Made by a program: the position numbers and the translations under genes
In this document: piece by piece, positions 1-64,000 of the stretch
Layout: every line of letters starts with the position of its first letter
Position numbering within the stretch: the stretch's first letter is position 1
The notes under the pieces: generated by a model
What the model saw: only the letters and a program-made list of their open reading frames with translations
Told to the model about the DNA's origin: nothing
The model's database searches: none
Origin: Candidatus Latescibacterota bacterium
GTDB lineage: Bacteria > Latescibacterota > UBA2968
Length of the DNA stretch: 64,000 nucleotides
Direction of reading: 5' to 3'
Assembly: GCA_021295695.1 (NCBI GenBank)
Contig: JAGWBW010000002.1
Span: 1-64,000 of the forward strand

Positions 1-35
1 TGCCCTGATAAATAAAAGAAAATGGAAATCACAGC

Positions 36-1298
36 ATGAATAGGGGCCTAAAATTTCTGGATCTTTTCGCGGGTGCTGGAGGGCTGTCCGAGGGATTTAT
101 ACAAGCGGGATTCGAGCCTGTCGCACACATTGAATCAGATAAAGCGGCCTGTTTTACTCTACGCACCCGGATGGCATACCACTATTTGAAGGACCGTGAC
201 CGGGTAGAACTGTATGCAGACTATCTGAATGGAATACTGAGCCGCCCAGATTTCTATGAACAGGTTCCGGAACGGATTATCAAATCGGTCATCAATGCTG
301 AGATAGGTGACGAAACACTGCCAGATATTTTCCGGCGGGTTGACGCTCTACTGGATAATTGTAGGCTTGATTTGATTGTCGGTGGACCTCCTTGCCAAGC
401 CTATTCCCTAATAGGACGTTCACGTGACTTGAATAGGATGAAGGGAGATAAGCGTAACTATCTGTATAACTATTACGCCAAATTTTTGAAGAGATACAAA
501 CCATTATACTTTGTCTTCGAAAATGTCACGGGTCTCCTATCTGCAAAAAATGAGGATGGCAGCCGCTATTTTGACGCCATGCTAAGCCTTTTTCGTGAAT
601 GTGGCTATAAAACCGATTTTCTGAATCTGTCAGCGGAGAATTATGGCGTTCTACAGAGACGAAAAAGAATAATTCTTGTCGGAAGAAGAGGTAAAGAGAC
701 TGATTTTTATCCAGAGCCAGACGAGTGGAATCCCGATACCTGTGTCAGAGAAATATTCTGCGATCTTCCCACTATTGCCGCAGGTGAAGGTGTCCCGGGG
801 CCATGTAATGTCGGACCATATCATGGACCATATCAGTATAAGGCAGGCATAAGAAATGACGATCTCCCGGTCACTTGGCATCAAGCGAGACCTAATACGG
901 AACAAGACCTTGAAATTTACCGGATCGCTGTTGATCAATGGAATAAAAAAAAGACTCGTCTGAATTACAATATGCTTCCGCCTCGTCTGAAAACACATAG
1001 ACACCGAAACTCGTTTCTGGATAGGTTCAAAGTCGTCGCTTGGGATCTGCCATTTTCTCATACCGTAGTTGCCCATATCGCCAAGGACGGTCACTATTAT
1101 ATTCATCCGGACGTTAATCAGAATCGATCAATCACACCCAGAGAGGCTGCAAGATTACAGACATTCCCGGATAGTTATTACTTTGAGAGCGTCAGAGATG
1201 TTCCAAGGCGCACGCCTGCTTTCCGTCAGATCGGCAATGCAGTGCCTGTGCTTCTGGCACGAAAAATAGCTGATAAATTGCAGGAGGTCTGGTTATGA
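36..1298 (+). CDS. C5-cytosine DNA methyltransferase (Dcm/HhaI class)
   Basis: This protein should methylate C5 of cytosine in a specific DNA site using S-adenosylmethionine. The ordered family motifs are visible: motif I FAGAGG near residue 11, motif IV PPCQ with the catalytic Cys at residue 120, motif VI ENV at 162-164, motif VIII QRRKR near 206, motif IX REAARLQTF near 368, and motif X QIGNAVP near 398. The length (420 aa) is normal for the family, and the target-recognition region should lie at roughly 220-360. Its last codons overlap the start of the next gene by 4 nt, so it is the first visible gene of an operon. No restriction nuclease is visible in the window, although the sequence upstream of base 1 is unknown. 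Function is well supported; the target site cannot be predicted. Confidence 0.95.
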   Translation: MNRGLKFLDLFAGAGGLSEGFIQAGFEPVAHIESDKAACFTLRTRMAYHYLKDRDRVELYADYLNGILSRPDFYEQVPERIIKSVINAEIGDETLPDIFRRVDALLDNCRLDLIVGGPPCQAYSLIGRSRDLNRMKGDKRNYLYNYYAKFLKRYKPLYFVFENVTGLLSAKNEDGSRYFDAMLSLFRECGYKTDFLNLSAENYGVLQRRKRIILVGRRGKETDFYPEPDEWNPDTCVREIFCDLPTIAAGEGVPGPCNVGPYHGPYQYKAGIRNDDLPVTWHQARPNTEQDLEIYRIAVDQWNKKKTRLNYNMLPPRLKTHRHRNSFLDRFKVVAWDLPFSHTVVAHIAKDGHYYIHPDVNQNRSITPREAARLQTFPDSYYFESVRDVPRRTPAFRQIGNAVPVLLARKIADKLQEVWL

Positions 1299-3448
1299 GC
1301 GCAAGCGGAACATACAAAATAAGACCGGCTGGTCGGCATATCCTGACCATCGGCCGCGATCTGATTCAGGATGTCTATGCGGCGGTCGTAGAACTGGTGA
1401 AGAACGCTTATGACGCCGATTCTCCTGATGTAAATATCAAATTTATGGCCAACCCTGACCATAGCGGATATTCCATCATTATCTCAGACCATGGTCACGG
1501 GATGTCCAGGGATACTGTCATTAACAAGTGGATGGTGCCGTCAACCCGAGACAAACTTGATCGGAGCACGAGTCCTTCCGGAAGGCTCATGCAGGGGCGT
1601 AAAGGGATAGGACGTTACGCGGCATCCCTTCTCGGCACAGACATGCTTCTCGAAACAGTCAGTGATGAAGGCGAGAAGACAACGGTCTATGTCGTGTGGG
1701 GCAACTTCGAGGATGCCGAATATCTGGATGACGTGGAAATCCTCATTGAAACCACTGAGGTATCCGAACCACCGGGTACCCAACTGACTATGGAAGGAGA
1801 TAGCGAACTTCTTGCTGGCTGGGACAAGGAACAGTTCAAAAAACTTCGTTTTGAACTAAAAAAATTGAAATCACCAGTGAATTCTGCTCTTAGCAGTGAT
1901 GACTTTTGTATAAACCTGAAAGTTGAAGGCTTTCCCGGTGTAGAGGACATCACTGAAACTATTGAGCCATTTCCTCTATTTGATCTCTTTGATTACAAGA
2001 TAGCTGGCAAAATTGGTGCTGATGGAAAAGGCACACTGACCTATTCATCGCAGAAAGTTCGTAACACCGCCGACGAGAGTATTCCTTTTGATTTTGGTGA
2101 GCCTACCGGATGCGGTGAACTTGATATTGATGTACGGGTGTATGATCGTGACAAGGATGCTATTGATTCTTTGATAGGACGTGGTCTTCAGGATGAATTC
2201 GGTGACTACGTCGGAAAACTCGAGGCAAGGCGGCTTCTCAACGCCTCTAACGGCATAGGTGTTTACCGAAACGGATTTCGTATCCGGCCGCTGGGTGATC
2301 CAGAATTTGATTGGTTGAGGCTGAACGAGCAGCGTATCCAGAATCCGTCGCGTAAGATCGGTAGCAACCAAGTAATAGGGTATGTGCAGATTCAGTCGGA
2401 TGAGCGATCTGGTCTGATTGAAAAGAGCGCGCGAGATGGACTCAGGGAAAATGCGGCCTTTGTTCAACTGAACAAAATCACCGCAAAGGTCATCGCTGAA
2501 CTCGAAACACGACGGTTTGAATTCAGAATGAAAGCAGGTCTGAGCAGGCCTGTTATCAAAGTCGAACGTGAATTGGAACGCCTTTTTTCATTCGATGAAC
2601 TGAAACGGGATGTTTTGGAAAGACTTACTGGATCCGGAATTGACCAAAGAACCTCTGATAAGATTATTGAAATCATCAGTGGGGAAGAGGAAGGCAAGAA
2701 CAAAATTGCTGATGAAATACGCCAAGCTGTTGCCATTTATCAGGGGCAGGCCACCTTGGGAAAAATTATTAACGTGATCCTTCATGAAGGCAGACGGCCA
2801 CTCAATTATTTCCGAAACCAGATACCAAACCTCCGATACTGGTACAAATCATTTCGGAAAACTGAGAATTTAAAAAATCTTGAGAAATCTCTGTCAATTG
2901 TTGAGGGCATAGGCATGAATGCAGAGTTTTTTGTCAATCTCTTCAACAAACTTGATCCTCTGGCAGCGGGGAAGCGCTCTAAGAAAGAGCCGCTTGCGCT
3001 GAAGAAAGAGATAGAAAACGTGCTTGCTGTCTTCGAACAAGGAATGAAGTCTCAGAAGGTAATCGCTGAAATTACAGGATCCGACGACTTTAGATTTTCC
3101 TCTTGGCGTCAGGATGTCAATGCGATTTTCACAAATCTTGTAGACAACAGTCTGTACTGGATGAGTGAAAAAAAAATTCTCAAACGAAAAATTATTATTG
3201 AACTCTCAACAGACGGTAATTCTCTACTGCATGTGGACTATCGAGACACCGGTCCAGGCATTGAACCACGCTTCATTGCAAACGAAGTGATTTTCGAACC
3301 CCATTTCTCCACCAAACCATCTGGTACTGGTCTGGGATTGGCAATTGCTGGTGAAGCCGCCGCACGGAACGATCTTGAATTGAAAGCTTTTGAGTCTGAA
3401 GAAGGAGCTTGGTTCAGGTTACAACCGAAAATGGAGGATGAGGAATGA
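1295..3448 (+). CDS. Dual-GHKL ATPase / histidine kinase-like protein
   Basis: This 717-residue protein carries two ATP-binding GHKL modules. The N-terminal one resembles HSP90/MutL-type folds: N-box ELVKNAYDAD near residues 34-43, G1 motif SDHGHGM near 64-70, and glycine-rich KGIGRYA near 103. The C-terminal one resembles a sensor kinase: N-box NLVDNSLYWM near 614, DTGPGI near 651, and STKPSGTGLGLAIA near 672. Before it, His497 lies in HEGRRPLNYF, which resembles a phosphoacceptor H-box. No membrane segment is evident, so it should be cytosolic. It overlaps the methyltransferase gene by 4 nt (ATGA) and the receiver-protein gene by 4 nt, so co-translation is likely. I infer that it senses a DNA or nucleotide state and phosphorylates the downstream receiver. 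It could instead act as a MutL/HSP90-like ATPase with a degenerate kinase part. Confidence 0.85.
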   Translation: MSASGTYKIRPAGRHILTIGRDLIQDVYAAVVELVKNAYDADSPDVNIKFMANPDHSGYSIIISDHGHGMSRDTVINKWMVPSTRDKLDRSTSPSGRLMQGRKGIGRYAASLLGTDMLLETVSDEGEKTTVYVVWGNFEDAEYLDDVEILIETTEVSEPPGTQLTMEGDSELLAGWDKEQFKKLRFELKKLKSPVNSALSSDDFCINLKVEGFPGVEDITETIEPFPLFDLFDYKIAGKIGADGKGTLTYSSQKVRNTADESIPFDFGEPTGCGELDIDVRVYDRDKDAIDSLIGRGLQDEFGDYVGKLEARRLLNASNGIGVYRNGFRIRPLGDPEFDWLRLNEQRIQNPSRKIGSNQVIGYVQIQSDERSGLIEKSARDGLRENAAFVQLNKITAKVIAELETRRFEFRMKAGLSRPVIKVERELERLFSFDELKRDVLERLTGSGIDQRTSDKIIEIISGEEEGKNKIADEIRQAVAIYQGQATLGKIINVILHEGRRPLNYFRNQIPNLRYWYKSFRKTENLKNLEKSLSIVEGIGMNAEFFVNLFNKLDPLAAGKRSKKEPLALKKEIENVLAVFEQGMKSQKVIAEITGSDDFRFSSWRQDVNAIFTNLVDNSLYWMSEKKILKRKIIIELSTDGNSLLHVDYRDTGPGIEPRFIANEVIFEPHFSTKPSGTGLGLAIAGEAAARNDLELKAFESEEGAWFRLQPKMEDEE

Positions 3449-4506
3449 GTGTATTGCGACTGCTTATAGTTGAGGATGATGAACAGGATCTATCTACCTG
3501 TAGAGATACTGTCGAAAGATACGAAAATGAAAAGCAGCGGGAGGTCAAACTTGTCGAATGTAAAGATGTCGAGGAAGCTTTCTCCGTGCTTGATAATTCC
3601 TTCGACGGTGCAATCATTGATCTGACACTTGGAAATGATAGTGATGCAGGCAATCAAGTTATACGGAAAATTGAAGATTCACAGTTTCGGATTCCAGTCT
3701 TTATTCTGACTGGAACCCCTGTCAATACGGATTTTGCACATATAAAAGTTTTCAAAAAAGGGGACCCTGGAGCAGGATACGATGATTTGTTGGACAGATT
3801 CTGGGATATTTATAACACGGGGCTTACTCGCATTATGGGGGGCAGGGGCATCATAGAACAAACATTGAGCCAAGTGTTTTTGAAAAACCTTATCCCTCAG
3901 ATAGATAAATGGATAGATTATGGTGAGGACAATTCTTCCAGAACCGAAAAGGCTCTTTTTCGGCACACGCTGAATCATCTGCTCCAGCTTCTTGATGATG
4001 ACGCAGACAGTTGCTTTCCCGAAGAAGTCTATCTGTACCCGCCGCTTAATGACGACATCCGGACTGGTAGCCTTGTTAAAGAAAAGGAAAGTGGGAAGTG
4101 GTTTGCTGTCATGAGTCCAGCCTGCGACCTTGTCGTGAGGGAAGATGGCAGCCGTAATACTGACAGGATTCTTATTGTCGAAGTTGATCTTGGAACGACG
4201 TTATTTCCATGGTTTAATGATACAAATCTGAGTAAAACCAGAAAGGGAGAGTTGAAACGAGCGTTTGGGAACAACAAATCAGCCTATCATCACTGGCTTC
4301 CTAAGACGGATTTCTTTGAAGGCGGGTTCCTCAATTTTAGAAAACTTTTCACTTGGGAAATTGGGCAATTCCAAGAAAAATTTCACACACCTCCTGAAAT
4401 ACAAATCTCGTTATCTTTTGTGAAGGATATTGTGGCGCGTTTTTCATCATACTACGCTCGTCAGGGCCAGCCAGATATTGATTTTGACAGATTTATCAAC
4501 TCTTGA
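3445..4506 (+). CDS. Response-regulator receiver protein with unknown C-terminal domain
   Basis: Residues 1 to about 115 form a receiver domain: acidic pair near residues 11-12, phosphoacceptor Asp59 in the AIIDLTL strand, Thr89 in FILTG, and conserved Lys near 104. Residues of about 120-353 match no output domain I recognise: no helix-turn-helix, GGDEF, HD or PP2C signature. This part has a conserved-looking SPACDLV motif near 224-230. The start overlaps the upstream kinase-like gene by 4 nt, so the pair should be made in a fixed ratio. I infer that phosphorylation by the partner switches an unknown activity of the C-terminal half, possibly an effector. The receiver call is strong; the effector role is a guess from context. 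Confidence 0.8.
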   Translation: MSVLRLLIVEDDEQDLSTCRDTVERYENEKQREVKLVECKDVEEAFSVLDNSFDGAIIDLTLGNDSDAGNQVIRKIEDSQFRIPVFILTGTPVNTDFAHIKVFKKGDPGAGYDDLLDRFWDIYNTGLTRIMGGRGIIEQTLSQVFLKNLIPQIDKWIDYGEDNSSRTEKALFRHTLNHLLQLLDDDADSCFPEEVYLYPPLNDDIRTGSLVKEKESGKWFAVMSPACDLVVREDGSRNTDRILIVEVDLGTTLFPWFNDTNLSKTRKGELKRAFGNNKSAYHHWLPKTDFFEGGFLNFRKLFTWEIGQFQEKFHTPPEIQISLSFVKDIVARFSSYYARQGQPDIDFDRFINS

Positions 4507-4578
4507 AATAGGCGTATAGGAAGTTGCACCCCACCCCCATCTCACCGCATCCCATATCTTCTTCTCGAATCGCGTAAT

Positions 4579-4749
4579 TCATGTAGCAAACCTTGCGAGT
4601 GTCCCTTTTCCTCTTGCTGTCATAAATTCTGAGCCTCGCACAGCGTCTTCGGTTCCAGCATTCTCAAGCAGACCGTGAATTTCGTGCTTGAGTGAGGTTC
4701 GCTCCTCATCCGGATATTCGCCGGTCGTACCTGTATGATAAGTTCTCAA
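4579..4749 (-). CDS. Possible small ORF or gene remnant (56 aa, TTG start)
   Basis: A short open frame on the minus strand could encode 56 residues rich in charged amino acids (about residues 12-24 hold Pro, Asp, Glu, Arg, Lys and His). The only start in frame is a TTG, and a stop lies a few codons upstream. The predicted protein matches no family I recognise. It sits between the 3' end of the methyltransferase operon and a DUF2442 gene on the same strand, about 20 nt downstream of the latter. It could be a small co-transcribed gene, the tail of a broken gene, or chance. Composition looks protein-like rather than random, but support is weak. Confidence 0.25.
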   Translation of the reverse strand: MRTYHTGTTGEYPDEERTSLKHEIHGLLENAGTEDAVRGSEFMTARGKGTLARFAT

Positions 4750-4770
4750 CCTATTTCCTCATCTTCGGTC

Positions 4771-5037
4771 TTATTGTCTTTGGATAACTTCGGACGCAAG
4801 AGCGGTCGGCTGGCTTTCCAGATAGAGCGTGTCATAGCTCAGATCTAACTCGCCTGGCCACTCCACTGAACCTGCTACTACACGGACTGCCTGAAAGGCA
4901 GCGAGATTCTGAAGGCGCACAAAGACACCGCGCTGGAGATAGGGCTTCACATCGAATATCCGTTGCTCACCATTCTCAAATATTAACTCCAGTTGGTAAT
5001 CCTCGAGCGGGCGTACCTGCTTGACATAGGGATTCAT
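4771..5037 (-). CDS. DUF2442 domain protein
   Basis: This 88-residue protein matches the pattern of DUF2442: a basic N-terminus, a strand with LELIFENGE, FDVKPYL, and the closing VEWPGELDLSYDTLY. Family members are small, often lie beside toxin-antitoxin or mobile genes, and have no established biochemical role. The gene begins 18 nt downstream of the end of a secreted-protein gene on the same strand and may be transcribed with it. Nothing in the sequence shows a catalytic residue or an export signal. The family call is fairly secure; the function is unknown. Confidence 0.75.
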   Translation of the reverse strand: MNPYVKQVRPLEDYQLELIFENGEQRIFDVKPYLQRGVFVRLQNLAAFQAVRVVAGSVEWPGELDLSYDTLYLESQPTALASEVIQRQ

Positions 5038-5054
5038 TTTAATCTCTCAAGCCA

Positions 5055-5930
5055 TCATCTATCACCCGATAATTTCGCATACTCAATTTCCAATGGCTGG
5101 GTGATTAGGTTTGTTAATTCCAGGAGATCGGGCCTGCCGGGAGGGACGTCTTTCTCCATCTTCCCATCGGGATACACGGTTACTGTGTCTATCCTTTTTA
5201 TGAATCCCTTTTTTGCTGTCGCTCGATTGATCTGGAAGCCGTCTTTTGAAATTGCCATGCGAGTCTGTACAATGCGTCCTTCGCCGATAATGCGAAAAAG
5301 AAAACCCAGGATGCCGGATGTTGGGCGGCCTGTAAGCCCTTCTATCTCATCATAGATGACCCAATCCCCAAAATCCAGCAATCGGTAGGTCATCACCCGC
5401 TGATTGGTTACTTTGAGATTCGGCGTTGAGAGCGTATCCAGATACGAATACCGATCCGGCTTGCCGGGCTGGTCCTTCCACCAAACTCGTACATTTACTG
5501 CCAGTTCTGGCGTTGGGGCTTTCACTATCTCTCGGATGACCCGATCTACCCGATAATCTACCTCCGTAATCTGTTTGTATTGATAGGATAACCGCGCGTA
5601 CTGGGGCATCGCGTCTTCTGTGCGTGCGGTCACTTCCATAAATGCCTGAAACCAGTTCTCGTACCCGATAAATAGCGGCAGCCCCTGCGGATCGCGCGCT
5701 CTTGCCTTTTGCGCGAGATAAAGTATCATATCCCCCTGAAACCGTGCGCCATTGGTCGTTGCTGTCGGATCGTAATCACCACACTGCCGCATCGCCTCTA
5801 CGATCTCTGCCCGACTCACCACCTGATACCCAGGGCGCACATCGTTTGCACATGCTGGCCGATCCAGAAAAAAGAAAAAACAAAGGAGGGTTGCGATTCT
5901 CAACCCCCCTTTGTTGTGAAAGCTCGTCAT
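5055..5930 (-). CDS. Secreted protein of unknown function (paralog A)
   Basis: I do not recognise this 291-residue protein. The N-terminus has a basic stretch, a hydrophobic core rich in Leu, Cys and Phe, and a small-residue region near ACAND at about 27-31, which fits a Sec signal peptide, so the product is probably periplasmic or outer-membrane associated. The body has features also found in the neighbouring gene: WWKDQPGKPDRYSY, a YRLLDFGDW strand, TRMAISKDG, and VTVYPDGKMEKDVPP. The two proteins are clearly homologous from end to end, roughly three quarters identical by eye. The layout is a tandem duplication with only 13 nt between the genes. The alternating strands suggest a beta-rich fold resembling outer-membrane lipoprotein-sorting proteins, but that is only an impression. 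Confidence 0.8.
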   Translation of the reverse strand: MTSFHNKGGLRIATLLCFFFFLDRPACANDVRPGYQVVSRAEIVEAMRQCGDYDPTATTNGARFQGDMILYLAQKARARDPQGLPLFIGYENWFQAFMEVTARTEDAMPQYARLSYQYKQITEVDYRVDRVIREIVKAPTPELAVNVRVWWKDQPGKPDRYSYLDTLSTPNLKVTNQRVMTYRLLDFGDWVIYDEIEGLTGRPTSGILGFLFRIIGEGRIVQTRMAISKDGFQINRATAKKGFIKRIDTVTVYPDGKMEKDVPPGRPDLLELTNLITQPLEIEYAKLSGDR

Positions 5931-5943
5931 GTTATCCCTTTAT

Positions 5944-6822
5944 CTATCGCCAAATAGCTTTCACATAATCAATTTCCAGTGGCTGCATGATTCTCTTTTC
6001 CAGTTCCAAGAGATCTGGTCGGTCAGGTGGGACATCTTTCTGCATTGTTCCATCGGGATACACCGTCACGGTGGTCATTTTTTTTACGAATCCCTTTTTT
6101 GCTGTCGCTCGCATGACCTGGAGACCATCCTTTGAAACTGCCATGCGAGTCTGTAAAATGCGGCTTTCGCCGAGAACCCGAAAAAGAATACCCAGTACGC
6201 CGGATGTTGGGCGCGCTGTAACGCCATCGAACTCATCATAGGCAATCCAATCGCCAAAATCCAGCAATCGATAGGATATCACCTGGTAATTGGTTAATCT
6301 CAAATTCGGCGACGAAAGTGTATCCCTGTAAGAATACCGATCCGGCTTGCCGGGCTGGTCCTTCCACCAAACTCGTACATTTGTTGCCAGTTCTGGCGTT
6401 GGGGCTTCCTTTACCTCGTCTATGACGCGATCTACCCGATAATCTATTTCTGTATCCTGTTTGTATTGATAGGATAACTGCGCGTACTGGGGCATCGCGT
6501 CTTCCGTGCGTGCGAGCACTTCCATATACGCCCGAAACCAGTCCTCATATCCGATAAATAGCGGCAGCCCCTGCGGATCGCGATCTCTTGCCTTCCGCGC
6601 GAGATAACACACCACATCCGCCTGAAACCGCGCGCTATTGGTCGTCGCTGTCGGGTCGTAATCGCTATACTGCCGCATCGCCTCTATCACCTCTGCCCGA
6701 CTGACCACCTGATACCCCGGACGCGCTGTATCTGCCTCGACACATGCTGGACGATACAGTGATAAGAAAAAACAGAGGAAGATTGCGACTTTCAACCCTC
6801 CCCTGTAGTGAAAGCTCGTCAT
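5944..6822 (-). CDS. Secreted protein of unknown function (paralog B)
   Basis: This 292-residue protein is the upstream copy of a tandem pair. It shares with its neighbour the signal-peptide-like N-terminus (starting MTSFH), WWKDQPGKPDRYSY, YRLLDFGDW, RPTSGVLGILFR, and the VTVYPDG segment. The two upstream regions are also alike, so the duplication included the translation start. Divergence is spread evenly, and both frames are intact, which suggests that both copies are functional. The gene lies 20 nt downstream of the coiled-coil protein gene and is probably co-transcribed with it. No catalytic signature was found; export is inferred from the N-terminus only. Confidence 0.8.
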   Translation of the reverse strand: MTSFHYRGGLKVAIFLCFFLSLYRPACVEADTARPGYQVVSRAEVIEAMRQYSDYDPTATTNSARFQADVVCYLARKARDRDPQGLPLFIGYEDWFRAYMEVLARTEDAMPQYAQLSYQYKQDTEIDYRVDRVIDEVKEAPTPELATNVRVWWKDQPGKPDRYSYRDTLSSPNLRLTNYQVISYRLLDFGDWIAYDEFDGVTARPTSGVLGILFRVLGESRILQTRMAVSKDGLQVMRATAKKGFVKKMTTVTVYPDGTMQKDVPPDRPDLLELEKRIMQPLEIDYVKAIWR

Positions 6823-6842
6823 ATTATCCCTCGCTACGCGGT

Positions 6843-7697
6843 CTAATTTTTCAATACAATGAGGACGCGCTGGCCGACGAGCAGGGGATCGGAAAAGGAG
6901 ATACTGAGGGTTTGGGCTTCTTTATCTTCACTGAGTTGGTATTCTTTATCTTTCCCCAGTTTGCCATGGTCGTCGCACACAGCGGCGAGTTGGCCCTGTA
7001 CGCTGAAGGCTTTGCCAATCTCAACTTTCATAACGTCGGTGTTGTCAACATCGGGAAAATTTATAATCTTGTAGTTTTTGCGAATCCTTCGCCAGGTATG
7101 GAGATACCCCTGTTCTTTCAGTTTATCCTCGGTACCGACATAGACGAGGACTGAACTGATAATTTCCTTGGCATCCTGAAGGTCTTCTTTGGTAACCTGA
7201 AGGTCTTCTTTGGTAACCTGAAGGTCTTCTTTGGTAACCTGAAGATCTGCGCGCAATTTTTCGCTTTCCCGATGGGCTTTTTCCAGAGCCTCAGTTACGC
7301 GTTGAAGGCGATTGGTTTGCTCAAAGAGACTGTTGCGGAGGCTATCGCGGGCGGCTGTGACATTTTCGAGATCGCCTCTCAGAGTGGTGGAGAGACGCCG
7401 GTATTCTTTCATCTCATTGTTAAGGCGGTGGAGAGTGGTCAGCAAAACTTTATTTGATGTGCTGGTACTGTCCATTTGCGCACGTACAGAATCGATGCGG
7501 ACATTTAATCCATCGACCACCATATTTAGAGAGTCTATCATTGCATCATCGCGTTTGGCTTCTTCCTCCATTTGCATGACGTAGGGACTTTCTTGAATAA
7601 TTTCCTCTTCGCTGGGCAAAAACGCGATATACAAAAGAAGGGCCACTGCGATGGCTGCAATGCCAACTACCAGGATGATTTGCTTGTTGTTCTGCAT
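6843..7697 (-). CDS. Membrane-anchored periplasmic coiled-coil protein
   Basis: The protein (284 aa) starts MQNNK and is followed by one hydrophobic helix of about 20 residues near positions 7-26. It continues as a long charged, heptad-like region to about residue 180, which should form a coiled coil in the periplasm, and ends in a short beta-rich C-terminal domain with an EIGKAFSVQGQLAAV strand. A frame extended upstream begins with TTG, but a GGAGGT Shine-Dalgarno sits inside that extension, 5 nt before the ATG at 7697, so the ATG is preferred. Three identical seven-residue repeats (VTKEDLQ) lengthen the coiled coil. The gene heads the run containing the two secreted paralogs. The molecular role is unknown; a structural or scaffold role in the envelope is plausible. 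Confidence 0.8.
   Translation of the reverse strand: MQNNKQIILVVGIAAIAVALLLYIAFLPSEEEIIQESPYVMQMEEEAKRDDAMIDSLNMVVDGLNVRIDSVRAQMDSTSTSNKVLLTTLHRLNNEMKEYRRLSTTLRGDLENVTAARDSLRNSLFEQTNRLQRVTEALEKAHRESEKLRADLQVTKEDLQVTKEDLQVTKEDLQDAKEIISSVLVYVGTEDKLKEQGYLHTWRRIRKNYKIINFPDVDNTDVMKVEIGKAFSVQGQLAAVCDDHGKLGKDKEYQLSEDKEAQTLSISFSDPLLVGQRVLIVLKN
7180..7242 (-). repeat. Three perfect 21-nt tandem repeats in the coiled-coil gene
   Basis: Three exact copies of a 21-nt unit lie head to tail at 7180-7200, 7201-7221 and 7222-7242. Because 21 is a multiple of three, they add three VTKEDLQ heptads without breaking the frame. A heptad-length unit fits coiled-coil growth by replication slippage. Perfect identity suggests recent expansion. 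Confidence 0.95.
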
Positions 7698-7822
7698 GAT
7701 TACCTCCAAAAGAGAGACGGTTGCGAGAAATGAGGGTTGTGGGTGGTGGAGAGCAAGGAACTTTCTATGGGGCTGTCCCCGCTCTGGATTAGTTGCATGG
7801 TGAAAAGGTGTGGTCCTTCCTT

Positions 7823-9250
7823 TTATGGTGTTATTATGGTTTCGCGGTCGGGAAACCCGCCGCCCAATGCGAGGTGAAGGTCAATGCGCGCCTGGAGTCG
7901 TTGCTGGCGCACAACGAGCAATTGGCTTTCGGTAAGGTAAGCCGTGTTGCGTGTTTGGAGCACGGTTAACAGGTCTATAAGCCCTCTGTAATATCTATCT
8001 TCTGCCAGGCGGCGCGCTTCCCGCGCCTGTTCAGCAGCAGTTTCCAAAGCGGACTGGCGTTTTGCCAGATGCGTTTCTGCAGAGAGTGCATTTTCAACTT
8101 CGCTATATGCTTGCAAAACGGTTTGGGCAAATAGTGCGGCGGCCTCGTTTTCTCTGGCACTGGCCAGGTTGATATTGCCCTGTATGCGCCCGCCTTGAAA
8201 GAGAGGCTGTGTGAGGTTGCCAATCAGGCTCCACACGCTAAAGTCTCCGCTGAGCAGATTGCCCAATGCGTCGCTGCTGGTTCCGCTCGAAGCAGTCAGG
8301 CTGATGCGCGGATAACGCAGGCGTTTGGCGGCTTTGTGATTGGCCTGAGACGCGGCAAATTGGCGTTCAACTGCAATGAGGTCGGGGCGCCGGGAAATGA
8401 GATCTGCCGGAAGACCCGCGGGCACTGGATGCGGCACCTCGGGAAGGTCTTCGGCAATGGCGAATGTGCCTGAGGGATAGCGACCGATGAGTAATTCGAG
8501 TTGGCGAATAGCCATTTCATAGCGTTGTTCGCGCTGGTGCAGGCGGTCTTGCGATAACGCGAGTTCGGATTTGCTCTGGCGCAGGTCAAGCGAGGGCCGC
8601 ACGCCCCGTTCGTAGCGCGTGCGTACCTGTTTGTGGTTGGTGAGGCTGTTTTCGTACGTCGCTTGCGCGAGTTCGAGTTGGCGCCTGGCTTCGATGGTGG
8701 CAAACCACGCTTTGGCGGTTTGTGCGGCCAGTGACATGCGCACCCCCCGATACGTGGCCTGTGTTGCCTGATAGGTGGCTTGTGCAGCCGCAGCACTTGC
8801 GCCGAGCCGCCCCCAGAGGTCAATTTCCCACGCGGCATTGACGGAAACGCCATAGGTCGTGCTGGTGTTTGAGAGCACCTCACCATCCGCCTGGCCGGGG
8901 ATGGGAAATCCGATGAAGTTTTGTTTGCGTCTTAGCCCCGATGATCCCGCGCTGAGTTGTGGGTATAGCGGTGCGCCAGCCATTTTCGCCTGTGCGCGGG
9001 CGGCTTTGAGACGGGCTGCAGCAGCGTGCAAATTGTGGTTGTATGCCAGTGCCTGCGCGATTAAACTGTCGAGATGGCTATCGTTAAATGTCGTCCACCA
9101 GAGGGTGTCTGCAGGTGTTGTGGTGGCGGTCTCCGTCTGATAAGTTTGAGGTGGCGGAATGGGGGTTTGTTGGACGCGAGGCGCGGATGCACATGAGATT
9201 ATAAGTGCAAAGCAGAGGGTAAAAAAGTGCCATGTCGCGTGGGCGTTCAT
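7823..9250 (-). CDS. Outer-membrane efflux lipoprotein (NodT/OprM family, TolC-like)
   Basis: This 475-residue protein should form the outer-membrane channel of a tripartite efflux pump. It begins with a signal peptide ending in a lipobox (ALIISC, Cys20), typical of OprM/NodT members. It then shows two repeats of the efflux-protein fold: the DSLIAQALAYNHNL helix near 62, and YPQLSAGSSG in the first half, with RRPDLIAVE followed by YPRISLTASSG in the second. Its length is normal. A good AGGAG Shine-Dalgarno precedes the start. No inner-membrane pump or adaptor gene is adjacent, so its partners are encoded elsewhere; the nearest exporter is the ABC-2 set at 11.6-14.2 kb, which does not normally use such a channel. 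Substrate unknown. Confidence 0.92.
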   Translation of the reverse strand: MNAHATWHFFTLCFALIISCASAPRVQQTPIPPPQTYQTETATTTPADTLWWTTFNDSHLDSLIAQALAYNHNLHAAAARLKAARAQAKMAGAPLYPQLSAGSSGLRRKQNFIGFPIPGQADGEVLSNTSTTYGVSVNAAWEIDLWGRLGASAAAAQATYQATQATYRGVRMSLAAQTAKAWFATIEARRQLELAQATYENSLTNHKQVRTRYERGVRPSLDLRQSKSELALSQDRLHQREQRYEMAIRQLELLIGRYPSGTFAIAEDLPEVPHPVPAGLPADLISRRPDLIAVERQFAASQANHKAAKRLRYPRISLTASSGTSSDALGNLLSGDFSVWSLIGNLTQPLFQGGRIQGNINLASARENEAAALFAQTVLQAYSEVENALSAETHLAKRQSALETAAEQAREARRLAEDRYYRGLIDLLTVLQTRNTAYLTESQLLVVRQQRLQARIDLHLALGGGFPDRETIITP

Positions 9251-9347
9251 TCTCGATCTCCTGAAAAAAACGGACTGCTGATCGCGTTTATCATAAGGAA
9301 ACTTTTATTTTTGTCAATATATATCGGAATCGGAGAGGATTAGATCA

Positions 9348-10298
9348 ATGGCGACGCATTGTTTTGAGGGCATACTTGAGAGCACATCGGTTAATATAGG
9401 ATTGACACTGGGATCGGGGCAGGTGTTTCGGTGGGGGCGAGATGTCGATGGGTGGTGGAAGGGTATTGTTTATGGCGTGGTTGTGCATCTGAGACAAATG
9501 GGAGATCAGATCGCGTATCGCGCATCGTCTGAGCGGGTGGCTACGTACTGTGGTGAGATGGCGATTGATGATTTTTTGAGGTGGTATTTAAGGCTGGATC
9601 ACCTGCCCCGGATCAGAGTGCCGCGCGGCGATACCTATTTGCGAAAAGCGCGGGATTTGTTGAAGGGACTGCAATTTGTTCGACAGGATCCATTCGAGTG
9701 TATTATCTCTTATGTTCTCTCGGTTCAAGCACATATGTCGTTGACCAAAAAACGGATCGGATTTATTGCGCGAACCCTGGGCGAGAGACGGGTTTTTGAG
9801 GGCGAGACGTACTGGACATTCCCAGAACCCGATGCACTTTCTGAGTTGGATGGAGGATTTTACAGACGTCACCGTTTTGGCTGGCGTTCGGAGCGGGTGG
9901 CGGAAACAGCGCGGTTTATTGCCGAGGCGGTGTGCGATGGGGGGACAGATTTGAATAATTGGCGGTGTATCTCGGATGATCTGCACGCGCTGTCCGGTAG
10001 TGGCGTTGGCATTAAGGTGGCGCGGTGTATTGATCTGTTCTCGCTGGATCGGCTCTATGCGGTTCCCGTTGATACCTGGGTGCGAAAATTTGCCCAAGAA
10101 TGGTATGGCGTAACGGGTTCAGATGCGAAGATATGCCGGTGGGGCGAGGCGCGATGGGGCAAGTGGGCGGGTTATTGCAACGAGTATTTGTTTGCGTATT
10201 ATCGCGAGTTGTATGGCCCAACGCTGTACGATCGGGTGCTCTCTTTTGATGCTTCAGATGAAGCGTCAGCGGTGATGCCGTTTGAAGATGCGGGATGA
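9348..10298 (+). CDS. 8-oxoguanine DNA glycosylase/AP lyase, OGG1 type
   Basis: The product should excise 8-oxoguanine from DNA and cut the backbone by beta-elimination. The N-terminal region has the OGG1-like SGQVFRW strand near residues 24-30. The helix-hairpin-helix is at GVGIKVARC, which supplies the catalytic lysine (Lys223), and the catalytic aspartate follows in VPVDTW (Asp242). The length (316 aa) matches OGG1 rather than MutY/Nth, and there is no iron-sulfur cysteine cluster. GGAGAGGA upstream of ATG 9348 is a reasonable ribosome site. The gene is divergent from the efflux lipoprotein and convergent with the acetyltransferase, so it is probably monocistronic. OGG1-type enzymes are scattered in bacteria, most of which rely on MutM. 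Confidence 0.9.
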   Translation: MATHCFEGILESTSVNIGLTLGSGQVFRWGRDVDGWWKGIVYGVVVHLRQMGDQIAYRASSERVATYCGEMAIDDFLRWYLRLDHLPRIRVPRGDTYLRKARDLLKGLQFVRQDPFECIISYVLSVQAHMSLTKKRIGFIARTLGERRVFEGETYWTFPEPDALSELDGGFYRRHRFGWRSERVAETARFIAEAVCDGGTDLNNWRCISDDLHALSGSGVGIKVARCIDLFSLDRLYAVPVDTWVRKFAQEWYGVTGSDAKICRWGEARWGKWAGYCNEYLFAYYRELYGPTLYDRVLSFDASDEASAVMPFEDAG

Positions 10299-10305
10299 TT
10301 GTTTT

Positions 10306-11577
10306 TTATTCCCTGTCGTATTTGGGGTTGCCAAAGCCGTCGTTGACGATGTGGGAACGGGCGGGGATTTCGGATTTGTCGGGGATGATGAGATCGAGTT
10401 CGGTGCTGTTTTCGACGATTGTGCCGTCGCCTACGCGCACGTGATCTCCCAGGATGATTTTTCCCGGGTTTCGGGAACCAGAGCGCACGGTGCCGAGCAC
10501 GACTGACGATGCGATTTGACAGCCAGTGCCCGTTTCGACATAGCCGTAGATGTCTGTGCCACTGCCGATCGTGGAGCGGTTGCCAATGACGACGGGACCC
10601 AGCAAGGTGGCGTCTGTACCTATTCTTACAAAATTGCCAATGGTGGGATGCCGCTGCCGCGCTCTACCTGTCAATCCGCCGAGCGTGCAGGGGTAGATGA
10701 TGCACCCGTAGCCTATGATACCTGTTTGACCGGTTGTGAGGCCGCGGTGCGGGTGTTCGAGAAAGTTGGCGTCTGCGATGGTGGTTTCCGGGTGAATATC
10801 TGCCTGATAATAGCGTCCGCCGAGTTCTGAAATAGCACGGGGCAAGAGGGGGATGGGTGTGCAGTCGAAATTTTCAACCTCGCCGGTTTGCGTGAGGGCA
10901 TTGGCGATGTCGTGATAAAACAAAACGCGCCATCCGGGATAGGCACTGGCGACGAGTTGCATTTGATATGCAAAAGCAGATTGCAGGTCTTTTTCGGCGA
11001 GAAATGCTTCGTAGAGATCAAAGGTGCGCGCTTCAATGGCTTTGTCAATGACGGGCGCAAATGTGAGGGCGGCGAGGTCGCTGTAATCCAGGTTGTGTAC
11101 TTTGCGTAAATACGCATCCCACACGGCGGGGTCTTTGAGCGATGCAAAGCGGTTCCAGAGCGCGCGGGTTTTGAGTTGGGGCAGTCGAGAAATGAGCGCG
11201 AAGGCCGATTGCAGTGCCACGTCTTCTATCGGGCCATTTTCGCCCTGTGCGGCTTGAAGCGATTGGTAGATCATGGCGTAGAGTTGATCGACAATTTCTT
11301 CAATATTGTCCGTCAGGGTCGCCTGCGCGGATTCAGACGCATTGTGAGAGCCGGGAGCGACGCATTCGAGCAGGTTGCCGAGGACGGTTTCGAGCAGATC
11401 GCGATTGACAAAACCGCGGCCTGAACGCTGCGAAAGAATCGCGCGATTGATGGGGTCAATGCGAAGAGCGGTCAGTTCTTCCTCTGTGTAAATCGGTCGA
11501 ATTTGATCGACGACTTTTTCGAGAAGCGGGCGTTTGCGATTTGCATACGCGGCGTCAAATAAGGTGGTGTTGTTCAA
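10306..11577 (-). CDS. CysE-like O-acetyltransferase with long helical N-terminus
   Basis: The C-terminal part (from about residue 235) is a left-handed beta-helix acetyltransferase: DIHPETTI, a His-containing segment EHPHRGLTTGQ, then IIYPCTLGG and repeated hexapeptide turns to about residue 400. This order resembles serine O-acetyltransferase, whose active site includes a His in an equivalent loop. The first 230 residues are mainly helical, longer than in ordinary CysE (about 260 aa in total), as in the larger plant-like or NifP-related forms. I infer acetyl-CoA-dependent O-acetylation, probably of serine for cysteine synthesis. The substrate is not certain, and no cysK lies nearby. The gene ends 7 nt from the converging glycosylase gene. 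Confidence 0.75.
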   Translation of the reverse strand: MNNTTLFDAAYANRKRPLLEKVVDQIRPIYTEEELTALRIDPINRAILSQRSGRGFVNRDLLETVLGNLLECVAPGSHNASESAQATLTDNIEEIVDQLYAMIYQSLQAAQGENGPIEDVALQSAFALISRLPQLKTRALWNRFASLKDPAVWDAYLRKVHNLDYSDLAALTFAPVIDKAIEARTFDLYEAFLAEKDLQSAFAYQMQLVASAYPGWRVLFYHDIANALTQTGEVENFDCTPIPLLPRAISELGGRYYQADIHPETTIADANFLEHPHRGLTTGQTGIIGYGCIIYPCTLGGLTGRARQRHPTIGNFVRIGTDATLLGPVVIGNRSTIGSGTDIYGYVETGTGCQIASSVVLGTVRSGSRNPGKIILGDHVRVGDGTIVENSTELDLIIPDKSEIPARSHIVNDGFGNPKYDRE

Positions 11578-11604
11578 AGAAGATTCCTTTGTAATTCTGT
11601 TTGT

Positions 11605-12408
11605 TCAACTTCCGGTGGATCGATAATAGCGCACACCGATTTTCCATATCTGGAGGGCGATAATGAGAAATATAACGCAAATTAGGGGCGCACACCACTG
11701 CAAGGCGATGGGAAATCCCAGGGGGTCACCGCGTTCGAGAATTGCCAGTGCTGGCAGATAATTTACACACGCGAGGGGTACGATGTAAGTAAAAAATTTG
11801 CGAAACCATGTGCGGTAGATGGGTAAGGGGTACTGTGCGGTCTCCACGCCACCGTAAGTCATGGTGTTCATGAGTTCGAGCGATTCGGTGGTCCAAAACG
11901 CGATGGTGGCTTGAATGACCATGAGGCCGATAAAGAGGCAAGCACCCCCAAATATGGCGATTAAGACGAGATAGATTTTTGGTGCGGACCATGAGATGTC
12001 GAGGGTGTAGCTTGCCCAGGCGAAGACAGCGAGGCCCTGAAGCAGACGGCCCACGCGGCGGAGGGTGAGTTCATGGCCTGCGAGTTGCAGGGCGGTGCTG
12101 CGGGGACGAAGCAGGAGGCGGTCGAAGTCGCCGCTTTTGACCATGGTACCGAATATGTCGAAGCCGCGCGAGGCAGCGTCGGCAAAAGCAAAAGAGATGT
12201 TGATGAGGCCGTAGAGAAAGGCTACTTCGGGAAGCGTCCAACCCTGAATGTGTTTGAATCGCGCAAAGAGAGAGGCAATGGCGAGAAATTCGATGCCAGT
12301 GGTGAGGAAATGCCCAAAAGAGAGCATGATGAATGATACGCGATATTGCATTTGGCTGCGAATAGATTGGCTGAGATAGTGCATGTAGAGGCGAAGTGCG
12401 TTGGTCAT
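11605..12408 (-). CDS. ABC-2 type transporter permease
   Basis: This 267-residue integral membrane protein has about six hydrophobic helices and the pattern of ABC-2 family permeases often labelled DUF990: an N-terminal amphipathic region with SQMQYRVSF, then a loop with FDRLLLRPRS near residue 93. It should form half of the membrane channel of an exporter with the next permease and the ATPase. GGAGGATAATGCA stands before the ATG. It starts only 4 nt after the other permease ends, as expected for an operon. Substrates of this family are uncertain; drugs, polysaccharide parts or lantibiotic-like compounds are possible. Confidence 0.85.
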   Translation of the reverse strand: MTNALRLYMHYLSQSIRSQMQYRVSFIMLSFGHFLTTGIEFLAIASLFARFKHIQGWTLPEVAFLYGLINISFAFADAASRGFDIFGTMVKSGDFDRLLLRPRSTALQLAGHELTLRRVGRLLQGLAVFAWASYTLDISWSAPKIYLVLIAIFGGACLFIGLMVIQATIAFWTTESLELMNTMTYGGVETAQYPLPIYRTWFRKFFTYIVPLACVNYLPALAILERGDPLGFPIALQWCAPLICVIFLIIALQIWKIGVRYYRSTGS

Positions 12409-12412
12409 TGCA

Positions 12413-13243
12413 TTATCCTCCTTGCGCGACGAGGCGGCGAATACCGCGGGTGAGGATGAGGTGTCCGGCTGTGATCAGCGCAATCAGATAGGCGATTTGA
12501 AACGGCAGGTGATACCAGATTTGTTCTGGTGAGATGTGGCCCAGATAGAAGCGGAAGGGGATGTCCATGAGGTATCGAAATGGGAGGATGTTGATGGCTG
12601 TCTGTGCCCAGTCGGGAAAAAAGAGCAAGGGGATTATGATGCCGCTGAAGAGCCAGGTCAAACTACCCAGGAGTACGCCCAGGCCTTCGCCAGATATGGT
12701 CCACAAGAGGGAAATGCTCAGGAGATTGGTGATGGCTGCACTGATGAGGACGGCAAATAGCATCGATACGAGCCAGGCACATGTAGCTGAAAAACTGGGG
12801 GGCATTTGCAGGTTGAAGAAAAGACTGGCTGTGATGAACATGGGAAGGGCGCGAAAGACACCGGGCGCGGTGCGTTGTGCTATGGCGCGGCTGTACCAGA
12901 AGAAATACAGGTTGGTCGGGCGCACGAGTTCATAGACGACATTGCCCGAACGCACCATGGCGCGCACATCGGGGTCGGCACCCTGGTAGGGAATGAGAAC
13001 GAGAAATGCCTGGCCGAGCCATATATAGGTGATGACTTCATCGGCTGTCATGGGTTGTGGCGCGGTTGATGATCTGTAGAAGGCTTCAAAGATCATGACG
13101 CGGATGAGGCCCCAGAAGAGTTGGGTGCCGAATCCCGCGAATGCCGCGGCGCGGTATTGCAAGAGCGTGCGAAATCTGGCGGAGAGGACGGCTATGTACG
13201 ATCTGATGGCAAATGATGATGTGCGATTAGTGATTTTCGGCAT
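12413..13243 (-). CDS. ABC-2 type transporter permease
   Basis: This is the second membrane subunit of the exporter (276 aa from ATG 13243), with six predicted helices and a conserved-looking loop NVVYELVRPTNLYFFWYSR in the middle. A longer frame exists, but it starts with TTG at 13285 and would overlap the ATPase gene by 59 nt, so the internal ATG (starting MPKIT), which overlaps it by 17 nt, is preferred. No strong Shine-Dalgarno is seen at either, so translation may be coupled to the upstream ATPase gene. It pairs with the adjacent permease as a heterodimer. Confidence 0.8.
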   Translation of the reverse strand: MPKITNRTSSFAIRSYIAVLSARFRTLLQYRAAAFAGFGTQLFWGLIRVMIFEAFYRSSTAPQPMTADEVITYIWLGQAFLVLIPYQGADPDVRAMVRSGNVVYELVRPTNLYFFWYSRAIAQRTAPGVFRALPMFITASLFFNLQMPPSFSATCAWLVSMLFAVLISAAITNLLSISLLWTISGEGLGVLLGSLTWLFSGIIIPLLFFPDWAQTAINILPFRYLMDIPFRFYLGHISPEQIWYHLPFQIAYLIALITAGHLILTRGIRRLVAQGG

Positions 13244-14204
13244 AGAGGCGTGAGATGATTTCTTCGATGGGCGTGTTTTCGACAAAGAGGTCGCGCACGG
13301 GGTGCTGCGCTGTGATGCGGGCGATCAGGTCAGCCGTGGCAATGCGGTCGGGATCAAATGTGAGATGTACGCGGTGGCCGTCGCGCAATACGACAGATGC
13401 GTCGGGGTCGGTGATGTCTTCTATTTCTTCGAGATCGACAATGAGGCGGCGCTCTGTTGTGACGCGGGCGCGAAGGTTTTCGAGCGGGCCGTCGGATAGT
13501 ATCTGGCCCTGCCCTATGACCATTACCCGCGTGCAGAGGGCTTCGATGTCGTCCATGTCGTGGGTGGTGAGGATGACGGTGACATCGCGTTCTTGGTTGA
13601 GGCGTTTGATAAAGTCGCGTACGGCGAGTTTGGAGACGACGTCGAGACCAATAGTGGGTTCATCCAAAAAGAGGATTGATGGACGGTGAAGAAGGGCAGC
13701 GGCGAGGTCACAGCGCATGCGCTGGCCCAGGCTGAGCTGACGCACGGGTATGTCGAGAAGCGATTCGAGGTCGAGAATGGCGATCATTTCATCGCGGGTT
13801 TGCGCGTATTGGTGATGATCAACGCGATAGATATCGCGGAGTAGATCGAAAGATTCGATGACGGGCAGGTCCCACCACAATTGCGTGCGTTGCCCAAAGA
13901 CCACGCCGATTTGTGCGACGTGTGCGATGCGTTCTTTCCAGGGCACGCGGCCGAGGATTTCACAGCGACCAGTATCGGGAACGAGGATGCCGGACAAAAC
14001 TTTGACGGTGGTGGATTTGCCCGCGCCATTGGGTCCGATATAACCGATGAGTTCGCCGGGTTCAATGGTGAAGGAGATGCCGTCGAGGGCAGTTATCTGG
14101 CGGTAGTTGCGGTGCATGACACCGCGCAGAGCACCCCACACACCGGGCTGGCGTTGGGCGATTTGGAAGGTTTTGACGAGATTTTCAACAATGATGTGGG
14201 GCAT
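13227..14204 (-). CDS. ABC transporter ATP-binding subunit (ABC-2 exporter)
   Basis: This ATPase (325 aa) powers the two downstream permeases. It shows Walker A GPNGAGKST at residues 57-65, signature LSLGQRMR near 157, Walker B ILFLDEPTIGLD near 172, and an H-loop with LTTHD. The final 100 residues form the regulatory-type C-terminal extension typical of ABC-2 exporters of the NatA/DrrA class. It is the first gene of a three-gene operon (ATPase, permease, permease). Upstream is a 186-nt gap that holds the suf operon terminator. Confidence 0.92.
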   Translation of the reverse strand: MPHIIVENLVKTFQIAQRQPGVWGALRGVMHRNYRQITALDGISFTIEPGELIGYIGPNGAGKSTTVKVLSGILVPDTGRCEILGRVPWKERIAHVAQIGVVFGQRTQLWWDLPVIESFDLLRDIYRVDHHQYAQTRDEMIAILDLESLLDIPVRQLSLGQRMRCDLAAALLHRPSILFLDEPTIGLDVVSKLAVRDFIKRLNQERDVTVILTTHDMDDIEALCTRVMVIGQGQILSDGPLENLRARVTTERRLIVDLEEIEDITDPDASVVLRDGHRVHLTFDPDRIATADLIARITAQHPVRDLFVENTPIEEIISRLYAENH

Positions 14205-14332
14205 AGCGCAATGTACAGGGTCTATATTTCTTTGTGTTTATTAGACGGGTATCTCGGCGAGTGTGTTTTGGTTTGTGGGAATTTTTTTAGATTGGACGAA
14301 TCACGCAAGATGTGGTTTTGCATAAAAATAGA

Positions 14333-14362
14333 GTGCCCGATTCTCATAACAGAATCGGGCAC
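14333..14362 (-). terminator. Rho-independent terminator of the suf operon
   Basis: A perfect 12-bp inverted repeat (arm GTGCCCGATTCT) with a 6-nt loop lies 29 nt beyond the nfuA stop. Read on the minus strand, the hairpin is followed by a U-rich tract (TCTATTTTTAT), as expected for an intrinsic terminator. Confidence 0.85.
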
Positions 14363-14390
14363 GCGCTTTTGTAGGGGCGGGGCCAAAGCT

Positions 14391-14975
14391 TTATTGCGTG
14401 GTCTGGTAATACGGGTTGGTGCCTTCGGCGTGGTCCGTGATATCGCGGATGTTTGCGATTTCGGGAACGGCTTCTTTGATCATGACTTCCACCCCCTGTT
14501 TGAGGGTAACATCGACCATGCCACAGCCCTGGCATCCACCGCCAAATTGAAGATAGGCCGTGTCTTCTTTTACATCGATTAATGACACATGACCACCGTG
14601 TGCGGCAATGCCCGGGTTGATTTTTTCGTCGATTACCATCTGGATTTTTTCTGCCACACTGCCTTTGAGGTGCGGAGGAACTTTGTGCGGGTTGTCAATT
14701 TTGAAGCCGCGTCCCATCAGGCCATCGACAAAATCGAGCGTGATGTCCTGGGTATAGGGCACGCTGTTTTCATCAATGTAAACATTGAAGCCGTCGTATG
14801 GTATCGCGGTGTCGCGATCGGTGTCCTGTCCCTCGGCTACAAAAGCGAGGCGGTAGTTGGCCTGTAAGGGCGATGTTGCTTCGGCAGAGATGCGCACGCC
14901 TGTAATCACCTGTTCTTGTTCGTGTATCAAGCGGGTGATTTCTGTTTGTGCAATGTCTGTGACGGTGATTTCCAT
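14391..14975 (-). CDS. nfuA: Iron-sulfur carrier protein NfuA
   Basis: NfuA-type proteins receive a 4Fe-4S cluster from the assembly scaffold and deliver it to target proteins. The N-terminal half (residues 1-100) is a degenerate HesB/IscA-like domain lacking the usual cysteines. The C-terminal half is a NifU-C domain with the cluster-binding motif CQGC near residues 150-153 and an AAHGGHVSL strand. The total of 194 residues is close to E. coli NfuA (191). It is the last gene of the suf operon, just before the terminator. This placement supports its role as the carrier for this pathway. Confidence 0.92.
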   Translation of the reverse strand: MEITVTDIAQTEITRLIHEQEQVITGVRISAEATSPLQANYRLAFVAEGQDTDRDTAIPYDGFNVYIDENSVPYTQDITLDFVDGLMGRGFKIDNPHKVPPHLKGSVAEKIQMVIDEKINPGIAAHGGHVSLIDVKEDTAYLQFGGGCQGCGMVDVTLKQGVEVMIKEAVPEIANIRDITDHAEGTNPYYQTTQ

Positions 14976-14994
14976 GAAGTTTCTCCTATGTCAA

Positions 14995-15477
14995 TTACGG
15001 CATTGTGACTTGTAAGAGTTCGTCTGCTTTATGCGCGAGATGATTTTCAAGCTGGTGCCCGTCTCCCATCAGATCTTGCAATGTAATGCGGTCGAGCATC
15101 TGGTCAACCACAAATTGGATGGCGTTCCATAGGGAGCGAATTGAGCAATCGACAGAATGTGTGCAGCAGGCTTCATGGCCGGTGTGTTCGTCGCAAAAGC
15201 CGTCGTTGAAGAATGGGTCACCGAGGGCACCGAGCACATCGGAGATCAGGATTTCACTGGCGGGCCGAGCCAATTTATACCCTCCGGCTTGACCTCGCAC
15301 ACTTTCGACGAGGTTGCCCAGGCGCAAGAGGCGGACGAGTTTGCCGACATGGGCGGTGGATAATCCTTCGGCACGGCTGATTTCGGGAATCGAAATGCTG
15401 CCACCGGTTTCAGATGCGCGCTGTGCTACCTGCATGAGACAGCGCAGGCCGTATTCTTCTTGCGTGCTCAATTTCAT
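14995..15477 (-). CDS. Rrf2-family iron-sulfur-responsive regulator
   Basis: This winged-helix DNA-binding protein (160 aa) starts with the Rrf2 hallmark MKLSTQEEYGLRCLMQ and has the recognition region ISRAEGLSTAHVGKLVRLLR near 50-69. A cysteine-rich stretch follows at about 113-130 (four Cys: one, then an adjacent pair, then one), in the place where IscR and related proteins bind a 2Fe-2S cluster. Within the suf operon, it very likely senses cluster status and controls the promoter upstream of sufB. Cysteine spacing differs from E. coli IscR, so I assign the family but not the name iscR or sufR. Confidence 0.9.
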   Translation of the reverse strand: MKLSTQEEYGLRCLMQVAQRASETGGSISIPEISRAEGLSTAHVGKLVRLLRLGNLVESVRGQAGGYKLARPASEILISDVLGALGDPFFNDGFCDEHTGHEACCTHSVDCSIRSLWNAIQFVVDQMLDRITLQDLMGDGHQLENHLAHKADELLQVTMP

Positions 15478-15505
15478 ACCAAAACCTTTTCAGTAAGAGA
15501 CATTG

Positions 15506-15946
15506 TTAAAACATGCCCAATTCGAGTTTGGCCGCTTCTGACATGCGTTCTGGCGTCCAGGGAGGGTCGAATACGAGGTCGAGTTCGACATCGTAAACGC
15601 CTTTGACAGATCGGGCTGCGGATTCGATCTGTCCGGGCAAAATACCCGCGGCGGGACAATTGGGTGCTGTGAGTGTCATCTGAACATAGGTATTGCCATC
15701 TTCTTCTACTTTGATCTCGTAGATGAGGCCCAGTTCGTAAATGTCAACGGGGATTTCTGGATCATATACTGTTTTGAATGCTTTTACGATTTCTTCTTTT
15801 ACGGCTTCGGGGTCGATGGGTCCTTCTGGTGAGGATTTTTCTGGCGGTGATTCTGGCGTTTCAATATTGTGAATTTCTTCAGCATGGTTGGCGTCGTCGC
15901 TGGACTGTGCATTTGTATCTTTGCGGAAGATGTTCAGGAGGCTCAT
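15506..15946 (-). CDS. sufT: SufT, MIP18/DUF59-family Fe-S assembly factor
   Basis: The C-terminal 95 residues form a MIP18-type (DUF59/PaaD) domain: VYDPEIPVDIYELGLIY, the conserved Cys in APNCPAAG, and DPPWTPERMS near the end. The first 45 residues are acidic, low complexity and probably disordered, an extension that many SufT proteins lack. Known SufT proteins help iron-sulfur cluster maturation under high demand. The gene sits 3 nt after sufU and is followed by the regulator, firmly in the suf operon. Confidence 0.9.
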   Translation of the reverse strand: MSLLNIFRKDTNAQSSDDANHAEEIHNIETPESPPEKSSPEGPIDPEAVKEEIVKAFKTVYDPEIPVDIYELGLIYEIKVEEDGNTYVQMTLTAPNCPAAGILPGQIESAARSVKGVYDVELDLVFDPPWTPERMSEAAKLELGMF

Positions 15947-15949
15947 GTG

Positions 15950-16402
15950 TCATCTCTCTGTGGTTATGGGGGTTTGGACATTTTCTATGGCTGCCCGAAG
16001 CGCGTGCCACGATAGGGTCGCGCATTTGATGCGGGTGGGATAGTCGCGCACGCCGGCAAAAGCGAATAGTTTGCCCATCTGGTCGAGGCCGAGATTGCTG
16101 GATGGGTCGGTGAGCATTGCCTGGAAGTCTTTGAAAAAAGTTTCCGATTCGCCGAGGGTTTTGCCTTTGATGGTCTCGGTCATTAGAGAAGCCGACGCTT
16201 TGGAAATAGCGCATCCCGAACCCTGAAAGCCAATGTCTTTTATGCGGTCACCGTGGAGTTGGAGATAAACTTCTACTTTATCGCCGCACAGTGGATTATA
16301 GCCTTCGGCAAAGCGGTCTGCTGGATCGAGTACGCGAAAATTTCTGGGGTTTTTGTTGTGATCCAGAATGAGTTGCTGATAGAGTTCGCGCAAATCTGAC
16401 AT
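15950..16402 (-). CDS. sufU: SufU, zinc-dependent sulfur transfer protein
   Basis: SufU accepts the persulfide sulfur from SufS. This 150-residue protein has the three Cys ligands typical of the family: NPLCGDK near residue 40, GSGCAIS near 65, and KCATLSWHAL near 127. It also has the insert between the second and third Cys that separates SufU from IscU. Its start codon shares a base with the stop of sufS. Presence of SufU rather than SufE fits a Gram-positive-like SUF pathway. Confidence 0.93.
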   Translation of the reverse strand: MSDLRELYQQLILDHNKNPRNFRVLDPADRFAEGYNPLCGDKVEVYLQLHGDRIKDIGFQGSGCAISKASASLMTETIKGKTLGESETFFKDFQAMLTDPSSNLGLDQMGKLFAFAGVRDYPTRIKCATLSWHALRAAIENVQTPITTER

Positions 16403-17682
16403 CAGCCAAAAATCTTTCGCACGCTGTGAAGGCCAGAGACCAGCGCGTCAATGTCTTCACGCGTGTTGTAAAATGATAGGGAAGCGCGCGTTGCTGCGGG
16501 TATGTCGTAGTGTTTCATAACGGGTTGCGCGCAGTGGTGCCCGGCGCGAACCGCGACACCGGCCTGGTCGAGAATGGTGCCCACATCGTGGGGGTGAATA
16601 TCGGCGAGGATAAATGAGAGCACGCCTACTTTACACTCGGCTGTGCCGAGCAATTTCAGGTCCGGCACACCGCGCAGGACATCGTGTGCGTATTCCAGCA
16701 AATTGGCTTCGTATTTTGCCGCACCATTAAAGTCGATGCTGTTGAGGTAATCAATGGCGGCACCCAGGCCAATACTGCCCGCGATATTGGGCGTTCCCGC
16801 TTCAAATTTGTTGGGCAAGTTTCCGTACGTAATATTGTCAAAGTCAACGTTCTGGATCATGCTGCCCCCACCCTGGTAGGGCGGCATGGCATCGAGGTAT
16901 GTTTCGCTGCCATACAGGACGCCAATGCCTGTGGGCGCGAACATTTTGTGTCCCGAAAAGGTGTAGAACGCGCAGCCCAGGTCGCGCATATCCACGCGCT
17001 GATGGGGCACGGCTTGTGCGCCGTCGATATGTACGGGCACGCCGTGTGCGTGCGCGATTTGCACCATTTCCCGCACGGGATTAACTGTGCCGAGCACATT
17101 GGAGATGTGTATGATGGAGACGAGTTTTGTACGCGAAGAGAAAAGGGTTTGATACGTGTCCATACAGAGTTCGCCCCGGTCGTTCATAGGGATGACGCGC
17201 AGTTTGGCTCCCTTTTCCCGACAGAGCATCCACCAGGGAACAATGTTGGAATGGTGCTCCATTTCGCTGATGATGATTTCGTCGCCTTCGCCGATTTGTT
17301 CGCGTCCAAAGGTCTGGGCTATGAGATTGATGCCTTCGGTAGTTCCGCGCACAAAGATGATTTCTCTGTCTGAGGCCGCATTGATAAAGGTCGCCACTTT
17401 TCTTCTGGCGGCTTCATAAGCATCGGTCGCAATTTGCGAGAGATGGTGTACGCCTCTGTGTACATTGGCATTTTGGTCGGTGTAATAATGCGAGAGGGCA
17501 TCGATGACCGCGCGGGGTTTTTGGGCTGTGGCACCATTGTCGAGGTACACGAGAGGTTGCCCCTGCACTTGTTGGCCCAAAATGGGAAAGTCCGCGCGGA
17601 CGCGGCGCACATCAAAGGGCGGTGCGGGGTGCGCGGCTGGCTCGGGCGGTTGAAGTGTTAATATGTCCAGGGGCGAACTCAT
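16402..17682 (-). CDS. sufS: SufS cysteine desulfurase
   Basis: SufS is a pyridoxal-phosphate enzyme that takes sulfur from L-cysteine and passes it to SufU as a persulfide. The group II features are present: FSGHKMFAPTGIGVLYG with the PLP-binding Lys, VHIDGAQAVPH, and the active-site Cys in RAGHHCAQPVM near the C-terminus. A proline-rich 20-residue leader precedes the usual start of the fold. The length (426 aa) is normal. Its stop overlaps the sufU start and its own start overlaps the sufD stop (ATGA), so the pathway genes are translationally coupled. Confidence 0.95.
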   Translation of the reverse strand: MSSPLDILTLQPPEPAAHPAPPFDVRRVRADFPILGQQVQGQPLVYLDNGATAQKPRAVIDALSHYYTDQNANVHRGVHHLSQIATDAYEAARRKVATFINAASDREIIFVRGTTEGINLIAQTFGREQIGEGDEIIISEMEHHSNIVPWWMLCREKGAKLRVIPMNDRGELCMDTYQTLFSSRTKLVSIIHISNVLGTVNPVREMVQIAHAHGVPVHIDGAQAVPHQRVDMRDLGCAFYTFSGHKMFAPTGIGVLYGSETYLDAMPPYQGGGSMIQNVDFDNITYGNLPNKFEAGTPNIAGSIGLGAAIDYLNSIDFNGAAKYEANLLEYAHDVLRGVPDLKLLGTAECKVGVLSFILADIHPHDVGTILDQAGVAVRAGHHCAQPVMKHYDIPAATRASLSFYNTREDIDALVSGLHSVRKIFG

Positions 17683-19004
17683 GCCATGTCCTTTGCATAG
17701 ATGTGTTCGAGGCGGGTGTCGATTAAATCGCTGAGGTGCGACCGCACGGGGGCGATGGTCACGCGCTCGATAATGTCATCGGCAAAAGCGCGGAGCAATA
17801 TCTGTCTTGCCTCGGCTTTGGGAATGCCGCGCGTTTGCAGGTAGAAGATCGCGTTTTCGTCGAGTTGGCCTATTGTTGCGCCGTGCGAACATTTGACTTC
17901 ATCGGCGTAGATTTCGAGTTGTGGTTTGGTGTTGACGCGCGCATTGTCCGAAAGCAGGATATTTTCGTTTTGCTGGTAGGCATCTGTGTGTTGCGCTTTT
18001 TGGTGTACGTGAATTTTTCCCCGAAAAATTGCGCGAGATGAACCCCCCAAAATCCCTTTGTAGAGTTCGTGGCTGGGGCAATGGGGTTCTGCGTGCTCCA
18101 GCAGGGTATAATTATCGACTTGTTGCGATCCTTCGAGGGCATAAAATCCATTGACGGTGGCTTCACTGCCTTCGCCGCGCAGGTACGCGCTTACGTCGTT
18201 GCGAACAAATGCTCCGCCGAGTGTAAAATCGTGAAAGGTCATCCTGCTGCTGCGCCCGAGTTGGGCTTGAAAATTGGCGACGTGCAAACCCTTTGTGTTT
18301 TGCAATTCGAGGCGGATACAATTCACGCTGGCATTGTCGCGGGCGATGATTTCTGTGACCGCATTGGTAAGATAAGTCTCTGTACCCGTTCCAGCATAGG
18401 TTTCAATTAGCGAAAGCTGACTGTTCTCATCTGCGATGATCAGGTTGCGCGGATGAGATATTGTGGGGGTTTCAGATGCCGTTGTGATAAAGAGGATATG
18501 CACGGGGGCTTCGACGATGATATTTGGCTGAACATGGATGAATACACCGTCGCGCATGAATGCCGTATTGAGGGCGGTGAATGCCAAATCTGTGGTTTGT
18601 GCGAGCTTTCCCAGGTGCGCTTTGACGAGTGGATGGTCGTAAACGTCGCCGAGGTTGGCGATGGTTATGCCTTCTGGTATGTCAGATGCGCGTTCTGGCG
18701 CATAATGCCCATTTACGAATACGAGGCGGATGCCTTGCAGGTCGGGATAGATAAAAGGTTCCAGTTCTGCATCTGCAAGGGTGGCAGGGGCAGCAGGCGC
18801 ATAATCGGGTCTGATGAGCGCGGATGGGTTCACGCTTTTCCAGGCTTCATCTGCGGTGGTGGGATATCCCAGGCGGTCAAAATCAGCTATTGCTCTTTGA
18901 CGCAACGCTCGCAATGACTGACCATTGAGGCTGGATTCAAATTTTTGAATCCAGGATGCGTGATTAGACGCTGTGTGTCGCGTGTTCTTCTTTGATCCAG
19001 TCAT
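17679..19004 (-). CDS. sufD: SufD, Fe-S assembly scaffold subunit
   Basis: SufD forms the SufBC2D complex with SufB and SufC. The 441 residues show the N-terminal helical region ([16 protein letters not shown]), the parallel beta-helix core, and the C-terminal FLQTRG-like signature [22 protein letters not shown], followed by the SufB/D ending. The family usually keeps a His at [18 protein letters not shown], seen here. The gene start lies 41 nt inside the sufC coding region, an unusually long overlap for this operon. No in-frame ATG allows a later start. Confidence 0.93.
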
Positions 19005-19725
19005 AGCCTTTTTCTTCCAGTTCCATGGCGAGTGTTTTGTCGCCCGATTGGACGATGCGTCCGTCGAGCATAACGTGGACTACGTCGGGCACGATATTGT
19101 TGAGCAAGCGCTGATAGTGCGTGACCACAATGGTCGCTTTGTCCGCGCTGTGAAGTGTATTGACGCCGTTGGCGACAATGCGCAGGGCGTCGATATCGAG
19201 TCCAGAATCGGTCTCGTCGAGTATGGCGAGGCGGGGTTCCAGAACGGCCATTTGCAGAATTTCATGGCGCTTTTTTTCTCCGCCAGAAAAGCCTTCGTTG
19301 ACTGGACGTTTGAGAAATTTTTCGTCCATTTCTACGAGTTTGAGCTTGTCGCGGATTAGCGCAAGAAAGTCTATGGCATCGACTTCTTCTCGATCTTTGG
19401 CTGTTCGAATGGCGTTGAGAGCTGTGCGCAAGAAGTACGCGCTGTTGACACCGGGTATTTCTACCGGGTACTGAAAGGCGAGGAAGACGCCCTGTACTGC
19501 GCGTTCATCCGGGTCCATATCGAGCAGGTCCTGGCCCTCGTAGATGACCTCGCCCGCTGTAACACTATAGGCTTCGTGGCCCGCGAGCACCTGGGCCAAT
19601 GTGCTCTTACCCGACCCGTTGGGTCCCATAATGGCGTGGATTTCTCCTGTGTTGACCGTGAGGTCGATACCGTGAAGGATTTCCGCGCCTTCCACACCTG
19701 CGTGCAGATTTCGAATTTCGAGCAT
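18964..19725 (-). CDS. sufC: SufC, ATPase of the SufBCD complex
   Basis: SufC is the ABC-type ATPase that drives cluster assembly on SufB-SufD. Walker [10 protein letters not shown] at residues 34-42, signature [11 protein letters not shown], Walker [13 protein letters not shown] and the H-loop VVTHY are all present; the Asp in ETDSGLD is SufC-like. A longer frame to 19848 exists but overlaps sufB. The ATG at 19725 has AAGGAA just upstream and gives 253 residues, the normal size. The 3' end overlaps sufD by 41 nt. Confidence 0.95.
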
Positions 19726-19750
19726 ATTATTTTTTTCCTTAAATTGAGAT

Positions 19751-21220
19751 CTAACCGACGCTGCCTTCGAGGCTGATGCCGAGGAGCTTTTGGGCTTCGA
19801 CTGCAAATTCCATGGGCAATTCTGCGAGGACTTCTTTGCAGAAGCCATTGACGATCATTGAGACGGCGTCTTCTGTGGAGATACCGCGCTGGTTGCAATA
19901 GAAGATCTGGTCTTCGCCTATTTTGGATGTGGTGGCTTCGTGCTCGACATGCGCGGATGTATTGCGCACGTCGATATAGGGAAAGGTGTGTGCGCCGCAC
20001 TGGTCGCCGATGAGCATGGAGTCGCATTGGGTAAAGTTTCTGGCGTTGTGCGCGCCTTTGAGGACTTGCACGGCACCGCGATAGGTGTTTTGTCCGAGCA
20101 GGGCGGATATGCCTTTGGAGATGATGGTACTTCGGGTGTTTTTCCCGATGTGGATCATTTTGGTGCCGGTGTCCGCCTGCTGTTTGAGGGAGGTGACGGC
20201 GACAGAGTAAAATTCGCCGACCGAGTTGTCACCCTGAAGAATGCAACTCGGATATTTCCAGGTGATGGCCGATCCGGTTTCGACTTGTGTCCACGAGATT
20301 TTGGAATTTGTGCCCCGGCAAGCGCCGCGTTTGGTGACAAAGTTGTAGATGCCTCCCTTGCCGTCTATGTCGCCGGGATACCAGTTTTGGACGGTGGAGT
20401 ATTTGATCTGCGCATTGTCGAGTGCAACGAGTTCGACCACGGCTGCGTGGAGCTGGTTTTCGTCGCGCATGGGCGCTGTGCACCCTTCCAAATACGATAC
20501 ATAGGCACCTTCTTCAGCGATGACGAGCGTGCGCTCAAACTGCCCGGTGTTGGCGGCGTTGATGCGAAAATAAGTCGATAATTCCATTGGGCAACGCACG
20601 CCTTTGGGAATATAGCAGAAGGACCCGTCGCTAAAAACAGCCGAGTTGAGAGCGGCAAAATAATTGTCGGTGTGTGGGACGACAGAACCGAGATACTGGC
20701 GCACGAGGTCGGGGTGATCTTGCACGGCTTCTGAAAAAGAACAAAAAATAACGCCAACTTCGGCCAGTGATTCCTTAAAGGTGGTCGCTACTGAGACACT
20801 GTCGAAGACCGCATCGACAGCCACGCCGGTCAGCATTTTTTGCTCTTCGAGAGGTATGCCGAGTTTTTCATAGGTGGCGAGCAGTTCGGGATCGACTTCG
20901 TCCAGGCTTTCGGGGCCATCGCCCGCTTTTTTGGGTGCTGAGTAATACACGATGCTTTGATAGTCGATATCGGGATAGGTAACCATGGCCCACTGTTCGC
21001 TTTTTTTGCGTTTGAGCGGGTCGGTCATGGTCAGCCAGTGGCGATAGGCTTTTAAGCGCCATTCGAGCAGCCAGTCGGGTTCATTTTTTTTCTCAGAAAT
21101 AAATCGAATAATGTCTTCATTCAGACCTGGAGGGGCAGATTCCTGTTCGATATCTGTCACCCATCCAAATTTGTAATCACTCGTTGCGAGTGTTTCAAGC
21201 TCCTGGGCTTGTGAACTCAT
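19751..21220 (-). CDS. sufB: SufB, Fe-S cluster scaffold
   Basis: SufB carries the nascent cluster. The 489-residue protein shows an N-terminal helical domain with [16 protein letters not shown], the long beta-helix core, [37 protein letters not shown], and the C-terminal [23 protein letters not shown] with the functional Cys and Glu region. It is the first gene of an eight-gene run. AAAGGAG lies 7 nt before the ATG. A sigma-70-like promoter sits about 45 nt upstream. Confidence 0.96.
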
Positions 21221-21264
21221 TGTGGAACTCCTTTTGGGGTCTAAAAAGTAGCCGTGTAGTCACA

Positions 21265-21293
21265 AATCTACCTTAAGCATACAAAAATGTCAA
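21265..21293 (-). promoter_or_regulatory. Predicted sigma-70 promoter of the suf operon
   Basis: On the minus strand a perfect -35 TTGACA (21288-21293) is followed, after exactly 17 nt, by a -10 TAGATT (21265-21270). It lies about 45 nt upstream of sufB. The Rrf2 regulator encoded in the operon probably binds here, although no clear inverted operator was recognised. Confidence 0.65.
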
Positions 21294-21442
21294 GATTAAA
21301 GATAAAGAAAAAAGCTAAAAAATAATTCGTTGTAAAGTAACATATTAGAGGCAATAAAGGTTGATGTTGTCTTGGGAAGAATGCCGTGTCTTTCGCGAGA
21401 TGGACACATGCAGGGCGAGTGAAAAATAGAAGGCTGAATTCA

Positions 21443-21865
21443 CTATCCCCAGGCTTTGCCGCTGGCGCGCCTGCGACGCTTGCTGCCGGGCAGATCTTTT
21501 TTTTCCACAGCAAAACCGAGCAGTCCTTTTTGCCCGAGCTTTTTGAGATAGGCGAGCAGTGAGATTTCGGCTTCTTTTACATTGAGTTGGTGGGATTTGC
21601 TCAGGCGTTTGATGATGGCTTCGACGGTTGTGCGCCCGTCGCACATATCCCAGACTTGTGCGCCAATTTCGTCGAGCACCAGTGTTTTTTGTTGGGGAAT
21701 CCAAAAAATTTTAGACAGAGTGCGCACTTTCCACGAATCGCCGCGGGTGAGGGTGACGTGGATCTCGCCTTCGTCGTTTTTTTCCCATTCGACCTGATTG
21801 TTGCGAACGGGTTTGGATTTGAACATGGCTTCGCGGCCAATTTTGGGTTGTTTTTTGAATAGCAT
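21443..21865 (-). CDS. PqqD-family peptide-chaperone-like protein
   Basis: The central 60 residues follow the PqqD pattern: LDEIGAQVWDMCDGRTTVEAI and a helix with EAEISLLAYLKKLGQKGLL. PqqD domains bind precursor peptides for radical-SAM or other RiPP-modifying enzymes. Here the domain (140 aa) has an N-terminal basic leader of about 40 residues and a very basic C-terminus (SKRRRRASGK). No radical SAM enzyme or peptide precursor was found nearby. The partner appears to be the upstream gene at 21906-22847, 40 nt away on the same strand. A role outside RiPP synthesis is possible. Confidence 0.75.
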   Translation of the reverse strand: MLFKKQPKIGREAMFKSKPVRNNQVEWEKNDEGEIHVTLTRGDSWKVRTLSKIFWIPQQKTLVLDEIGAQVWDMCDGRTTVEAIIKRLSKSHQLNVKEAEISLLAYLKKLGQKGLLGFAVEKKDLPGSKRRRRASGKAWG

Positions 21866-21905
21866 AACAGGACTCCGCTGAATAAGACAGGGTAAATATA
21901 TTCTG

Positions 21906-22847
21906 TCAGGAAATGGCTGTTACATCTTTGCAATAGGCATTGAGGTCTGGGGCACCTTCGGATTTTTTCCAGAAAGTCTGTACGACAAAAATTTTATTGG
22001 TTTCCATATCGGTCCAAACCCGTCCCGAAAGATTCTGACGGGGGCGCATATTCCAAAAGGGCAAGGGTTGAAGAAGGCCCTGCCACCGACCTTTGGGGTA
22101 TCCATTGACCGAGAGCACGATGTTGGTGCCCTCGGTTTGGACATCGGTTTCAACGTGAATGTGTCGGAGGTCTTTTATAAAAAATTCCACATACCACTCA
22201 TCGAGATCTTTGGTATTGAGGATTGTGCGCGCCAGGCTGAAGCGGTCGATATTGAGCCGCGTGTTGTCTTTTTGAAATCTCAAGCCTATATGCCCGGATT
22301 TAAGTTCAAAATTTTCGAGTTCGTATTCTGGGGGCGATTGGCAGATCATGTCGTAGAGTGCCCAGGTCAGGGGACCGCCGGGCGGTGTGTCCCGAAGGGT
22401 GTTGAGGACAAGGGGCAGAACGGGTTCGAGGTTTTCATCCGTGCGCCCCATAATTCGAATAAAAATGAGACGGTCCGAGGCGGGACTATACGTTGCAAGC
22501 GTATGTACTGTATAACGCGATTCCCAGATGAAATACTGCGTGTTTTGCATGGCGGGGAGGTCGAGATCTATGGCTTTGGGGTTGCGTTCAACGCGCAGGC
22601 GACTTTTTTGTTTTTTTGCATTTTTTGCCAGACCTTCGATGTAGCGATCCACAATTTGTTCCACGCGGTCATCCCCTCGCGCTTCTTTCCACTCGAGTTC
22701 GAGGCGTGCAATTTGAGAATCGTCGAAGCGCACTTCGCCGGAGTTGGCCTCTCCCGATATTTTGCCCGGGTTCCATTCTGATGGAATGGTGAGACCAATG
22801 CCATGCCAGGCAAAGGGTACGTATGTGTCAAATATGAGATTTTTCAT
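21906..22847 (-). CDS. Unknown protein with two related repeats, partner of PqqD-like gene
   Basis: I do not recognise this 313-residue protein. It seems to hold two related halves. The first has AWHGIGLTIPSEWNPG and a strand RLELEWKEARG; the second, from about residue 170, has MICQSPPEYELENFELKSGHIGLRF followed by the same kind of strand pattern. The opening of each half resembles the small alpha-beta fold of Mog1/PsbP/DcrB-like proteins. There is no signal peptide, so it should be cytosolic. It precedes the PqqD-like gene by 40 nt and is divergent from lexA. The pairing suggests a joint role. Confidence 0.7.
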   Translation of the reverse strand: MKNLIFDTYVPFAWHGIGLTIPSEWNPGKISGEANSGEVRFDDSQIARLELEWKEARGDDRVEQIVDRYIEGLAKNAKKQKSRLRVERNPKAIDLDLPAMQNTQYFIWESRYTVHTLATYSPASDRLIFIRIMGRTDENLEPVLPLVLNTLRDTPPGGPLTWALYDMICQSPPEYELENFELKSGHIGLRFQKDNTRLNIDRFSLARTILNTKDLDEWYVEFFIKDLRHIHVETDVQTEGTNIVLSVNGYPKGRWQGLLQPLPFWNMRPRQNLSGRVWTDMETNKIFVVQTFWKKSEGAPDLNAYCKDVTAIS

Positions 22848-23064
22848 GGTGTTCTTTCCATTCAGAGTTCGTGCTAAGGTTGATCATACACCACTTGTCT
22901 GTGATCGCTAAAGATAAGATACAAGGGGGTATTTGCGGTGTCAAGCAGGAGGATTGTGGATGTATTTACGGTGTTTAGAATGGATAGAATGGACCCACTT
23001 TGCAGGATTTTGGGCAAAGATAAAAAAAATAACCCTTTTTTAGGGAATTATTTGAGATGAAAAC

Positions 23065-23093
23065 TTGACGGATGCACGAACGTTCACTATATT
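23065..23093 (+). promoter_or_regulatory. lexA promoter with palindrome in the spacer
   Basis: TTGACG (23065-23070) and TATATT (23088-23093) are separated by 17 nt. The spacer contains the perfect 8-bp palindrome GAACGTTC (23078-23085), and a protein bound there would block RNA polymerase. LexA usually represses its own gene, so this is a candidate SOS box. The assignment is inferred, since the box of this lineage is unknown. Confidence 0.6.
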
Positions 23094-23098
23094 CAAAT

Positions 23099-23117
23099 GT
23101 GCAGGTTATGGATGCAC
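23099..23117. promoter_or_regulatory. Second inverted repeat upstream of lexA
   Basis: GTGCA (23099-23103) and TGCAC (23113-23117) form an inverted repeat with a 9-nt centre, just downstream of the -10 box and 33 nt before the lexA start. It may be an alternative or additional LexA operator. The repeat is short, so the evidence is modest. Confidence 0.35.
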
Positions 23118-23150
23118 GCGTTTTTGACTGATATATTAAGGAGATGTGTT

Positions 23151-23780
23151 ATGCGAAAAAAACTAACTGCGCGCCAGCAGGAGATATACGATTTTATCGC
23201 CCAGGTGATTCGCAATCAGGGATACCCGCCTACGATCCGAGAAATTATGGAGGCTTTTGGCATTGCTTCAACCAATGGTGTGCGAACCACGCTGTCTGCA
23301 TTGGAAAAAAAAGGGTATATTCGGCGAACTGCCATGTTGTCGCGCAGCATTGAGTTGACGGATTATCAGGCACGCGATGCATCGCTTTCCGGCGATGTGC
23401 GCGAAGTGCCAGTCATTGGGCGCGTTGCTGCCGGTGAACCGATCCTGGCGATGGAAAATATCGAGAGTACGCTTGCGGTTGATTCTGGTTTTGTGCCTCG
23501 GGGCGATGTTTTTGCCCTTCAGGTTGAGGGCGATAGCATGCGCGATGCAGGGATATTAGACGGCGATTTTGTGCTCGCGCGCCACCAAGAATCTGCCCTT
23601 CAAGGTGAGATCGTTGTGGCTGTAATCGGCGAAGAAGCAACGGTTAAACGCTACTATCGAGAGGGGTCGCAAGTCAAGTTGATGCCCGAAAATGAAGCCT
23701 ATCAACCCATTGTGGTGGGTGAAAGCCACGAGCCATTCCGAATTGCCGGCAAAATCGTGGGTTTGATGCGGTCTTTTTAG
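23151..23780 (+). CDS. lexA: LexA, SOS repressor
   Basis: LexA represses DNA-damage genes and cleaves itself when RecA filaments form. The winged-helix region has GYPPTIREIMEAFGI near residues 24-38. The cleavage site is Ala94-Gly95 in RVAAGEPI, and the catalytic pair is Ser129 in GDSMRDAG and Lys166 in ATVKRYY. A longer frame from 23097 exists, but AAGGAG at 23138-23143 lies 7 nt before the ATG at 23151, which gives a normal 209 residues. It is monocistronic, with its own promoter and a terminator that overlaps the tail of dprA. Confidence 0.96.
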   Translation: MRKKLTARQQEIYDFIAQVIRNQGYPPTIREIMEAFGIASTNGVRTTLSALEKKGYIRRTAMLSRSIELTDYQARDASLSGDVREVPVIGRVAAGEPILAMENIESTLAVDSGFVPRGDVFALQVEGDSMRDAGILDGDFVLARHQESALQGEIVVAVIGEEATVKRYYREGSQVKLMPENEAYQPIVVGESHEPFRIAGKIVGLMRSF

Positions 23781-23819
23781 TGATGTATCGGGGCGGAGTA
23801 GGATGTTTAATAGAACTGA

Positions 23820-23855
23820 AGAGAGGTCTTAACGGATCTCTCTTTTATTTTTTTT
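23820..23855 (+). terminator. Terminator downstream of lexA
   Basis: A 9-bp stem with one G-T pair (AGAGAGGTC at 23820-23828 with GATCTCTCT at 23835-23843) is followed by a T-rich run. It lies 40 nt after the lexA stop and extends into the end of the converging dprA gene. Confidence 0.8.
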
Positions 23856-24942
23856 GTTTAAAATACATGCCCGGCAGTTGTTCGACACTGCCCTGGATTT
23901 CGAGACTCAAGAGGATGTTGAGGGTTTCTCCAGAAGAGAATCCCGTGGCTTTGGCGAGGGCGTCAATATGTACCGGGGTGGTTTCGACAGACAGGTTGGC
24001 AAGGGTGTCCCACACGCGTTGTTCTCGGTCGGATAGGGCAGGTTGCTCAGAGGGTTGAGCGGGGAGTGCTGGTCGGTGCTCAATTTCGTTCAAGATGTCT
24101 TGCGTCGTCTGAACGAGAATGGCCCCTTGACTGAGGAGGCTATTTGTGCCCTGACTTTTGCCCGAATAAATCGGGCCGGGTACGGCAAAGACGTCGCGGT
24201 TCTGGTCAAGTGCAAATTGGGCGGTGATGAGTGCGCCGCTCTGTTTGCCTGCTTCAACAACGACTGTGCCGAGGCTCAAGCCGCTGATAATGCGGTTGCG
24301 CCTTGGAAAGTTGTGGGCTTCTGGGATCGTGCCCAGAGGAAATTCTGAGCAAGCAACACCGCGTTCACATATTTGTTCAAATAGGGTGCAATTTTCAGGT
24401 GGATAGGGACAATCTAAACTGCTGCCAAGCACTGCTGCTGTTGCGCCGTGTTCGAGTGCCCCACGGTGTGCATGGGTGTCTATGCCAACGGCCAGGCCGC
24501 TGACAACTGTGATTCCCGCTCTGGCGAGATCACTTCCCAGGCGATGCGCGGTCTCTCGTCCATAAGCTGTGAAAGAGCGAGATCCGACGATGCTGATGGT
24601 GGGCCTGTGGCACAGGCTTATATCACCTTTTACAAAAATCAGAGGTGGCGGGGCGTAGATTTGGGATAGAATTTCGGGGTAGAGGGGATCGGTGAGCGTG
24701 CAGATTTGGATGTCGAGGTCTTTTGCGCGTGCGACTTGATCCCGCGCCCATGCCCAGTCCCGATTGGTAGAGATCGATTGCGCGGTACTGGGACCAATGC
24801 CAGGGATCTCGCACAGTGCTCTGGGAGATTGAGAGAGAATATTTTCCGGCGTTTCAAAGTGCTCGATAAGAGCGCAATAGGCAGCGGGCCCCAGGCCCGG
24901 TACGGCGTAGAGTACCAGCCAGGGTAGCGTGTGATCGCACAT
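23845..24942 (-). CDS. dprA: DprA, DNA-processing protein for transformation
   Basis: DprA loads RecA on incoming single-stranded DNA in natural transformation. The N-terminal part has helix-hairpin-helix-like PGLGPAAYCALIEHF and IPGIGPSTAQSI. The Rossmann core shows VGSRSFTAYG, GLAVGIDTHAHRGAL, FPRRNRIISGLS and GKQSGALITAQFAL. A winged helix follows at the C-terminus. A longer frame to 25164 adds 74 residues lacking family features, so ATG 24942 (starting MCDHT) is chosen, giving 365 aa. The stop codon lies in the lexA terminator region. Other competence genes are not in the window. Confidence 0.93.
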   Translation of the reverse strand: MCDHTLPWLVLYAVPGLGPAAYCALIEHFETPENILSQSPRALCEIPGIGPSTAQSISTNRDWAWARDQVARAKDLDIQICTLTDPLYPEILSQIYAPPPLIFVKGDISLCHRPTISIVGSRSFTAYGRETAHRLGSDLARAGITVVSGLAVGIDTHAHRGALEHGATAAVLGSSLDCPYPPENCTLFEQICERGVACSEFPLGTIPEAHNFPRRNRIISGLSLGTVVVEAGKQSGALITAQFALDQNRDVFAVPGPIYSGKSQGTNSLLSQGAILVQTTQDILNEIEHRPALPAQPSEQPALSDREQRVWDTLANLSVETTPVHIDALAKATGFSSGETLNILLSLEIQGSVEQLPGMYFKQKK

Positions 24943-24996
24943 AATGTCTCGCTTGGGGTGAATGTTTTTAGGGATATAGATAGCAATATTTATGCC

Positions 24997-25027
24997 AAAA
25001 AAAAAGCCCGTAAAATGGGCTTTTTTT
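24997..25027 (-). terminator. Bidirectional-type terminator between sulfatase and dprA
   Basis: AGCCC and GGGCT arms (25005-25009 and 25017-25021) with a 7-nt loop are extended by A-runs on one side and T-runs on the other. On the minus strand it follows the sulfatase stop by about 80 nt and ends in a U-run. Confidence 0.75.
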
Positions 25028-25108
25028 CTGTTTGATGTGAAACTTTTGTTCACAATGCGGATGATGGGTTGAAATATTTGAAAGCGGGAAGAGGGTGGAG
25101 CCAGTCGC

Positions 25109-26590
25109 TCACCTCTCCACTGAATACCCGGGAATATTGTAGAGAGGAACCGCCCATCCCGCATCCTGAATTAACAAATTGGCATCCACGCTTTTGGGTT
25201 CGGCAATCGCGCCAAAGTCTTTCCATTGGTTGCCATCCAGGGGTTCGGTATAGCCTTCGTTTTGGAAAAAGCCAATTAGCTTTTCGCGCATTGTTTTTAT
25301 CTCTGAGGCGTACAAAATATTGTACGCACAGTTGCGCGTTTCCCCGGCATCTGTGCGGTGATCAAGGAGATATTCTTTTTGGTCGCCTGCCGAATAGATG
25401 TATTTCAAATTGCCATCATAAGCCATGTACATACCGCGTTGTCCGCGCTGAATCTGACCGTAAATCATTCGTTCTCGTCCATTGCCGACGAGATCTGCCA
25501 TGTCCAGGCCGTCTAAATCTGCGTTGTGATGGGAAATATCTGCTGCGCCCAAAAATGTCGGGATCAGGTCCATCAATCCACACGGCGTTTCTTCTTCAAC
25601 ACCGCGTGGGAAGCGCTCGGGATAGCGCACCAGCATGGGCACTCGGGCTGCTGCATCGAGAAAGCTACGCTTGCCAAAACAGTTGTAATCCCCCAGTAGT
25701 TCACCGTGATCCGATGACCAGACGATGAGGGTATTGTCCAGTTCGCCCTGTTGTTCGAGTTCGTCAATGATCCGGCCCACGCTGTAGTCGATAAACGATA
25801 TGCACGCCCAGTAATACCCGCGCATGACCTGTAGCATGCGATTATCCAATCCTGCATCGCGGTACTTGTATCGATTCTGATGGCGATTGAAATGCGTCCA
25901 AAGGTCTTCCATGTTATCGGGGCGTTTGGGAAAAGGCATCAGGGGACCGCGATAGAGTTTGTTCCAGGGCGTTGGCGGTGAAAAGGGCGGGTGCGGATGG
26001 ATATAACTCGACCAGAGAAAAAATGGTTTGGATGTATCGCGATTTTTCAGAAAGTCAATGCTGCGATCTGCGACCCAGGCTGTTGAATGGTGGCGTGCAG
26101 GCAGTTGAGAGATTTGTGGGATATAATACATTTCTCCTCTTGCGCCTATCGGATCGTGTACATAGTCATAGCCGTGTGCATGCAGATATTTTAGATAATC
26201 GTTTGTATCAATCGTTCCCGAAATTTCTTCCTGTACATCTCGTGCGTGAAATCCCCGGAGTCCTCCACGATCACCGGTAAAGTGCATTTTGCCCACTCCG
26301 TGACAGAGGTACCCGTCCTGTGCGAGGAGATCCATCAGCGATGGGCGGTCTGTCGGTTGTGGAAATCCATTGTCAAAGCACCCATTTTTGTGCGGGTACT
26401 GCCCGGTAATAAGAGATGCACGGGCTGATACACAAACGGGTGATGGGGTGTATCCCCTGGTAAAATTCACCCCTTCGTGACACAATCGATCCATTACTGG
26501 CGTGCGAATATGCGGATTGCCTGCCGCGTGAATGGTGTCCCAGCGTTGCTGGTCGGTAAATACGAATAGAATATTGGGTTGTTTGGGCAT
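25109..26590 (-). CDS. Sulfatase (arylsulfatase family, Cys-type)
   Basis: The enzyme should hydrolyse sulfate esters of sugars, aryl compounds or glycans. The N-terminus has the metal-binding NILFVFTDQQRWD strand, and the sulfatase motif is CVSARASLITG, where Cys53 (C-x-S-x-R) would become formylglycine. A second metal site appears at VWSSDHGELLGDYN. The length (493 aa) is typical. No signal peptide is evident, so it may be cytosolic, acting on imported material. It follows the MFS gene by 19 nt, which suggests uptake of the substrate by that permease. No formylglycine-generating enzyme was found in the window. Confidence 0.93.
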   Translation of the reverse strand: MPKQPNILFVFTDQQRWDTIHAAGNPHIRTPVMDRLCHEGVNFTRGYTPSPVCVSARASLITGQYPHKNGCFDNGFPQPTDRPSLMDLLAQDGYLCHGVGKMHFTGDRGGLRGFHARDVQEEISGTIDTNDYLKYLHAHGYDYVHDPIGARGEMYYIPQISQLPARHHSTAWVADRSIDFLKNRDTSKPFFLWSSYIHPHPPFSPPTPWNKLYRGPLMPFPKRPDNMEDLWTHFNRHQNRYKYRDAGLDNRMLQVMRGYYWACISFIDYSVGRIIDELEQQGELDNTLIVWSSDHGELLGDYNCFGKRSFLDAAARVPMLVRYPERFPRGVEEETPCGLMDLIPTFLGAADISHHNADLDGLDMADLVGNGRERMIYGQIQRGQRGMYMAYDGNLKYIYSAGDQKEYLLDHRTDAGETRNCAYNILYASEIKTMREKLIGFFQNEGYTEPLDGNQWKDFGAIAEPKSVDANLLIQDAGWAVPLYNIPGYSVER

Positions 26591-26609
26591 TCTTCACTCC
26601 TTGAAAAAT

Positions 26610-27890
26610 TTAATAACTCGACGCTTTCATGTAAAAACACAGCCAAAATCCCACCAGAACGGTTATGGCAGATAGGGCAAATACACCTTGAAGATGTACG
26701 AGGTCTGCGAGTATGCCTCCCAATATGGGATAGAGCGAACCAATGCCCAGCACGGTGTTGGTGATGCCGATATAGGTTGGGCGGCGGTCTGCTGGCGCGA
26801 TGTCCAAAAGATAACTTTTGAATCCGATAAAAATACCCGTTGTCGTTCCGCCTATTAAGAAAAAAATAGGCGAAAAAGACGCGGCGATTATCCACTCAGA
26901 AGTCTGTCTTAAGAAACTCGCCTGGTTGCTTAAAATCAATGCCATACACGGAATTAAAGCCACACCCAGCACAGCGAATAATATCACGCGGTGGTTTCCG
27001 TAACTGAGAGAGAGTCTTCCCCATATTATATTAAAAATAGCTGCGCCTATGGTTTGTATGGCTAAAAATAGGCCGACTGTGCTTTCCGAGATGTAAAATG
27101 TCTCCTGGGCGAGTACCACATAAAAGGGGAGAGAAAAACCGATGCCCGATGCCAGCATTTGAACCAGGAGAAAGCGACCGAAATTGCGATCGCGGCGCAA
27201 CAGGCGAGGAATACCGCGAACCACCTGGATGGCATTTCGGCGGGCTGTGCTCACATTGCCCTCTGGCTCTCGGACCAGGCAGAAACACCCGATGCCCAAG
27301 CTCATCATCCCCGCGCCGAGCGCGAAGATCATGACATAGTTTATCGGAAAGGCGTAACCATTCTCAGAGTCGAGAAAATATTTGACCAATATGCCTGCAA
27401 GAATGCTCAATACGCCGCCGAGAAATGAACGGGATGCGTAAAATAGTCCGGTGTGCGACCGCGGCAGAGATCTGCCCACGATATCTGTATAGGCATTGCC
27501 CGCGGGGCCTCCAAAAAGAGAGGCGATGCCATATAGAATGAGAAAGCTGCTCAATACCAGACTGGGGCGGTCGAGTCCGTACCACGCAAGCAGTGGCACG
27601 ATTGCCCAGATTAGTGACATGCGTACGAGGTTGGCCTGTCTGTACACAGGTAGCCTGCGCGCACGCCGCTCCAGGTATCCCGCTACGAGCAACTGGGGCA
27701 AATGCCAACCGGCGCGATGCAGAGAAGAAGCCAAACCGACCAGCGTATCTGAGGTTGTAAAATGCCGAATAAAAACGGGTAAGACTGTCGTAGGGTCTAA
27801 AAACGATATGCCAAATGCGAAGATACCGCCATTGAATGTCCCCACAATAAAGTTGAACCGCGCATTGCCTTTTTCAGGTAAGAAGCCCAA
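26610..27890 (-). CDS. Major facilitator superfamily transporter
   Basis: This 426-residue membrane protein has about twelve hydrophobic segments and an MFS-like cytoplasmic loop after helix 2 (GYLERRARRLPVYRQ). The end has a FYMKASSY tail. The only in-frame start before the first helix is TTG (27890), preceded by a G-rich stretch; this is unusual but fits the frame, which is closed by a stop upstream. Its 3' neighbour, 19 nt away, is the sulfatase, so it probably imports the sulfated substrate or exports a product. Substrate cannot be read from sequence. Confidence 0.85.
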   Translation of the reverse strand: MGFLPEKGNARFNFIVGTFNGGIFAFGISFLDPTTVLPVFIRHFTTSDTLVGLASSLHRAGWHLPQLLVAGYLERRARRLPVYRQANLVRMSLIWAIVPLLAWYGLDRPSLVLSSFLILYGIASLFGGPAGNAYTDIVGRSLPRSHTGLFYASRSFLGGVLSILAGILVKYFLDSENGYAFPINYVMIFALGAGMMSLGIGCFCLVREPEGNVSTARRNAIQVVRGIPRLLRRDRNFGRFLLVQMLASGIGFSLPFYVVLAQETFYISESTVGLFLAIQTIGAAIFNIIWGRLSLSYGNHRVILFAVLGVALIPCMALILSNQASFLRQTSEWIIAASFSPIFFLIGGTTTGIFIGFKSYLLDIAPADRRPTYIGITNTVLGIGSLYPILGGILADLVHLQGVFALSAITVLVGFWLCFYMKASSY

Positions 27891-27954
27891 GGAATTGTCC
27901 CCACACCCAATGAACTGCTAAATAATTATACGCTGTTCCACAATATAAAGCTTC

Positions 27955-27983
27955 TTGACAATCGGAAAACTCATTTCTATATC
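27955..27983 (+). promoter_or_regulatory. Predicted promoter of the deoxyribosyltransferase-like gene
   Basis: TTGACA (27955-27960) lies 17 nt before TATATC (27978-27983). An AAGAGGAG ribosome site (28007-28014) follows, 6 nt before ATG 28021. The -10 box is only moderately good. Confidence 0.6.
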
Positions 27984-28020
27984 TTGGTTATAGATCACAA
28001 TTCAGTAAGAGGAGAATTCT

Positions 28021-28491
28021 ATGTCCAAAATTATCTATCTCGCAAGTCCCTACGGCTTTTCGTCTCAACAGAAACAGAAACTTTTACCCGAGTTTATTCA
28101 GGTGCTCGAGTCTCTCGGCGCAGAGGTGTGGGAACCCTTTGAACGCAATAACCAGATTGATAAGGCACAGCCTGGATGGGCGTATCAAATTGGGCAGGCA
28201 GATGTGCGCGATGTCAAAGAATCAGACGCGATATTTGCCATTGTCAATGGCACGCCGCCCGATGAAGGTGTGATGGTTGAGCTTGGGATTGCCATTGCTT
28301 TGGGAAAAAAGACTTTTCTCTTTCGAGACGATTTCCGTCGTTGCACCGATTCTGAAGACTATGCGCTTAACCTTATGCTTTTTACAGGCCTGCCAGAATA
28401 CGGCTGGGAAGATTATTATTTTACGTCTCTGAATGAAATTGCCGATCCCGATAAGGCTCTGGTGCGCTGGCTGAATAGCGCGGTGGATTGA
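28021..28491 (+). CDS. Nucleoside 2-deoxyribosyltransferase-like protein
   Basis: This 156-residue protein resembles the nucleoside 2-deoxyribosyltransferase family (COG3613), which cleaves or transfers the base of deoxynucleosides. Family features are IYLASPYGFS at the start, the acidic region SDAIFAIVNG, and DEGVMVELGIAIALGKKTFLFRDD near 80-103, with the catalytic Glu in VELGIA. It may salvage nucleosides or act on a modified nucleotide. It stands alone, with its own promoter and terminator, divergent from the MFS gene. Confidence 0.85.
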   Translation: MSKIIYLASPYGFSSQQKQKLLPEFIQVLESLGAEVWEPFERNNQIDKAQPGWAYQIGQADVRDVKESDAIFAIVNGTPPDEGVMVELGIAIALGKKTFLFRDDFRRCTDSEDYALNLMLFTGLPEYGWEDYYFTSLNEIADPDKALVRWLNSAVD

Positions 28492-28506
28492 CGATAGATG
28501 TGTTCT

Positions 28507-28544
28507 AAAAAAGGGGCGACCTTTTCCGGTTGCCCCTTTTTGTT
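28507..28544 (+). terminator. Terminator after the deoxyribosyltransferase-like gene
   Basis: The arms GGGGCGACC (28513-28521) and GGTTGCCCC (28528-28536) pair with one G-T, flanked by an A-run and a T-run. It may also serve kamA, which ends at 28559 on the other strand. Confidence 0.85.
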
Positions 28545-28558
28545 GTATTTGCTGTGTA

Positions 28559-29920
28559 TTACCGCGCAGCCTCTATGGCCTCGGCTTTCATTTTTTCTCT
28601 CTCCACATCATCCTGCCATCGCGCTTGTATATCTTCGCGCAAACGCCAGAGTGGATCAAAATAAAAGAAAAATGTATCGGGTTTTACGACGGGACTGAGA
28701 TAAACGGCGATCCCGGTTTCCCGGTTGTAGTATTCATAGGAGTGCGCGTCTCGTTTTCCGCCGCCGCCCAATGTATCTACGATAAATGTGGGCATGTTAA
28801 ATCCGGATGTGGTGCCGCGTATGGCTTTTTCAATGGAGAGGCCATCGTCGAGTGTTGTACGCAGGTCTTCAACGCCGCGCACGAGGTCGTGAAAATACAC
28901 ATAATAGGGTTGCACGTTTAAGTAACTCAACCGCTTGACCAGGAGTCTCATCGTCTCGGTGCTGTTATTCACACCGCTTTGAAGTACTGCCTGGTTGCGT
29001 ATTGTTATTCCGCGCGATTGTAGCCGGTTAAGCCCGTCCTGTGTAATGCCGGTGATTTCGGCAGGGTGATTAAAATGGGTATGTAGCACCACTTCTTTGT
29101 GTATTTTTCGCCCGCGATCTACCACGCGCGTCAGCGCATCTACCCAGGCATCGTCTGTGACGAGTTTTTGCGGCATGACCGCTGGGCCTTTGGTCGCAAA
29201 GCGAAATCGCCGAATGTGGTCAATATCCAGCAGGCGATTGCCCAGTTCTTCGAGTTGATCGGCTTTGAGCTGATACATGTCGCCGCCGCTGACCACTATG
29301 TCTTCCACTTCTGGGCGCGATTGAATATACTCTATTGCATCGTCCCATCGCGCGCGATTGACCCGAAGATTTACCTTTTCCACATCTTCTGTATCCAGCC
29401 CTACGGCATAGCTGCGGGTGCAAAATCGACAATATACGGGACAGGTGTCCAGCACGAGGAATAACACGCGGTCTGGGTAGCGATGTGTCAAGCCCGCAAC
29501 GGGGGCATCCCCCAATTCATTGAGCGAATCGAGGTGCAACTCGGGGTGATCGTGTTCTTGCTCGCATCTGAGAGACAAAAATTGTTTGCGAAGCGGATCG
29601 CGATACGGGTCATCCCAATTGATCAAGCTCGTGATATACGGCGAAATTCTCACGCTCATGGGCGCGTGTTGCAAGCCCGCTGCGACCTCTTGATAAAAGT
29701 CATTGGATACCCGGTCCTCGAGTACCCTCATCAACTTGCCCACGCTGGTTATTGAATGGCGCATCTGAAAGATGTGCGAGTGAAAGGTGTGCGCGTCTAT
29801 GTCTGCAAATGCGGGAATGTGTCGCCAAAATTCATCCCGGCGCAACTCGCGATGCACGAGATCTTCGGGATCGACGGGTGGTTTTGTGCGGGGGGCATAA
29901 ACTTCTTCGATAACGTCCAT
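28559..29920 (-). CDS. kamA: KamA-family radical SAM aminomutase (lysine 2,3-aminomutase-like)
   Basis: The enzyme should move the 2-amino group of lysine or a related amino acid to the 3-position using a radical SAM cluster and PLP. The cluster motif is Cys160, Cys164 and Cys167 (CPVYCRFC). The PLP lysine is Lys389 in TLGGGGKRD, and the SAM-binding SGGD appears near residue 211. The 453 residues are normal. It has an almost consensus promoter and is monocistronic. Whether lysine or glutamate is the substrate cannot be decided here; beta-lysine can serve as an osmolyte or in lysine breakdown. Confidence 0.9.
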   Translation of the reverse strand: MDVIEEVYAPRTKPPVDPEDLVHRELRRDEFWRHIPAFADIDAHTFHSHIFQMRHSITSVGKLMRVLEDRVSNDFYQEVAAGLQHAPMSVRISPYITSLINWDDPYRDPLRKQFLSLRCEQEHDHPELHLDSLNELGDAPVAGLTHRYPDRVLFLVLDTCPVYCRFCTRSYAVGLDTEDVEKVNLRVNRARWDDAIEYIQSRPEVEDIVVSGGDMYQLKADQLEELGNRLLDIDHIRRFRFATKGPAVMPQKLVTDDAWVDALTRVVDRGRKIHKEVVLHTHFNHPAEITGITQDGLNRLQSRGITIRNQAVLQSGVNNSTETMRLLVKRLSYLNVQPYYVYFHDLVRGVEDLRTTLDDGLSIEKAIRGTTSGFNMPTFIVDTLGGGGKRDAHSYEYYNRETGIAVYLSPVVKPDTFFFYFDPLWRLREDIQARWQDDVEREKMKAEAIEAAR

Positions 29921-29976
29921 CTTTCTGCCTTTTTGTTGAGATGCAAGGTGTGGTTACGCCTGTGTGCAGGCTATCT

Positions 29977-30005
29977 ATAATACACCCACAGTATATGTCT
30001 GTCAA
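29977..30005 (-). promoter_or_regulatory. Strong predicted promoter of kamA
   Basis: On the minus strand TTGACA (30000-30005) is followed after 17 nt by TATTAT (29977-29982), about 57 nt upstream of the kamA start. It is among the best sigma-70-like matches in the window. Confidence 0.75.
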
Positions 30006-30092
30006 GTCTGGGCGCGGACAAAAACCTTGTTCAACCTGTTTGTTTATTTTACTTTAGGAACTCCATTGACATCATTCTGAACGGAATTTTCC

Positions 30093-32834
30093 ATGCCAAA
30101 ACGCGCGTTTATTCTCCTCATTCTGGGTTTTACTGTTTTTGCAGCTTTTGTTGGGCTGAGGTTGCTCTCGGTGATTTATACCGATTATCTCTGGTTTTCA
30201 GAACTCGGTTTTCACAACGCTTTTATCACCATTATACGTACTAAGACCCTCGCTCTTTTCGCATTTGGAAGTGTTTTTGCACTGATTTGCGGTATTAGTA
30301 TTGTCGCTGCCCGGCGCTATGGACAGCCCACGCGCATTATGGCGCTTGAGGTTATTATTGATGGCGATATCCCCATATCGCCTGATCACTCCCTCCGGCA
30401 GCGCTACGCCTGGATTGGAATTGTTGCGCTGCTGTCCTTTTTTATGGGTGTTGCGGGCACCTCGGCCTGGTCAGTTGTTCTCAAATACGCCAATCCCACT
30501 TCTTTTGATCTGGCCGATCCCATATTTGGACACGACATAGGATTTTATGTTTTTAGCCTGCCGCTGTACAATTTTCTGCAGGGCTGGTTTATTTCTGCAA
30601 TTATTGTGACGGGAATTGCTACGGTTGTTTCCTATCATCAGGATAGGGCGATTCGGTTCGACGACAAGCGCTGGATTACGACCCCGTATGTGCGGGCACA
30701 TGTCTCGATTCTCGGCGCTGTTCTTGCTCTTTTACTCTCGTGGGGTTATTGGTTAAAAAGATACGAACTGCTCTATTCTTTTCGCAAAGAAGCTTTTTTT
30801 GGCGCGGGTTATACAGATCTCAATATCCAGATTTGGGCCTACTATCTGATGCTTTTAGGGCTTATTGTTCTCGCGGGTTTGCTCTTTTACAACGCGCGCG
30901 TTCGCACATGGACGATTCCCGGATTTGGCGCGGCGGGCTATCTCGGTTCGCTCATTGTTGTGAGTTGGTTTATCCCTATTGTCTTTGAATTGGTGATTGT
31001 GCGGGCCAATGAGTTCGACAGAGAAAAGCCCTATATTCAACATGCTATTAATTACACGCGCAAAGCATATAGTTTGGACAAGATCGAGGAGGTGCCTTTT
31101 CCCGGCGAATCTGATCTGACCGCGGATGATATCGCAAATAATCAGGCTACCATACAAAGTATTCCGCTGTGGGATCGCCGCCCGCTTATGGACACGTATT
31201 CGCAGATTCAGGAAATTCGGTCCTATTACAAATTTCGAAGTGTCGATGTAGATCGGTATCACATTAACGGAACGTATCGGCAGGTTATGCTGGCTGCCCG
31301 CGAACTGGCGAGAAATCCGCGCGATTTGCCAGGGGATACATGGGTTAATCGGCATCTTGTGTACACCCATGGATACGGTCTGGTCATGAGTCCGGCAAAC
31401 GAGATTGCAGCCGAGGGGCTGCCGGGGTTTCTGCTCAAAGATATTCCACCGGTTGCATCAAATGGCCTGGAGGTTGTCCGCCCCGAACTCTACTATGGGG
31501 AAGACATGCGCGATTATGTCATCGTTCAGACCAACACACCCGAATTTGACTATCCCAAAGGCGATGAGAATATATACACGACCTACAAGGGGCGCGGTGG
31601 CGTACCATTGGGCGGATTTTTGACGCGCCTTGCATTTGCCATTCGCTTTGTCGATCCATTTATCCTTTTTACCGATGCGATAACGCCTCAAAGTCGCATT
31701 GTTTTTGACCGGCACATCGGCACCCGCTTTGGCGAAGATGCCCCGCGGCGGTTTGACAAAATTGCTCCGTTTCTCCGTTTTGACGACGATCCCTATCTCG
31801 CTCTGGTTGAAGGCCGACTGGTCTGGATACAGGATGCCTATACCGTGTCCAATATGTTTCCCTATTCGATGCCTTATGGACGACCTTATGTGCGAGAGAT
31901 GAATTATATCCGCAATTCTGTCAAAGTGGTGCTCGACGCGTACGACGGTAATGTCACCTTTTATGCCTGGGATACGAGCGACCCTCTTCTCAAGACCTAT
32001 ATGGCGATTTTTCCGCATCTGTTCAAGTCAGCCGATGAAATCAGTCCCGCGCTTCGCGCACACCTGCGGTATCCGATAGATATGTTTGATATTCAGGCGT
32101 CGCTTTATAATACGTATCACATGACCACCCCGATCGTGTTCTACAACCGCGAGGATGTGTGGGAAATTCCCACCGAATACTACGGCACAGTTGATCGTCC
32201 CATTCGCATGCGTCCGTATTATGTGATGGCGCGCTTGCCGGATGAAGACCGAGAAGAATATATCCTCATGCTGCCGGCCACGCCTTCCAACAAACCCAAT
32301 ATGATCGGCTGGATATTTGCGCGCTGTGACGGAGAAAATTACGGGCGGCTTGTGGTCTATAAATTGCCCAAGGAAAAGCTTATTTACGGGCCGATGCTCA
32401 TCGAACAACGCATCAATCAGGATACCGATATTTCCCGAGAAATTACCCTGTGGGACCAGCGCGGGTCAGACGTCATACGAGGCAATTTGCTGGTTATTCC
32501 CATTCGCAATTCGTTCATTTATGTCGAGCCGCTTTATCTGCGCGCGTCCCAACACGGCATGCCAGAGCTCAAGCGCGTGCTCGCCATTCACGGCGATCGC
32601 CTCGCTATGGGCGAAGATCTCAACGATGCCCTCAACAGGGTTTTTGCCAAAACAACGGGTACGCGAGTTCGGGATACTGTAGATTTGCCAGAAGATCTCA
32701 AGGCGCTTGCGCGTCAGGCATATCGGCAATTTGAAACGGCGCAAAAACAGTTGCAGGCGGGCGCGTTTTCCGATTATGGACAAAGCGTTGAGGAATTGCG
32801 CGAAACCCTTCAGCGCATGAATAACAATGAATAA
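30093..32834 (+). CDS. UPF0182 family membrane protein
   Basis: This large protein (913 aa) has about seven hydrophobic helices in the first 300 residues and then a long soluble region. Family features include DYLWFSELGF near residues 31-40, SWYF-like segments, HLVYTHGYG, VRPELYYGED, and DPFILFTDAITPQSRI. UPF0182 proteins are found in cyanobacteria, actinobacteria and others without a confirmed role. It overlaps murQ by 8 nt (the murQ ATG lies in its last codons), so the two are translationally linked. The 172-nt gap upstream is shared with the divergent kamA. Confidence 0.9.
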   Translation: MPKRAFILLILGFTVFAAFVGLRLLSVIYTDYLWFSELGFHNAFITIIRTKTLALFAFGSVFALICGISIVAARRYGQPTRIMALEVIIDGDIPISPDHSLRQRYAWIGIVALLSFFMGVAGTSAWSVVLKYANPTSFDLADPIFGHDIGFYVFSLPLYNFLQGWFISAIIVTGIATVVSYHQDRAIRFDDKRWITTPYVRAHVSILGAVLALLLSWGYWLKRYELLYSFRKEAFFGAGYTDLNIQIWAYYLMLLGLIVLAGLLFYNARVRTWTIPGFGAAGYLGSLIVVSWFIPIVFELVIVRANEFDREKPYIQHAINYTRKAYSLDKIEEVPFPGESDLTADDIANNQATIQSIPLWDRRPLMDTYSQIQEIRSYYKFRSVDVDRYHINGTYRQVMLAARELARNPRDLPGDTWVNRHLVYTHGYGLVMSPANEIAAEGLPGFLLKDIPPVASNGLEVVRPELYYGEDMRDYVIVQTNTPEFDYPKGDENIYTTYKGRGGVPLGGFLTRLAFAIRFVDPFILFTDAITPQSRIVFDRHIGTRFGEDAPRRFDKIAPFLRFDDDPYLALVEGRLVWIQDAYTVSNMFPYSMPYGRPYVREMNYIRNSVKVVLDAYDGNVTFYAWDTSDPLLKTYMAIFPHLFKSADEISPALRAHLRYPIDMFDIQASLYNTYHMTTPIVFYNREDVWEIPTEYYGTVDRPIRMRPYYVMARLPDEDREEYILMLPATPSNKPNMIGWIFARCDGENYGRLVVYKLPKEKLIYGPMLIEQRINQDTDISREITLWDQRGSDVIRGNLLVIPIRNSFIYVEPLYLRASQHGMPELKRVLAIHGDRLAMGEDLNDALNRVFAKTTGTRVRDTVDLPEDLKALARQAYRQFETAQKQLQAGAFSDYGQSVEELRETLQRMNNNE

Positions 32835-33729
32835 ACAGGTCTCAAAATGGGCCGATTTGCTCACCGAACAGCGCAATCCCAATAGCACCCACATTGATCG
32901 GTGTTCAACGGTGGATGCGTTGCGCCTTATCAATGCCGAAGATCAAAAAGTAGCGCGTGCTGTTGAAGATGTGATAGATGATGTTGCCAGTGCTGTCGAT
33001 CTCGTGGTATCAGCGTTTCAAAAGGGCGGCCGCCTTTTTTATATTGGCGCGGGAACCAGTGGTCGCCTCGGCGTTCTCGATGCGTCTGAATGTCCTCCGA
33101 CCTATGGCGTGTCACCCGATCTCGTGCAGGGTATTATCGCCGGTGGTATTCCCGCTTTGACGCGTTCACAGGAAGGCGCGGAAGACCACCCTGAAGATGG
33201 AGAAGCAGCACTCAAAGATCGCGGCTGCACATCCGATGATGTCGTTATGGGTATTGCGGCGAGTGGGGTTACGCCTTTTGTGCTCGGTGCGCTCGAATAC
33301 GCACAACGCATTGGCGCGAAGACCGTGTTTTTTACTTGCAATCCCGTTGTCGTAGAAAAAGCACGCGCAGATGTTGCGATCATCCCTGTTGTGGGGCCAG
33401 AAGTCATTGCTGGTTCGACGCGCATGAAAGCGGGTACGGCGACCAAGCTGGTGCTCAATATGATTACTACAACGGCTATGATCCGCGTGGGTAAGGTTTA
33501 TGAAAATTTGATGGTTGACCTCGCGCCGACCTGCGACAAACTCATAGATCGTGCCGAACGCATTTTGGGAATCGTATCTGATCTGACACCTGAAGAAAGT
33601 CGCGGGGTACTCGACAATGCAGAGGGCGATCTCAAAACGGCTATTGTCATGACAAAGCGGGCTGTCTCCATAGAAACAGCCCGCGAGTTGCTGCGGCAAA
33701 ACGATGGCGTTATCAACAAGGTCCTGTGA
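32827..33729 (+). CDS. murQ: N-acetylmuramic acid 6-phosphate etherase MurQ
   Basis: MurQ splits the D-lactyl ether of N-acetylmuramic acid 6-phosphate to give N-acetylglucosamine 6-phosphate during cell-wall recycling. It shows a SIS domain with YIGAGTSGRLGVLDASECPPTYGV near 75-98, and GSTRMKAGTATKLVLNMI near 196, both strongly conserved in the family. The 300-residue length is usual. The start lies in the end of the UPF0182 gene. No amgK, anmK or permease for the substrate is adjacent. Confidence 0.95.
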   Translation: MNKQVSKWADLLTEQRNPNSTHIDRCSTVDALRLINAEDQKVARAVEDVIDDVASAVDLVVSAFQKGGRLFYIGAGTSGRLGVLDASECPPTYGVSPDLVQGIIAGGIPALTRSQEGAEDHPEDGEAALKDRGCTSDDVVMGIAASGVTPFVLGALEYAQRIGAKTVFFTCNPVVVEKARADVAIIPVVGPEVIAGSTRMKAGTATKLVLNMITTTAMIRVGKVYENLMVDLAPTCDKLIDRAERILGIVSDLTPEESRGVLDNAEGDLKTAIVMTKRAVSIETARELLRQNDGVINKVL

Positions 33730-33827
33730 CGAATCAACGGAACGGGGTACAACTGGCTGGTTCTCAGGCCAGTTCATCAACGAATCTGCGAATCGAAGCT
33801 GATAACGACTTTGGGTGGTGGAGCGGG

Positions 33828-33851
33828 ATTCGTCTATTCGTCTATTCGTTT
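33828..33851. repeat. Octanucleotide tandem repeat at the 3' end of the ClpX-like gene
   Basis: Two exact copies of ATTCGTCT (33828-33835, 33836-33843) and a third imperfect copy (33844-33851) lie across the end of the ClpX-like gene. The last residues of that protein (RIDE) and its stop codon come from this repeat. Changes in copy number would alter the C-terminus. Confidence 0.85.
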
Positions 33852-35372
33852 ATTTTGTCCCCCTTGATAAAATGCTTTTACCAGGCTGTCGAGAAAGTTT
33901 TTTGGCTGGCGCACGGCTTCTGCGGTAATGACAAAAGATTGGTGTCCCAACAGCTTTAGCCCATGCCCGTAATCATCAAATAGATCCGGACACACTTCGT
34001 CAACTGTGCGATTTTCTTTTGCTGACTTTTCGGCAAGTGCGCCCAGTGCCTCATCGTCAAAGATGAGTGCGATGCCATAAGCGCTCTGGAATCGCTTGAC
34101 AAACGCGCTTGTGCCCCTCAAGACCAGCAATTGCTGAAGTGCGTGTTCGGGGTTTTCGATCACTTTTTTCGTGACGTGAAACGAATCGATATCTGTCGAT
34201 GGCAATGATTTTTCAAATTTTAGCAATGTGCGTTCACATACGCTGACCAGGCTTCGGGCACCGGTTTGTTCCAGGGCGGCTTGTTCAGCCAATAACCTGA
34301 GGGCGTCGTCGTCAAAAGTTAGATCAATGCCGTAGGCTTTGAAGTCGCGTTGCTTGCCCAAAATTACCGAACTGGTCTGGCTCTGCAAGATCGCGTAGAG
34401 ATCGTCAACGCTCAGGGGGGTTAAAACTGCTGTTACGGGTAACCGCCCCACAAACTCAGACTCGAAACCGTATTTGATCAGGTCTTCTGTTTTGACATAT
34501 TGCAAAAGTGCCGTGCTGTCCTGTTCAGGGGAGATGTCGCGCCCCGATTGAAACCCGACTTTGCCCAGGTTGAGACGCTTGCGCACGATGTCGTCGAGGC
34601 CGCTGAAGGCACCACTTACGATAAACAGGATATTGCGCGTGTTAATTTTTTGACGCTCTACTTTGCCACTGCGCTGAAATTGCATCATGGATTCCATTTG
34701 CGATGTGAGGTCGTGCGGTGCTTTGAGATCGACATCGGTTTCTTCCATGAGTTTGAGCAAGTTGCGCTGAACGCCAGTGCGCGATACATCCGGGCCGACC
34801 TGATTTGAACTCGATGCGATTTTGTCTATTTCGTCGATGTACACGATGCCGTATTGCGCCATTTCAATGCTGCCATCGGCTTCGTGTACGAGTTCTCGAA
34901 TCAGGTCTTCGACATCGCCGCCCACATATCCCGTTTCGCTGAATTTTGTCGCATCGCCCTTGACAAATGGAACGCCAATGCGCTGTGCAATTAACTTGAT
35001 CAAATACGTTTTGCCCACGCCCGTAGGTCCCATCAGGAGTATATTGTTTTTGATTTGTCCCACATTTTTGTGCGAAAATTCCGGGTCTTCGCGGTCGAGT
35101 TTCATGCGATTGTAATGCGTACATATCTTGGTGGCTAAGACTTCTTTTGCTTCGGCTTGCTGCACCACATACTCGTTTAAATAAGCCTCCAACTCTTCGG
35201 GTTTGAGGTCAAAATCTATGGTTGGTTCTGCGGGTTCTTCCATGTGGGGACCTTCCTGCATCCCGGCGGCTTCCCCTTCTGGAAAGACCACCTGGTTCCC
35301 GTATTTTTCTTCGAGGAAATTTTTGAGATCTTTTTGCAATTCTGCTGGAGAAAAAGGTTGTTTTTCAGACAT
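33834..35372 (-). CDS. Variant ClpX-like AAA+ unfoldase
   Basis: This 512-residue protein belongs to the ClpX group of AAA+ ATPases, which unfold proteins for ClpP. Walker A GPTGVGKT is at 115-122, pore loop GYVG at 148-151, Walker B VYIDEID at 177-183, and the arginine-finger region FVGRLP near 308. A VGF tripeptide near 272 sits where ClpX carries the IGF loop that docks ClpP. The N-terminal zinc-binding domain of ordinary ClpX is absent, replaced by an acidic linker. The C-terminal small domain appears twice, near 346-370 and 430-455 (both begin YGI followed by FDD). No clpP is near. It may be a specialised unfoldase. Confidence 0.88.
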   Translation of the reverse strand: MSEKQPFSPAELQKDLKNFLEEKYGNQVVFPEGEAAGMQEGPHMEEPAEPTIDFDLKPEELEAYLNEYVVQQAEAKEVLATKICTHYNRMKLDREDPEFSHKNVGQIKNNILLMGPTGVGKTYLIKLIAQRIGVPFVKGDATKFSETGYVGGDVEDLIRELVHEADGSIEMAQYGIVYIDEIDKIASSSNQVGPDVSRTGVQRNLLKLMEETDVDLKAPHDLTSQMESMMQFQRSGKVERQKINTRNILFIVSGAFSGLDDIVRKRLNLGKVGFQSGRDISPEQDSTALLQYVKTEDLIKYGFESEFVGRLPVTAVLTPLSVDDLYAILQSQTSSVILGKQRDFKAYGIDLTFDDDALRLLAEQAALEQTGARSLVSVCERTLLKFEKSLPSTDIDSFHVTKKVIENPEHALQQLLVLRGTSAFVKRFQSAYGIALIFDDEALGALAEKSAKENRTVDEVCPDLFDDYGHGLKLLGHQSFVITAEAVRQPKNFLDSLVKAFYQGGQNKRIDE

Positions 35373-35521
35373 AAAAAAAGCTCCAGGGTCAAGAGGCTGG
35401 GGACTGGGACAGCTCTCAGTTCATCCCAGAGTAGTAATAACTGAAAGCACCTAAACGATACCAATACTGCTTCTGACTGTCAAGTTATCATCAGAGCATA
35501 CTACGGAGATGAGACACAGGT

Positions 35522-37246
35522 ATGAATCTCAGCCCACTAACACTTCGCCGGTTATGCGATGAATTGCGGCCTCGGATTGACCATCGTCTGATCCGCGATG
35601 TGTTCCTCGTTGGTCGGCGCGATCTCTTTTTACATCTGGGCGATGCCGGGCATCTTTTGCTTTCTGTGCATCCGAGTCGAAGTTGTCTGATGCTGACCCA
35701 ACCGCCCATCGACGCCCAGCGCGTGCGCATCCCCTGGGCAGATCGCTATTTGCACGGTGCGGGTATTATTGGCATTGAGCATGTTCCCCACGAACGCATT
35801 GTGCATCTCGTGGTTCGCAAGCGCGATCGCATTGGCACTACTACCGATTCCCGCATTATATGCGAGTTGATCAACAGGTATGCCAATGTTATTCTCGTCG
35901 ATATGGGAACGGAACGAATTCTGGGGTCGCTCAGGTCTGTTCGCTCGCGCCAGAACCGCGTGCGGGAAATATCGCCGGGAAAGATCTATCAGCCGCCGCC
36001 AGAACTTGACCGCATGCCGCCGGAAAGCGCGAAGTTTTCCTTTTTGATCGATGTTCCCAAAGATATGCGCGCAAACGCGCTTGTACAAAATATTGCGGGG
36101 CTTGATCTTATATCTGCACGCGAATTGCTTCATATTGCTGGTTTTGTGGAAAAACGCCAACTTGCCGCCAGCGATCTCGCAAATTTTGCGGAAATTATTC
36201 GCGCCTTTTTTGCGAATCCGCCATTTTATGACGGAGGCCTGCGCGTGTGCGATGGGGATAATCGCAATGCGGTTTGTGCCCTTGATGTTCGGCATACACA
36301 GATAGAACAGATATATAGTACGCTCAGCGAAGCCATATTGGATGTTGCGGCGTGCGAAATCCAGGCTGAAGCACTTAAAGGGCGACAGAAAAATATTGAG
36401 AAGGATGTGAAAAATCGCCTGACTGTCTGCGAGCGGAAAATTGCCCGTATCCGTGCAGATATCGACGATGCGGGCAATGCAGATTTGTATGAAAACATGG
36501 GAAATGTGCTGATGTGCCATATCGCGCAGATTCCTCTGAATGTCGATACTATCACGCTGCCCGATCTGTTTAATCCATCCGGTGGGGATATGGTCATTCC
36601 CCTCAATCCGAGACGCACGGCTTCGGAAAATGCCAGTGCGTATCTCAAGCGAGCGCGAAAAGCGCGAAAAGGCGCACCTATTCTCGCCAAACGCCTCGTG
36701 ACCGCGCAGAGAGAGAAGGATGAAATCCAGCAGTACATAGATCGCATCAACGCTGTTCGTTCAGAGGCTGAGTTTGATGAGATACGGCAGGAACTGGAAG
36801 ACGCACGTCTGATCAAAGCTCCAAAAAAGAGACCGCAATCCAGGTCTAAACGTCAGCCTGGCGATATTCATCCCAGGCGGTATCGCACACAAGATGGTTG
36901 GCGCGTGCTGGTGGGGCGGAATAATGCGGAAAATGACAGGCTTACCAAAAGTTCAGGCCGCGACGATCTCTTTTTGCACGTTCACGGATGTCCGGGATCC
37001 CATGTGATTCTCAAACGCGATGGCAGAGCGGACCGCCCTTCTCGAAAAACGCTTGAAGAAGCGGCCAGTCTGGCGGCTTATTGGAGCAAAGCGCGAGGGT
37101 CCAAAAGTGTGCCGGTCAATTATACGGAGGTGCGCTATGTGCAAAAACCGCGCGGGGCACCGCCGGGCCTGGTCACGATTCGCAATGAAAAAACCGTGAT
37201 GGTCTCGCCTCGTGAACTCAGGCGTGAGGATGGGGAGTATTCGTAA
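35522..37246 (+). CDS. NFACT-family RqcH/FbpA-like protein (ribosome quality control)
   Basis: RqcH binds stalled 50S subunits and adds alanine tails to nascent chains. The order of domains matches: NFACT-N (LFLHLGDAGHLLLSVHPSR near 37-55), a helix-hairpin-helix, a long coiled coil at about 270-430, and the NFACT-R domain with DDLFLHVHGCPGSHVILK near residues 480-497. The C-terminal NFACT-C is not evident, so this 574-residue form matches shorter RqcH proteins. It is divergent from the ClpX-like gene, which might be related in function (protein quality control), but that is only context. Confidence 0.9.
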   Translation: MNLSPLTLRRLCDELRPRIDHRLIRDVFLVGRRDLFLHLGDAGHLLLSVHPSRSCLMLTQPPIDAQRVRIPWADRYLHGAGIIGIEHVPHERIVHLVVRKRDRIGTTTDSRIICELINRYANVILVDMGTERILGSLRSVRSRQNRVREISPGKIYQPPPELDRMPPESAKFSFLIDVPKDMRANALVQNIAGLDLISARELLHIAGFVEKRQLAASDLANFAEIIRAFFANPPFYDGGLRVCDGDNRNAVCALDVRHTQIEQIYSTLSEAILDVAACEIQAEALKGRQKNIEKDVKNRLTVCERKIARIRADIDDAGNADLYENMGNVLMCHIAQIPLNVDTITLPDLFNPSGGDMVIPLNPRRTASENASAYLKRARKARKGAPILAKRLVTAQREKDEIQQYIDRINAVRSEAEFDEIRQELEDARLIKAPKKRPQSRSKRQPGDIHPRRYRTQDGWRVLVGRNNAENDRLTKSSGRDDLFLHVHGCPGSHVILKRDGRADRPSRKTLEEAASLAAYWSKARGSKSVPVNYTEVRYVQKPRGAPPGLVTIRNEKTVMVSPRELRREDGEYS

Positions 37247-37275
37247 AAAATTTTTATTTTTTCAAGGGAGATATT

Positions 37276-38007
37276 GTGTCGCGAAAGAAGGTGTTGATTA
37301 CAGGTGCAGCAGGGCGAATTGGCGTGGTGCTCACAGATGGTTTGTACGAGCGATATCAACTGAGAGTGCTGTACAATCGCACGATTTTAGATCAGAAGTA
37401 CGACGAGGAAGTGATGGTGGCAAATATTACGGATCTGGAGAAGATGGAAGAGGCCGTGGATGGAATGGATGCGGTGGTTCACATGGCGGGGAATCCGTCG
37501 GGTGGTGCGACGTTTGAAGAAACAGTGGGGGCGAATATTATTGGTACCTACAATATCTATGAGGCGTGCAAGCGCAGGGGAGTGAAGCGGGTGATTTTTG
37601 CCAGTACAAATCACGTTACGGGTATGTACGAGAAGAAGGGGCCTATTTATACGACCTGGGAAATGCCTGTGCGTCCCGATAGTTATTACGGTGCGAGCAA
37701 AGCGTATGGCGAAGCATTGGGTCGGTATTATGTCGATGAATATGGTCTGTCTGTGATTTGCCATCGCATTGGGTCTTTTCAGCCTGTTTCTTCTGTTCAG
37801 AATCGAGGCAGTGACCGCATTTTGTCGTCCTGGCTGAGTTATAAAGATACGGTGCAGTTGACCTGGCGAAGTATTGAGGCGTCGGAGAAAATTGATTTTG
37901 CGATTTATTACGGTATTTCGGGCAATACGCGAGCGTATTGGGATATTCAGAATGCGCGCGAAGAGATCGGGTATGATCCCGTGGATAATGCTGAGGATTA
38001 TGTGTAA
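37276..38007 (+). CDS. NAD(P)-dependent sugar epimerase/dehydratase (extended SDR, uronate dehydrogenase-like)
   Basis: The 243-residue enzyme has the Rossmann motif TGAAGRIG at residues 9-16, an FASTNHVTG strand, and the catalytic YGASK (Tyr and Lys near 135-139). Its size and the NHVTGMY loop resemble bacterial uronate dehydrogenase, which oxidises hexuronates to lactones; other sugar substrates are possible. The start is GTG at 37276 with AAGGGAG upstream. It follows the RqcH gene by 29 nt and is followed by a terminator. Confidence 0.85.
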   Translation: MSRKKVLITGAAGRIGVVLTDGLYERYQLRVLYNRTILDQKYDEEVMVANITDLEKMEEAVDGMDAVVHMAGNPSGGATFEETVGANIIGTYNIYEACKRRGVKRVIFASTNHVTGMYEKKGPIYTTWEMPVRPDSYYGASKAYGEALGRYYVDEYGLSVICHRIGSFQPVSSVQNRGSDRILSSWLSYKDTVQLTWRSIEASEKIDFAIYYGISGNTRAYWDIQNAREEIGYDPVDNAEDYV

Positions 38008-38017
38008 CGAGAAATGC

Positions 38018-38056
38018 TAAAACCCGCCGATTGTGAGCAGTCGGCGGGTTTTTTGT
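38018..38056 (+). terminator. Terminator after the SDR gene
   Basis: A perfect 10-bp stem (AACCCGCCGA at 38021-38030 with TCGGCGGGTT at 38041-38050) is followed by six T. It lies between converging genes and may also act for folD. Confidence 0.9.
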
Positions 38057-38073
38057 GTCTGAATGCGACGGCT

Positions 38074-38955
38074 TTAGGCGAGACTGTGCCTGCGTTTGGC
38101 CGATGTTATGGTGTTGTACAAAAGCATGGTGATGGTCATGGGACCAACGCCGCCCGGGACGGGTGTGATGGCGCGCGCTTTTTTGCTGATAGCGGTGTAA
38201 TCGACATCGCCAACGAGGCGATAACCCGCTTTTTTGGATTTGTCGGGTACGCGGTTGACGCCAATGTCGATTACTACTGCGCCGTCTTGTACCATATCGG
38301 CAGTAATGGTTTTAGGATGCCCTGTCACAACGATGAGGATATCTGCCTGACGGGTGAAGTAGCCGAGGTCGTGTGTGCCGGTATGGCATAAGGTGACGGT
38401 GGCATTTGATGCTTTTTGCGAAAGGATGTTGGCGAGGGGGCGGCCCACCAGGGTGCTGCGCCCCACGATGACGACGTGTTTGCCCGCTACTTCAAAGTTG
38501 CCGCGTTTGAGGATTTGTTGAACGCCGTGCGGCGTGCAGGGCAAAAAGCCTTCTTCACCGCGCATGAGGCGACCGAGGTTGACCGGGTGGAGGCCATCTA
38601 CGTCTTTGTCGGGTGATATGCTGTTGAGGGCGGTTTGTTCGTCAAAGCCTTCGGGCAGGGGGAGTTGAACGAGGATGCCGTGAATGGTGGGGTCGTCGTT
38701 GAGTTGTTCGATGGTGTCGAGGAGGTCGGATTCGGGCTGGTCGGCTGTCAGGGTGTGTTCAATAGAATATATGCCGGTGTCTGCACATGCTTTGCGTTTG
38801 CCTTTGATGTAGGATATGGATGCTGGATCGTCGCCGACGAGTACGACCGCGAGGCCCGGGGTGAGGTTGTGATTTGTTTTGAGGTTTCTGACTTCTTTGG
38901 TCATTTCAGCGCGCATGGTTTTGGACAGGTTTGTGCCGTTTATAATTTTTGCCAT
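38074..38955 (-). CDS. folD: FolD, methylene-tetrahydrofolate dehydrogenase/cyclohydrolase
   Basis: FolD interconverts 5,10-methylene-THF and 10-formyl-THF in one-carbon metabolism. Catalytic-region SYIKGKRKACADTGI (with the key Lys) near residues 48-62, PLPEGFDEQ, GRSTLVGRPLANIL near 165, and the closing PGGVGPMTITMLL are all present. The length of 293 aa is usual. It stands alone on this strand; the 191-nt gap upstream (38956-39146) shows no clear promoter boxes. Confidence 0.95.
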   Translation of the reverse strand: MAKIINGTNLSKTMRAEMTKEVRNLKTNHNLTPGLAVVLVGDDPASISYIKGKRKACADTGIYSIEHTLTADQPESDLLDTIEQLNDDPTIHGILVQLPLPEGFDEQTALNSISPDKDVDGLHPVNLGRLMRGEEGFLPCTPHGVQQILKRGNFEVAGKHVVIVGRSTLVGRPLANILSQKASNATVTLCHTGTHDLGYFTRQADILIVVTGHPKTITADMVQDGAVVIDIGVNRVPDKSKKAGYRLVGDVDYTAISKKARAITPVPGGVGPMTITMLLYNTITSAKRRHSLA

Positions 38956-39146
38956 GGTTGCTTTCTCCCATGTGAATGCCCAAAATAAAAATACGCCCGG
39001 GCGATGTGATTGTTTTTAGCCCAGGCGGTCGGCGTGTGTTTATAGTCCAGTGCTTCCTCGTGGTTATTTCCACGTTTCCGCCAGTTACACTGGAAATTTC
39101 TGTAAATTTAAGGGATTTGGGCAGACAATCCAAATTTTTTTCTGGG

Positions 39147-40043
39147 TTACCAGCCCGCATTTTTCAAATAAGTCAAATTGTGATGGGCACTTTCGAATGC
39201 GTTTAGGCCGCTGTCGGGGAGAATGTCCTGTTCAATAACTGCCCAACCACTGAAGTTTATTTCTGCGAGTGTTTTGTGGATGGCTTTAAAATCGACAGAG
39301 CCGCGGCCGAGTTCGGGGAAGACCTGAGAGACTACGCCGTCAAAGTAATCGCCCTTTCGTGCCAATACCTGAGCCAAAACGGTTTTGTCGCATTCTTTGA
39401 TGTGGAGATGCCGAATGCGGTCGGGATAGCGTTTGATCAGTGCAACGGGGTCGTGACCGCCATACGTGGTGTGGGCTGTATCTGGACATAAGCCGAGATA
39501 TGTGGGGTCGGTCTCTGCCATGAGCCGATCTATTTCCCTGGCGGTTTCAATCCACGAGCCAACGTGGGGATGAAATGCGGCTTTGAGGCCGAGTTCAAGG
39601 TCGCACATTTTGGCAAATTCAGCGATGTTTTTGATAAAGTGTTGCCAGCCCGTTTCATCCAGTCCATCTTCGGGGCGGATTCTGCCCGCGCGTTTTGACC
39701 GTTTGTGAGGTGCAAAGAGAAAATCGGATAGGGTGACGAGTTTACAGCCCATGTCCGAGAGCAGACGCACCACTGTCAGGGCTTCTTTATAGGTTTCGGC
39801 TTGCGCCTGTAGATCGACAAGGTTGACCGGGACATAAGCGGATATCAGGGTTAGTCCTCGGCTGTCCAGTTCGTCGCGGAGTTGGCTTTGATCCAGGGGC
39901 AAGTAGCCATAAGGGCCGAGTTCTGTGCCCTTGTAACCCGCTTCGCTCATTTCGTCTAAAACCTGTGAATAGGGCGGTACATTGGGTGTGTCTTTCATCA
40001 CAACACCCCAGGAAACAGGTGCTGTGGCGAGTTCTATTTTCAC
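39147..40043 (-). CDS. Sugar phosphate isomerase/epimerase (IolE/xylose isomerase-like TIM barrel)
   Basis: The protein (298 aa) has the AP-endonuclease-2/xylose isomerase-like fold: APVSWGVV at the start, KGTELGPYGYLP near 40, HPHVGSWIETA, CPDTAHTTYGGHDP and GWAVIEQD near the end, with the His, Glu and Asp expected for a metal site. The opening resembles inosose dehydratase (IolE). A frame running to 40505 overlaps the neighbouring gene and its extension is low-complexity, so the GTG at 40043, 8 nt after a GGAG, is chosen. It lies 22 nt downstream of the BNR-protein gene, so the two may degrade one carbohydrate. Confidence 0.85.
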   Translation of the reverse strand: MKIELATAPVSWGVVMKDTPNVPPYSQVLDEMSEAGYKGTELGPYGYLPLDQSQLRDELDSRGLTLISAYVPVNLVDLQAQAETYKEALTVVRLLSDMGCKLVTLSDFLFAPHKRSKRAGRIRPEDGLDETGWQHFIKNIAEFAKMCDLELGLKAAFHPHVGSWIETAREIDRLMAETDPTYLGLCPDTAHTTYGGHDPVALIKRYPDRIRHLHIKECDKTVLAQVLARKGDYFDGVVSQVFPELGRGSVDFKAIHKTLAEINFSGWAVIEQDILPDSGLNAFESAHHNLTYLKNAGW

Positions 40044-40065
40044 GTTGGATTCTCCGTCAGAGCGG

Positions 40066-41475
40066 TCAAAGGGAAATCGGATGCTCAAAATCGCTTTCCA
40101 TTGTTTCGGGGAGTTGATAGGCGTTGCCTTTTTTGTCGCAGAAGTAAAGGCATGATTTGGATGCTTGTCGCGCATTGCCGTCAGCCCACAGGGCGTAGAA
40201 GTCGGGGTGTGCATTGACGGGGCTTCGGGCATAGGTGTGGTTGCGGGTGCTGTCTTGCGTGAGTTGTTTGACGCGCTTCCACGTTTGTTCACTGCGTTCC
40301 CACATCGCCATTTCTCCGCCGGGGTTGTAGGGTTGTGGTCCGGTTTCTGTGGGGGCGATGACGCGCCATGTACCGTCTGCTTCGAGGTAGAGGGATCCCA
40401 TGTCGTAGTTGCTGTCGGATATGGTGATGGGGTGGGTGTGCCAGTCGCTCCCAGTCCATTGCAATAGGGTCCAGGTGCGCGGGCCATTTTCCGGGCCCGA
40501 TTCATAACCTTTGCTGGTGATGACGAGGATGACGGGTTTGCCCTGTGGGTCGAGGCGAATATCTTTGAGATAGACTTTTAGTTCTTCGGCTTCGTAATCG
40601 CGCACGAGGGCGTTGTTGTGTGGGGTTGTTAGTGGAATTTCGACGGGTTCACCGGCTGCGTTTTGCCAGGTTTGTCCAAAGTCGGGGGTTTCGAGATAGT
40701 AGAGGTTGGTGCGCCAGTTGAGACCTTGTGGGGCGGGGTGGTAGTTAAAGGCTGTGACAGCTTTGTGGCTGGAGCATATACTGATTTGATAATGGCCTTT
40801 TTCAATGGCGGCCAGGCGCGTCCATTCGGACCATTTGACGCCGTTGGGGCTGGTCGTGAAGAAGAGGGTGCGGTCGGCCGGGTCTTTGTAGCGGGTGACA
40901 AAGTTGATGAAGCCGCGATTCGGTAAGTGCCAGGTTTGCATGTAGGAAAAGTTGTCCATGGGCTGTTCTTTGCCGTTGAGGCGATAGGTCGCGTCAATTT
41001 GTTCAAATTTGTCAATGGCGTAGGGTTCTGTGCTTCGGTGGATATATGAAGGGCGCGATAAGCCGTGTGCGGTTGAGAAGATCCAGATATAGCCGTTGTC
41101 GTCTATGGAAATGACGGGGTTGTCGTGGGCGTCGGCTGTGTTTTTGTCGAGGAGGATGGTCGGTCGGGGTACTTGTCGGGTTTTGTGGTCGAAGTAGGAG
41201 ATCATGTGCAGGAGAAAACCGCTGCGATTGCGCGAGAATGCGTGGTCGCCATTGAGGTCTTCTTTGCTGTGTTTGAGATGTGCGTCAACGGGTGTGCCGC
41301 CGTAACAGAAGAAGGTTTTGTCAACTTCGGGACGGTACACGGCAAAGGGGCGATGTTTGGCACAGTAGGTGCCCAATCCGCCGCTGTATTTGTACACGTA
41401 TTCATCGCCCGATGGCTGGTTGTAATACCATATCCCGCGATAGCCCGTGTCTTTTTGGTTTATGGTGAGGGTCAT
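40066..41475 (-). CDS. BNR-repeat glycosidase/neuraminidase-like protein
   Basis: This 469-residue protein starts MTLTINQKDTGYRGIWYYNQP and is built from beta-propeller-like repeats, with several Asp-box-like turns (for example SPNGVKWSEW and PDFGQTWQN) and repeated aromatic strands. It matches the BNR repeat-containing family found beside sugar-degradation genes. No signal peptide is seen from the ATG at 41475, which has an AAAGGAG Shine-Dalgarno. A longer frame to 41643 is rejected for lack of a ribosome site. The exact glycan substrate is not known. It forms a likely operon with the isomerase gene. Confidence 0.8.
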   Translation of the reverse strand: MTLTINQKDTGYRGIWYYNQPSGDEYVYKYSGGLGTYCAKHRPFAVYRPEVDKTFFCYGGTPVDAHLKHSKEDLNGDHAFSRNRSGFLLHMISYFDHKTRQVPRPTILLDKNTADAHDNPVISIDDNGYIWIFSTAHGLSRPSYIHRSTEPYAIDKFEQIDATYRLNGKEQPMDNFSYMQTWHLPNRGFINFVTRYKDPADRTLFFTTSPNGVKWSEWTRLAAIEKGHYQISICSSHKAVTAFNYHPAPQGLNWRTNLYYLETPDFGQTWQNAAGEPVEIPLTTPHNNALVRDYEAEELKVYLKDIRLDPQGKPVILVITSKGYESGPENGPRTWTLLQWTGSDWHTHPITISDSNYDMGSLYLEADGTWRVIAPTETGPQPYNPGGEMAMWERSEQTWKRVKQLTQDSTRNHTYARSPVNAHPDFYALWADGNARQASKSCLYFCDKKGNAYQLPETMESDFEHPISL

Positions 41476-41629
41476 GTTTTCTCCTTTAGAAGTTTGTGGA
41501 TGAAAAAAGAAAGGGAAAAAGAAACTCGCGTCAAGTTTCTTGACAAAGTTTGGTTTCATGGCTTCATTAAAAAATAATGTGCCATGTAGGGTGGTGTCCC
41601 GTGCCCGCCCGCTCTTAGAAAGGATTATT

Positions 41630-42382
41630 ATGTCGAATTCCACGATTGATGTGTTGATGTCGCACAGGAGTATTCGGAGGTTTGAAGATCGGCCGTTGCC
41701 CGATGGGGTGTTGGAGACTCTGATTCAGTGCGGGCAGCAGGCGAGTACGTCGAGCAATTTGCAGGCTTATACGGTGATTCATGTGGCTGATTCGGAGCGA
41801 AAAAAGAAGCTGGCCGAGTTGTGTGCCGATCAGGTGCAGATTCATCAGAGTGCGGCATTTTTGGCTTTTTGTGCGGATTTGCATCGAGATTGGATGGCGA
41901 ATCAGATGCACGGGGTCGAGCGGTTTGATGGGGATTATGTCGAGGCGTTGATGATTGCGACGGTGGATGTCGCGCTGATGATGCAGAATGTGGCGATTGC
42001 GGCGGAGTCTATGGGGTTGGGCATTTGTATGATTGGGGCGATGCGGAATAATCCAAAGGGTGTGGGTGAATTGCTCGGTTTGCCGCCTTATGTTGTGGCT
42101 GTGTCTGGTTTTTGTATTGGATATCCCGCGCAGGAGCCAGAGGTGAAACCGCGTTTGCCCCTCGATGCGGTGTTGCACCGGGAGCGTTATCTGGACGATG
42201 AGACGCATTGCGCGATTATGAAGGATTACGATCAGAAGATGGTGGAGTTTTATGCGTCACAGGGAATGCACGAAGGAGATCAGCGATGGACTACGGTGGT
42301 GGGAGGACGCACCGGGCAATTCCATGTGCGTGAGGAACTGGACGAGTTTTTGACGGCGCAGGGGTTTAAGTTGCGGCGATGA
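41630..42382 (+). CDS. NfsA-like NAD(P)H-dependent nitroreductase/flavin oxidoreductase
   Basis: This FMN enzyme (250 aa) reduces nitro compounds or quinones. Family features are SHRSIRRFEDRPLP at the start, TSSNLQAYTV near 38-47, a central MGLGICMIGAMRNNP, and VVAVSGFCIGYPAQEPEVKPRLPLDAV near 160-190, typical of the NfsA/FRP group. The ATG at 41630 with a GAAAGGAT ribosome site is preferred to a start 30 codons earlier. It is divergent from the BNR gene. Its physiological substrate is unknown. Confidence 0.88.
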   Translation: MSNSTIDVLMSHRSIRRFEDRPLPDGVLETLIQCGQQASTSSNLQAYTVIHVADSERKKKLAELCADQVQIHQSAAFLAFCADLHRDWMANQMHGVERFDGDYVEALMIATVDVALMMQNVAIAAESMGLGICMIGAMRNNPKGVGELLGLPPYVVAVSGFCIGYPAQEPEVKPRLPLDAVLHRERYLDDETHCAIMKDYDQKMVEFYASQGMHEGDQRWTTVVGGRTGQFHVREELDEFLTAQGFKLRR

Positions 42383-42427
42383 TGGGACTCACACGAAGGC
42401 ACAAAGGGATATTTGAGACTTTGTAGT

Positions 42428-42475
42428 TTTGTGTGAGAATATTCTTTATATTTTAATGTCTTTGTGTGAGAATAT
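42428..42475. repeat. 15-nt direct repeat upstream of the fic gene
   Basis: The identical 15-mer TTTGTGTGAGAATAT occurs at 42428-42442 and 42461-42475, 33 nt apart from start to start (about three helical turns), and the second copy ends 4 nt before the fic ATG. The position suggests an operator, but this is an inference. Confidence 0.8.
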
Positions 42476-42478
42476 ACC

Positions 42479-43792
42479 ATGAGCAATGTCATTGAAGAAA
42501 TTGATCAGCTGAAAGAGGAGTTGGACGCATTGCGCCCATTGCCTCCTGATGTCCTCGGCCAGATAGAACAAAAGCTCCGAATTGAGTCAAACTATCACTC
42601 CAATGCCGTAGAAGGCAATAGCCTGACACTCGGAGAAACGAGAAGTCTGATTCTCCATGGGCTTACTGCAAGCGGGAAACCGATGCGCGATCATCTGGAT
42701 ATTGAAGGGCATGATGAGGCGGTAAAGGCGATGGAGGGTGCGGTAAAAAGAAACGAATTACTCAACGAGGTTTTTATCCGCAATCTCCATAAAGTGTTGC
42801 TGAAGGAGCCGTATGAAAACGACGCGATAACGCCAGATGGACAGCCTGTGAAACGACGCATTGCAATTGGAGAGTATAAGACACAGCCAAATAATGTGCG
42901 GACTTCTACAGGAGAGATTTATTATTTTACGCCACCGGATCAGGTGAAACCGGCGATGGGAGATCTCATAGATTGGTACAGAAGACAAGAGGACGAGGGC
43001 GAACATCCGATTATTATAGCCGCTACGTTTCACTACCGTTTTACCCGTATCCATCCGTTTGATGATGGTAATGGCCGTATGGCGCGGCTTCTAATGAATA
43101 TGATTTTGATCAAGCACGGGTACACGGTGGCTGTAGTCCCCGTTGAGCAGAGAGATCAATATATCGGGATGCTGGAGCAAGCGGATAAGACCGAAGATTT
43201 GGTCGAGTTTATCGCCTATGTTGCACATTGTTGCAAATATACCCTGAATCTTCATCTAAGAGCCGCCCGTGGAGAGGATATTGAAGATGTGGAGGATATA
43301 GATAAAGAGATCGTGCTATTCAAGCGTTCTTTACGAAAGGGCACAGGCGAGACAATCAATGCGAGAGAGCATGCGGAGAAGGTGCTGTATCCGTTACTGT
43401 TTCATTGCAAAGAGAAGATTGAGCAGTTTTCTGACCTATTCAACCATGTTTATCCATCTGGTAGTTCTAATGTGAGAGGGGTTGACAATCAAATTTCTAC
43501 TTTTCGGTTATTGGAAGATAAGAGAAACGCATTACCGGAGAATGCACTGTTTGTCTTCACTGAATTAGATTGCAAGCTGTATGGATATCAGGCGAAACAG
43601 AGAAGCAATATTCGCTTAAAAATTAAAAATGAAGCAGACTCGAATGGTTGCGTATGGGAGTTTTCTTCACGGGATCTTGGTTACAAAAAAGAATATGCGG
43701 GGCAAGATTTGGAGGTGCTTAAAAAGATGTTTAACGAAATGATACGGGATATGATGAAAGTGTTATCGGAGCAATCTGAAAATGGATCCTGA
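42479..43792 (+). CDS. Fic-domain protein (AMP-transferase class II)
   Basis: Fic proteins transfer AMP or another nucleotide part to hydroxyls of target proteins. The Fic core HPFDDGNGRMAR has its catalytic His at residue 192. The inhibitory motif SNAVEG (Ser41, Glu45) is in the N-terminal part, so the protein is of the class II self-inhibited type. The 437 residues include a C-terminal winged-helix-like extension of about 150 residues. A 15-nt direct repeat lies just upstream. It is followed, with an 11-nt overlap, by a small ORF related to an antitoxin. Confidence 0.93.
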   Translation: MSNVIEEIDQLKEELDALRPLPPDVLGQIEQKLRIESNYHSNAVEGNSLTLGETRSLILHGLTASGKPMRDHLDIEGHDEAVKAMEGAVKRNELLNEVFIRNLHKVLLKEPYENDAITPDGQPVKRRIAIGEYKTQPNNVRTSTGEIYYFTPPDQVKPAMGDLIDWYRRQEDEGEHPIIIAATFHYRFTRIHPFDDGNGRMARLLMNMILIKHGYTVAVVPVEQRDQYIGMLEQADKTEDLVEFIAYVAHCCKYTLNLHLRAARGEDIEDVEDIDKEIVLFKRSLRKGTGETINAREHAEKVLYPLLFHCKEKIEQFSDLFNHVYPSGSSNVRGVDNQISTFRLLEDKRNALPENALFVFTELDCKLYGYQAKQRSNIRLKIKNEADSNGCVWEFSSRDLGYKKEYAGQDLEVLKKMFNEMIRDMMKVLSEQSENGS

Positions 43793-43949
43793 TCTTTTGA
43801 AAGGCTATTGCGCGGTCTATGAGGCTTTACTGACCTTACTGAAAGACCTGGAAGACATAGAGGAGATTCGCCATCTTCGCGACGCAGGTGAAGAAGTAAT
43901 TCCCTGGGAACAGGCCAAAGTAGAACTGCGAGTAGATCGCTCATTTTGA
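43782..43949 (+). CDS. Truncated antitoxin-like mini-protein (55 aa)
   Basis: This 55-codon frame, starting ATG at 43782 with GGAG 10 nt upstream, overlaps the fic 3' end by 11 nt. Its core (YEALLTLLKDLEDIEEIRHLRD and WEQAKVELRVD) is clearly homologous to the middle of the next antitoxin (YAAWEALLALLDDLEDIEDMRHLRD, WKQAKAELRLN). It lacks the first 24 residues and the C-terminal tail of the antitoxin, which in such families contacts the toxin. It may be a partial duplication, a decoy, or a separate antitoxin for Fic. It is easily missed because of its size. Confidence 0.65.
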   Translation: MDPDLLKGYCAVYEALLTLLKDLEDIEEIRHLRDAGEEVIPWEQAKVELRVDRSF

Positions 43950-44016
43950 AAAGAACTTGACCGAATTTCAAGCGTGTATTATATACGCCAATGTAAGTTT
44001 GAAAAGGAGACTGATT

Positions 44017-44334
44017 ATGAGTGTACCTGAACTACTCGAAAAAGCCCAATTTGTCGTAGATGCCAGCGGCGAAAAAAAATCGGTGCTGCTTGACTACGCG
44101 GCTTGGGAGGCTTTACTGGCCTTATTGGATGACCTAGAAGATATAGAAGATATGCGCCATCTTCGCGACCCAGATGAAAAAGTGATTGCTTGGAAACAGG
44201 CAAAAGCGGAGCTGAGATTGAATGACGAACCATCGCGCCCTTTTGGGTTGTGCGCTGGGGAGTTCTCAGTGCCTGATGATTTCGACGATCCATTGCCGGA
44301 GTATGTGATTGAAGAATTTGAAGGTAAAAGATAA
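44017..44334 (+). CDS. Type II antitoxin of a VapC-type pair
   Basis: This 105-residue protein precedes a PIN toxin and ends exactly where the toxin begins. Its N-terminal part (VVDASGEKKSVLLDYAAWEALLALLDD) resembles Phd/DUF2281-type DNA-binding antitoxins, and its acidic C-terminus (VPDDFDDPLPEYVIEEFEGK) resembles toxin-binding tails. ATG 44017 with AAAAGGAGA upstream is preferred to a start 20 codons earlier. Autoregulation by the complex is expected for the family. The preceding mini-protein looks like a partial copy of it. Confidence 0.85.
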   Translation: MSVPELLEKAQFVVDASGEKKSVLLDYAAWEALLALLDDLEDIEDMRHLRDPDEKVIAWKQAKAELRLNDEPSRPFGLCAGEFSVPDDFDDPLPEYVIEEFEGKR

Positions 44335-44718
44335 ATGAGGCTTCTGCTAGATACTCACATCTTCCTCTGGCTCATAACCGGCGATCAACGCCTGCCAGAA
44401 GTCATGCAGAGGGATATTCTCAATCTTGAGAACGCAGTGTATCTAAGTGTCATTTCACTATGGGAAATCTCCGTAAAATACCAACTGGGCAAGCTACCCT
44501 TGCCAGAATCACCGGAGAATTATCTGTCTGTACAACGCGAAAGACACATGATTGCAAGTTTGCCTCTTGATGAAGCTAGCGTGTCTCAACTCGCCAAACT
44601 GCCTTCAACACATCGGGATCCATTTGATCGTATGCTTATCTGCCAAGCACTTGAGCATCACCTAACTATTGTGACTGTTGACGAAATGATTCGGGCTTAT
44701 CCTGTGCCAGTGTATTGA
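44335..44718 (+). CDS. PIN-domain toxin, VapC family
   Basis: The 127-residue PIN ribonuclease would cleave RNA and arrest growth unless bound by the antitoxin. Acidic residues of the metal site are visible: Asp6 in LLDTHIF, Glu in SLWEISVK near 42, Asp in HRDPFDRMLI near 91-95, and Asp in TVDEMI near 114. It starts immediately after the antitoxin stop. The group with WEIS and HRDPFDR is the COG3744 type. The target RNA is unknown. Confidence 0.92.
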   Translation: MRLLLDTHIFLWLITGDQRLPEVMQRDILNLENAVYLSVISLWEISVKYQLGKLPLPESPENYLSVQRERHMIASLPLDEASVSQLAKLPSTHRDPFDRMLICQALEHHLTIVTVDEMIRAYPVPVY

Positions 44719-44889
44719 TAGGCTCGACATCAGGCAATGAGTATCAGAGGTTTACAGGGCTAATCTTGCACTCAAAGATGACATTGTATATTGGTGCTAC
44801 GCCTTTGTCGCAACGAGAATGGGACACAGCGAGGTCGTCTTCAACACACTCATACGAGTTTGGAATTTATCACTACAAAGGAGAAAAAA

Positions 44890-45537
44890 ATGAAAGTGCT
44901 GGTTTTGTCGGGGCCGAACCATCGGTTTGATGCAAGTGCCGAGGTTATCAATGGGTTTTTGGGCGCTCAGGACGATTTGTCTGTGGTGCTTGAAGACAAT
45001 AAGGATGTGCTGACTTCAGATGCTTTGAACGATTTTGATGTTCTGGTACACGGTACGGGATTCACGCGCACAGAGCGGGATGCAGATGGGACGGTAAATC
45101 GCTTGCCGGATTTGACGCCTGAGCAGGAAGAGGGGCTATTCGATTTTGTGGCAGGCGGCAAAGGTCTGTTGGGTATTCACGGTACTGCCTGGTGGATTGG
45201 CGGGAAAGCCGTGGATTTGATTGGCGGGCACGCAAACTGGCATCCGCCGGGATTGACGTTCACAGTCAATATTGCGGATGAGGCGCACCCGATCACACAG
45301 GGCGTGGATGATTTTGAAGTGGAAGACGAGATTTATATGTCTGCATGGGACCCCGCTGTTCACATTTTGGCAACCGCGGATTGGAGCGATAAGCAGCATC
45401 CCATGGCCTGGGTAAAGGATTATGGCGAAGGACGGGTATTTTACACGACTCTGGGACACGGGCCGGGTACATTTGAGCGGTCGGGGATGCAGCAATTGGT
45501 GACGCAGGGCGTGAGGTGGGCTGGAGGGAACTCGTAA
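44890..45537 (+). CDS. ThuA-like domain protein
   Basis: The 215-residue protein has the ThuA-like (type 1 glutamine amidotransferase-like) fold: KVLVLSGPNHRFD at the start, FDVLVHGTGF near 55, GGKGLLGIHGTAWW near 92, AHPITQGVDDFEVEDEIY near 136, and GRVFYTTLGHG near 184. Such proteins lie near sugar-utilisation and trehalose genes; activity is unproven. A start at 44791 is rejected, because ATG 44890 has AAAGGAG just before it. It overlaps the GPP34-like gene by one base (TAATG). Confidence 0.88.
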   Translation: MKVLVLSGPNHRFDASAEVINGFLGAQDDLSVVLEDNKDVLTSDALNDFDVLVHGTGFTRTERDADGTVNRLPDLTPEQEEGLFDFVAGGKGLLGIHGTAWWIGGKAVDLIGGHANWHPPGLTFTVNIADEAHPITQGVDDFEVEDEIYMSAWDPAVHILATADWSDKQHPMAWVKDYGEGRVFYTTLGHGPGTFERSGMQQLVTQGVRWAGGNS

Positions 45538-46187
45538 TGCTTAGATTTGCCGAAGAACTCATGCTTCTGATACTCGACGACGAGAATGGGAAGTTTGCTC
45601 GCGTACCAGACCGACTGATGCGGTATGCACTCGCCGGTGGTGTGTTGATGGATTTGGCGCTGGAGAATCGGATTGATACGGATCTCGAAAAACTGATCCT
45701 CGTCGATTCAACTCCAGTTGGGGATAGTTTGCTCGATCCGACGCTCGCGGATATTGCCCAGGCGACCGATACTAAGGATGCGCGCTTTTGGGTGGAACGC
45801 ACTGCGCTTCGCGCAGATACGATTCGAGAAGAGGCTCTCAATCGGCTCGTAGAACAGGGTATTCTCAAGCGCGAAGAAGACCGGTTCATGTGGGTCTTCC
45901 AGGCGCGACGCTATCCCATTATCGACAATACAGCCGAGCGCGAGGTTAAGTTGAGGATTATGGAGGTGTTGTTTAGCGACCAGATTCCAGATCCGCGCGA
46001 TGTCGTGATTATTGGTCTGGCGCATGCGTGCGATATATTTAAGGAAATTCTGTCCGCACGCGAACTGGCGCGTGTTGCCGATCGTATCGATCAGGTGCGA
46101 AAGCTGGATTTGATCGGTCAGGCTATGTCGCAGGCGATCACAGATATCGAGCTATCACTCGCCCTCGCCGTGCAGATGATGCCGTGA
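45537..46187 (+). CDS. GPP34 (Golgi phosphoprotein 3-like) family protein
   Basis: Bacterial GPP34 proteins share the fold of eukaryotic GOLPH3, which binds phosphoinositides. The 216 residues start MLRFAEELMLLILDDENG and have ALAGGVLMDLALENRIDTD near 33-51, a family hallmark, and a helical remainder. ATG 45537 shares a base with the ThuA stop, and GGAGG stands upstream. No transmembrane segment or catalytic motif is seen. It could bind acidic membrane lipids. The ThuA-GPP34 arrangement is unusual to me. Confidence 0.88.
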   Translation: MLRFAEELMLLILDDENGKFARVPDRLMRYALAGGVLMDLALENRIDTDLEKLILVDSTPVGDSLLDPTLADIAQATDTKDARFWVERTALRADTIREEALNRLVEQGILKREEDRFMWVFQARRYPIIDNTAEREVKLRIMEVLFSDQIPDPRDVVIIGLAHACDIFKEILSARELARVADRIDQVRKLDLIGQAMSQAITDIELSLALAVQMMP

Positions 46188-46207
46188 GGAGTGAGGATGG
46201 GGAAGTG

Positions 46208-46240
46208 AAAAGCCGCCCTTCAACAAGGCGGCTTTTTTTA
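46208..46240 (+). terminator. Terminator between the GPP34-like gene and the sulfatase
   Basis: A 10-bp stem (AAAAGCCGCC at 46208-46217 and GGCGGCTTTT at 46227-46236), a 9-nt loop and a T-run follow the GPP34 stop. It also lies just beyond the stop of the converging sulfatase gene and may act on both strands. Confidence 0.9.
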
Positions 46241-46250
46241 TTGGTGCATT

Positions 46251-47534
46251 TTAAGTTTGAAGGTCTGCTGGGTCGTTGATGCGCGCACCTTCAGGGGCAG
46301 AAACTGCGCCTGCGAGCAGTGGATCGTCGGTTGTTTCCATCCAGGTTTGGAGGCGATGGCGCAGGTCGTTTAACGCGTCCTGATATTTGGGGTCCGAGGC
46401 GAGGTTGTTGGTTTCATGGGGATCAAAAATGAGGTCGTAGAGTTGTTCCTGGAGTTGATTTTTCTGCCGCCAACCCTGGTCGAGAAAGTAGGATTTGCTG
46501 GGGCTGCCGTCGCAGTTGATGTCGCCAGGGCGCTGTGTGGGGTACCAGTGTCGGATGTATTTCCATTTTTTTGTGCGAATAGCGCGTTGTGGGTCGTAAT
46601 AGCTATGGTAGTTGACTTCTGCGAAAATTTCATCGTGGATTTCATCTGTTTCTTCGCGGACGAGTGGCAGTATGGATTTGCCTTGCAGCCAGTGGGGATG
46701 GTCTATGCCGATCACATCGCACAAGGTGGGGAAGAGATCAATTTGAGAGACCATGCTATCGATAACTTTGCCGCCTGAAAAACCCGGTCCGCGCATGATG
46801 AGCAAAACGCCGATGCCGTGATCGGTGAGGTTGCATTTCATCATGGGAAATGCGATGCCGTGATCGGTGGTGCTGATGACGATGGTGTTTTCGGCAAGTC
46901 CGGCACGGTCTATGGCGTTGAGGACGCGCCCGATTTCGGTATCGAGAATGCGAACGCAGGTTTTGTAAGCGGCGGTGTCGTATCGGGTTTCAGGGGTGTC
47001 GGGCAAGGGCGCAGGTGGTATGCAATAGCGCGGGTCGTCTCCAGGCTCTGGTTCGGGAAAGCTGCGATGGGTGACGGTATAGCCGACGTCGAGAAAGAAG
47101 GGCTTGTCGTGAGATCTGTTGAGAAATGCGATGGCCGCATCAGAGGTAGCCTGTTGATTTTTCGCTGTGTCGAATATTTCGTCATAACCGATTTCCGAGG
47201 GATCGGCTGCGGGAGGGCGACCAACGTGCTGAAAACCCGATAGAGCGGTTGTGTAACCCGCTTTTTTGAGCGTTTGAACGAGGTGATGGCTGTAATCGTT
47301 GAGCCTAAAACCGCGGTGGGCAAGCCCCAGCATGCCACAACTGTGGGGCCACTGTCCGGTCAGGAGTGCGGCTCGGCTCGGCGAGCAGGTCGGGTTGGCG
47401 CAAAAAGCCTGGCGGAATAGAACACCCTGTTCGGCGAGGCGCTGAAAATTTGGGGTGGGCATGGCATGCCCAAAGGGCTGAATGTAGCGACCCGTGTCGT
47501 GAGAGTGGATGTAGAGGATGTTTGGATGGGCCAT
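46251..47534 (-). CDS. Sulfatase (Cys-type)
   Basis: The second sulfatase of the window (427 aa) has NILYIHSHDTG at the start for metal binding, the formylglycine motif at Cys50 in CSPSRAALLTG (C-x-P-x-R), and a second metal segment VISTTDHGIAFP. It differs from the one at 25.1 kb, which is C-x-S-x-R, so the two are distinct subfamilies. There is no obvious signal peptide. It lies 19 nt downstream of the TrpD-like gene and may be co-transcribed. Glycan sulfates of marine or soil origin are plausible substrates. Confidence 0.93.
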   Translation of the reverse strand: MAHPNILYIHSHDTGRYIQPFGHAMPTPNFQRLAEQGVLFRQAFCANPTCSPSRAALLTGQWPHSCGMLGLAHRGFRLNDYSHHLVQTLKKAGYTTALSGFQHVGRPPAADPSEIGYDEIFDTAKNQQATSDAAIAFLNRSHDKPFFLDVGYTVTHRSFPEPEPGDDPRYCIPPAPLPDTPETRYDTAAYKTCVRILDTEIGRVLNAIDRAGLAENTIVISTTDHGIAFPMMKCNLTDHGIGVLLIMRGPGFSGGKVIDSMVSQIDLFPTLCDVIGIDHPHWLQGKSILPLVREETDEIHDEIFAEVNYHSYYDPQRAIRTKKWKYIRHWYPTQRPGDINCDGSPSKSYFLDQGWRQKNQLQEQLYDLIFDPHETNNLASDPKYQDALNDLRHRLQTWMETTDDPLLAGAVSAPEGARINDPADLQT

Positions 47535-47553
47535 TGAATTCTCCTGTGATTAT

Positions 47554-48960
47554 TTATAGATACGCTCGAAGGTGTTTGAGGGCACGGCCATTGTCTATTG
47601 CTTTTCGCGCCTGTCGAATTGCATCGTGGGGATCGGAGGTGAAACCGAGCAGGTAATCTGTGAGGGCTGTATTGAGTATGATGCGGTCGTAAACAGGACC
47701 TTTTTTTCCGGAAAGGGCTGCGAGGCCGAGTTTGGCAAAGGTATGCGCATCGACGGCTTCGGGGCGTGGATTTTGTGCGTAGTGAAAGCCGTAAGTGGCG
47801 GGATTGATGTCGCAGGCGTAAGTTTGATCGGCGCGAAAGCCCTGTGAAAAATTGATGGCGTTGCGCGTTTTATCGGTGGGTTTTCCCAGGCGAAGGGAAA
47901 AGTGGCTGGTGCCCTCTTCTCCCTTGATCGCTACCGCGGATGTAAACCCGGTCTCGCGTGCGATTTTCAGAAGAGGGATTTCGTATCCCGAATGGTAATA
48001 ACCGATGACGATGTGATTGCTGCCAGCACAGATGAAGAGTTGCTGCGCTTTTTCTGTGGCAGACCACGGGGGGCGTTTGCCAATGTGGGCGCGAAGGTCG
48101 CGGGCTGCATAGGCCAATGGCGCATATTCGCGCTGGCTGATGTAGGCAAAGCCAATCTCGGGATTTTCGAGTCGTTCTGCTGCTTCGGAAAGAGACAGAT
48201 TGGTGCGAGTATTGAGGGCGTCGAGGATCTGTTCGTCGGTTACACCCCATTTGGGTGGCATGGCATCTACACCGTGAAGCACGGTGGGGCGACCGAGGGC
48301 CGCGCGCAGTGCCGCGACAAAAAGGGTGGGTTTGAAGTAGCGGGTTGAGCCGTTGTAGGGTTGACCAAAGTGGGTGAGGTTATTCACCTGTACTGTGTGG
48401 ATGCGTTCGGGTGCAAAGGTCGAGTGGAGGTATCCGCGCACCTCGTCGTAGGATTCGAGGTTCATGCGCTGGCCAATCAGCGCGGCACCTTTGAGGCTGC
48501 CGCGAACGCTGTTGGTGAGAATGGCTTCGCACATAAGGCGCGTTTGGTCGCAGGTGAGATGCCTCCCGGCAAGAATAGATTTTAGCGCGGTAATGACGGT
48601 TTGCTCATCAGATGATTTTGTGGGACAATGATTTTTAAAGCCGAAGATATATTGCAGGTCCGGTGGCAGGTGGTTCTTCAGGAGAGGGGTATATTGTTCA
48701 AAGGCATTGATTTCCGCCTGGCTCCAGGCTGTTTTGGGCGGGTAATTGCGCCGCAGACGCATCGCGGCAAAAAAGGCTCCCATCTGGATATCGGAGACTG
48801 GCTGACGCGCTTTGTTTTGCAGCGTATTGAGGATGGCATCCAGTACGGGTTGTGGCTGTGGATCGTTGGATTTGTTTCCCAGAGGACGAGATTGTGTGGG
48901 ACCTGTACACACGCGTGCCTGGGCTTCGAGTACGAGGGGATTGGGATCGAATAATGGCAT
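47554..48960 (-). CDS. Anthranilate phosphoribosyltransferase (TrpD)-like protein
   Basis: This 468-residue protein resembles the class of TrpD-like/nucleoside phosphorylase folds: an N-terminal helical part (KSILAGRHLTCDQTRLMCEAIL near 125-146), then YNGSTRYFKPTLFVAALRAALGRPTVLHGVDAMPPKWGVT in the glycine-rich core near residue 207. Ordinary TrpD is about 340 residues with GTGGD near the phosphoribosyl site, not seen here. It is closer to the YbiB/TrpD2 group, whose members often bind nucleic acid. No other trp gene is near, so tryptophan synthesis is unlikely. The gene next downstream is a sulfatase. Confidence 0.7.
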   Translation of the reverse strand: MPLFDPNPLVLEAQARVCTGPTQSRPLGNKSNDPQPQPVLDAILNTLQNKARQPVSDIQMGAFFAAMRLRRNYPPKTAWSQAEINAFEQYTPLLKNHLPPDLQYIFGFKNHCPTKSSDEQTVITALKSILAGRHLTCDQTRLMCEAILTNSVRGSLKGAALIGQRMNLESYDEVRGYLHSTFAPERIHTVQVNNLTHFGQPYNGSTRYFKPTLFVAALRAALGRPTVLHGVDAMPPKWGVTDEQILDALNTRTNLSLSEAAERLENPEIGFAYISQREYAPLAYAARDLRAHIGKRPPWSATEKAQQLFICAGSNHIVIGYYHSGYEIPLLKIARETGFTSAVAIKGEEGTSHFSLRLGKPTDKTRNAINFSQGFRADQTYACDINPATYGFHYAQNPRPEAVDAHTFAKLGLAALSGKKGPVYDRIILNTALTDYLLGFTSDPHDAIRQARKAIDNGRALKHLRAYL

Positions 48961-49285
48961 AGATGGAAAGTATTGTGGGGATGCTGTGTTGTCAAGCGAA
49001 TCAAATGAGGGAAGACATTATTGGACCACAGTTGCGTGGTGAAGTATTAGCAGATATTGACCGCTGTGTGCAAATTACAACTTTTAGTAAAGCCAGGCGG
49101 TACAAATTCTGTCCAAAAAAAAGATTTGACTTTCGCATAGACAAGTAATATTTTAGCTGAACTTCTCAATTCCCTATTGAGCGAATGGCTTGAGCGGGTT
49201 TCGATTTATGCAAAAGTCGGATTTTCTGCACACGACGTGCGGCAAGAGTTTTCATAGATAATTTCACACATCAGGATAAAGGTCA
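48961..49285. other. Intergenic region upstream of the STAS gene
   Basis: This 325-nt gap lies between divergent genes. It holds a small hairpin (CTCAAT at 49165-49170 with ATTGAG at 49176-49181) without a T-run. A 61-codon plus-strand frame begins in it, but without a ribosome site or family match. I see no clear promoter boxes. Confidence 0.5.
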
Positions 49286-49624
49286 ATGGAGATTAAAACG
49301 CAAAGAGAAAATGGAATTTTAATCGCGAACGTGAATGGCCGGGTTGATAGTGCCAATGCCCGCGAGTTCGAAAATGTATTAAGCTCTGCAATCAGTGACG
49401 ACGATACCTGCGTAGTCGTAGATTTTGGCGGGCTTTCTTACATTAGCAGCTCGGGTCTGCGGGTCATTTTGCTGGTTGCCAAGTCACTTCGGAATCGCAA
49501 TGCGGAATTTGCGCTTTGCTCGCTTTCTGGTCCCATCGGAGAGGTCTTTAAAATCAGCGGATTTGACAAGATCATTTCGATCTATGACTCACAGGCAGAG
49601 GCTTGCGCCGCACTGGGCGGATAA
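49286..49624 (+). CDS. STAS-domain anti-sigma factor antagonist
   Basis: This 112-residue protein matches SpoIIAA/RsbV-type antagonists, which bind an anti-sigma kinase when unphosphorylated. The STAS core has VVVDFGGLSYISSSGLRVILL near 43-63, with the phosphorylation site probably Ser55. The adjacent genes for an RsbW-like kinase and a PP2C phosphatase complete a partner-switching module, although a 588-nt gap separates it from them. No sigma factor gene is adjacent, so the target may be elsewhere. Confidence 0.93.
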   Translation: MEIKTQRENGILIANVNGRVDSANAREFENVLSSAISDDDTCVVVDFGGLSYISSSGLRVILLVAKSLRNRNAEFALCSLSGPIGEVFKISGFDKIISIYDSQAEACAALGG

Positions 49625-50212
49625 CCTGACCTTTACTTTATCGCGTGTGCTCTCAAGCCATAGATGGAGGACTTGGCGTGTTTTAGCCTATTGCACAGAC
49701 CGGGTTAGACTCGCCAGTTATGTACGTTCCACAATCGGGTTACAGGCGAAGCCATATTATCGAACTTACACGCCAATCCGATTTTCCTATGTATCTTGTC
49801 CATAGATCACTATTCCAGGGTATCTCTCATGCCCTGTATATCCGCTTTCAAAACCTCCCGAATAACAGCCAGCCTTCTACCTAGTTTATCGCGGCAAAAG
49901 AGACTACCCATATCAATCTTACTTGAGATTGTCATTGCGGCATGGTTTTAGCCGCCACGCCGAAGGCACAACGCCAGTAATCCAGAAGGTTTTGCTGTTC
50001 GCTTCTATATGGGGTATGACTTACGCCACGATGCACTAGTGTCGTGCAGTTTGTCATTACACTCGGAGCCCACTCCCTTACAACGCAGCGAGTAATGGGG
50101 TAGGTCCATAAAGCGAGGACTTTGCTATCGCAATGATTGTACATCGGTCAAAAAATACTTAACGTCGGTATAAGTAAGACACCATTAATATATCAATATA
50201 AGAGGCGGATAT
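49625..50212. other. Unexplained 588-nt intergenic region
   Basis: This is the longest gap in the window. On the minus strand it contains a 70-codon frame (49932-50144) whose TGA overlaps the ATG of a 41-codon frame (49810-49935) as ATGA. Neither product resembles a family I know. The inverted repeat TGCAC/GTGCA (50032-50036 and 50044-50048) lies in it. The upstream region of the receiver-PP2C gene near 50195 has an AAGAGGCGGAT ribosome site. The content looks like a degenerate or repeat-derived sequence rather than simple promoter DNA. Confidence 0.5.
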
Positions 50213-51382
50213 ATGAAAAAGGCGCAATACAAAATACTCGTTGTTGATGACGAACCCGATCTCGAACATCTCGTGCGGCAGCGCATGCGGCGCGATGTTC
50301 GCGCCGGACACTACGAATTCGTCTTTGCCTACAACGGCGTTGAGGCTCTCGAGGTGCTGAACGCGGATCCGGATATCGATATGGTGCTTTCGGACATCAA
50401 TATGCCGCGGATGGATGGTCTCACGTTGCTCGAACAGATGCCCCAGGTCGATCCAGACCTCCGGGCTGTCATTGTCTCGGCTTATGGCGATATGAAAAAC
50501 ATCCGTACGGCGATGAATCGGGGGGCGTTCGACTTTGTTACCAAACCCATTGATTTTCAGGATTTGAGGGTCACAATTGATCGCACTTTGGAACACCTGA
50601 AAATGTGGCGCGAGGCTGTGGCTTCGCGGGATAAGTTGGTGGCGCTGCAAAACGAGCTTCGCGTTGCCCATGAGATGCAGCAGTCGATCCTGCCGAAGAC
50701 CTTTCCCGACAAACCTGAATACCAGTTGTTTGGAAACATGGAGCCTGCACGCGAAGTGGGGGGCGATTTTTTCGATATTATCAATCTGGAAAACGGCCGC
50801 GTTGGTCTGGCAATTGCCGATGTTTCCGATAAGGGTGTACCGGCTGCTCTATTCATGATGTCCAGTCGCACATTGATGAAAGGGGCCGCCATTGGCAGAT
50901 CGAATCCGGCCGAGGTGTTGAGTGAGGTCAATAATCTCCTGCAGGAAGACAATGACGCAGCGATGTTTGTCACCGTATTTTATGCCGACTACAATCCGGC
51001 GAATGGGGTACTGTTGTACGCTAATGGGGGGCACAATCCCCCGATTGTCGTCCACGCGGATGGCAGCTCGACTGTGCTCCCCCAGACCAACGGAATTGCT
51101 CTGGGTATCATGCCAGGCATAGAATACGAACAAAACTCAATCACTCTATCGCCTGGCGATGCCCTCGTGCTCTACACAGATGGTGTCACCGAAGCCATGA
51201 ATGCCCAGAATGAGGAGTTTGAGATGGGGCGCTTGTGTGCTGTATTGTCCGAGCATTGTTCGTGTGATGTCCGCGAAATTAATCAGGCGGTTTTTCAAGC
51301 TGTGCAGGCATTTGCGGGTGATATGCCCCAGTTCGACGATATGACCTGTATGACACTTTTTTGCAGAGAGATAGGGACATGA
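50213..51382 (+). CDS. Receiver-PP2C serine phosphatase (RsbU/SpoIIE-like)
   Basis: The 389-residue protein joins a receiver domain (residues 1-125; Asp61 phosphoacceptor in VLSDINMP, Lys111 in VTKP) to a PP2C/SpoIIE phosphatase domain (about 160-385). The latter shows GGDFFDI, IADVSDKGVPAALFM, GGHNPP, YTDGVTEA and DDMT metal-binding segments. A short coiled coil links them. It probably dephosphorylates the STAS protein when its receiver is phosphorylated, which couples two-component input to partner switching. It overlaps the RsbW-like gene by 4 nt (ATGA). Confidence 0.95.
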   Translation: MKKAQYKILVVDDEPDLEHLVRQRMRRDVRAGHYEFVFAYNGVEALEVLNADPDIDMVLSDINMPRMDGLTLLEQMPQVDPDLRAVIVSAYGDMKNIRTAMNRGAFDFVTKPIDFQDLRVTIDRTLEHLKMWREAVASRDKLVALQNELRVAHEMQQSILPKTFPDKPEYQLFGNMEPAREVGGDFFDIINLENGRVGLAIADVSDKGVPAALFMMSSRTLMKGAAIGRSNPAEVLSEVNNLLQEDNDAAMFVTVFYADYNPANGVLLYANGGHNPPIVVHADGSSTVLPQTNGIALGIMPGIEYEQNSITLSPGDALVLYTDGVTEAMNAQNEEFEMGRLCAVLSEHCSCDVREINQAVFQAVQAFAGDMPQFDDMTCMTLFCREIGT

Positions 51383-51801
51383 AAGTGAAACGTTCTCTAT
51401 GTATTGCGTCAGATCTCAGCGAGTTGGAACGGCTGCACGATGCCGTAGCAGAACTCGGCGAGGCGGGGGATTGGCCTCCCGACCTCGTGTACCAGGTTGA
51501 TCTCGTCCTTGAAGAACTGATCGTCAATACTGTGAACTACGGATACGACGACGATGCACGCCACGAGATTGAGGTCACGCTGATTTCGGATGAGGATGTC
51601 TTCACCGTTGAGATTATAGACGACGGGCATGCCTTCAATCCACTGGAAGACGCCCCCGAACCAGACCTGGACTTAGGGATAGAAGATCGGCCGATAGGGG
51701 GGCTTGGCATCCATCTGATGCGCGTTATGATGGACGATGTACACTATCGTCGCGAGCAGAATAAGAACCATCTTACTCTGGTTAAGCGGAGGAATGGATG
51801 A
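51379..51801 (+). CDS. RsbW-like serine kinase (anti-sigma factor type)
   Basis: This 140-residue GHKL kinase has the N-box LEELIVNTVNYGY near residues 45-57, the G1 motif DDGHAFNP near 87-94, and the G2 motif GGLGIHLMRVMMD near 112-124. Family members phosphorylate STAS antagonists and bind a sigma factor or other partner. The start is ATG 51379, which shares bases with the stop of the phosphatase gene; a TTG six codons earlier is less likely. The downstream gene also overlaps by 4 nt, so this operon is tightly packed. Confidence 0.93.
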   Translation: MKVKRSLCIASDLSELERLHDAVAELGEAGDWPPDLVYQVDLVLEELIVNTVNYGYDDDARHEIEVTLISDEDVFTVEIIDDGHAFNPLEDAPEPDLDLGIEDRPIGGLGIHLMRVMMDDVHYRREQNKNHLTLVKRRNG

Positions 51802-52970
51802 TCAGTACGCGTTACAGTTGTGCGGTTTTACTACTCGCCTTGCTGATTGTAGAAATCCGCGCGGAAGAATCTGGAATCTCTGACGAGCGCATCCTTTTTG
51901 GGCAGTCCGCCGCCTTTAGTGGCCCCGCTCAAGAACTGGGCAAGAACATGCGGATTGGTATTGAGGCAGCTTTTCAGGAGGCCAATGCGCGGGGCGGCGT
52001 GCATGGTCGGCAGCTAATATTGACGTCTCTCGATGACGCATACGAACCCGAAGCTGCTATCGCCAATACCCGTCGCCTGATTGAACAGGAAGGGATTTTC
52101 GCGCTGATCGGTGCTGTCGGTACGCCTACATCGCTCTCTGCGACTCCTGTGGCTGCAACTGCGGGCGTCCCCTACATCGCCCCCTTTACCGGTGCGGCTT
52201 TCCTGCGTGAATCCAGGTGGCAAAACGTGATTAACCTGCGGGCTTCTTATAATCAGGAAACCGAGGCCATGGTTGCCCGTTTGACCACAGATCTGGGTAT
52301 TAAACGCATTGCCGTTATGTACCAGGATGACTCTTTTGGTCGGGCGGGCTATCGCGGCGTGCGGCAGGCACTTGAGCGGCGTAGCATGGAACCTGTGGCA
52401 ATAGGGGTGTACCCGCGCAATACCACGGCGGTGAAGACGGGTCTGCTCAACCTGCATAGTGCAAACCCCGATGCGGTCATCCTGATAGGGGCCTACCAGC
52501 CAGTAGCAACGCTGATTGCCTGGGCGCGACACATAGGGCTGGATCCCGTATTCATGACCATCTCCTTTGTGGGCAGCAATGCGTTGGCCAGGGAACTCGG
52601 TCGCAGTGGTGCTGGGGTCTTCGTCACGCAGGTCGTACCTTTTCCAACAGATAACACTCTCCCCGTTGGTATTGCCTATCGCCGTGCTCTGGCGACCCAC
52701 GCTCCCGAAGCGACTCCTGGTTTTGTCTCCTACGAAGGCTATTTGGCAGGGCGATTGGCTATCGCCGCTCTCGAACGCTGTGGGGGAGAGGTTAACCGCA
52801 CCCGGTTTCTCAACAGTTTGCGCGGTGTCGATACTATTGATCTGGGCGGCTTTGAACTTCGCTATGGCGCAAATGACAATCAGGGTTCAGACGCTGTTTT
52901 TCTCACCGTGATTGGCACAGATGGCAGTTATCGCTCGATCCGAACTCTGCGGGACGCAATAAAGCCATGA
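51798..52970 (+). CDS. Periplasmic ligand-binding protein (LivJ/Peripla_BP_6 family)
   Basis: The product (390 aa) has a signal peptide (about residues 1-24) and the type I periplasmic-binding fold of branched-chain amino acid, amide or urea receptors: ILFGQSAAFSGPAQELGKNMRIGIEAAFQEANARGG near 32-67, then GAVGTPTSLSATPVA, ALIGAV-like strands and the C-terminal SYEGYLAGRLAIAAL. There are no transporter permease or ATPase genes next to it. Its stop overlaps the start of the kinase gene by 4 nt, so I infer a sensory role like TorT with TorS. The ligand may be an amide, urea or amino acid. Confidence 0.9.
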   Translation: MISTRYSCAVLLLALLIVEIRAEESGISDERILFGQSAAFSGPAQELGKNMRIGIEAAFQEANARGGVHGRQLILTSLDDAYEPEAAIANTRRLIEQEGIFALIGAVGTPTSLSATPVAATAGVPYIAPFTGAAFLRESRWQNVINLRASYNQETEAMVARLTTDLGIKRIAVMYQDDSFGRAGYRGVRQALERRSMEPVAIGVYPRNTTAVKTGLLNLHSANPDAVILIGAYQPVATLIAWARHIGLDPVFMTISFVGSNALARELGRSGAGVFVTQVVPFPTDNTLPVGIAYRRALATHAPEATPGFVSYEGYLAGRLAIAALERCGGEVNRTRFLNSLRGVDTIDLGGFELRYGANDNQGSDAVFLTVIGTDGSYRSIRTLRDAIKP

Positions 52971-55129
52971 TTGAGATAATAAAACACCTGCTTGAAGGCC
53001 GCTACCGAATCTCGACGCAACTCTATTTGGGTATTGGCGGTGCTGTTGTCCTCACTATGGGGGCGAGTCTGGTTGGCTGGTTTTCTTTCAACAGCGTGGG
53101 TGACGCGCAAAGTCGCGTGAATGAAGGCAGTGTGCCCGGGATGGCGGCTGCTTTTGGAGTCGCGCAGCAAAGCGGTGCCATTGTAGCCGCAGCACCGCGT
53201 CTCATCGCTGCTGCAACGCCAGAGACATTTGATCAGGTTATTGCCGAGATCGCCACAGAGCGAAACACTTTTGAAGCGCAGTTGGCGGCTCTGACGCAGC
53301 GAGGTGAAGAAGAGGAACGCTTCAGTCGCATTCGCGCCCAGGGTGGTACTCTGATCTCAAATATCGAGGCAATTGAAAGCTCAGTAGCCGAGTTTTTTGC
53401 GCTCCAAGAACGGAGTGAAGCCCTGCGTGCAGAACTGGTTAAAGTGCGCAACGAACTGGTTGGTGTCATGGTTCCGCTTATTGACGACCAGTTGTTTTAC
53501 GCTATGACGGGGTATCGCAATCTCGGCGAAGCACCCGCGTCGCCTGCACAGCACTTGTCGAGACAAGAGTTCGACCACTATCGCCATCTGGCTGCATTGC
53601 AAGCAGACGCCACCACAGCAATCCAGCTTCTGTCGAGTGCTTTCAATCTTTCAGATGCGCCCTTGATTGAGCCATTGCGGGAGCGATTTGAGGCTGCTAA
53701 AGACAGGATTGAATGGAGTTTGTCGGCACTCGGAACGGCCCGTGCGCGCAGTCAGATCGCTCCGATATGTGCCCGCCTGTACCAGTTGGGGCTGGGGGAA
53801 GAAGGGGGCTTCGACCTGCGTACACGAGAACTCGAACACGTCGCGCACCAGCGGGACCTGCTCGCACGCAATCAGTCTCTTGCCCTTGATCTGGTCGTCG
53901 AAGCCGAAGGGCTGGTAAATGCTGCCCGCATAAGTGCGAAGGAAGCTACCCGCGCTTCCACACTGGCCATCGGCACCGGGCGCAGTCTTCTGTTGGTTTT
54001 GAATGTGATCAGCATTACTGGCGCGTTGTTGATCGCCTATTTATTCGTGGGGCGAATGCTATTGCCCCGTCTCGAGCGACTATCCGAGCGGATGCGCCGC
54101 ATGGCTGATGGCGACCTGGAGGGCAAGGTCGAGATCGGTGGGAACGACGAGGTGGCAGACATGGCCGCAGCCCTCGAAGTCTTTCGCCGCCACGCTCTGG
54201 AGGTGCAGCGCCTGAATCTGGTGGAAAAACTGGCAGAAGAGTTGCAATCTAAGAATGCAGAGCTCGAAAAAGTGCTGGAGGATTTGCAGGTGGCGCAGGA
54301 CCAAATTGTCATGCGCGAGAAATTGGCCGCGCTCGGCGAACTCACTGCAGGTGTGGCGCACGAGATCAAGAATCCGCTGAATTTTGTGAAAAACTTCTCG
54401 GAAGCTTCGGAAGAACTCATGGAGGAGTTGGTGGAGGTACTGGACGAAATTCCCGAGGCACTGAGCGAGGAGCAGCGCGAATTGGTTGAAGATATATGCC
54501 AGGACCTCACCGACAACATGGGGCGCATCCTCCAACACGGCACCCGCGCCGACCGCATTGTTCACGACATGCTCATGATGGGGCGCGGCTCTGGTGAGCG
54601 ATTACCCATTGAAATTAACAATCTGCTCGATGAACACGCCCGCCTTGCCTACCACAGCGCACGGGCGACTGACGCGGATTTTAACTTGACCATCGAGACG
54701 GATCTCGACCCAGATGCGGGGCAAATTGAGGTTGTTCCACAGGATTTTGGGCGCGTCTTTCTCAATATGGTAGGCAATGCCTGTTATGCTACCGACGAGA
54801 AACGGCGTGCTATCGAAGCAGATGATGGTGTGACCTATTTCCCGACCCTGTCGCTGAGCACCAGGCGCCTGGATGATCGGATAGAGATAAGCATAAGAGA
54901 TAATGGGAATGGGATTCCGCCCGAGGTTGTCGATAAAATTTTCAATCCTTTCTTTACCACCAAACCGACAGACAAGGGGACCGGCCTTGGCCTTGCCCTT
55001 TCCAACGATATTGTGCGCGAACACGGGGGAACCATCCGTGTCGTAACCGAACCCGGTGAATTCACCGAGATGATAATCGAATTGCCTTTGGTGCCGCCCG
55101 CGGTGACGGCGGAAGAGATAGCGAGATAG
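52967..55129 (+). CDS. TorS-like membrane sensor histidine kinase
   Basis: This 720-residue kinase has an N-terminal membrane helix (about 22-42), a periplasmic four-helix-type region with AAAPRLIAAATPETFDQV (similar to the TorS sensor), a second helix near 340-360, a HAMP segment, a coiled coil, a HisKA domain with His465 in GVAHEIKNPLNF, and an HATPase domain with N-box NMVGNACYAT, DNGNGIPP and TTKPTDKGTGLGLAL. There is no attached receiver. The overlapping upstream periplasmic binding protein probably gives the ligand signal. The receiver-PP2C protein in the same operon is the most likely phosphate acceptor. Confidence 0.92.
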   Translation: MIEIIKHLLEGRYRISTQLYLGIGGAVVLTMGASLVGWFSFNSVGDAQSRVNEGSVPGMAAAFGVAQQSGAIVAAAPRLIAAATPETFDQVIAEIATERNTFEAQLAALTQRGEEEERFSRIRAQGGTLISNIEAIESSVAEFFALQERSEALRAELVKVRNELVGVMVPLIDDQLFYAMTGYRNLGEAPASPAQHLSRQEFDHYRHLAALQADATTAIQLLSSAFNLSDAPLIEPLRERFEAAKDRIEWSLSALGTARARSQIAPICARLYQLGLGEEGGFDLRTRELEHVAHQRDLLARNQSLALDLVVEAEGLVNAARISAKEATRASTLAIGTGRSLLLVLNVISITGALLIAYLFVGRMLLPRLERLSERMRRMADGDLEGKVEIGGNDEVADMAAALEVFRRHALEVQRLNLVEKLAEELQSKNAELEKVLEDLQVAQDQIVMREKLAALGELTAGVAHEIKNPLNFVKNFSEASEELMEELVEVLDEIPEALSEEQRELVEDICQDLTDNMGRILQHGTRADRIVHDMLMMGRGSGERLPIEINNLLDEHARLAYHSARATDADFNLTIETDLDPDAGQIEVVPQDFGRVFLNMVGNACYATDEKRRAIEADDGVTYFPTLSLSTRRLDDRIEISIRDNGNGIPPEVVDKIFNPFFTTKPTDKGTGLGLALSNDIVREHGGTIRVVTEPGEFTEMIIELPLVPPAVTAEEIAR

Positions 55130-55160
55130 AAGGGCGTGGAGGCACTTTCTCATCATTATG

Positions 55161-55179
55161 AGAGGAGATAGCCATGTGA
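55161..55179 (+). promoter_or_regulatory. Shine-Dalgarno with ATG followed at once by TGA, in frame with amt
   Basis: AGAGGAG (55161-55167) lies 6 nt before ATG (55174-55176), ideal spacing, but the next codon is TGA (55177-55179). The reading frame then runs open through the amt gene. The only later in-frame start, GTG 55222, has no ribosome site. The pattern suggests a nonsense mutation at codon 2, a sequence error, or a start-stop regulatory element. Confidence 0.75.
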
Positions 55180-55221
55180 ACGTTTTCTGCAGCCTTTATT
55201 CATCACCGATTCACCACACTG

Positions 55222-56556
55222 GTGGGAAAAACACTCGCGGTGCTCGGCTTCCTTGCGTGTGCTACAACTGCCGCGCATGCAGCGGTTGACGAGGAAACCC
55301 TGTTCGTCTTCAACACTTTTTCATTTCTCGTTTGGGGCGCGCTGGTGATGTGGATGTGCGCGGGATTTACCATGCTCGAGTCTGGCTCTGTGCGCACCAA
55401 GAATGCCTCCATGATCTGCCTGAAGAACATCGGCCTCTATTCCATTGCCGGGCTTGCCTACTATTTCATCGGCTATAATCTCATGTACGTCGATGTGGGG
55501 AATGTGATTGGTTCATTTAAATTCTTATACGGACCGTCAGGCGATGAGATCGCTATGCTGGGGGGAAATGAGGCTGCGAAGGCGGCTGTGGTTAAGAACG
55601 GCTATTCCACCATGTCCAACTGGTTTTTCCAGATGGTCTTCGTCGCGACCACTGCCTCCATTGTCTCTGGAGCCCTGGCTGAACGAGTCAGGATGTGGTC
55701 TTTTTTCGTTTTTATTGCGGTGCTGACAGCGATTATCTATCCCATCGTCGGTGCATGGACATGGGGCGAGGGATGGCTCAGTGCGATGGGTTTCAAGGAT
55801 TTTGCTGGTTCGACCATCGTGCATAGCACCGGTGGCTGGGCGGCTCTTGCTGGCGCAATGGTCGTTGGACCGCGGTTCGGCAAATTCCGCAGCGATGGCA
55901 CGATCAAATCTACTCCGCCCTCAAACATTTTGATAGTAACACTGGGTGTCTTTATTTTGTGGTTCGGCTGGTTTGGCTTCAACGGCGGATCGCAACTGGC
56001 ATTGGGAAGCGCGCTTGACGTGGTCGCGATGAGTCATGTGCTGGTCAATACCAATTTGGCGGCCGCAGCCGGTGTTATGACAGCTCTTTTCGTTTCTCGA
56101 CCGATCCTGGGGCGCTTAGATCTGTTCGCCGGTCTGAATGGCGCAATCGCTGGTCTGGTCTCGATTACCGCCGGACCTGATATTGTTGATCACTACTGGG
56201 CGGTCGTTATTGGTGCTATTGGCGCAATTTTGTGTACTGCCGGGATCAAGCTTCTGGAAAAGGTCAAGTTGGATGATGTGGTCGAGGCGATACCGGCTCA
56301 CTTGTTCGCCGGGATCTGGGGCACCATAGCGGTCTGTATCGCTGGTGGTGGCAACTTGGGCGTACAATTGATCGGCATCGTGGCGATTGGCGCATTCGTG
56401 TTTGTGACTTCGTGGGTGTTGTGGCGCGTAATTGCGATGACGTTGAGTGTGCGCGTGTCGCGCCAGGTTGAGCAATTGGGGCAGGATGTTGGAGAATTGG
56501 GAATTGACGCCTATCCCGAATTTGTGCTTATGCCGGAAGAGGATGATGAGGAATAA
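55222..56556 (+). CDS. amt: Ammonium transporter (Amt/MEP/Rh family)
   Basis: The protein (444 aa from GTG 55222) should conduct ammonium or ammonia across the inner membrane. It has a cleavable signal-like N-terminus (to about residue 22), eleven hydrophobic helices, FTMLESGSVRTKN in the first loop, and conserved His residues in FAGSTIVHSTGGW and VVEAIPAHLFAGIWG, equivalent to the twin pore histidines. The annotated start is uncertain: a strong ribosome site and ATG at 55174 are followed directly by TGA (separate entry). Context with a periplasmic-binding-protein sensor and kinase suggests control by a nitrogen-containing ligand. No glnK is adjacent. Confidence 0.93.
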   Translation: MGKTLAVLGFLACATTAAHAAVDEETLFVFNTFSFLVWGALVMWMCAGFTMLESGSVRTKNASMICLKNIGLYSIAGLAYYFIGYNLMYVDVGNVIGSFKFLYGPSGDEIAMLGGNEAAKAAVVKNGYSTMSNWFFQMVFVATTASIVSGALAERVRMWSFFVFIAVLTAIIYPIVGAWTWGEGWLSAMGFKDFAGSTIVHSTGGWAALAGAMVVGPRFGKFRSDGTIKSTPPSNILIVTLGVFILWFGWFGFNGGSQLALGSALDVVAMSHVLVNTNLAAAAGVMTALFVSRPILGRLDLFAGLNGAIAGLVSITAGPDIVDHYWAVVIGAIGAILCTAGIKLLEKVKLDDVVEAIPAHLFAGIWGTIAVCIAGGGNLGVQLIGIVAIGAFVFVTSWVLWRVIAMTLSVRVSRQVEQLGQDVGELGIDAYPEFVLMPEEDDEE

Positions 56557-56559
56557 GCC

Positions 56560-57513
56560 TTACTGAGTAGCAAGAATATCGATCACGTTTTGCATATCTT
56601 CTGGTGGATGTGCTTCAAACATCATTTCTTTTTTTGTTACGGGATGCACAAATGTCAATTGGGTTGCGTGGAGCATCTGCCGATTTGTTTGCGCGAGCAG
56701 ATGGGTTGCCTCTCTCCGAAACAGGGGAGCAATCCCCTGTAGTCGCTCTTCACGCCCGCTGTATAACGGATCGCCAAATACGGGACGATTGAGATGCGCC
56801 AGATGCACTCTGATCTGGTGCGTCCGACCCGTCTCCAGTGCGAGAGATAGCAAAGAGAGAAAGTCGTAACGCGCCTTTATTTTCCAGCGCGTTACCGCAA
56901 ATTTTCCATTCTGAGAAACAGCCATTCGTTTTCGATCTTTTGGATGCCTTCCAATGGGTGCTTCTGCGCGCCCTTCATCTGTTTCAAAGCCCCCCCATAT
57001 CAGCGCGAGATAACGCCGATCCATCGATCGGGCCTCCAACTGGGTAGCCAATCCGCGGTGTCCTTCATCACTTTTGGCGACGACCATCAGCCCCGATGTG
57101 TCTTTGTCCAGCCGATGTACAATACCCGGTCGCAGAACCCCATTGATCCCCGACAAATGCGTACAATGTGACAAAAGGGCATTGACGAGTGTTCCCGAGG
57201 TCACTCTCCCCGCTGGATGCACAATCATACCCGCAGGTTTGTCGAGTACCAGCACATGGTCATCTTCAAAAAAAATATCCAGAGGAATATCCTCTGGATT
57301 AATTGCACTATCTGTTGGAGGAGGTATGTTTATTGTGATGCTATCGCCAGCCACCACCCGATAGCTCGACCGCGTTGTCTTCCCGTTGATGCAAACAGCA
57401 CCCTCGACAATCAGTTTTTGAAGACGTGAACGCGAAAATTCTGGGCGTTGATCGGCCAAATAGCGGTCCAGGCGCTGGCCTTCATGTTGGGGCAGAATTT
57501 TTAGATGAATCAC
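56560..57513 (-). CDS. RluD/RluA-family 23S rRNA pseudouridine synthase
   Basis: This enzyme isomerises uridine to pseudouridine in large-subunit rRNA. The N-terminal S4 domain has QRLDRYLADQRPEFSRSRLQKLI, and the catalytic motif HRLDKDTSGLMVVAK supplies the active-site Asp. GRTHQIRVHLAHLN follows near residue 235. The chosen start is GTG 57513, where the S4 fold begins (317 aa), overlapping lspA by 32 nt; a longer frame begins inside lspA. RluD is the likely member, given the S4 domain, but RluC cannot be excluded. Confidence 0.92.
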   Translation of the reverse strand: MIHLKILPQHEGQRLDRYLADQRPEFSRSRLQKLIVEGAVCINGKTTRSSYRVVAGDSITINIPPPTDSAINPEDIPLDIFFEDDHVLVLDKPAGMIVHPAGRVTSGTLVNALLSHCTHLSGINGVLRPGIVHRLDKDTSGLMVVAKSDEGHRGLATQLEARSMDRRYLALIWGGFETDEGRAEAPIGRHPKDRKRMAVSQNGKFAVTRWKIKARYDFLSLLSLALETGRTHQIRVHLAHLNRPVFGDPLYSGREERLQGIAPLFRREATHLLAQTNRQMLHATQLTFVHPVTKKEMMFEAHPPEDMQNVIDILATQ

Positions 57514-57979
57514 GGTTATACACCGTCTCACGGCGTTTAGATGTAATGCCAAAAGCAAAAATTAAGAGGGCGGTTCCCACACTGACGGAGGTATCCGCGA
57601 GGTTAAAAACCCACCACCGCGCAGTTCCAATGCCAAAATCGAGGAAATCAATTACGACGTCAAACCGCACGCGGTCGATGATATTGCCAATTGCACCTCC
57701 CAGCACCAGAGTCAAACCAATGGCTGCGAGGCGGTCTTCGGGAGAGATGCGCCACAGTAACCCACCAACCACGAGAAGTGCCACACAGGCCAGTAACAGG
57801 TGCAGGTATGGATTGCCCAATCGGATGCCGAATACTGCCCCTGGATTGTGAATGTAGGTCAGTTTAAAAAAAGACCCCAACACCGGTATAGATTCACCCA
57901 GAGTCATGGTTTGCAATACCCACCATTTGGTGAGTTGGTCCAGCACCACTGCCACGCCTGTAATCCATAAAAATCTCAC
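57482..57979 (-). CDS. lspA: LspA, lipoprotein signal peptidase II
   Basis: LspA removes signal peptides from prolipoproteins in the inner membrane. It is 165 aa with four hydrophobic helices, the DQLTKWWVL opening (catalytic-region Asp nearby), NPGAVFGI and GGAIGNIIDRVRFDVVIDFLDFG holding the second catalytic Asp. The normal length and the efflux lipoprotein in this window agree with lipoprotein processing. It overlaps the downstream pseudouridine synthase gene, as in many bacteria where lspA and rluD are adjacent. Confidence 0.95.
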   Translation of the reverse strand: MRFLWITGVAVVLDQLTKWWVLQTMTLGESIPVLGSFFKLTYIHNPGAVFGIRLGNPYLHLLLACVALLVVGGLLWRISPEDRLAAIGLTLVLGGAIGNIIDRVRFDVVIDFLDFGIGTARWWVFNLADTSVSVGTALLIFAFGITSKRRETVYNRDSSKNSAPT

Positions 57980-57988
57980 AAGTACACC

Positions 57989-58360
57989 TCATGCCGATTT
58001 GTTTTGTTTTTCTTTACACGGTACGCAAACTTCCGTGGTCGGCACCGCTTCCAGTCTTGCTCTGGGGATGGGAGTTTTACACGTTCGACACACGCCAAAT
58101 TTGTGCTTTTTGATGCGCATTAAAGCGGCTTCAATTTGGTCCAGATAAGCACCGTCGCGTGCTGCAAATAGAAAAGCCTTTTCGCGTTCCATGGTCGAAT
58201 TGCCCAAATCGGGCATGTGATCTGAATACGTCAGGTCTCCCGATGATTCTGCCGATGTAATCTGCATGGAATGGCTCTGCAACGTGCCCAGGTCTTTAAC
58301 AATAGAGGTGCGTTTGGTCTCTAAAAGTTTTTCGAAATAATCCAGATCTTGTTGTGTCAT
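57989..58360 (-). CDS. DksA/TraR-family zinc-finger protein
   Basis: The 123-residue protein has a coiled-coil N-terminal part and a four-Cys zinc finger (CRTC and CVPC, near residues 92-95 and 113-116), as in DksA/TraR regulators that bind the RNA polymerase secondary channel. It lacks the clear DxxDxA tip, so its effect on transcription is uncertain. It lies directly upstream of lspA and one base after the Nudix gene, a layout (dksA-like/lspA/rluD) common in bacteria. Confidence 0.88.
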   Translation of the reverse strand: MTQQDLDYFEKLLETKRTSIVKDLGTLQSHSMQITSAESSGDLTYSDHMPDLGNSTMEREKAFLFAARDGAYLDQIEAALMRIKKHKFGVCRTCKTPIPRARLEAVPTTEVCVPCKEKQNKSA

Positions 58361-58361
58361 T

Positions 58362-58826
58362 TTATTCCTTTCTGTCCGCAGCTTTCCGAATTTGACGCGC
58401 GGTTTCTTTGATTAGCGCGTGTTGTTCCGGCCAAAAGAACACGGGGAGTGGATCAAGCGGCACCCACGACATGCTTTCGTGATGCGTTGTATCGGTTGGC
58501 ACGGCATCAATCTGCTCGGTCGAATACAAAAAATAATGTGTTATTTTCCATTCTGTCTTGCGGAAATCAAGCCGTTCTTTTGTGCCGAGTTTTTCTACGA
58601 GTTGCAGTTTTGATATCCCCACTTCTTCTTCGATCTCTCGTCTCGCAGCACATTCGATTTTCTCGCCCGCTTCAATGTGTCCTTTGGGCAACACATAGTC
58701 GGTATGCCCTCTCTCGCGGGCCAGAGCCAGCAAGACCTGATTGCCATCCCAACGCACGACCACACCGCCCGCAGCATGACGTTCTCGCAACCCTTTGGGG
58801 CGTATGTACCAGCTATTGTCGATCAT
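58362..58826 (-). CDS. Nudix hydrolase
   Basis: The 154-residue enzyme carries the Nudix box from GHIEAGE to REIEEEVGI near residues 37-58, with the metal-binding Glu residues. The start of the protein has KGLRERHAAGGVVVRW, resembling bis(5'-nucleosyl)-tetraphosphatase-like members. A longer frame runs into the MTA phosphorylase gene and gives an implausible N-terminus, so ATG 58826 (starting MIDNS) is chosen. It stands 25 nt after that gene. The substrate, perhaps Ap4A or another nucleotide, is unknown. Confidence 0.9.
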   Translation of the reverse strand: MIDNSWYIRPKGLRERHAAGGVVVRWDGNQVLLALARERGHTDYVLPKGHIEAGEKIECAARREIEEEVGISKLQLVEKLGTKERLDFRKTEWKITHYFLYSTEQIDAVPTDTTHHESMSWVPLDPLPVFFWPEQHALIKETARQIRKAADRKE

Positions 58827-58851
58827 AAACGTTATTAGAGGCTCGCGTTTT

Positions 58852-59727
58852 TTAAGTCCAGTACTTATCATATAAAAGACTGAGACGTTCTTTTGCCGCG
58901 CTGGAAATTGCCTCTGGCGATGTGATAATCGCAAATTGTGCGGCATTGAGACAATCGCAATCCGATGTTCTGGGCAACTGTGCAGCCAATGAGCATACAA
59001 TTTGATTTGCGTGCTCTGCATTGGCTTTTAACACAGTGACCACAGATTCTACCGACACATCTTCTTCGACTTCATGCCAGCAATCGTAATCCGTGCCCAT
59101 AGCCAGCATCGCATAGCACATTTCAGCCTCGCGTGCGAGCTTGGCTTCGGGCAAAGCCGTCATCCCAATAACGGTCGCATTGACTTCTCGGCGATAAAAA
59201 TGGGACTCTGCGCGTGTGGAGAACTGCGGTCCTTCCATACAAATATACGTTCCGCCGTCGTGGGTGGTCACCTCGGAATTTTTTGCAGCGGCCAGCAGTA
59301 AGTCGCGCAATTCGCCGCAAAAAGGATCGGCAAAGGCGACATGTCCGGCAATGCCCGCACCAAAAAATGTGCTTGTACGGATGCCGCGGGTGCGATCAAA
59401 AATCTGGTCGGGCACCACCATATCACCCGGTTTTATGGTTTCTCGCATAATTCCCACAGCACTTATCGCCAGCAGATGCGTCACGCCCATCTGTTTCATG
59501 GCATATATATTGGCGCGATAGGGCACTTCAGAAGGCAGCAGCACATGCCCGCGTCCATGACGGGGCAAAAAATATACCGATTGATCGCCTATACGCGTTT
59601 CGACAACTGCATCTGAGGGCGCGCCAAAAGGTGTGGCAAGGCGGTGTTCGGCTATAATTTCCACACCTTCCATGTGATAAACACCAGATCCGCCCATAAC
59701 ACCCAGTCGAACATTCTGTTCAGGCAT
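58852..59727 (-). CDS. S-methyl-5'-thioadenosine phosphorylase
   Basis: The enzyme cleaves methylthioadenosine to adenine and methylthioribose 1-phosphate in methionine salvage. The class II PNP features are LGVMGGSGVY at the start, a phosphate-binding RHGRGH near 57-62, and MTALPEAKLAREAEMCYAMLAMGTDYDCWH, a signature of MTAP. ATG 59727 with AGGA 8 nt upstream gives 290 residues and overlaps the divIVA stop by 8 nt. A start at 59754 has no ribosome site. It also could use 5'-deoxyadenosine left by radical SAM enzymes such as KamA. Confidence 0.93.
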   Translation of the reverse strand: MPEQNVRLGVMGGSGVYHMEGVEIIAEHRLATPFGAPSDAVVETRIGDQSVYFLPRHGRGHVLLPSEVPYRANIYAMKQMGVTHLLAISAVGIMRETIKPGDMVVPDQIFDRTRGIRTSTFFGAGIAGHVAFADPFCGELRDLLLAAAKNSEVTTHDGGTYICMEGPQFSTRAESHFYRREVNATVIGMTALPEAKLAREAEMCYAMLAMGTDYDCWHEVEEDVSVESVVTVLKANAEHANQIVCSLAAQLPRTSDCDCLNAAQFAIITSPEAISSAAKERLSLLYDKYWT

Positions 59728-60241
59728 CTTCGTCGTCCTGATCTGTAGCGTCATCTTCTATTTTCGGGATATCCTCTTTTACCACATCGAAGGTGGTCCC
59801 TTTCAACTGGTTCAAAAAATCAGTCTGAACCTGTACCAGAGCCTTAAACTTGGACAAGAACATATCGCGTTGATTTTGTAACTCCACAAGCTCTGTGCGG
59901 ATATCATGCACCTGCGTGCGTGCTTTTTCAATGGCCCGATTACTGCGGATTTCCGCTTCTTTCACAATCAGCCGTGCTTCTTTGTGCCCATTTTCCTTGA
60001 CTTCCTCAGCCGTTTGTTGGGCAGTCCTGAGCATCTCCTGGAGGGTTTGCTCTATTGATTGATAGTGATGCACTTCTGATTGCAACACATTGAGATGTTC
60101 TTTTAGTTCGATATTTTCGCCGTTGAGATGTTCAACTTCTGTCGCCAGCATTTCGAGAAATGCCTGCACTTCTTCTTGATCATAACCGCGAAAAGATTTT
60201 TTAAAAATCTGTTTGCGAATATCCAGTGGTGTGATGTTCAC
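59720..60241 (-). CDS. divIVA: DivIVA-domain protein
   Basis: This 173-residue protein begins MNITPLDIRKQIFKKSFRGYDQEEV, the DivIVA/GpsB lipid-binding N-terminus, followed by coiled coils to the end. DivIVA marks curved membranes and division sites in Gram-positive bacteria and also occurs in some Gram-negative-type lineages. It lies downstream of yggT and the PLP-protein gene, the same order as in Firmicutes, where yggS, yggT and divIVA follow ftsZ. No fts gene is in the window. Confidence 0.92.
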   Translation of the reverse strand: MNITPLDIRKQIFKKSFRGYDQEEVQAFLEMLATEVEHLNGENIELKEHLNVLQSEVHHYQSIEQTLQEMLRTAQQTAEEVKENGHKEARLIVKEAEIRSNRAIEKARTQVHDIRTELVELQNQRDMFLSKFKALVQVQTDFLNQLKGTTFDVVKEDIPKIEDDATDQDDEDA

Positions 60242-60263
60242 ATTCCCCTCCCCTAAGGGCTAT

Positions 60264-60851
60264 CTATAACTCAAATACACTTTGGATGGCACTCTGAACA
60301 ATTTGCAGAAGCAAAATTAACAAAATGGGTGACAAATCGAACATACCCAGTGGAGGAACGATTTGCCGAAAAGGCCCCATAATAGGTTCAGTCAAGCTGT
60401 AAAGCGTCCACATAAATCTGCCTCCGCGCACAAAGGGCAACCAGGAAAATACGATACGCGCGATAATTAAAACCAGCAAGATCGCAACGACGCCATAGAG
60501 CAACCATCCGATGATATGCAAGATTTCGCCAGAAGAAATTCCGTGCAACAATCCAATGAGTGAATACAGCACATCGTTGGTCAACCATTTAAAAAAAAAT
60601 GCTCCGATCAATGTCGCAATCACCAGTATCAACGGTGCCGCGGCGGTATTTCCAGGCATGTGTTGCGCAATGGGCCACACGAGCGGATCGGTTATACGCC
60701 GGACATAATATTGAGACCAGCCAAAAGAATTCATACGTACCAAAATAGCGCGTAATAGCAACAACGCCACCATGCCGATTACCACTGCAACAAGCACCCA
60801 GTCAATGGCCTGTTGGATTAAAATAATCGCCTGAGCAACCACATCAACCAT
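60264..60851 (-). CDS. YggT-family membrane protein
   Basis: The 195-residue protein has two YggT repeats, each of paired hydrophobic helices with the motif WLP or DPLVWPI, followed by EPIMGPFRQIVPP near residues 160-172. The family is widespread, often near divIVA, and its function is not settled, though roles in osmotic stress and cell shape have been proposed. It is 3 nt downstream of the PLP-protein gene and 22 nt upstream of divIVA, so the three are probably one transcript. Confidence 0.92.
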   Translation of the reverse strand: MVDVVAQAIILIQQAIDWVLVAVVIGMVALLLLRAILVRMNSFGWSQYYVRRITDPLVWPIAQHMPGNTAAAPLILVIATLIGAFFFKWLTNDVLYSLIGLLHGISSGEILHIIGWLLYGVVAILLVLIIARIVFSWLPFVRGGRFMWTLYSLTEPIMGPFRQIVPPLGMFDLSPILLILLLQIVQSAIQSVFEL

Positions 60852-60854
60852 AGT

Positions 60855-61538
60855 TTATACCGTCCGCTGACCAAAAATCGCTGTGCCCACGCGAACCATT
60901 GTCGCGCCTTCTTCAATCGCAACTTCAAAGTCGCTGGTCATCCCCATAGACAGGGCAGATACATGGGGTTTGTGAATTGCGATGCGATCCCTGATTTGTC
61001 GCAACAGGACAAAATTGGGCCGCGCTGTTTCGGGGTCTGGATCAAAGGTGCCAATTGTCATCAATCCTGTTACCGAAACGCCCTGCAGGTCATCGACCTG
61101 CTCGACCAGGTCCAATGCCGCGTTGGGCGATATACCGAACTTCGATGCTTCGCCCGATGTGTTTACCTGTACCAATACGCGAGCTGAGGTACTTCTCCGC
61201 ATGGCCGACCGGCTGATCTCTTTCGCCAGGCGCAATGTGTCAACCGAGTGAATCAGGTCGAATAAAGACAACGCAATTTTGACTTTGTTGCGCTGTAAGT
61301 GCCCAACCAAATGCCAGGATACCGCGTTCGTTACTTCTGCGACCTTGTGCTGAGCCTCTTGCACGCGACTTTCACCTAAAATCCGTGTTCCCGCATCTAT
61401 GACCTGTTGTACGACATCGGCAGGCCAGGTCTTTGTTACAACAATCAATTTTACCGCATCTGCGGACCGTCCGGACCGATGGGCAGCCCTATCAATGCGG
61501 TCTTGAACGCGTTTTAAGTTCTCAGCAATTGCCGACAT
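60855..61538 (-). CDS. YggS/PROSC PLP homeostasis protein
   Basis: This PLP-binding TIM-barrel protein helps balance vitamin B6 and amino acid pools and has no clear enzymatic activity. Key residues are the PLP lysine in [10 protein letters not shown] near 33, [11 protein letters not shown] near 54, [10 protein letters not shown], and the phosphate-binding [11 protein letters not shown] near 197. The TTG-start frame at 61553 is less likely than ATG 61538 (starting MSAIAENL), which gives 227 residues. It heads the cluster running to rluD. Confidence 0.93.
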
Positions 61539-61746
61539 AAGTTTCGATCTCAAAATTGAAATATAGATTTCATAATGTAGGTAAAAACCCGTGTAATGGC
61601 AACAAAAACGGCTTGGAATACTGAGGCAAATCGCGTTAGACTTTTAGCTTTGGGGGCTAAAAAAACGTTGACCTCACACGGGAGATATATGTATTGTACA
61701 GGTCCTTTTATATCACGTCTTATCCTTCTAATCAGGAGTTATTCTT

Positions 61747-63669
61747 ATGCCGCTAAATGGTTATGGACACATGGTGCTGGATGACTATGTTGCGCGCGTG
61801 CGGGCTGTAAATGCCGACCGTGCAAAATGCCTATCGTCCATCCGCACAAAAAAAGAAGCTTTTGCATACCGCGACGAAGTGCGCGAGGCGATTGACAAAG
61901 CCTATCGCCCCTGGCCGAGTAAAACACCTCTTCGGGCGCGGGTCGTCGGTACAATTGAACGCCGCTATTATCGCATTGAAAAAATCATCTTTGAGAGCCG
62001 CCCGGGTTGTTTGGTCACCGCCCACCTTTACGTGCCCAACAACCTCGATGGGCCGGCACCCGGTATTATTGGCTCTTGTGGTCATGCTGCCGATGGCAAA
62101 AATGCATCGCTTTATCAGGCATTTTGTCAGCGCCTGGCGCGCAATGGCTTTGTCGTCTTGATCTACGATCCCTTCAATCAGGGCGAGCGCGATCAATATT
62201 ATGCCCTGCACAGCCGCGAGAATGTGCGGTCGTCAACACATGCCCACAATATGATGGGCAAACAACTCGAACTCGTGGGCGAATGGTTTGGCGCGTGGCG
62301 GGCATGGGATGGTATCCGCGCGCTCGACTATTTGCTTACCCGTCCCGAAGTCGATCCCGCGCACATCGGGCTTACGGGCAACTCGGGCGGCGGTACTATG
62401 ACCAGTTGGATCTGGCCGGTGGAAGAGCGTTTTACTATGGCTGCCCCCAGTTGTTTTGTCACCACTTTTGTCGCCAATCTCGAAAATGAACTGCCCGCCG
62501 ATTCGGAACAGTATCCGCCGGGTGTGATTGGCGCGGGCCTGGATATGGCCGATTTTTTTATTGCTCGGGCACCAGCTCCCGTCATTTTGCTCGGGCAAAC
62601 CTATTGTTTTTTCGACCGACGCGGTCTCAGACAAGCCTATTCTGAAATCCGTCGTTTTTATGATATCATTGGTGCGCCAGCCAATGCGACTGATATTTTC
62701 ATCGGGCCAGAAGGCCACGGCTTTTTTATCGATAACCAGGAAGCTATGGTGCAATTTTTTGCAACACACGCTGGCAGTCAGCAGGTTACCCGTTTGGAAG
62801 AGACCGAAGACTTGAGCGATGTCTTAAATGTCACCCCAAAAGGCGAGGTTGTGCCCGAAGGGGCTACTCCCATTTACGATCTGATTGCCCAAAAAGCAGA
62901 TGTTCTTGCATCAAAACGAAAAAAATTGGGCAAAGACGAACTTACCCTTTGCGTGCAAAGCACGCTCAACGTGTCTGACAATCGCGACCTGCCCCACCAC
63001 CGCTGGTTGCGCAGCACGACAGAAGATGGCGTTCGCCTGGCGCGGTATGCGATTGAAACCGAAGGCAATATTCGCGCTATTATGCGGAAACGCCTGTCCA
63101 ATCCGTCTTATTCGCATACGCTTGATGTCGAGCGCGAGGTTCATCTCTATTTGCCACATGTTTCTGCCGAAGTGGATCTGATCGAAGATTCTTTGGCGAA
63201 AAGACTGAAAGAACAACACCCGCTCTATGCACTTGATGTGCGTGGCCTGGGGGAATCGCTTGCCGATGATGAACGCGACTTTTTTCACCCTTATGGCAAT
63301 GACTATATGTGCAATGGTTATGGTCTGATGCTCGGTCAAAGTTTTCTCGGAAGGCGGGTACACGATGTGTTATCCACGCTCGACCTGCTGGCTTATGAAG
63401 GCGCGGAAAAAATCTATCTTTACGGCCGTGGACAGGGTGCAATTCACGCGCTATTTGCCGGATTTCTCCATTCAGCAGTAACGACTGTTACCCTGAAAAA
63501 TTACCCGCTGTCCTATCATGCCTGGACACAAACGCCCCTGGTCAGTTGGCCTACTGCCAATATCCTTCGGGGCGTTCTCACATCATTTGATCTGCCCGAT
63601 CTGATGGATGCCCTGGGCAAAAAACTCGCGCTCATACAGCCCTGGGAGTCGGATATGGGAGAGGTGTGA
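61747..63669 (+). CDS. Two-domain alpha/beta hydrolase (acetyl-xylan-esterase/prolyl-peptidase-like)
   Basis: The 640-residue protein has an N-terminal alpha/beta-hydrolase domain with the nucleophile elbow GNSGGG near residue 216, an Asp-bearing segment AATDIFIGPEG and a His in GHGFF. The second half (about 400-640) looks like another alpha/beta hydrolase domain but carries GRGQG in place of the Ser nucleophile motif, so it is probably inactive. No signal peptide is seen. Close to acetyl-xylan esterases and dipeptidyl-type enzymes; substrate unknown. AGGAG precedes ATG 61747. Confidence 0.88.
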   Translation: MPLNGYGHMVLDDYVARVRAVNADRAKCLSSIRTKKEAFAYRDEVREAIDKAYRPWPSKTPLRARVVGTIERRYYRIEKIIFESRPGCLVTAHLYVPNNLDGPAPGIIGSCGHAADGKNASLYQAFCQRLARNGFVVLIYDPFNQGERDQYYALHSRENVRSSTHAHNMMGKQLELVGEWFGAWRAWDGIRALDYLLTRPEVDPAHIGLTGNSGGGTMTSWIWPVEERFTMAAPSCFVTTFVANLENELPADSEQYPPGVIGAGLDMADFFIARAPAPVILLGQTYCFFDRRGLRQAYSEIRRFYDIIGAPANATDIFIGPEGHGFFIDNQEAMVQFFATHAGSQQVTRLEETEDLSDVLNVTPKGEVVPEGATPIYDLIAQKADVLASKRKKLGKDELTLCVQSTLNVSDNRDLPHHRWLRSTTEDGVRLARYAIETEGNIRAIMRKRLSNPSYSHTLDVEREVHLYLPHVSAEVDLIEDSLAKRLKEQHPLYALDVRGLGESLADDERDFFHPYGNDYMCNGYGLMLGQSFLGRRVHDVLSTLDLLAYEGAEKIYLYGRGQGAIHALFAGFLHSAVTTVTLKNYPLSYHAWTQTPLVSWPTANILRGVLTSFDLPDLMDALGKKLALIQPWESDMGEV

Positions 63670-63774
63670 TCCGCAGATGGACGCAGATAAAAGAGGGGGC
63701 TGAGACTAGGGGTTGGGTGGACTGATAGCTGACTGCTGAGAGCTGGTGGGGTTGGGGACAGGGGTCTTGTGGTT
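63670..63774. repeat. Intergenic sequence with short repeated words
   Basis: This 105-nt gap contains the direct repeat GCAGAT-GGAC-GCAGAT (near 63672) and the related words GATAGCTG, GACTGCTG and GAGAGCTG near 63723-63747. Its style resembles the region near 35390-35425 (AGGCTGGGGACTGGGAC, AGCTCTCAG). It looks like a dispersed intergenic repeat, but without database comparison the family is not named. Confidence 0.4.
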
Positions 63775-64000
63775 TTATCCTTCCAGTTGCTCGCGCAAAT
63801 GGGTTTCCATCGCTACAAATTGGGGGTCGGCGCGCAAGGTGTTTTCTCGGGGATGGGGAAAATTGACTTTCAGGTCTTCCGCGATTTTGCCGGGTCTGGC
63901 AGACATCACCACAACGCGGTCGGAGAGGAGCAATGCCTCAGAAATGCTGTGGGTTATAAATAAGACAGCAGCACCGGTCGCCTGCCAGATTCGCAACAGT
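63775..64000 (-). CDS. Partial ABC transporter ATPase (TauB/SsuB-like), 3' end
   Basis: Only the C-terminal 75 residues are in the window; the 5' part lies beyond base 64000. LFITHSISEALLLSDRVVVMSARPGKI shows the H-loop and the D-loop-distal segment typical of nitrate/sulfonate/taurine-type ATPases (TauB/SsuB/NrtD). The stop is at 63775. It would belong to an uptake system for an alkanesulfonate, nitrate or a thiamine-precursor-like compound, which its unseen neighbours should clarify. Confidence 0.85.
   Translation of the reverse strand, partial: LLRIWQATGAAVLFITHSISEALLLSDRVVVMSARPGKIAEDLKVNFPHPRENTLRADPQFVAMETHLREQLEG

Follow-up and report, generated by a model that had tools for sequence, protein, structure and literature searches.

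A methyltransferase, dual-GHKL kinase and receiver operon of a Latescibacterota bacterium: a candidate mobile defence unit gated by phosphotransfer

A three-gene operon encoding a C5 DNA methyltransferase (MT), a soluble sensor kinase with two GHKL ATPase modules (HK) and a receiver protein (RR) lies at one end of the 64,000-nucleotide stretch of Candidatus Latescibacterota DNA analyzed here (the window). The trio is a real, conserved and probably defensive system. The reading that we favor, with a probability of about 50%, is that of a compact and mobile defence unit, similar to restriction-modification, in which His-to-Asp phosphotransfer gates the response. The composition of the trio is already published in outline, and the papers found report no functional test of any member. 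The new observation is that methyltransferase class and nuclease are swapped around an unchanging kinase-receiver pair, and that relatives are located inside or beside DISARM operons.

Operon layout and domain architecture

Window positions 36-4506 form a single operon. Its three open reading frames were confirmed as delimited in an initial annotation, which had described them as one translational unit: MT and HK share 4 nt (ATGA), as do HK and RR, and the HK start is preceded by AGGAGG, a purine-rich sequence for ribosome binding. The window edge is also the edge of the contig (C50) and lies 35 bases 5′ of MT, so the upstream side of MT can be read only from a relative. The features are as follows.

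36..1298, plus strand: C5 DNA methyltransferase (MT), 420 aa, DrmMII-like (Pfam DNA_methylase, PADLOC DrmMII, motifs)
1295..3448, plus strand: dual-GHKL sensor kinase (HK), 717 aa, soluble (HATPase_c_3 and HATPase_c, ATGA overlap, AlphaFold2)
1295..2494, plus strand: MORC/MutL-type GHKL ATPase with S5-like transducer, HK residues 1-400 (Foldseek, motifs)
2753..2965, plus strand: DHp-like two-helix hairpin, HK residues 487-557 (alignment and helix pair in the model)
3107..3427, plus strand: histidine-kinase CA domain, HK residues 605-711 (HATPase_c 1.4e-16, Foldseek HK853 3e-11)
3445..4506, plus strand: receiver protein (RR), 353 aa (ATGA overlap with HK, REC fold)
3445..3819, plus strand: receiver domain, RR residues 1-125 (D11, D59, T89, Foldseek)
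3820..4503, plus strand: output domain, RR residues 126-353 (conserved in 17 relatives; motifs TG...PACDL and KD..xRFSxYYxRQGQP)
4644/4645 (4644..4645), no strand: right edge of the mobile block that carries the trio (congener comparison)

The MT is complete (Pfam DNA_methylase, 9.5e-58) and matches PADLOC DrmMII (PDLC02649) with 546 bits over residues 3-419. Its motifs, PCQ with the catalytic Cys120 (window positions ~393-395), ENV, QxRxR and the C-terminal QIGNAVP, are invariant in 13 sequences, and their intactness suggests an active enzyme. No restriction endonuclease fold was found in MT, HK or RR, which counts against the favored reading; an HNH_2 domain was detected solely in two relatives (L012 and L016).

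In HK, an N-terminal HATPase_c_3 (8.1e-17) and a C-terminal HATPase_c (1.4e-16) are joined in one protein. AlphaFold2 models of HK and RR were of moderate confidence (pLDDT 78-79, pTM 0.55-0.58; HK, pLDDT 79 and pTM 0.55 from 18 input sequences; RR, pTM 0.58 from 15). Foldseek matched HK residues 1-400 to MORC3, MORC2, SMCHD1, MutL and Hsp90 (E ~1e-12 to 1e-11), that is, to the MORC-like GHKL plus S5 ATPase fold, and the motif residues of ELVKNAYDAD, DHGHGM and GRKGIGRY in this part are invariant. Residues ~450-711 matched the two-domain HK853 kinase core, with HK853-RR468 complexes among the matches. The CA domain contains the N (NLVDNS), G1 (DTGPGI), F (FEPHFSTK) and G2 (GTGLGLAIA) boxes. 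His497 (codon 2783-2785), in the HEGRRP box, is the candidate phospho-acceptor; H497, E498, G499 and R500, as well as both GHKL motif sets, are invariant in a 15-sequence alignment. The Pfam HEF_HK model did not match the DHp-like hairpin.

Pfam Response_reg matched RR at 2.3e-4, under the curated cut-off. This weak call was settled by AlphaFold2 and Foldseek, which give residues 1-125 a CheY-like receiver fold (CpxR, PhoB and PhoP, E ~1e-5). D11 of the acidic pocket and the candidate phospho-acceptor Asp59 (codon 3619-3621) are invariant in the 15-sequence alignment, and T89 is at least 90% conserved. The pair thus displays the canonical two-component features: a conserved His, CA boxes and a receiver Asp. 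The domains named in the initial annotation (a C5 methyltransferase, an HSP90/MutL-like ATPase with a kinase module, a receiver) are borne out by the agreement of Pfam, AlphaFold2 and Foldseek, as are its choices of His497 and Asp59 by their invariance. Structure prediction of the C-terminal half, which it had suggested, assigned an HK853 core to HK and left the RR output domain without a PDB match. That domain had no match by PDB fold or sequence, in PHROGs or in Pfam, and no DNA-binding output was recognized in RR by Pfam or by PDB fold and sequence; a BFVD search gave a convincing match for the receiver part alone. Weak Pfam matches in RR relatives to OKR_DC_1_N, RE_XamI and SpoIISA were dismissed as chance or receiver-fold cross-matches.

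Conservation, mobility and genomic context

A genome-contig search yielded 12 kinase loci with 46-100% identity, in Latescibacteria, Chlorobi, Nitrospirae, Kiritimatiellae, Bacteroidota, Desulfobacteraceae, SAR324, Rodentibacter, Methanoperedenaceae and Bryobacterales. The order of the trio is kept across phyla, in bacteria and one archaeon: RR is directly 3′ of HK in all 12 loci, and MT is directly 5′ of HK, giving the order MT-HK-RR, in 11, the twelfth (L012) being at a contig end. The check for synteny in other genomes proposed in the initial annotation therefore came out positive. Protein distances measured in 16 loci are strongly correlated (r 0.93 for MT-HK, 0.87 for MT-RR and 0.90 for HK-RR), and none of 2000 permutations in a Mantel test was as high. 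Because the gene distances correlate, MT, HK and RR move as a unit, and chance adjacency is ruled out by synteny together with this correlation. In each of the three enzymatic modules the catalytic residues do not vary among sequences from different phyla, which we count in favor of the defence reading. A search of E. coli for a close copy of the trio matched an IS3 transposase and nothing else, and isolated phages gave three weak partial matches, the longest of 27.6% identity.

Conjugative plasmids of Campylobacter carry a form with inverted MT. An intact HK-RR pair on an Enterobacter mori plasmid (L025, NZ_CP119171.1, 7001-10223) has no adjacent methyltransferase; IS3-like transposase sequence is present 5′ of this pair, which counts against the favored reading. 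Carriage on the Campylobacter plasmids and on viral contigs would fit an addiction module that kills cells losing the methyltransferase and so stabilizes a plasmid or prophage instead of defending against phage, and restriction-modification systems have been discussed as possible selfish elements (PMC8011034). We consider this explanation very unlikely, given the chromosomal location in Latescibacteria and the E. mori pair, which is not obviously toxic without an adjacent methyltransferase, although a chromosomal enzyme might substitute.

Window positions 1-4644 recur with 99.2% identity in the complete 6.5-Mb genome of a Latescibacteria congener (OX638329.1; G037, L009), where the flanking genes are less alike (93-96%) and lie some 10 kb more distant. 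The right boundary is sharp: beyond position 4644 the match is either lost or shifted by 282 bp, and positions 4645-5132 continue into the trio-less congener G034. The trio is present in 2 of the 11 genomes of the genus; the other nine have the flanking genes. Where the slot can be read in congeners, it holds an AbiLi-like ATPase (G034), Type I restriction-modification-like genes (G037) or long ORFs sharing the same start (G032 and G033). The slot that the trio occupies in its Latescibacteria host is a defence slot of variable content. That the two congeners have separate insertion sites was considered and dropped: both sites map to one chromosomal region, with about 10 kb between them.

Several other genes were noted around the slot. 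Directly 5′ of MT in the complete congener (L009, 6558-6749) is a fragment, 63 aa long, of a different GHKL protein (GRPVMGRKGIGKLS), possibly a remnant of an older defence gene. A small DUF2442 gene beside the trio (window 4771-5037) also occurs in the trio-less congeners G034 and G035. Window positions 5055-6822 encode two tandem paralogous secreted-type proteins of 291 and 292 aa, the copy number of which appears to vary across the genus.

Vsr was absent from the window and from both trio-bearing Latescibacteria genomes, in a genome search whose controls gave matches. DrmA, too, had no match, whether in the window, in the genome it comes from or in the complete congener, the empty genome search having been run without a positive control, and HNH, HsdR, McrBC and Drm queries did not match the window. 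Since no Vsr, DrmA or other queried nuclease or Drm gene was matched, the trio appears to stand alone in these two genomes, and its near-identical copy in a complete congener without detectable Vsr or DrmA suggests that three genes suffice.

In the neighborhood of trio relatives, Type I restriction-modification, McrBC and DrmA/DrmB genes were found, in keeping with the defence-island company noted in the initial annotation. It counts against the defence reading that such company is common to many unrelated genes, and the family could be regulatory. Class 2 DISARM consists of DrmE, DrmA, DrmB and DrmMII. In a Chlorobiaceae MAG (L010) the trio and Vsr adjoin DrmB and DrmA. In two Latescibacteria-group genomes, G033 of the same genus (L135/L138) and G022 of the same order (L136/L139), DrmE-like, DrmA and DrmB genes lie 3′ of HK-RR-MT in the same orientation; these HK-RR-MT genes are a more distant set, with a C5 MT, and DrmE_C of the G033 array was confirmed by Pfam. 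The DISARM linkage thus comprises only 3 loci in 2 lineages, and among the open-licence literature no paper joining DISARM with histidine kinases was found. Together with the DrmMII match of MT, its best, these arrangements could mean that the trio is a detached regulatory and modification half of class 2 DISARM, dependent on DrmA/DrmB. We regard this as highly improbable: DISARM genes are missing from most trio loci, and the window trio, though its MT is DrmMII-like and its relatives lie inside or beside drmE/A/B, shows no match to the DrmA/DrmB core. A complete DISARM was rejected for the window genome and the complete congener on the same DrmA search, made without a positive control.

About two thirds of close trio relatives have Vsr. 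In G022 (L136, 11495-12160) an HhH-GPD glycosylase/base-excision repair gene is found by the C5 MT, in the usual place of Vsr. Deamination of 5-methylcytosine produces T:G mismatches. Because the HhH-GPD gene takes the place of Vsr and fits repair of such mismatches, the products of adjacent Vsr or HhH-GPD genes most likely serve as partners that repair deaminated 5-methylcytosine and are not the cutters. Vsr was rejected as the cognate restriction nuclease, being absent here and replaced in L136.

In viral contigs the kinase alignment retrieved 65 loci, viral status being as assigned by IMG/VR; many of these contigs are probably prophages. In 75 of 79 distinct kinase loci the next ORF 3′ of the kinase is on the same strand, and a strict receiver-like acidic-pair motif was present in 68 of 82 downstream ORFs, compared to 29 of 710 background ORFs. 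By sequence match, a C5 methyltransferase is found beside the pair in 39 of the 79 loci and an Eco57I/N6-type enzyme in 20 more. Ten further upstream genes were all of N4/N6 or Eco57I type by Pfam, one of them (L083) below the curated cut-off, so that the pair adjoins a DNA methyltransferase of some class in about 69 of 79 loci. Nearby nuclease genes vary as well and include those for HNH endonucleases and metallo-beta-lactamase-fold proteins. Three viral contigs (L055, 5731-6738; L059, 5517-6143; L066, 10957-11529) have metallo-beta-lactamase-fold or HNH genes 3′ of the pair and N6/Eco57I methyltransferases close by. The strongest argument that the pair would regulate a restriction-type response is this swapping of methyltransferase and nuclease around it. 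More tentatively, with the odds somewhat against it, the trio may belong to a large and mostly unrecognized class of phospho-gated restriction systems, in which a MORC-head kinase and its receiver are plugged into many modification and nuclease cassettes, with C5, N4/N6 or Eco57I methyltransferases and HNH, metallo-beta-lactamase-fold or DISARM effectors, an ATP-driven DNA clamp detects non-self DNA and His-Asp phosphotransfer then switches restriction on.

Relation to published systems

The initial annotation knew of no described system with this composition. In fact, Bellieny-Rabelo, Pretorius and Moleleki (2021) reported, in 628 strains, a C5 methylase combined with a HATPase_c_3/HEF_HK/HATPase_c kinase and a Response_reg_2 regulator (PMC8011034), and Iyer (2008) had associated paraMORC GHKL ATPases with the Dcm, Vsr and HNH genes of restriction-modification neighborhoods (PMC2292703). 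The HEF_HK/Response_reg_2 system resembles the window trio in its HATPase_c_3, DHp and HATPase_c kinase, its adjacent regulator and a C5 methylase 5′ of the kinase. At 717 aa the window kinase is shorter than the kinases of the three examined HEF-type loci, which have about 1000 aa; the window RR has 353 aa and its counterparts 555-631 aa. Vsr, often present in the published system, is most commonly located 3′ of the regulator (PMC8011034), in contrast to the Vsr-less window and trio-bearing genomes.

The published family models do not detect the window branch. PF19191 (HEF_HK) had no match to window proteins at E<=1 and none over the cut-off in four trio-bearing genomes, while a positive control (L107) matched at 6.3e-7. 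PF19192 (Response_reg_2) had no match in window proteins, in close-relative genomes or in 15 RR relatives; its positive controls (L105, L143, L144 and L146) matched. Plain membership in the published family was rejected on these grounds. Searched with a profile of the output domain alone (RR residues 126-353), 399 genomes from the Rodentibacter phylum yielded three full relatives plus four weaker matches; of the latter, the three at E ~1e-3 with 590-631 aa were all Response_reg_2 proteins. Aligned by hhalign with three receiver sets, the output domain gave P values of 1.1e-8, 4.8e-6 and 4.2e-5, compared to more than 0.1 for controls. The order of motifs, TG..V..PxCD followed by an R-x-S-x-Y-x-x-R-x-G-like end, is common to these sets, and Response_reg_2 proteins as well as other receivers carry this domain in their C-terminal parts. 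Since the output domain is homologous though the Pfam models miss it, the window trio can be placed, as judged from sequence, as a distant sister branch of the published system. A match to a described system, which the initial annotation had named as a possible refutation, is therefore found in composition and not in the family models.

According to its authors, the HEF_HK/Response_reg_2 system may control restriction-modification systems, and a member of a related Pectobacterium set is up-regulated during potato infection (PMC8011034). With its canonical two-component parts, the trio could accordingly be a regulatory or epigenetic system in which the kinase senses methylation or damage and RR alters expression with no direct role in defence. 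We find this unlikely, as RR has no known DNA-binding output and a conserved regulon is hardly expected of a small mobile unit found in genomes as varied as those above, an archaeon included.

Like the window HK, paraMORC proteins have an N-terminal GHKL and S5 head and adjoin Dcm, Vsr and HNH genes; the HK adds a full histidine-kinase core and a receiver partner, and receivers are unmentioned in that work (PMC2292703). VcSduA of Shedu, an experimentally validated defence ATPase-nuclease (GHKL plus PD-(D/E)xK), also joins a GHKL head to a defence output, but it has no methyltransferase and no phosphorelay and its output is a known nuclease (PMC12137116). This precedent and the MORC/MutL match of the HK head raise the possibility of an ATP-gated clamp effector working without phosphotransfer, as in GHKL-Shedu or paraMORC, with His497 and Asp59 merely stabilizing the complex. 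Such an arrangement is unlikely: an invariant full HK853-like core and the acidic pocket of the receiver exceed the needs of a structural role alone, and a receiver ORF is found 3′ of nearly every kinase.

MZA systems combine Z1, MutL-like and AIPR proteins with a C5 methyltransferase. They share a MutL-like ATPase and a C5 methyltransferase with the trio, which, unlike them, includes no Z1 or AIPR genes. On a Hymenobacter plasmid (L026, NZ_CP043645.1, 5996-10183), DUF3883, another HATPase_c_3 protein and a protein with a Z1 domain come after the trio, an arrangement that resembles MZA-type systems.

Proposed mechanism and implications

In the favored reading, that of a phosphotransfer-gated defence unit, the C5 methyltransferase, judged by its intact motifs, would mark host DNA. 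HK would dimerize through its MORC/MutL-type GHKL-S5 head, and this head would serve as a clamp, driven by ATP, which samples DNA and closes when the DNA is non-self, as recognized by a missing mark or by an abnormal replicating or ended state; the fold and the linkage to a methyltransferase point to this step. Closure would be transmitted through a coiled coil to the HK853-like core, which is predicted, since all of its boxes (H, N, G1, F, G2) are intact, to phosphorylate His497. Strict gene pairing, the distance correlation and intact sites are consistent with subsequent transfer of the phosphate to Asp59 of the cognate receiver. The phosphorylated RR may then switch the PxCDL/RQGQP output domain, which could be the effector itself or recruit one that depends on the locus: an HNH or metallo-beta-lactamase-fold protein, DISARM DrmAB or host nucleases. 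The logic of methylating self, sensing and switching set out in the initial annotation is thus plausible.

If phosphotransfer does gate restriction, standard bacterial signaling chemistry would control an immune nuclease, and His497 and Asp59 would provide a clean mutable test of when a DNA-modification defence fires. Eukaryotic MORC relatives act in gene silencing by a mechanism that is unsettled; the proposed role would assign a function to bacterial MORC-like heads. Because current Pfam models miss this branch, defence annotation undercounts the trio family.

Follow-up and report, generated by a model that had tools for sequence, protein, structure and literature searches.

A distinct ClpX-related unfoldase family with no zinc-binding domain and a doubled small domain

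Canonical ClpX (NCBIfam TIGR00382 / NF003745) combines an AAA+ core, carrying the GYVG pore loop, the arginine finger and the sensor-2 GAR motif, with a zinc-binding domain, an RKH loop and a loop of the [IMVL]GF type. According to PMC7112951, the IGF loops of the E. coli protein make most of the ClpX-ClpP contacts, and a mutant in which RKH is changed to AAA does not support degradation of an ssrA substrate. HslU (TIGR00390) belongs to the same AAA+ branch. Myxococcus xanthus has, beside canonical ClpX, an extra copy named ClpX3 (MXAN_2743); as PMC11423568 describes it, ClpX3 has neither the N-terminal domain nor RKH and shares 43.54% identity with E. coli ClpX, and a mutant without it shows poor growth at high temperature. 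In mitochondria, PMC7077987 reports, ClpX activates ALAS by limited unfolding, an earlier case in which a ClpX unfoldase is linked to heme synthesis. These two systems were the nearest that we met in open-access PMC, where, among the matches listed and as far as their titles and the starts of their abstracts go, neither a ClpX family with a doubled domain nor a bacterial link between ClpX and heme is described. The family presented below is real and conserved, it is without a description among those matches, and its connection with heme is testable.

The protein that led us to this family is encoded in a window of 64,000 nucleotides from a Candidatus Latescibacterota bacterium (contig JAGWBW010000002.1). 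Its open reading frame lies on the minus strand at 33834-35372, stop codon included, starts with ATG and encodes 512 amino acids; the first-pass annotation had the end, 35372, right and the start, 33828, six bases too low. Pfam finds AAA_2 and ClpB_D2-small in the protein. The NCBIfam ClpX models match it well, though below both equivalog cut-offs (318.6 against 359 and 294 against 370.75), and the HslU model is far below its own (173 bits against 362.45). An AlphaFold model built on 51 aligned members has a mean pLDDT of 80.6, and its core superimposes on E. coli ClpX with Z 33.4 (310 residues, 2.1 A). The AAA+ large domain, residues 54-331 (34380-35213, minus strand, like all parts of the gene), matches AAA_2 at 6.6e-27 and has Walker A GPTGVGKT, pore loop GYVG, Walker B YIDE and arginine finger GRLP. 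It is followed by a first small domain, residues 332-409 (34146-34379; ClpB_D2-small, 1e-7), with the sensor-2 GAR at 371-373.

The first-pass annotation proposed that the zinc-binding domain had been lost and replaced by an acidic linker. The loss is borne out throughout the family: a CxxC pair before the core occurs in none of 167 family rows and in all 31 canonical ClpX rows that were compared with them. The linker is also there, at residues 28-53 (35214-35291), with pLDDT below 50 at 28-45; the acidic stretch, 28-54, has seven acidic residues and no basic one. It is, however, not the sole content of this region, as a helix is predicted before it at residues 9-27 (35292-35348), where the zinc-binding domain would be. 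Confidence in this helix is modest, the first three blocks of ten residues having pLDDT 47, 71 and 58. It has a recurrent loose pattern centred on (F/Y)Lxx(K/R)(Y/F)G, which 139 of the 167 family rows show within their first 110 residues; none of the 31 canonical rows shows it within the first 70. The RKH motif too is absent from every family row and present in every canonical row. In its place the window protein has a loop at residues 211-244 (34641-34742) with a predicted helix at 222-235; this loop is 34 residues long in 160 of the 167 rows, 11 more than the 23 found in 31 of 31 canonical proteins.

The catalytic and docking motifs are kept. Walker A, Walker B, GYVG, GR-P and sensor-2 GAR stand in 165 to 167 of the 167 rows, the exceptions being gaps and one changed letter: GYVG is in all rows, GPTGVGKT in 166 with a single letter different in the other, and GAR in 165 with gaps in the other two. 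The tripeptide VGF at residues 272-274 (34551-34559) is of the IGF type that docks to ClpP. Its counterpart [IMVL]GF is found in 166 rows, the remaining row having a gap, and G273 and F274 are invariant in one family alignment (A1). The earlier remark that a VGF at the expected loop would allow docking to ClpP is thus plausible, and we note that next to the loop, at 274-277, confidence in the model is among its lowest (pLDDT below 50).

Could the gene be a decaying or fused copy of ClpX, with a tail that is an accident? The window protein scores below both ClpX cut-offs, as such a copy might, and in three of the 167 rows fewer than 80 residues follow the first small domain (L186 is cut off by the end of its contig, L019 is split into two open reading frames and L198 has an in-frame stop). 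Yet the other 164 rows have at least 80 residues there, which is room for an extra domain, and the motifs of the active site are conserved in records whose titles name several phyla. Such conservation largely refutes decay, which we regard as very improbable.

The first-pass annotation saw the small-domain start YGI-x-FDD twice and took the C-terminal domain to be doubled. YGI begins at residues 347 and 432 of the window protein; since it also occurs at residue 174, the tripeptide alone means little, and the repeat was tested as a domain. When the profile of residues 412-512 was compared by hhalign with that of residues 331-420 (19 members), the probability was 97.9 and the score 70.4, against 11.7 to 15.0 for windows of 100 residues within 1-341 and about 12 for three column-reversed controls. 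With strict, non-overlapping bounds, the second small domain scores 73.1 against the first in short members (the Latescibacterota type) and 55.6 in long ones (the Desulfobacterota type), core controls reaching at most 16.6; against canonical ClpX small domains the values are 41.8 and 37.8. As the second copy resembles the first copy within the family more than it does canonical ClpX, the scores suggest a duplication inside the lineage of the family.

Predicted structure agrees with the profiles. In the AlphaFold model residues 350-432 and 435-511 share the order strand, helix, helix or helices, strand, short helix, long helix, and the extra domain folded alone has pLDDT 83. The 50 best PDB rows for this domain are all ClpX or HslU, both in Foldseek (best E 0.026, none below 0.001) and in the VIA structure search, where Z runs from 9.5 to 7.1, near the tool's own warning range. 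Taken alone these structural scores are modest; combined with the independent profile result they make a convincing case that the second repeat, residues 412-511 (33840-34139), resembles the first, as had been proposed. It has no sensor-2 GAR and has invariant positions of its own (D467, G471, L474, P490 and Y502 in 19 rows). Sequence searches with the extra domain alone gave little. Pfam reports no family for the window sequence, and two of 19 members touch ClpB_D2-small weakly; in a search of PDB sequence profiles ClpX and HslU appear at E 0.07-0.7, which is not significant, and the top match is a flagella protein (0.012), with DnaK chains mixed in.

The long, Desulfobacterota-type members have an insert, with a median of 84 amino acids, between the two small domains. 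A third full small domain was considered for this insert and rejected: 41-42 of its columns align with the second domain (hhalign probability about 90, score 33-34, core controls 9.7-18.9), which makes it at most a partial copy, and against the first small domain it scores 17.1-19.9, no better than the controls. One such long form is L037:5962-7722, in which the insert of about 84 amino acids may hold part of a third copy.

A scan of genome contigs yielded 160 candidate stretches, of which 135 were confirmed as relatives and 80 kept. Their record titles name Latescibacterota, Gemmatimonadota, Spirochaetes, Calditrichaeota, Cloacimonetes, Schekmanbacteria, Deltaproteobacteria/Desulfobacterota and others, and a cultured organism, Desulfatibacillum alkenivorans (L057), is among them. 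Within the phylum of the window, 46 of 60 genomes (the window genome included) have a match with E no higher than 1e-100, namely 44 of the 47 in its class and two of the 13 outside; two more genomes hold fragments. In samples drawn evenly from genomes at 90% completeness, the gene is present at E 1e-90 in 73 of 148 Desulfobacterota, the phylum of Desulfatibacillum, and in 13 of 80 genomes from the Spirochaetota, to which a Spirochaetia MAG belongs. In a tree of 103 rows, made by a quick search with SH-aLRT supports and no bootstrap, a branch with SH-aLRT 99 separates all 70 family rows, which sit on a long stem, from the others, the 31 canonical ClpX rows stay together (98), and the two HslU rows form the outgroup (99). 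The phylogeny proposed as a check thus places the doubled form in a clade separate from canonical ClpX and from HslU, whose small domain its extra domain also resembles. We place the window protein in a family of ClpX-related unfoldases that is distinct and branches deeply.

This family coexists with canonical ClpX. A second, weaker ClpX-type match was found in 17 of 18 member genomes examined, and 12 of 12 such loci that were retrieved show the CxxC pairs of a zinc finger and RKH. In four genomes of the same class (L147/L148, L149/L150, L151/L152 and L155/L156) there are two zinc-finger ClpX proteins plus the doubled-domain form. A search of the window genome for canonical clpX and clpP, advised earlier since the doubled form might have been the only ClpX, found both, in the order tig-clpP-clpX. 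This ClpX, of 415 amino acids, has a zinc finger and scores 639.4 and 629.7 on the NCBIfam ClpX models; it lies on contig C398 and is the sole match in the genome to the zinc-binding domain PF06689. The window protein is 39% identical to it over residues 57-409. The trigger-factor gene next to it is over the Pfam cut-off and has 161 against 180 on NCBIfam in the stretch examined.

An extra copy beside canonical ClpX, with neither N-terminal domain nor RKH, is also what M. xanthus has, and the family might consist of paralogues of the ClpX3 sort, serving heat tolerance. In the text of PMC11423568 that we consulted no doubled small domain is mentioned for ClpX3. The identity of ClpX3 to E. coli ClpX given above also speaks against this explanation, which we think unlikely.

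Several suggestions can be made regarding what the family does. The one that we prefer, with a probability of roughly 0.6, is that it is a second unfoldase that feeds non-ssrA clients to a shared ClpP, the parts that select clients having been exchanged. If correct, an ATP-driven hexameric ring would thread proteins through the GYVG pore, and the [IMVL]GF loops would hand them to the ordinary ClpP of the cell. Clients of the ssrA type would not be selected in the canonical way, since the protein has neither a zinc-binding domain nor an RKH loop. Other clients or adaptors might instead be selected or docked by the conserved helix at the N-terminus, the lengthened loop over the pore and the added small domain. 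The extra domain lacks the nucleotide-sensing arginine motif, and hence its most likely role would be that of a docking or ring-bracing module outside the ATP cycle. The earlier idea of different substrates gains indirect support from the loss of zinc finger and RKH and from the distinct gene neighbourhoods considered below. Since these neighbourhoods differ by clade, no single client follows from them. With its doubled small domain, a second lineage of ClpX would lend itself to testing which parts of ClpX choose clients, and would also probe the AAA+ small domain as a docking module.

A different peptidase, which had been offered as another option, is not favoured. No HslV in the window genome (93.8% complete) passes the cut-off, the best match having 23.5 bits against 157.75. 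In the 73 Desulfobacterota genomes with the ClpX-like gene, exactly one ClpP match was found in 69; G089 and G142 have two, G097 has one gene in two pieces and G079 has none. With one ClpP in most of these members, a shared ClpP is the simplest partner. We also considered a dedicated second ClpP for the Desulfobacterota and rejected it, since genomes with two ClpP matches stand on both sides, with the gene (G089, G097 in two pieces, G142) and without it (G129, G139, G181, G199, G204), and there is no association (n=148). Some points do speak against sharing. The extra domain, being C-terminal, may lie near the ClpP face and hinder docking, and the window genome also carries a second ClpP on contig C292. 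This second protein (L003:1411-2034, plus strand) is over one NCBIfam ClpP cut-off and has, by eye, Ser, His and Asp in the expected places. It may be a dedicated peptidase of the ClpX-like protein.

Gene neighbourhoods were surveyed downstream of the gene in all 73 Desulfobacterota members, over about 5.5 kb in most and less than 1 kb in three, with neighbours called by phmmer against proteins of L057, L036 and L047. Heme genes on the same strand follow in 42 loci (ahbC in 36, hemB in 26, ahbD in 17). A dnaJ-like gene follows in 18, in 17 cases no more than 35 bases from the stop codon. The two kinds of neighbour are never found together, and 13 loci have neither. The NCBIfam models for AhbC, porphobilinogen synthase and AhbD match the three heme genes of L057 over their cut-offs. 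The DnaJ-like protein encoded in L036 has DnaJ and DnaJ_C over the Pfam cut-offs but does not reach that of the NCBIfam DnaJ equivalog. Upstream genes in the named loci are mostly not common to members. In eight loci (for example L193, L207, L211, L228 and L232-L235) a small response-regulator-like open reading frame lies directly downstream of the ClpX-like gene, in all eight before hemB or ahbC; the L047 protein used as query for it has a Response_reg domain.

The heme genes bring to mind the mitochondrial system, and the family could be a remodeller that works without ClpP and partly unfolds specific enzymes, for example of the heme pathway, so that cofactors can be loaded or released, in the way that mitochondrial ClpX acts on ALAS. 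Besides the 42 downstream linkages, AhbC over the cut-off is found in 52 of the 73 Desulfobacterota genomes with the gene and in 19 of the 75 without it (Fisher p 3e-8, a value that ignores relatedness), and in 35 of those 52 ahbC is downstream of the ClpX-like gene. Such a remodeller would give the same sequence features as an unfoldase serving ClpP if the docking loop were kept for other reasons. Its near-universal retention nevertheless counts against this suggestion, as do the 19 genomes that have AhbC without the ClpX-like gene, and the presence of ahbC at another place in the genome (600 bits or more) in ten of the 13 members with neither neighbour and in six of the 18 linked to dnaJ. 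In the tree, moreover, all 21 heme-linked rows fall in one clade of 29 (SH-aLRT 97) and all eight dnaJ-linked rows in another of 11 (SH-aLRT 83), so that each linkage may have had a single origin. The window genome itself has no AhbC over the cut-off, its best match having 53 bits against 650. Altogether we hold a ClpP-independent remodeller to be doubtful as an explanation for the family.

A reading confined to the Desulfobacterota is also possible, though we offer it tentatively. These members might be dedicated unfoldases of the tetrapyrrole pathway that activate, reload or remove AhbC, HemB and AhbD, enzymes of the siroheme-dependent heme route, with the added C-terminal domain (there possibly with its partial third copy) as the module that docks the clients. 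They would then be a separately evolved bacterial counterpart of mitochondrial ClpX acting on ALAS, from which they would differ in pathway step and enzymes; the Desulfobacterota link is known from genomes alone. The adjacency of heme genes in many relatives among sulfate reducers suggests a specialised client set and a specialised role in one clade; it cannot be the function of the whole family. The linkage makes it testable whether heme control by ClpX of the mitochondrial type exists in bacteria. At the window locus heme is not involved.

The window gene has a different neighbour. Across a divergent intergenic region of 149 bases (35373-35521) lies, on the plus strand at 35522-37246, an NFACT gene of the RqcH/EfbA type encoding 574 amino acids; the protein is over the Pfam cut-off (NFACT_N 236 bits, NFACT-R_1 45.8 bits) and below cut-off for the NCBIfam models EfbA (236.9 bits) and archaeal RqcH (86 bits). 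An NFACT gene adjoins the ClpX-like gene in 11 of 11 close named relatives (L007-L015, L024 and L031, with 38% identity or more) and, cut by the end of the locus, in L097-L106. Four of the latter (L097, L098, L105 and L106) score identically to named loci and probably come from the same genomes, which leaves six further cases. The remaining 27 loci that were examined, several of them with short flanks, did not show the neighbour. Bacterial RqcH adds alanine tails that ClpXP recognises, according to PMC8012679. Both the NFACT neighbour of the window and the DnaJ-like neighbour in 18 of 73 Desulfobacterota would fit protein quality control. Elsewhere in the window, a ZMP/ZTP riboswitch above the gathering score lies at 39012-39098 on the minus strand, 56 bases upstream of folD (38074-38955, minus strand), which is an expected pairing.
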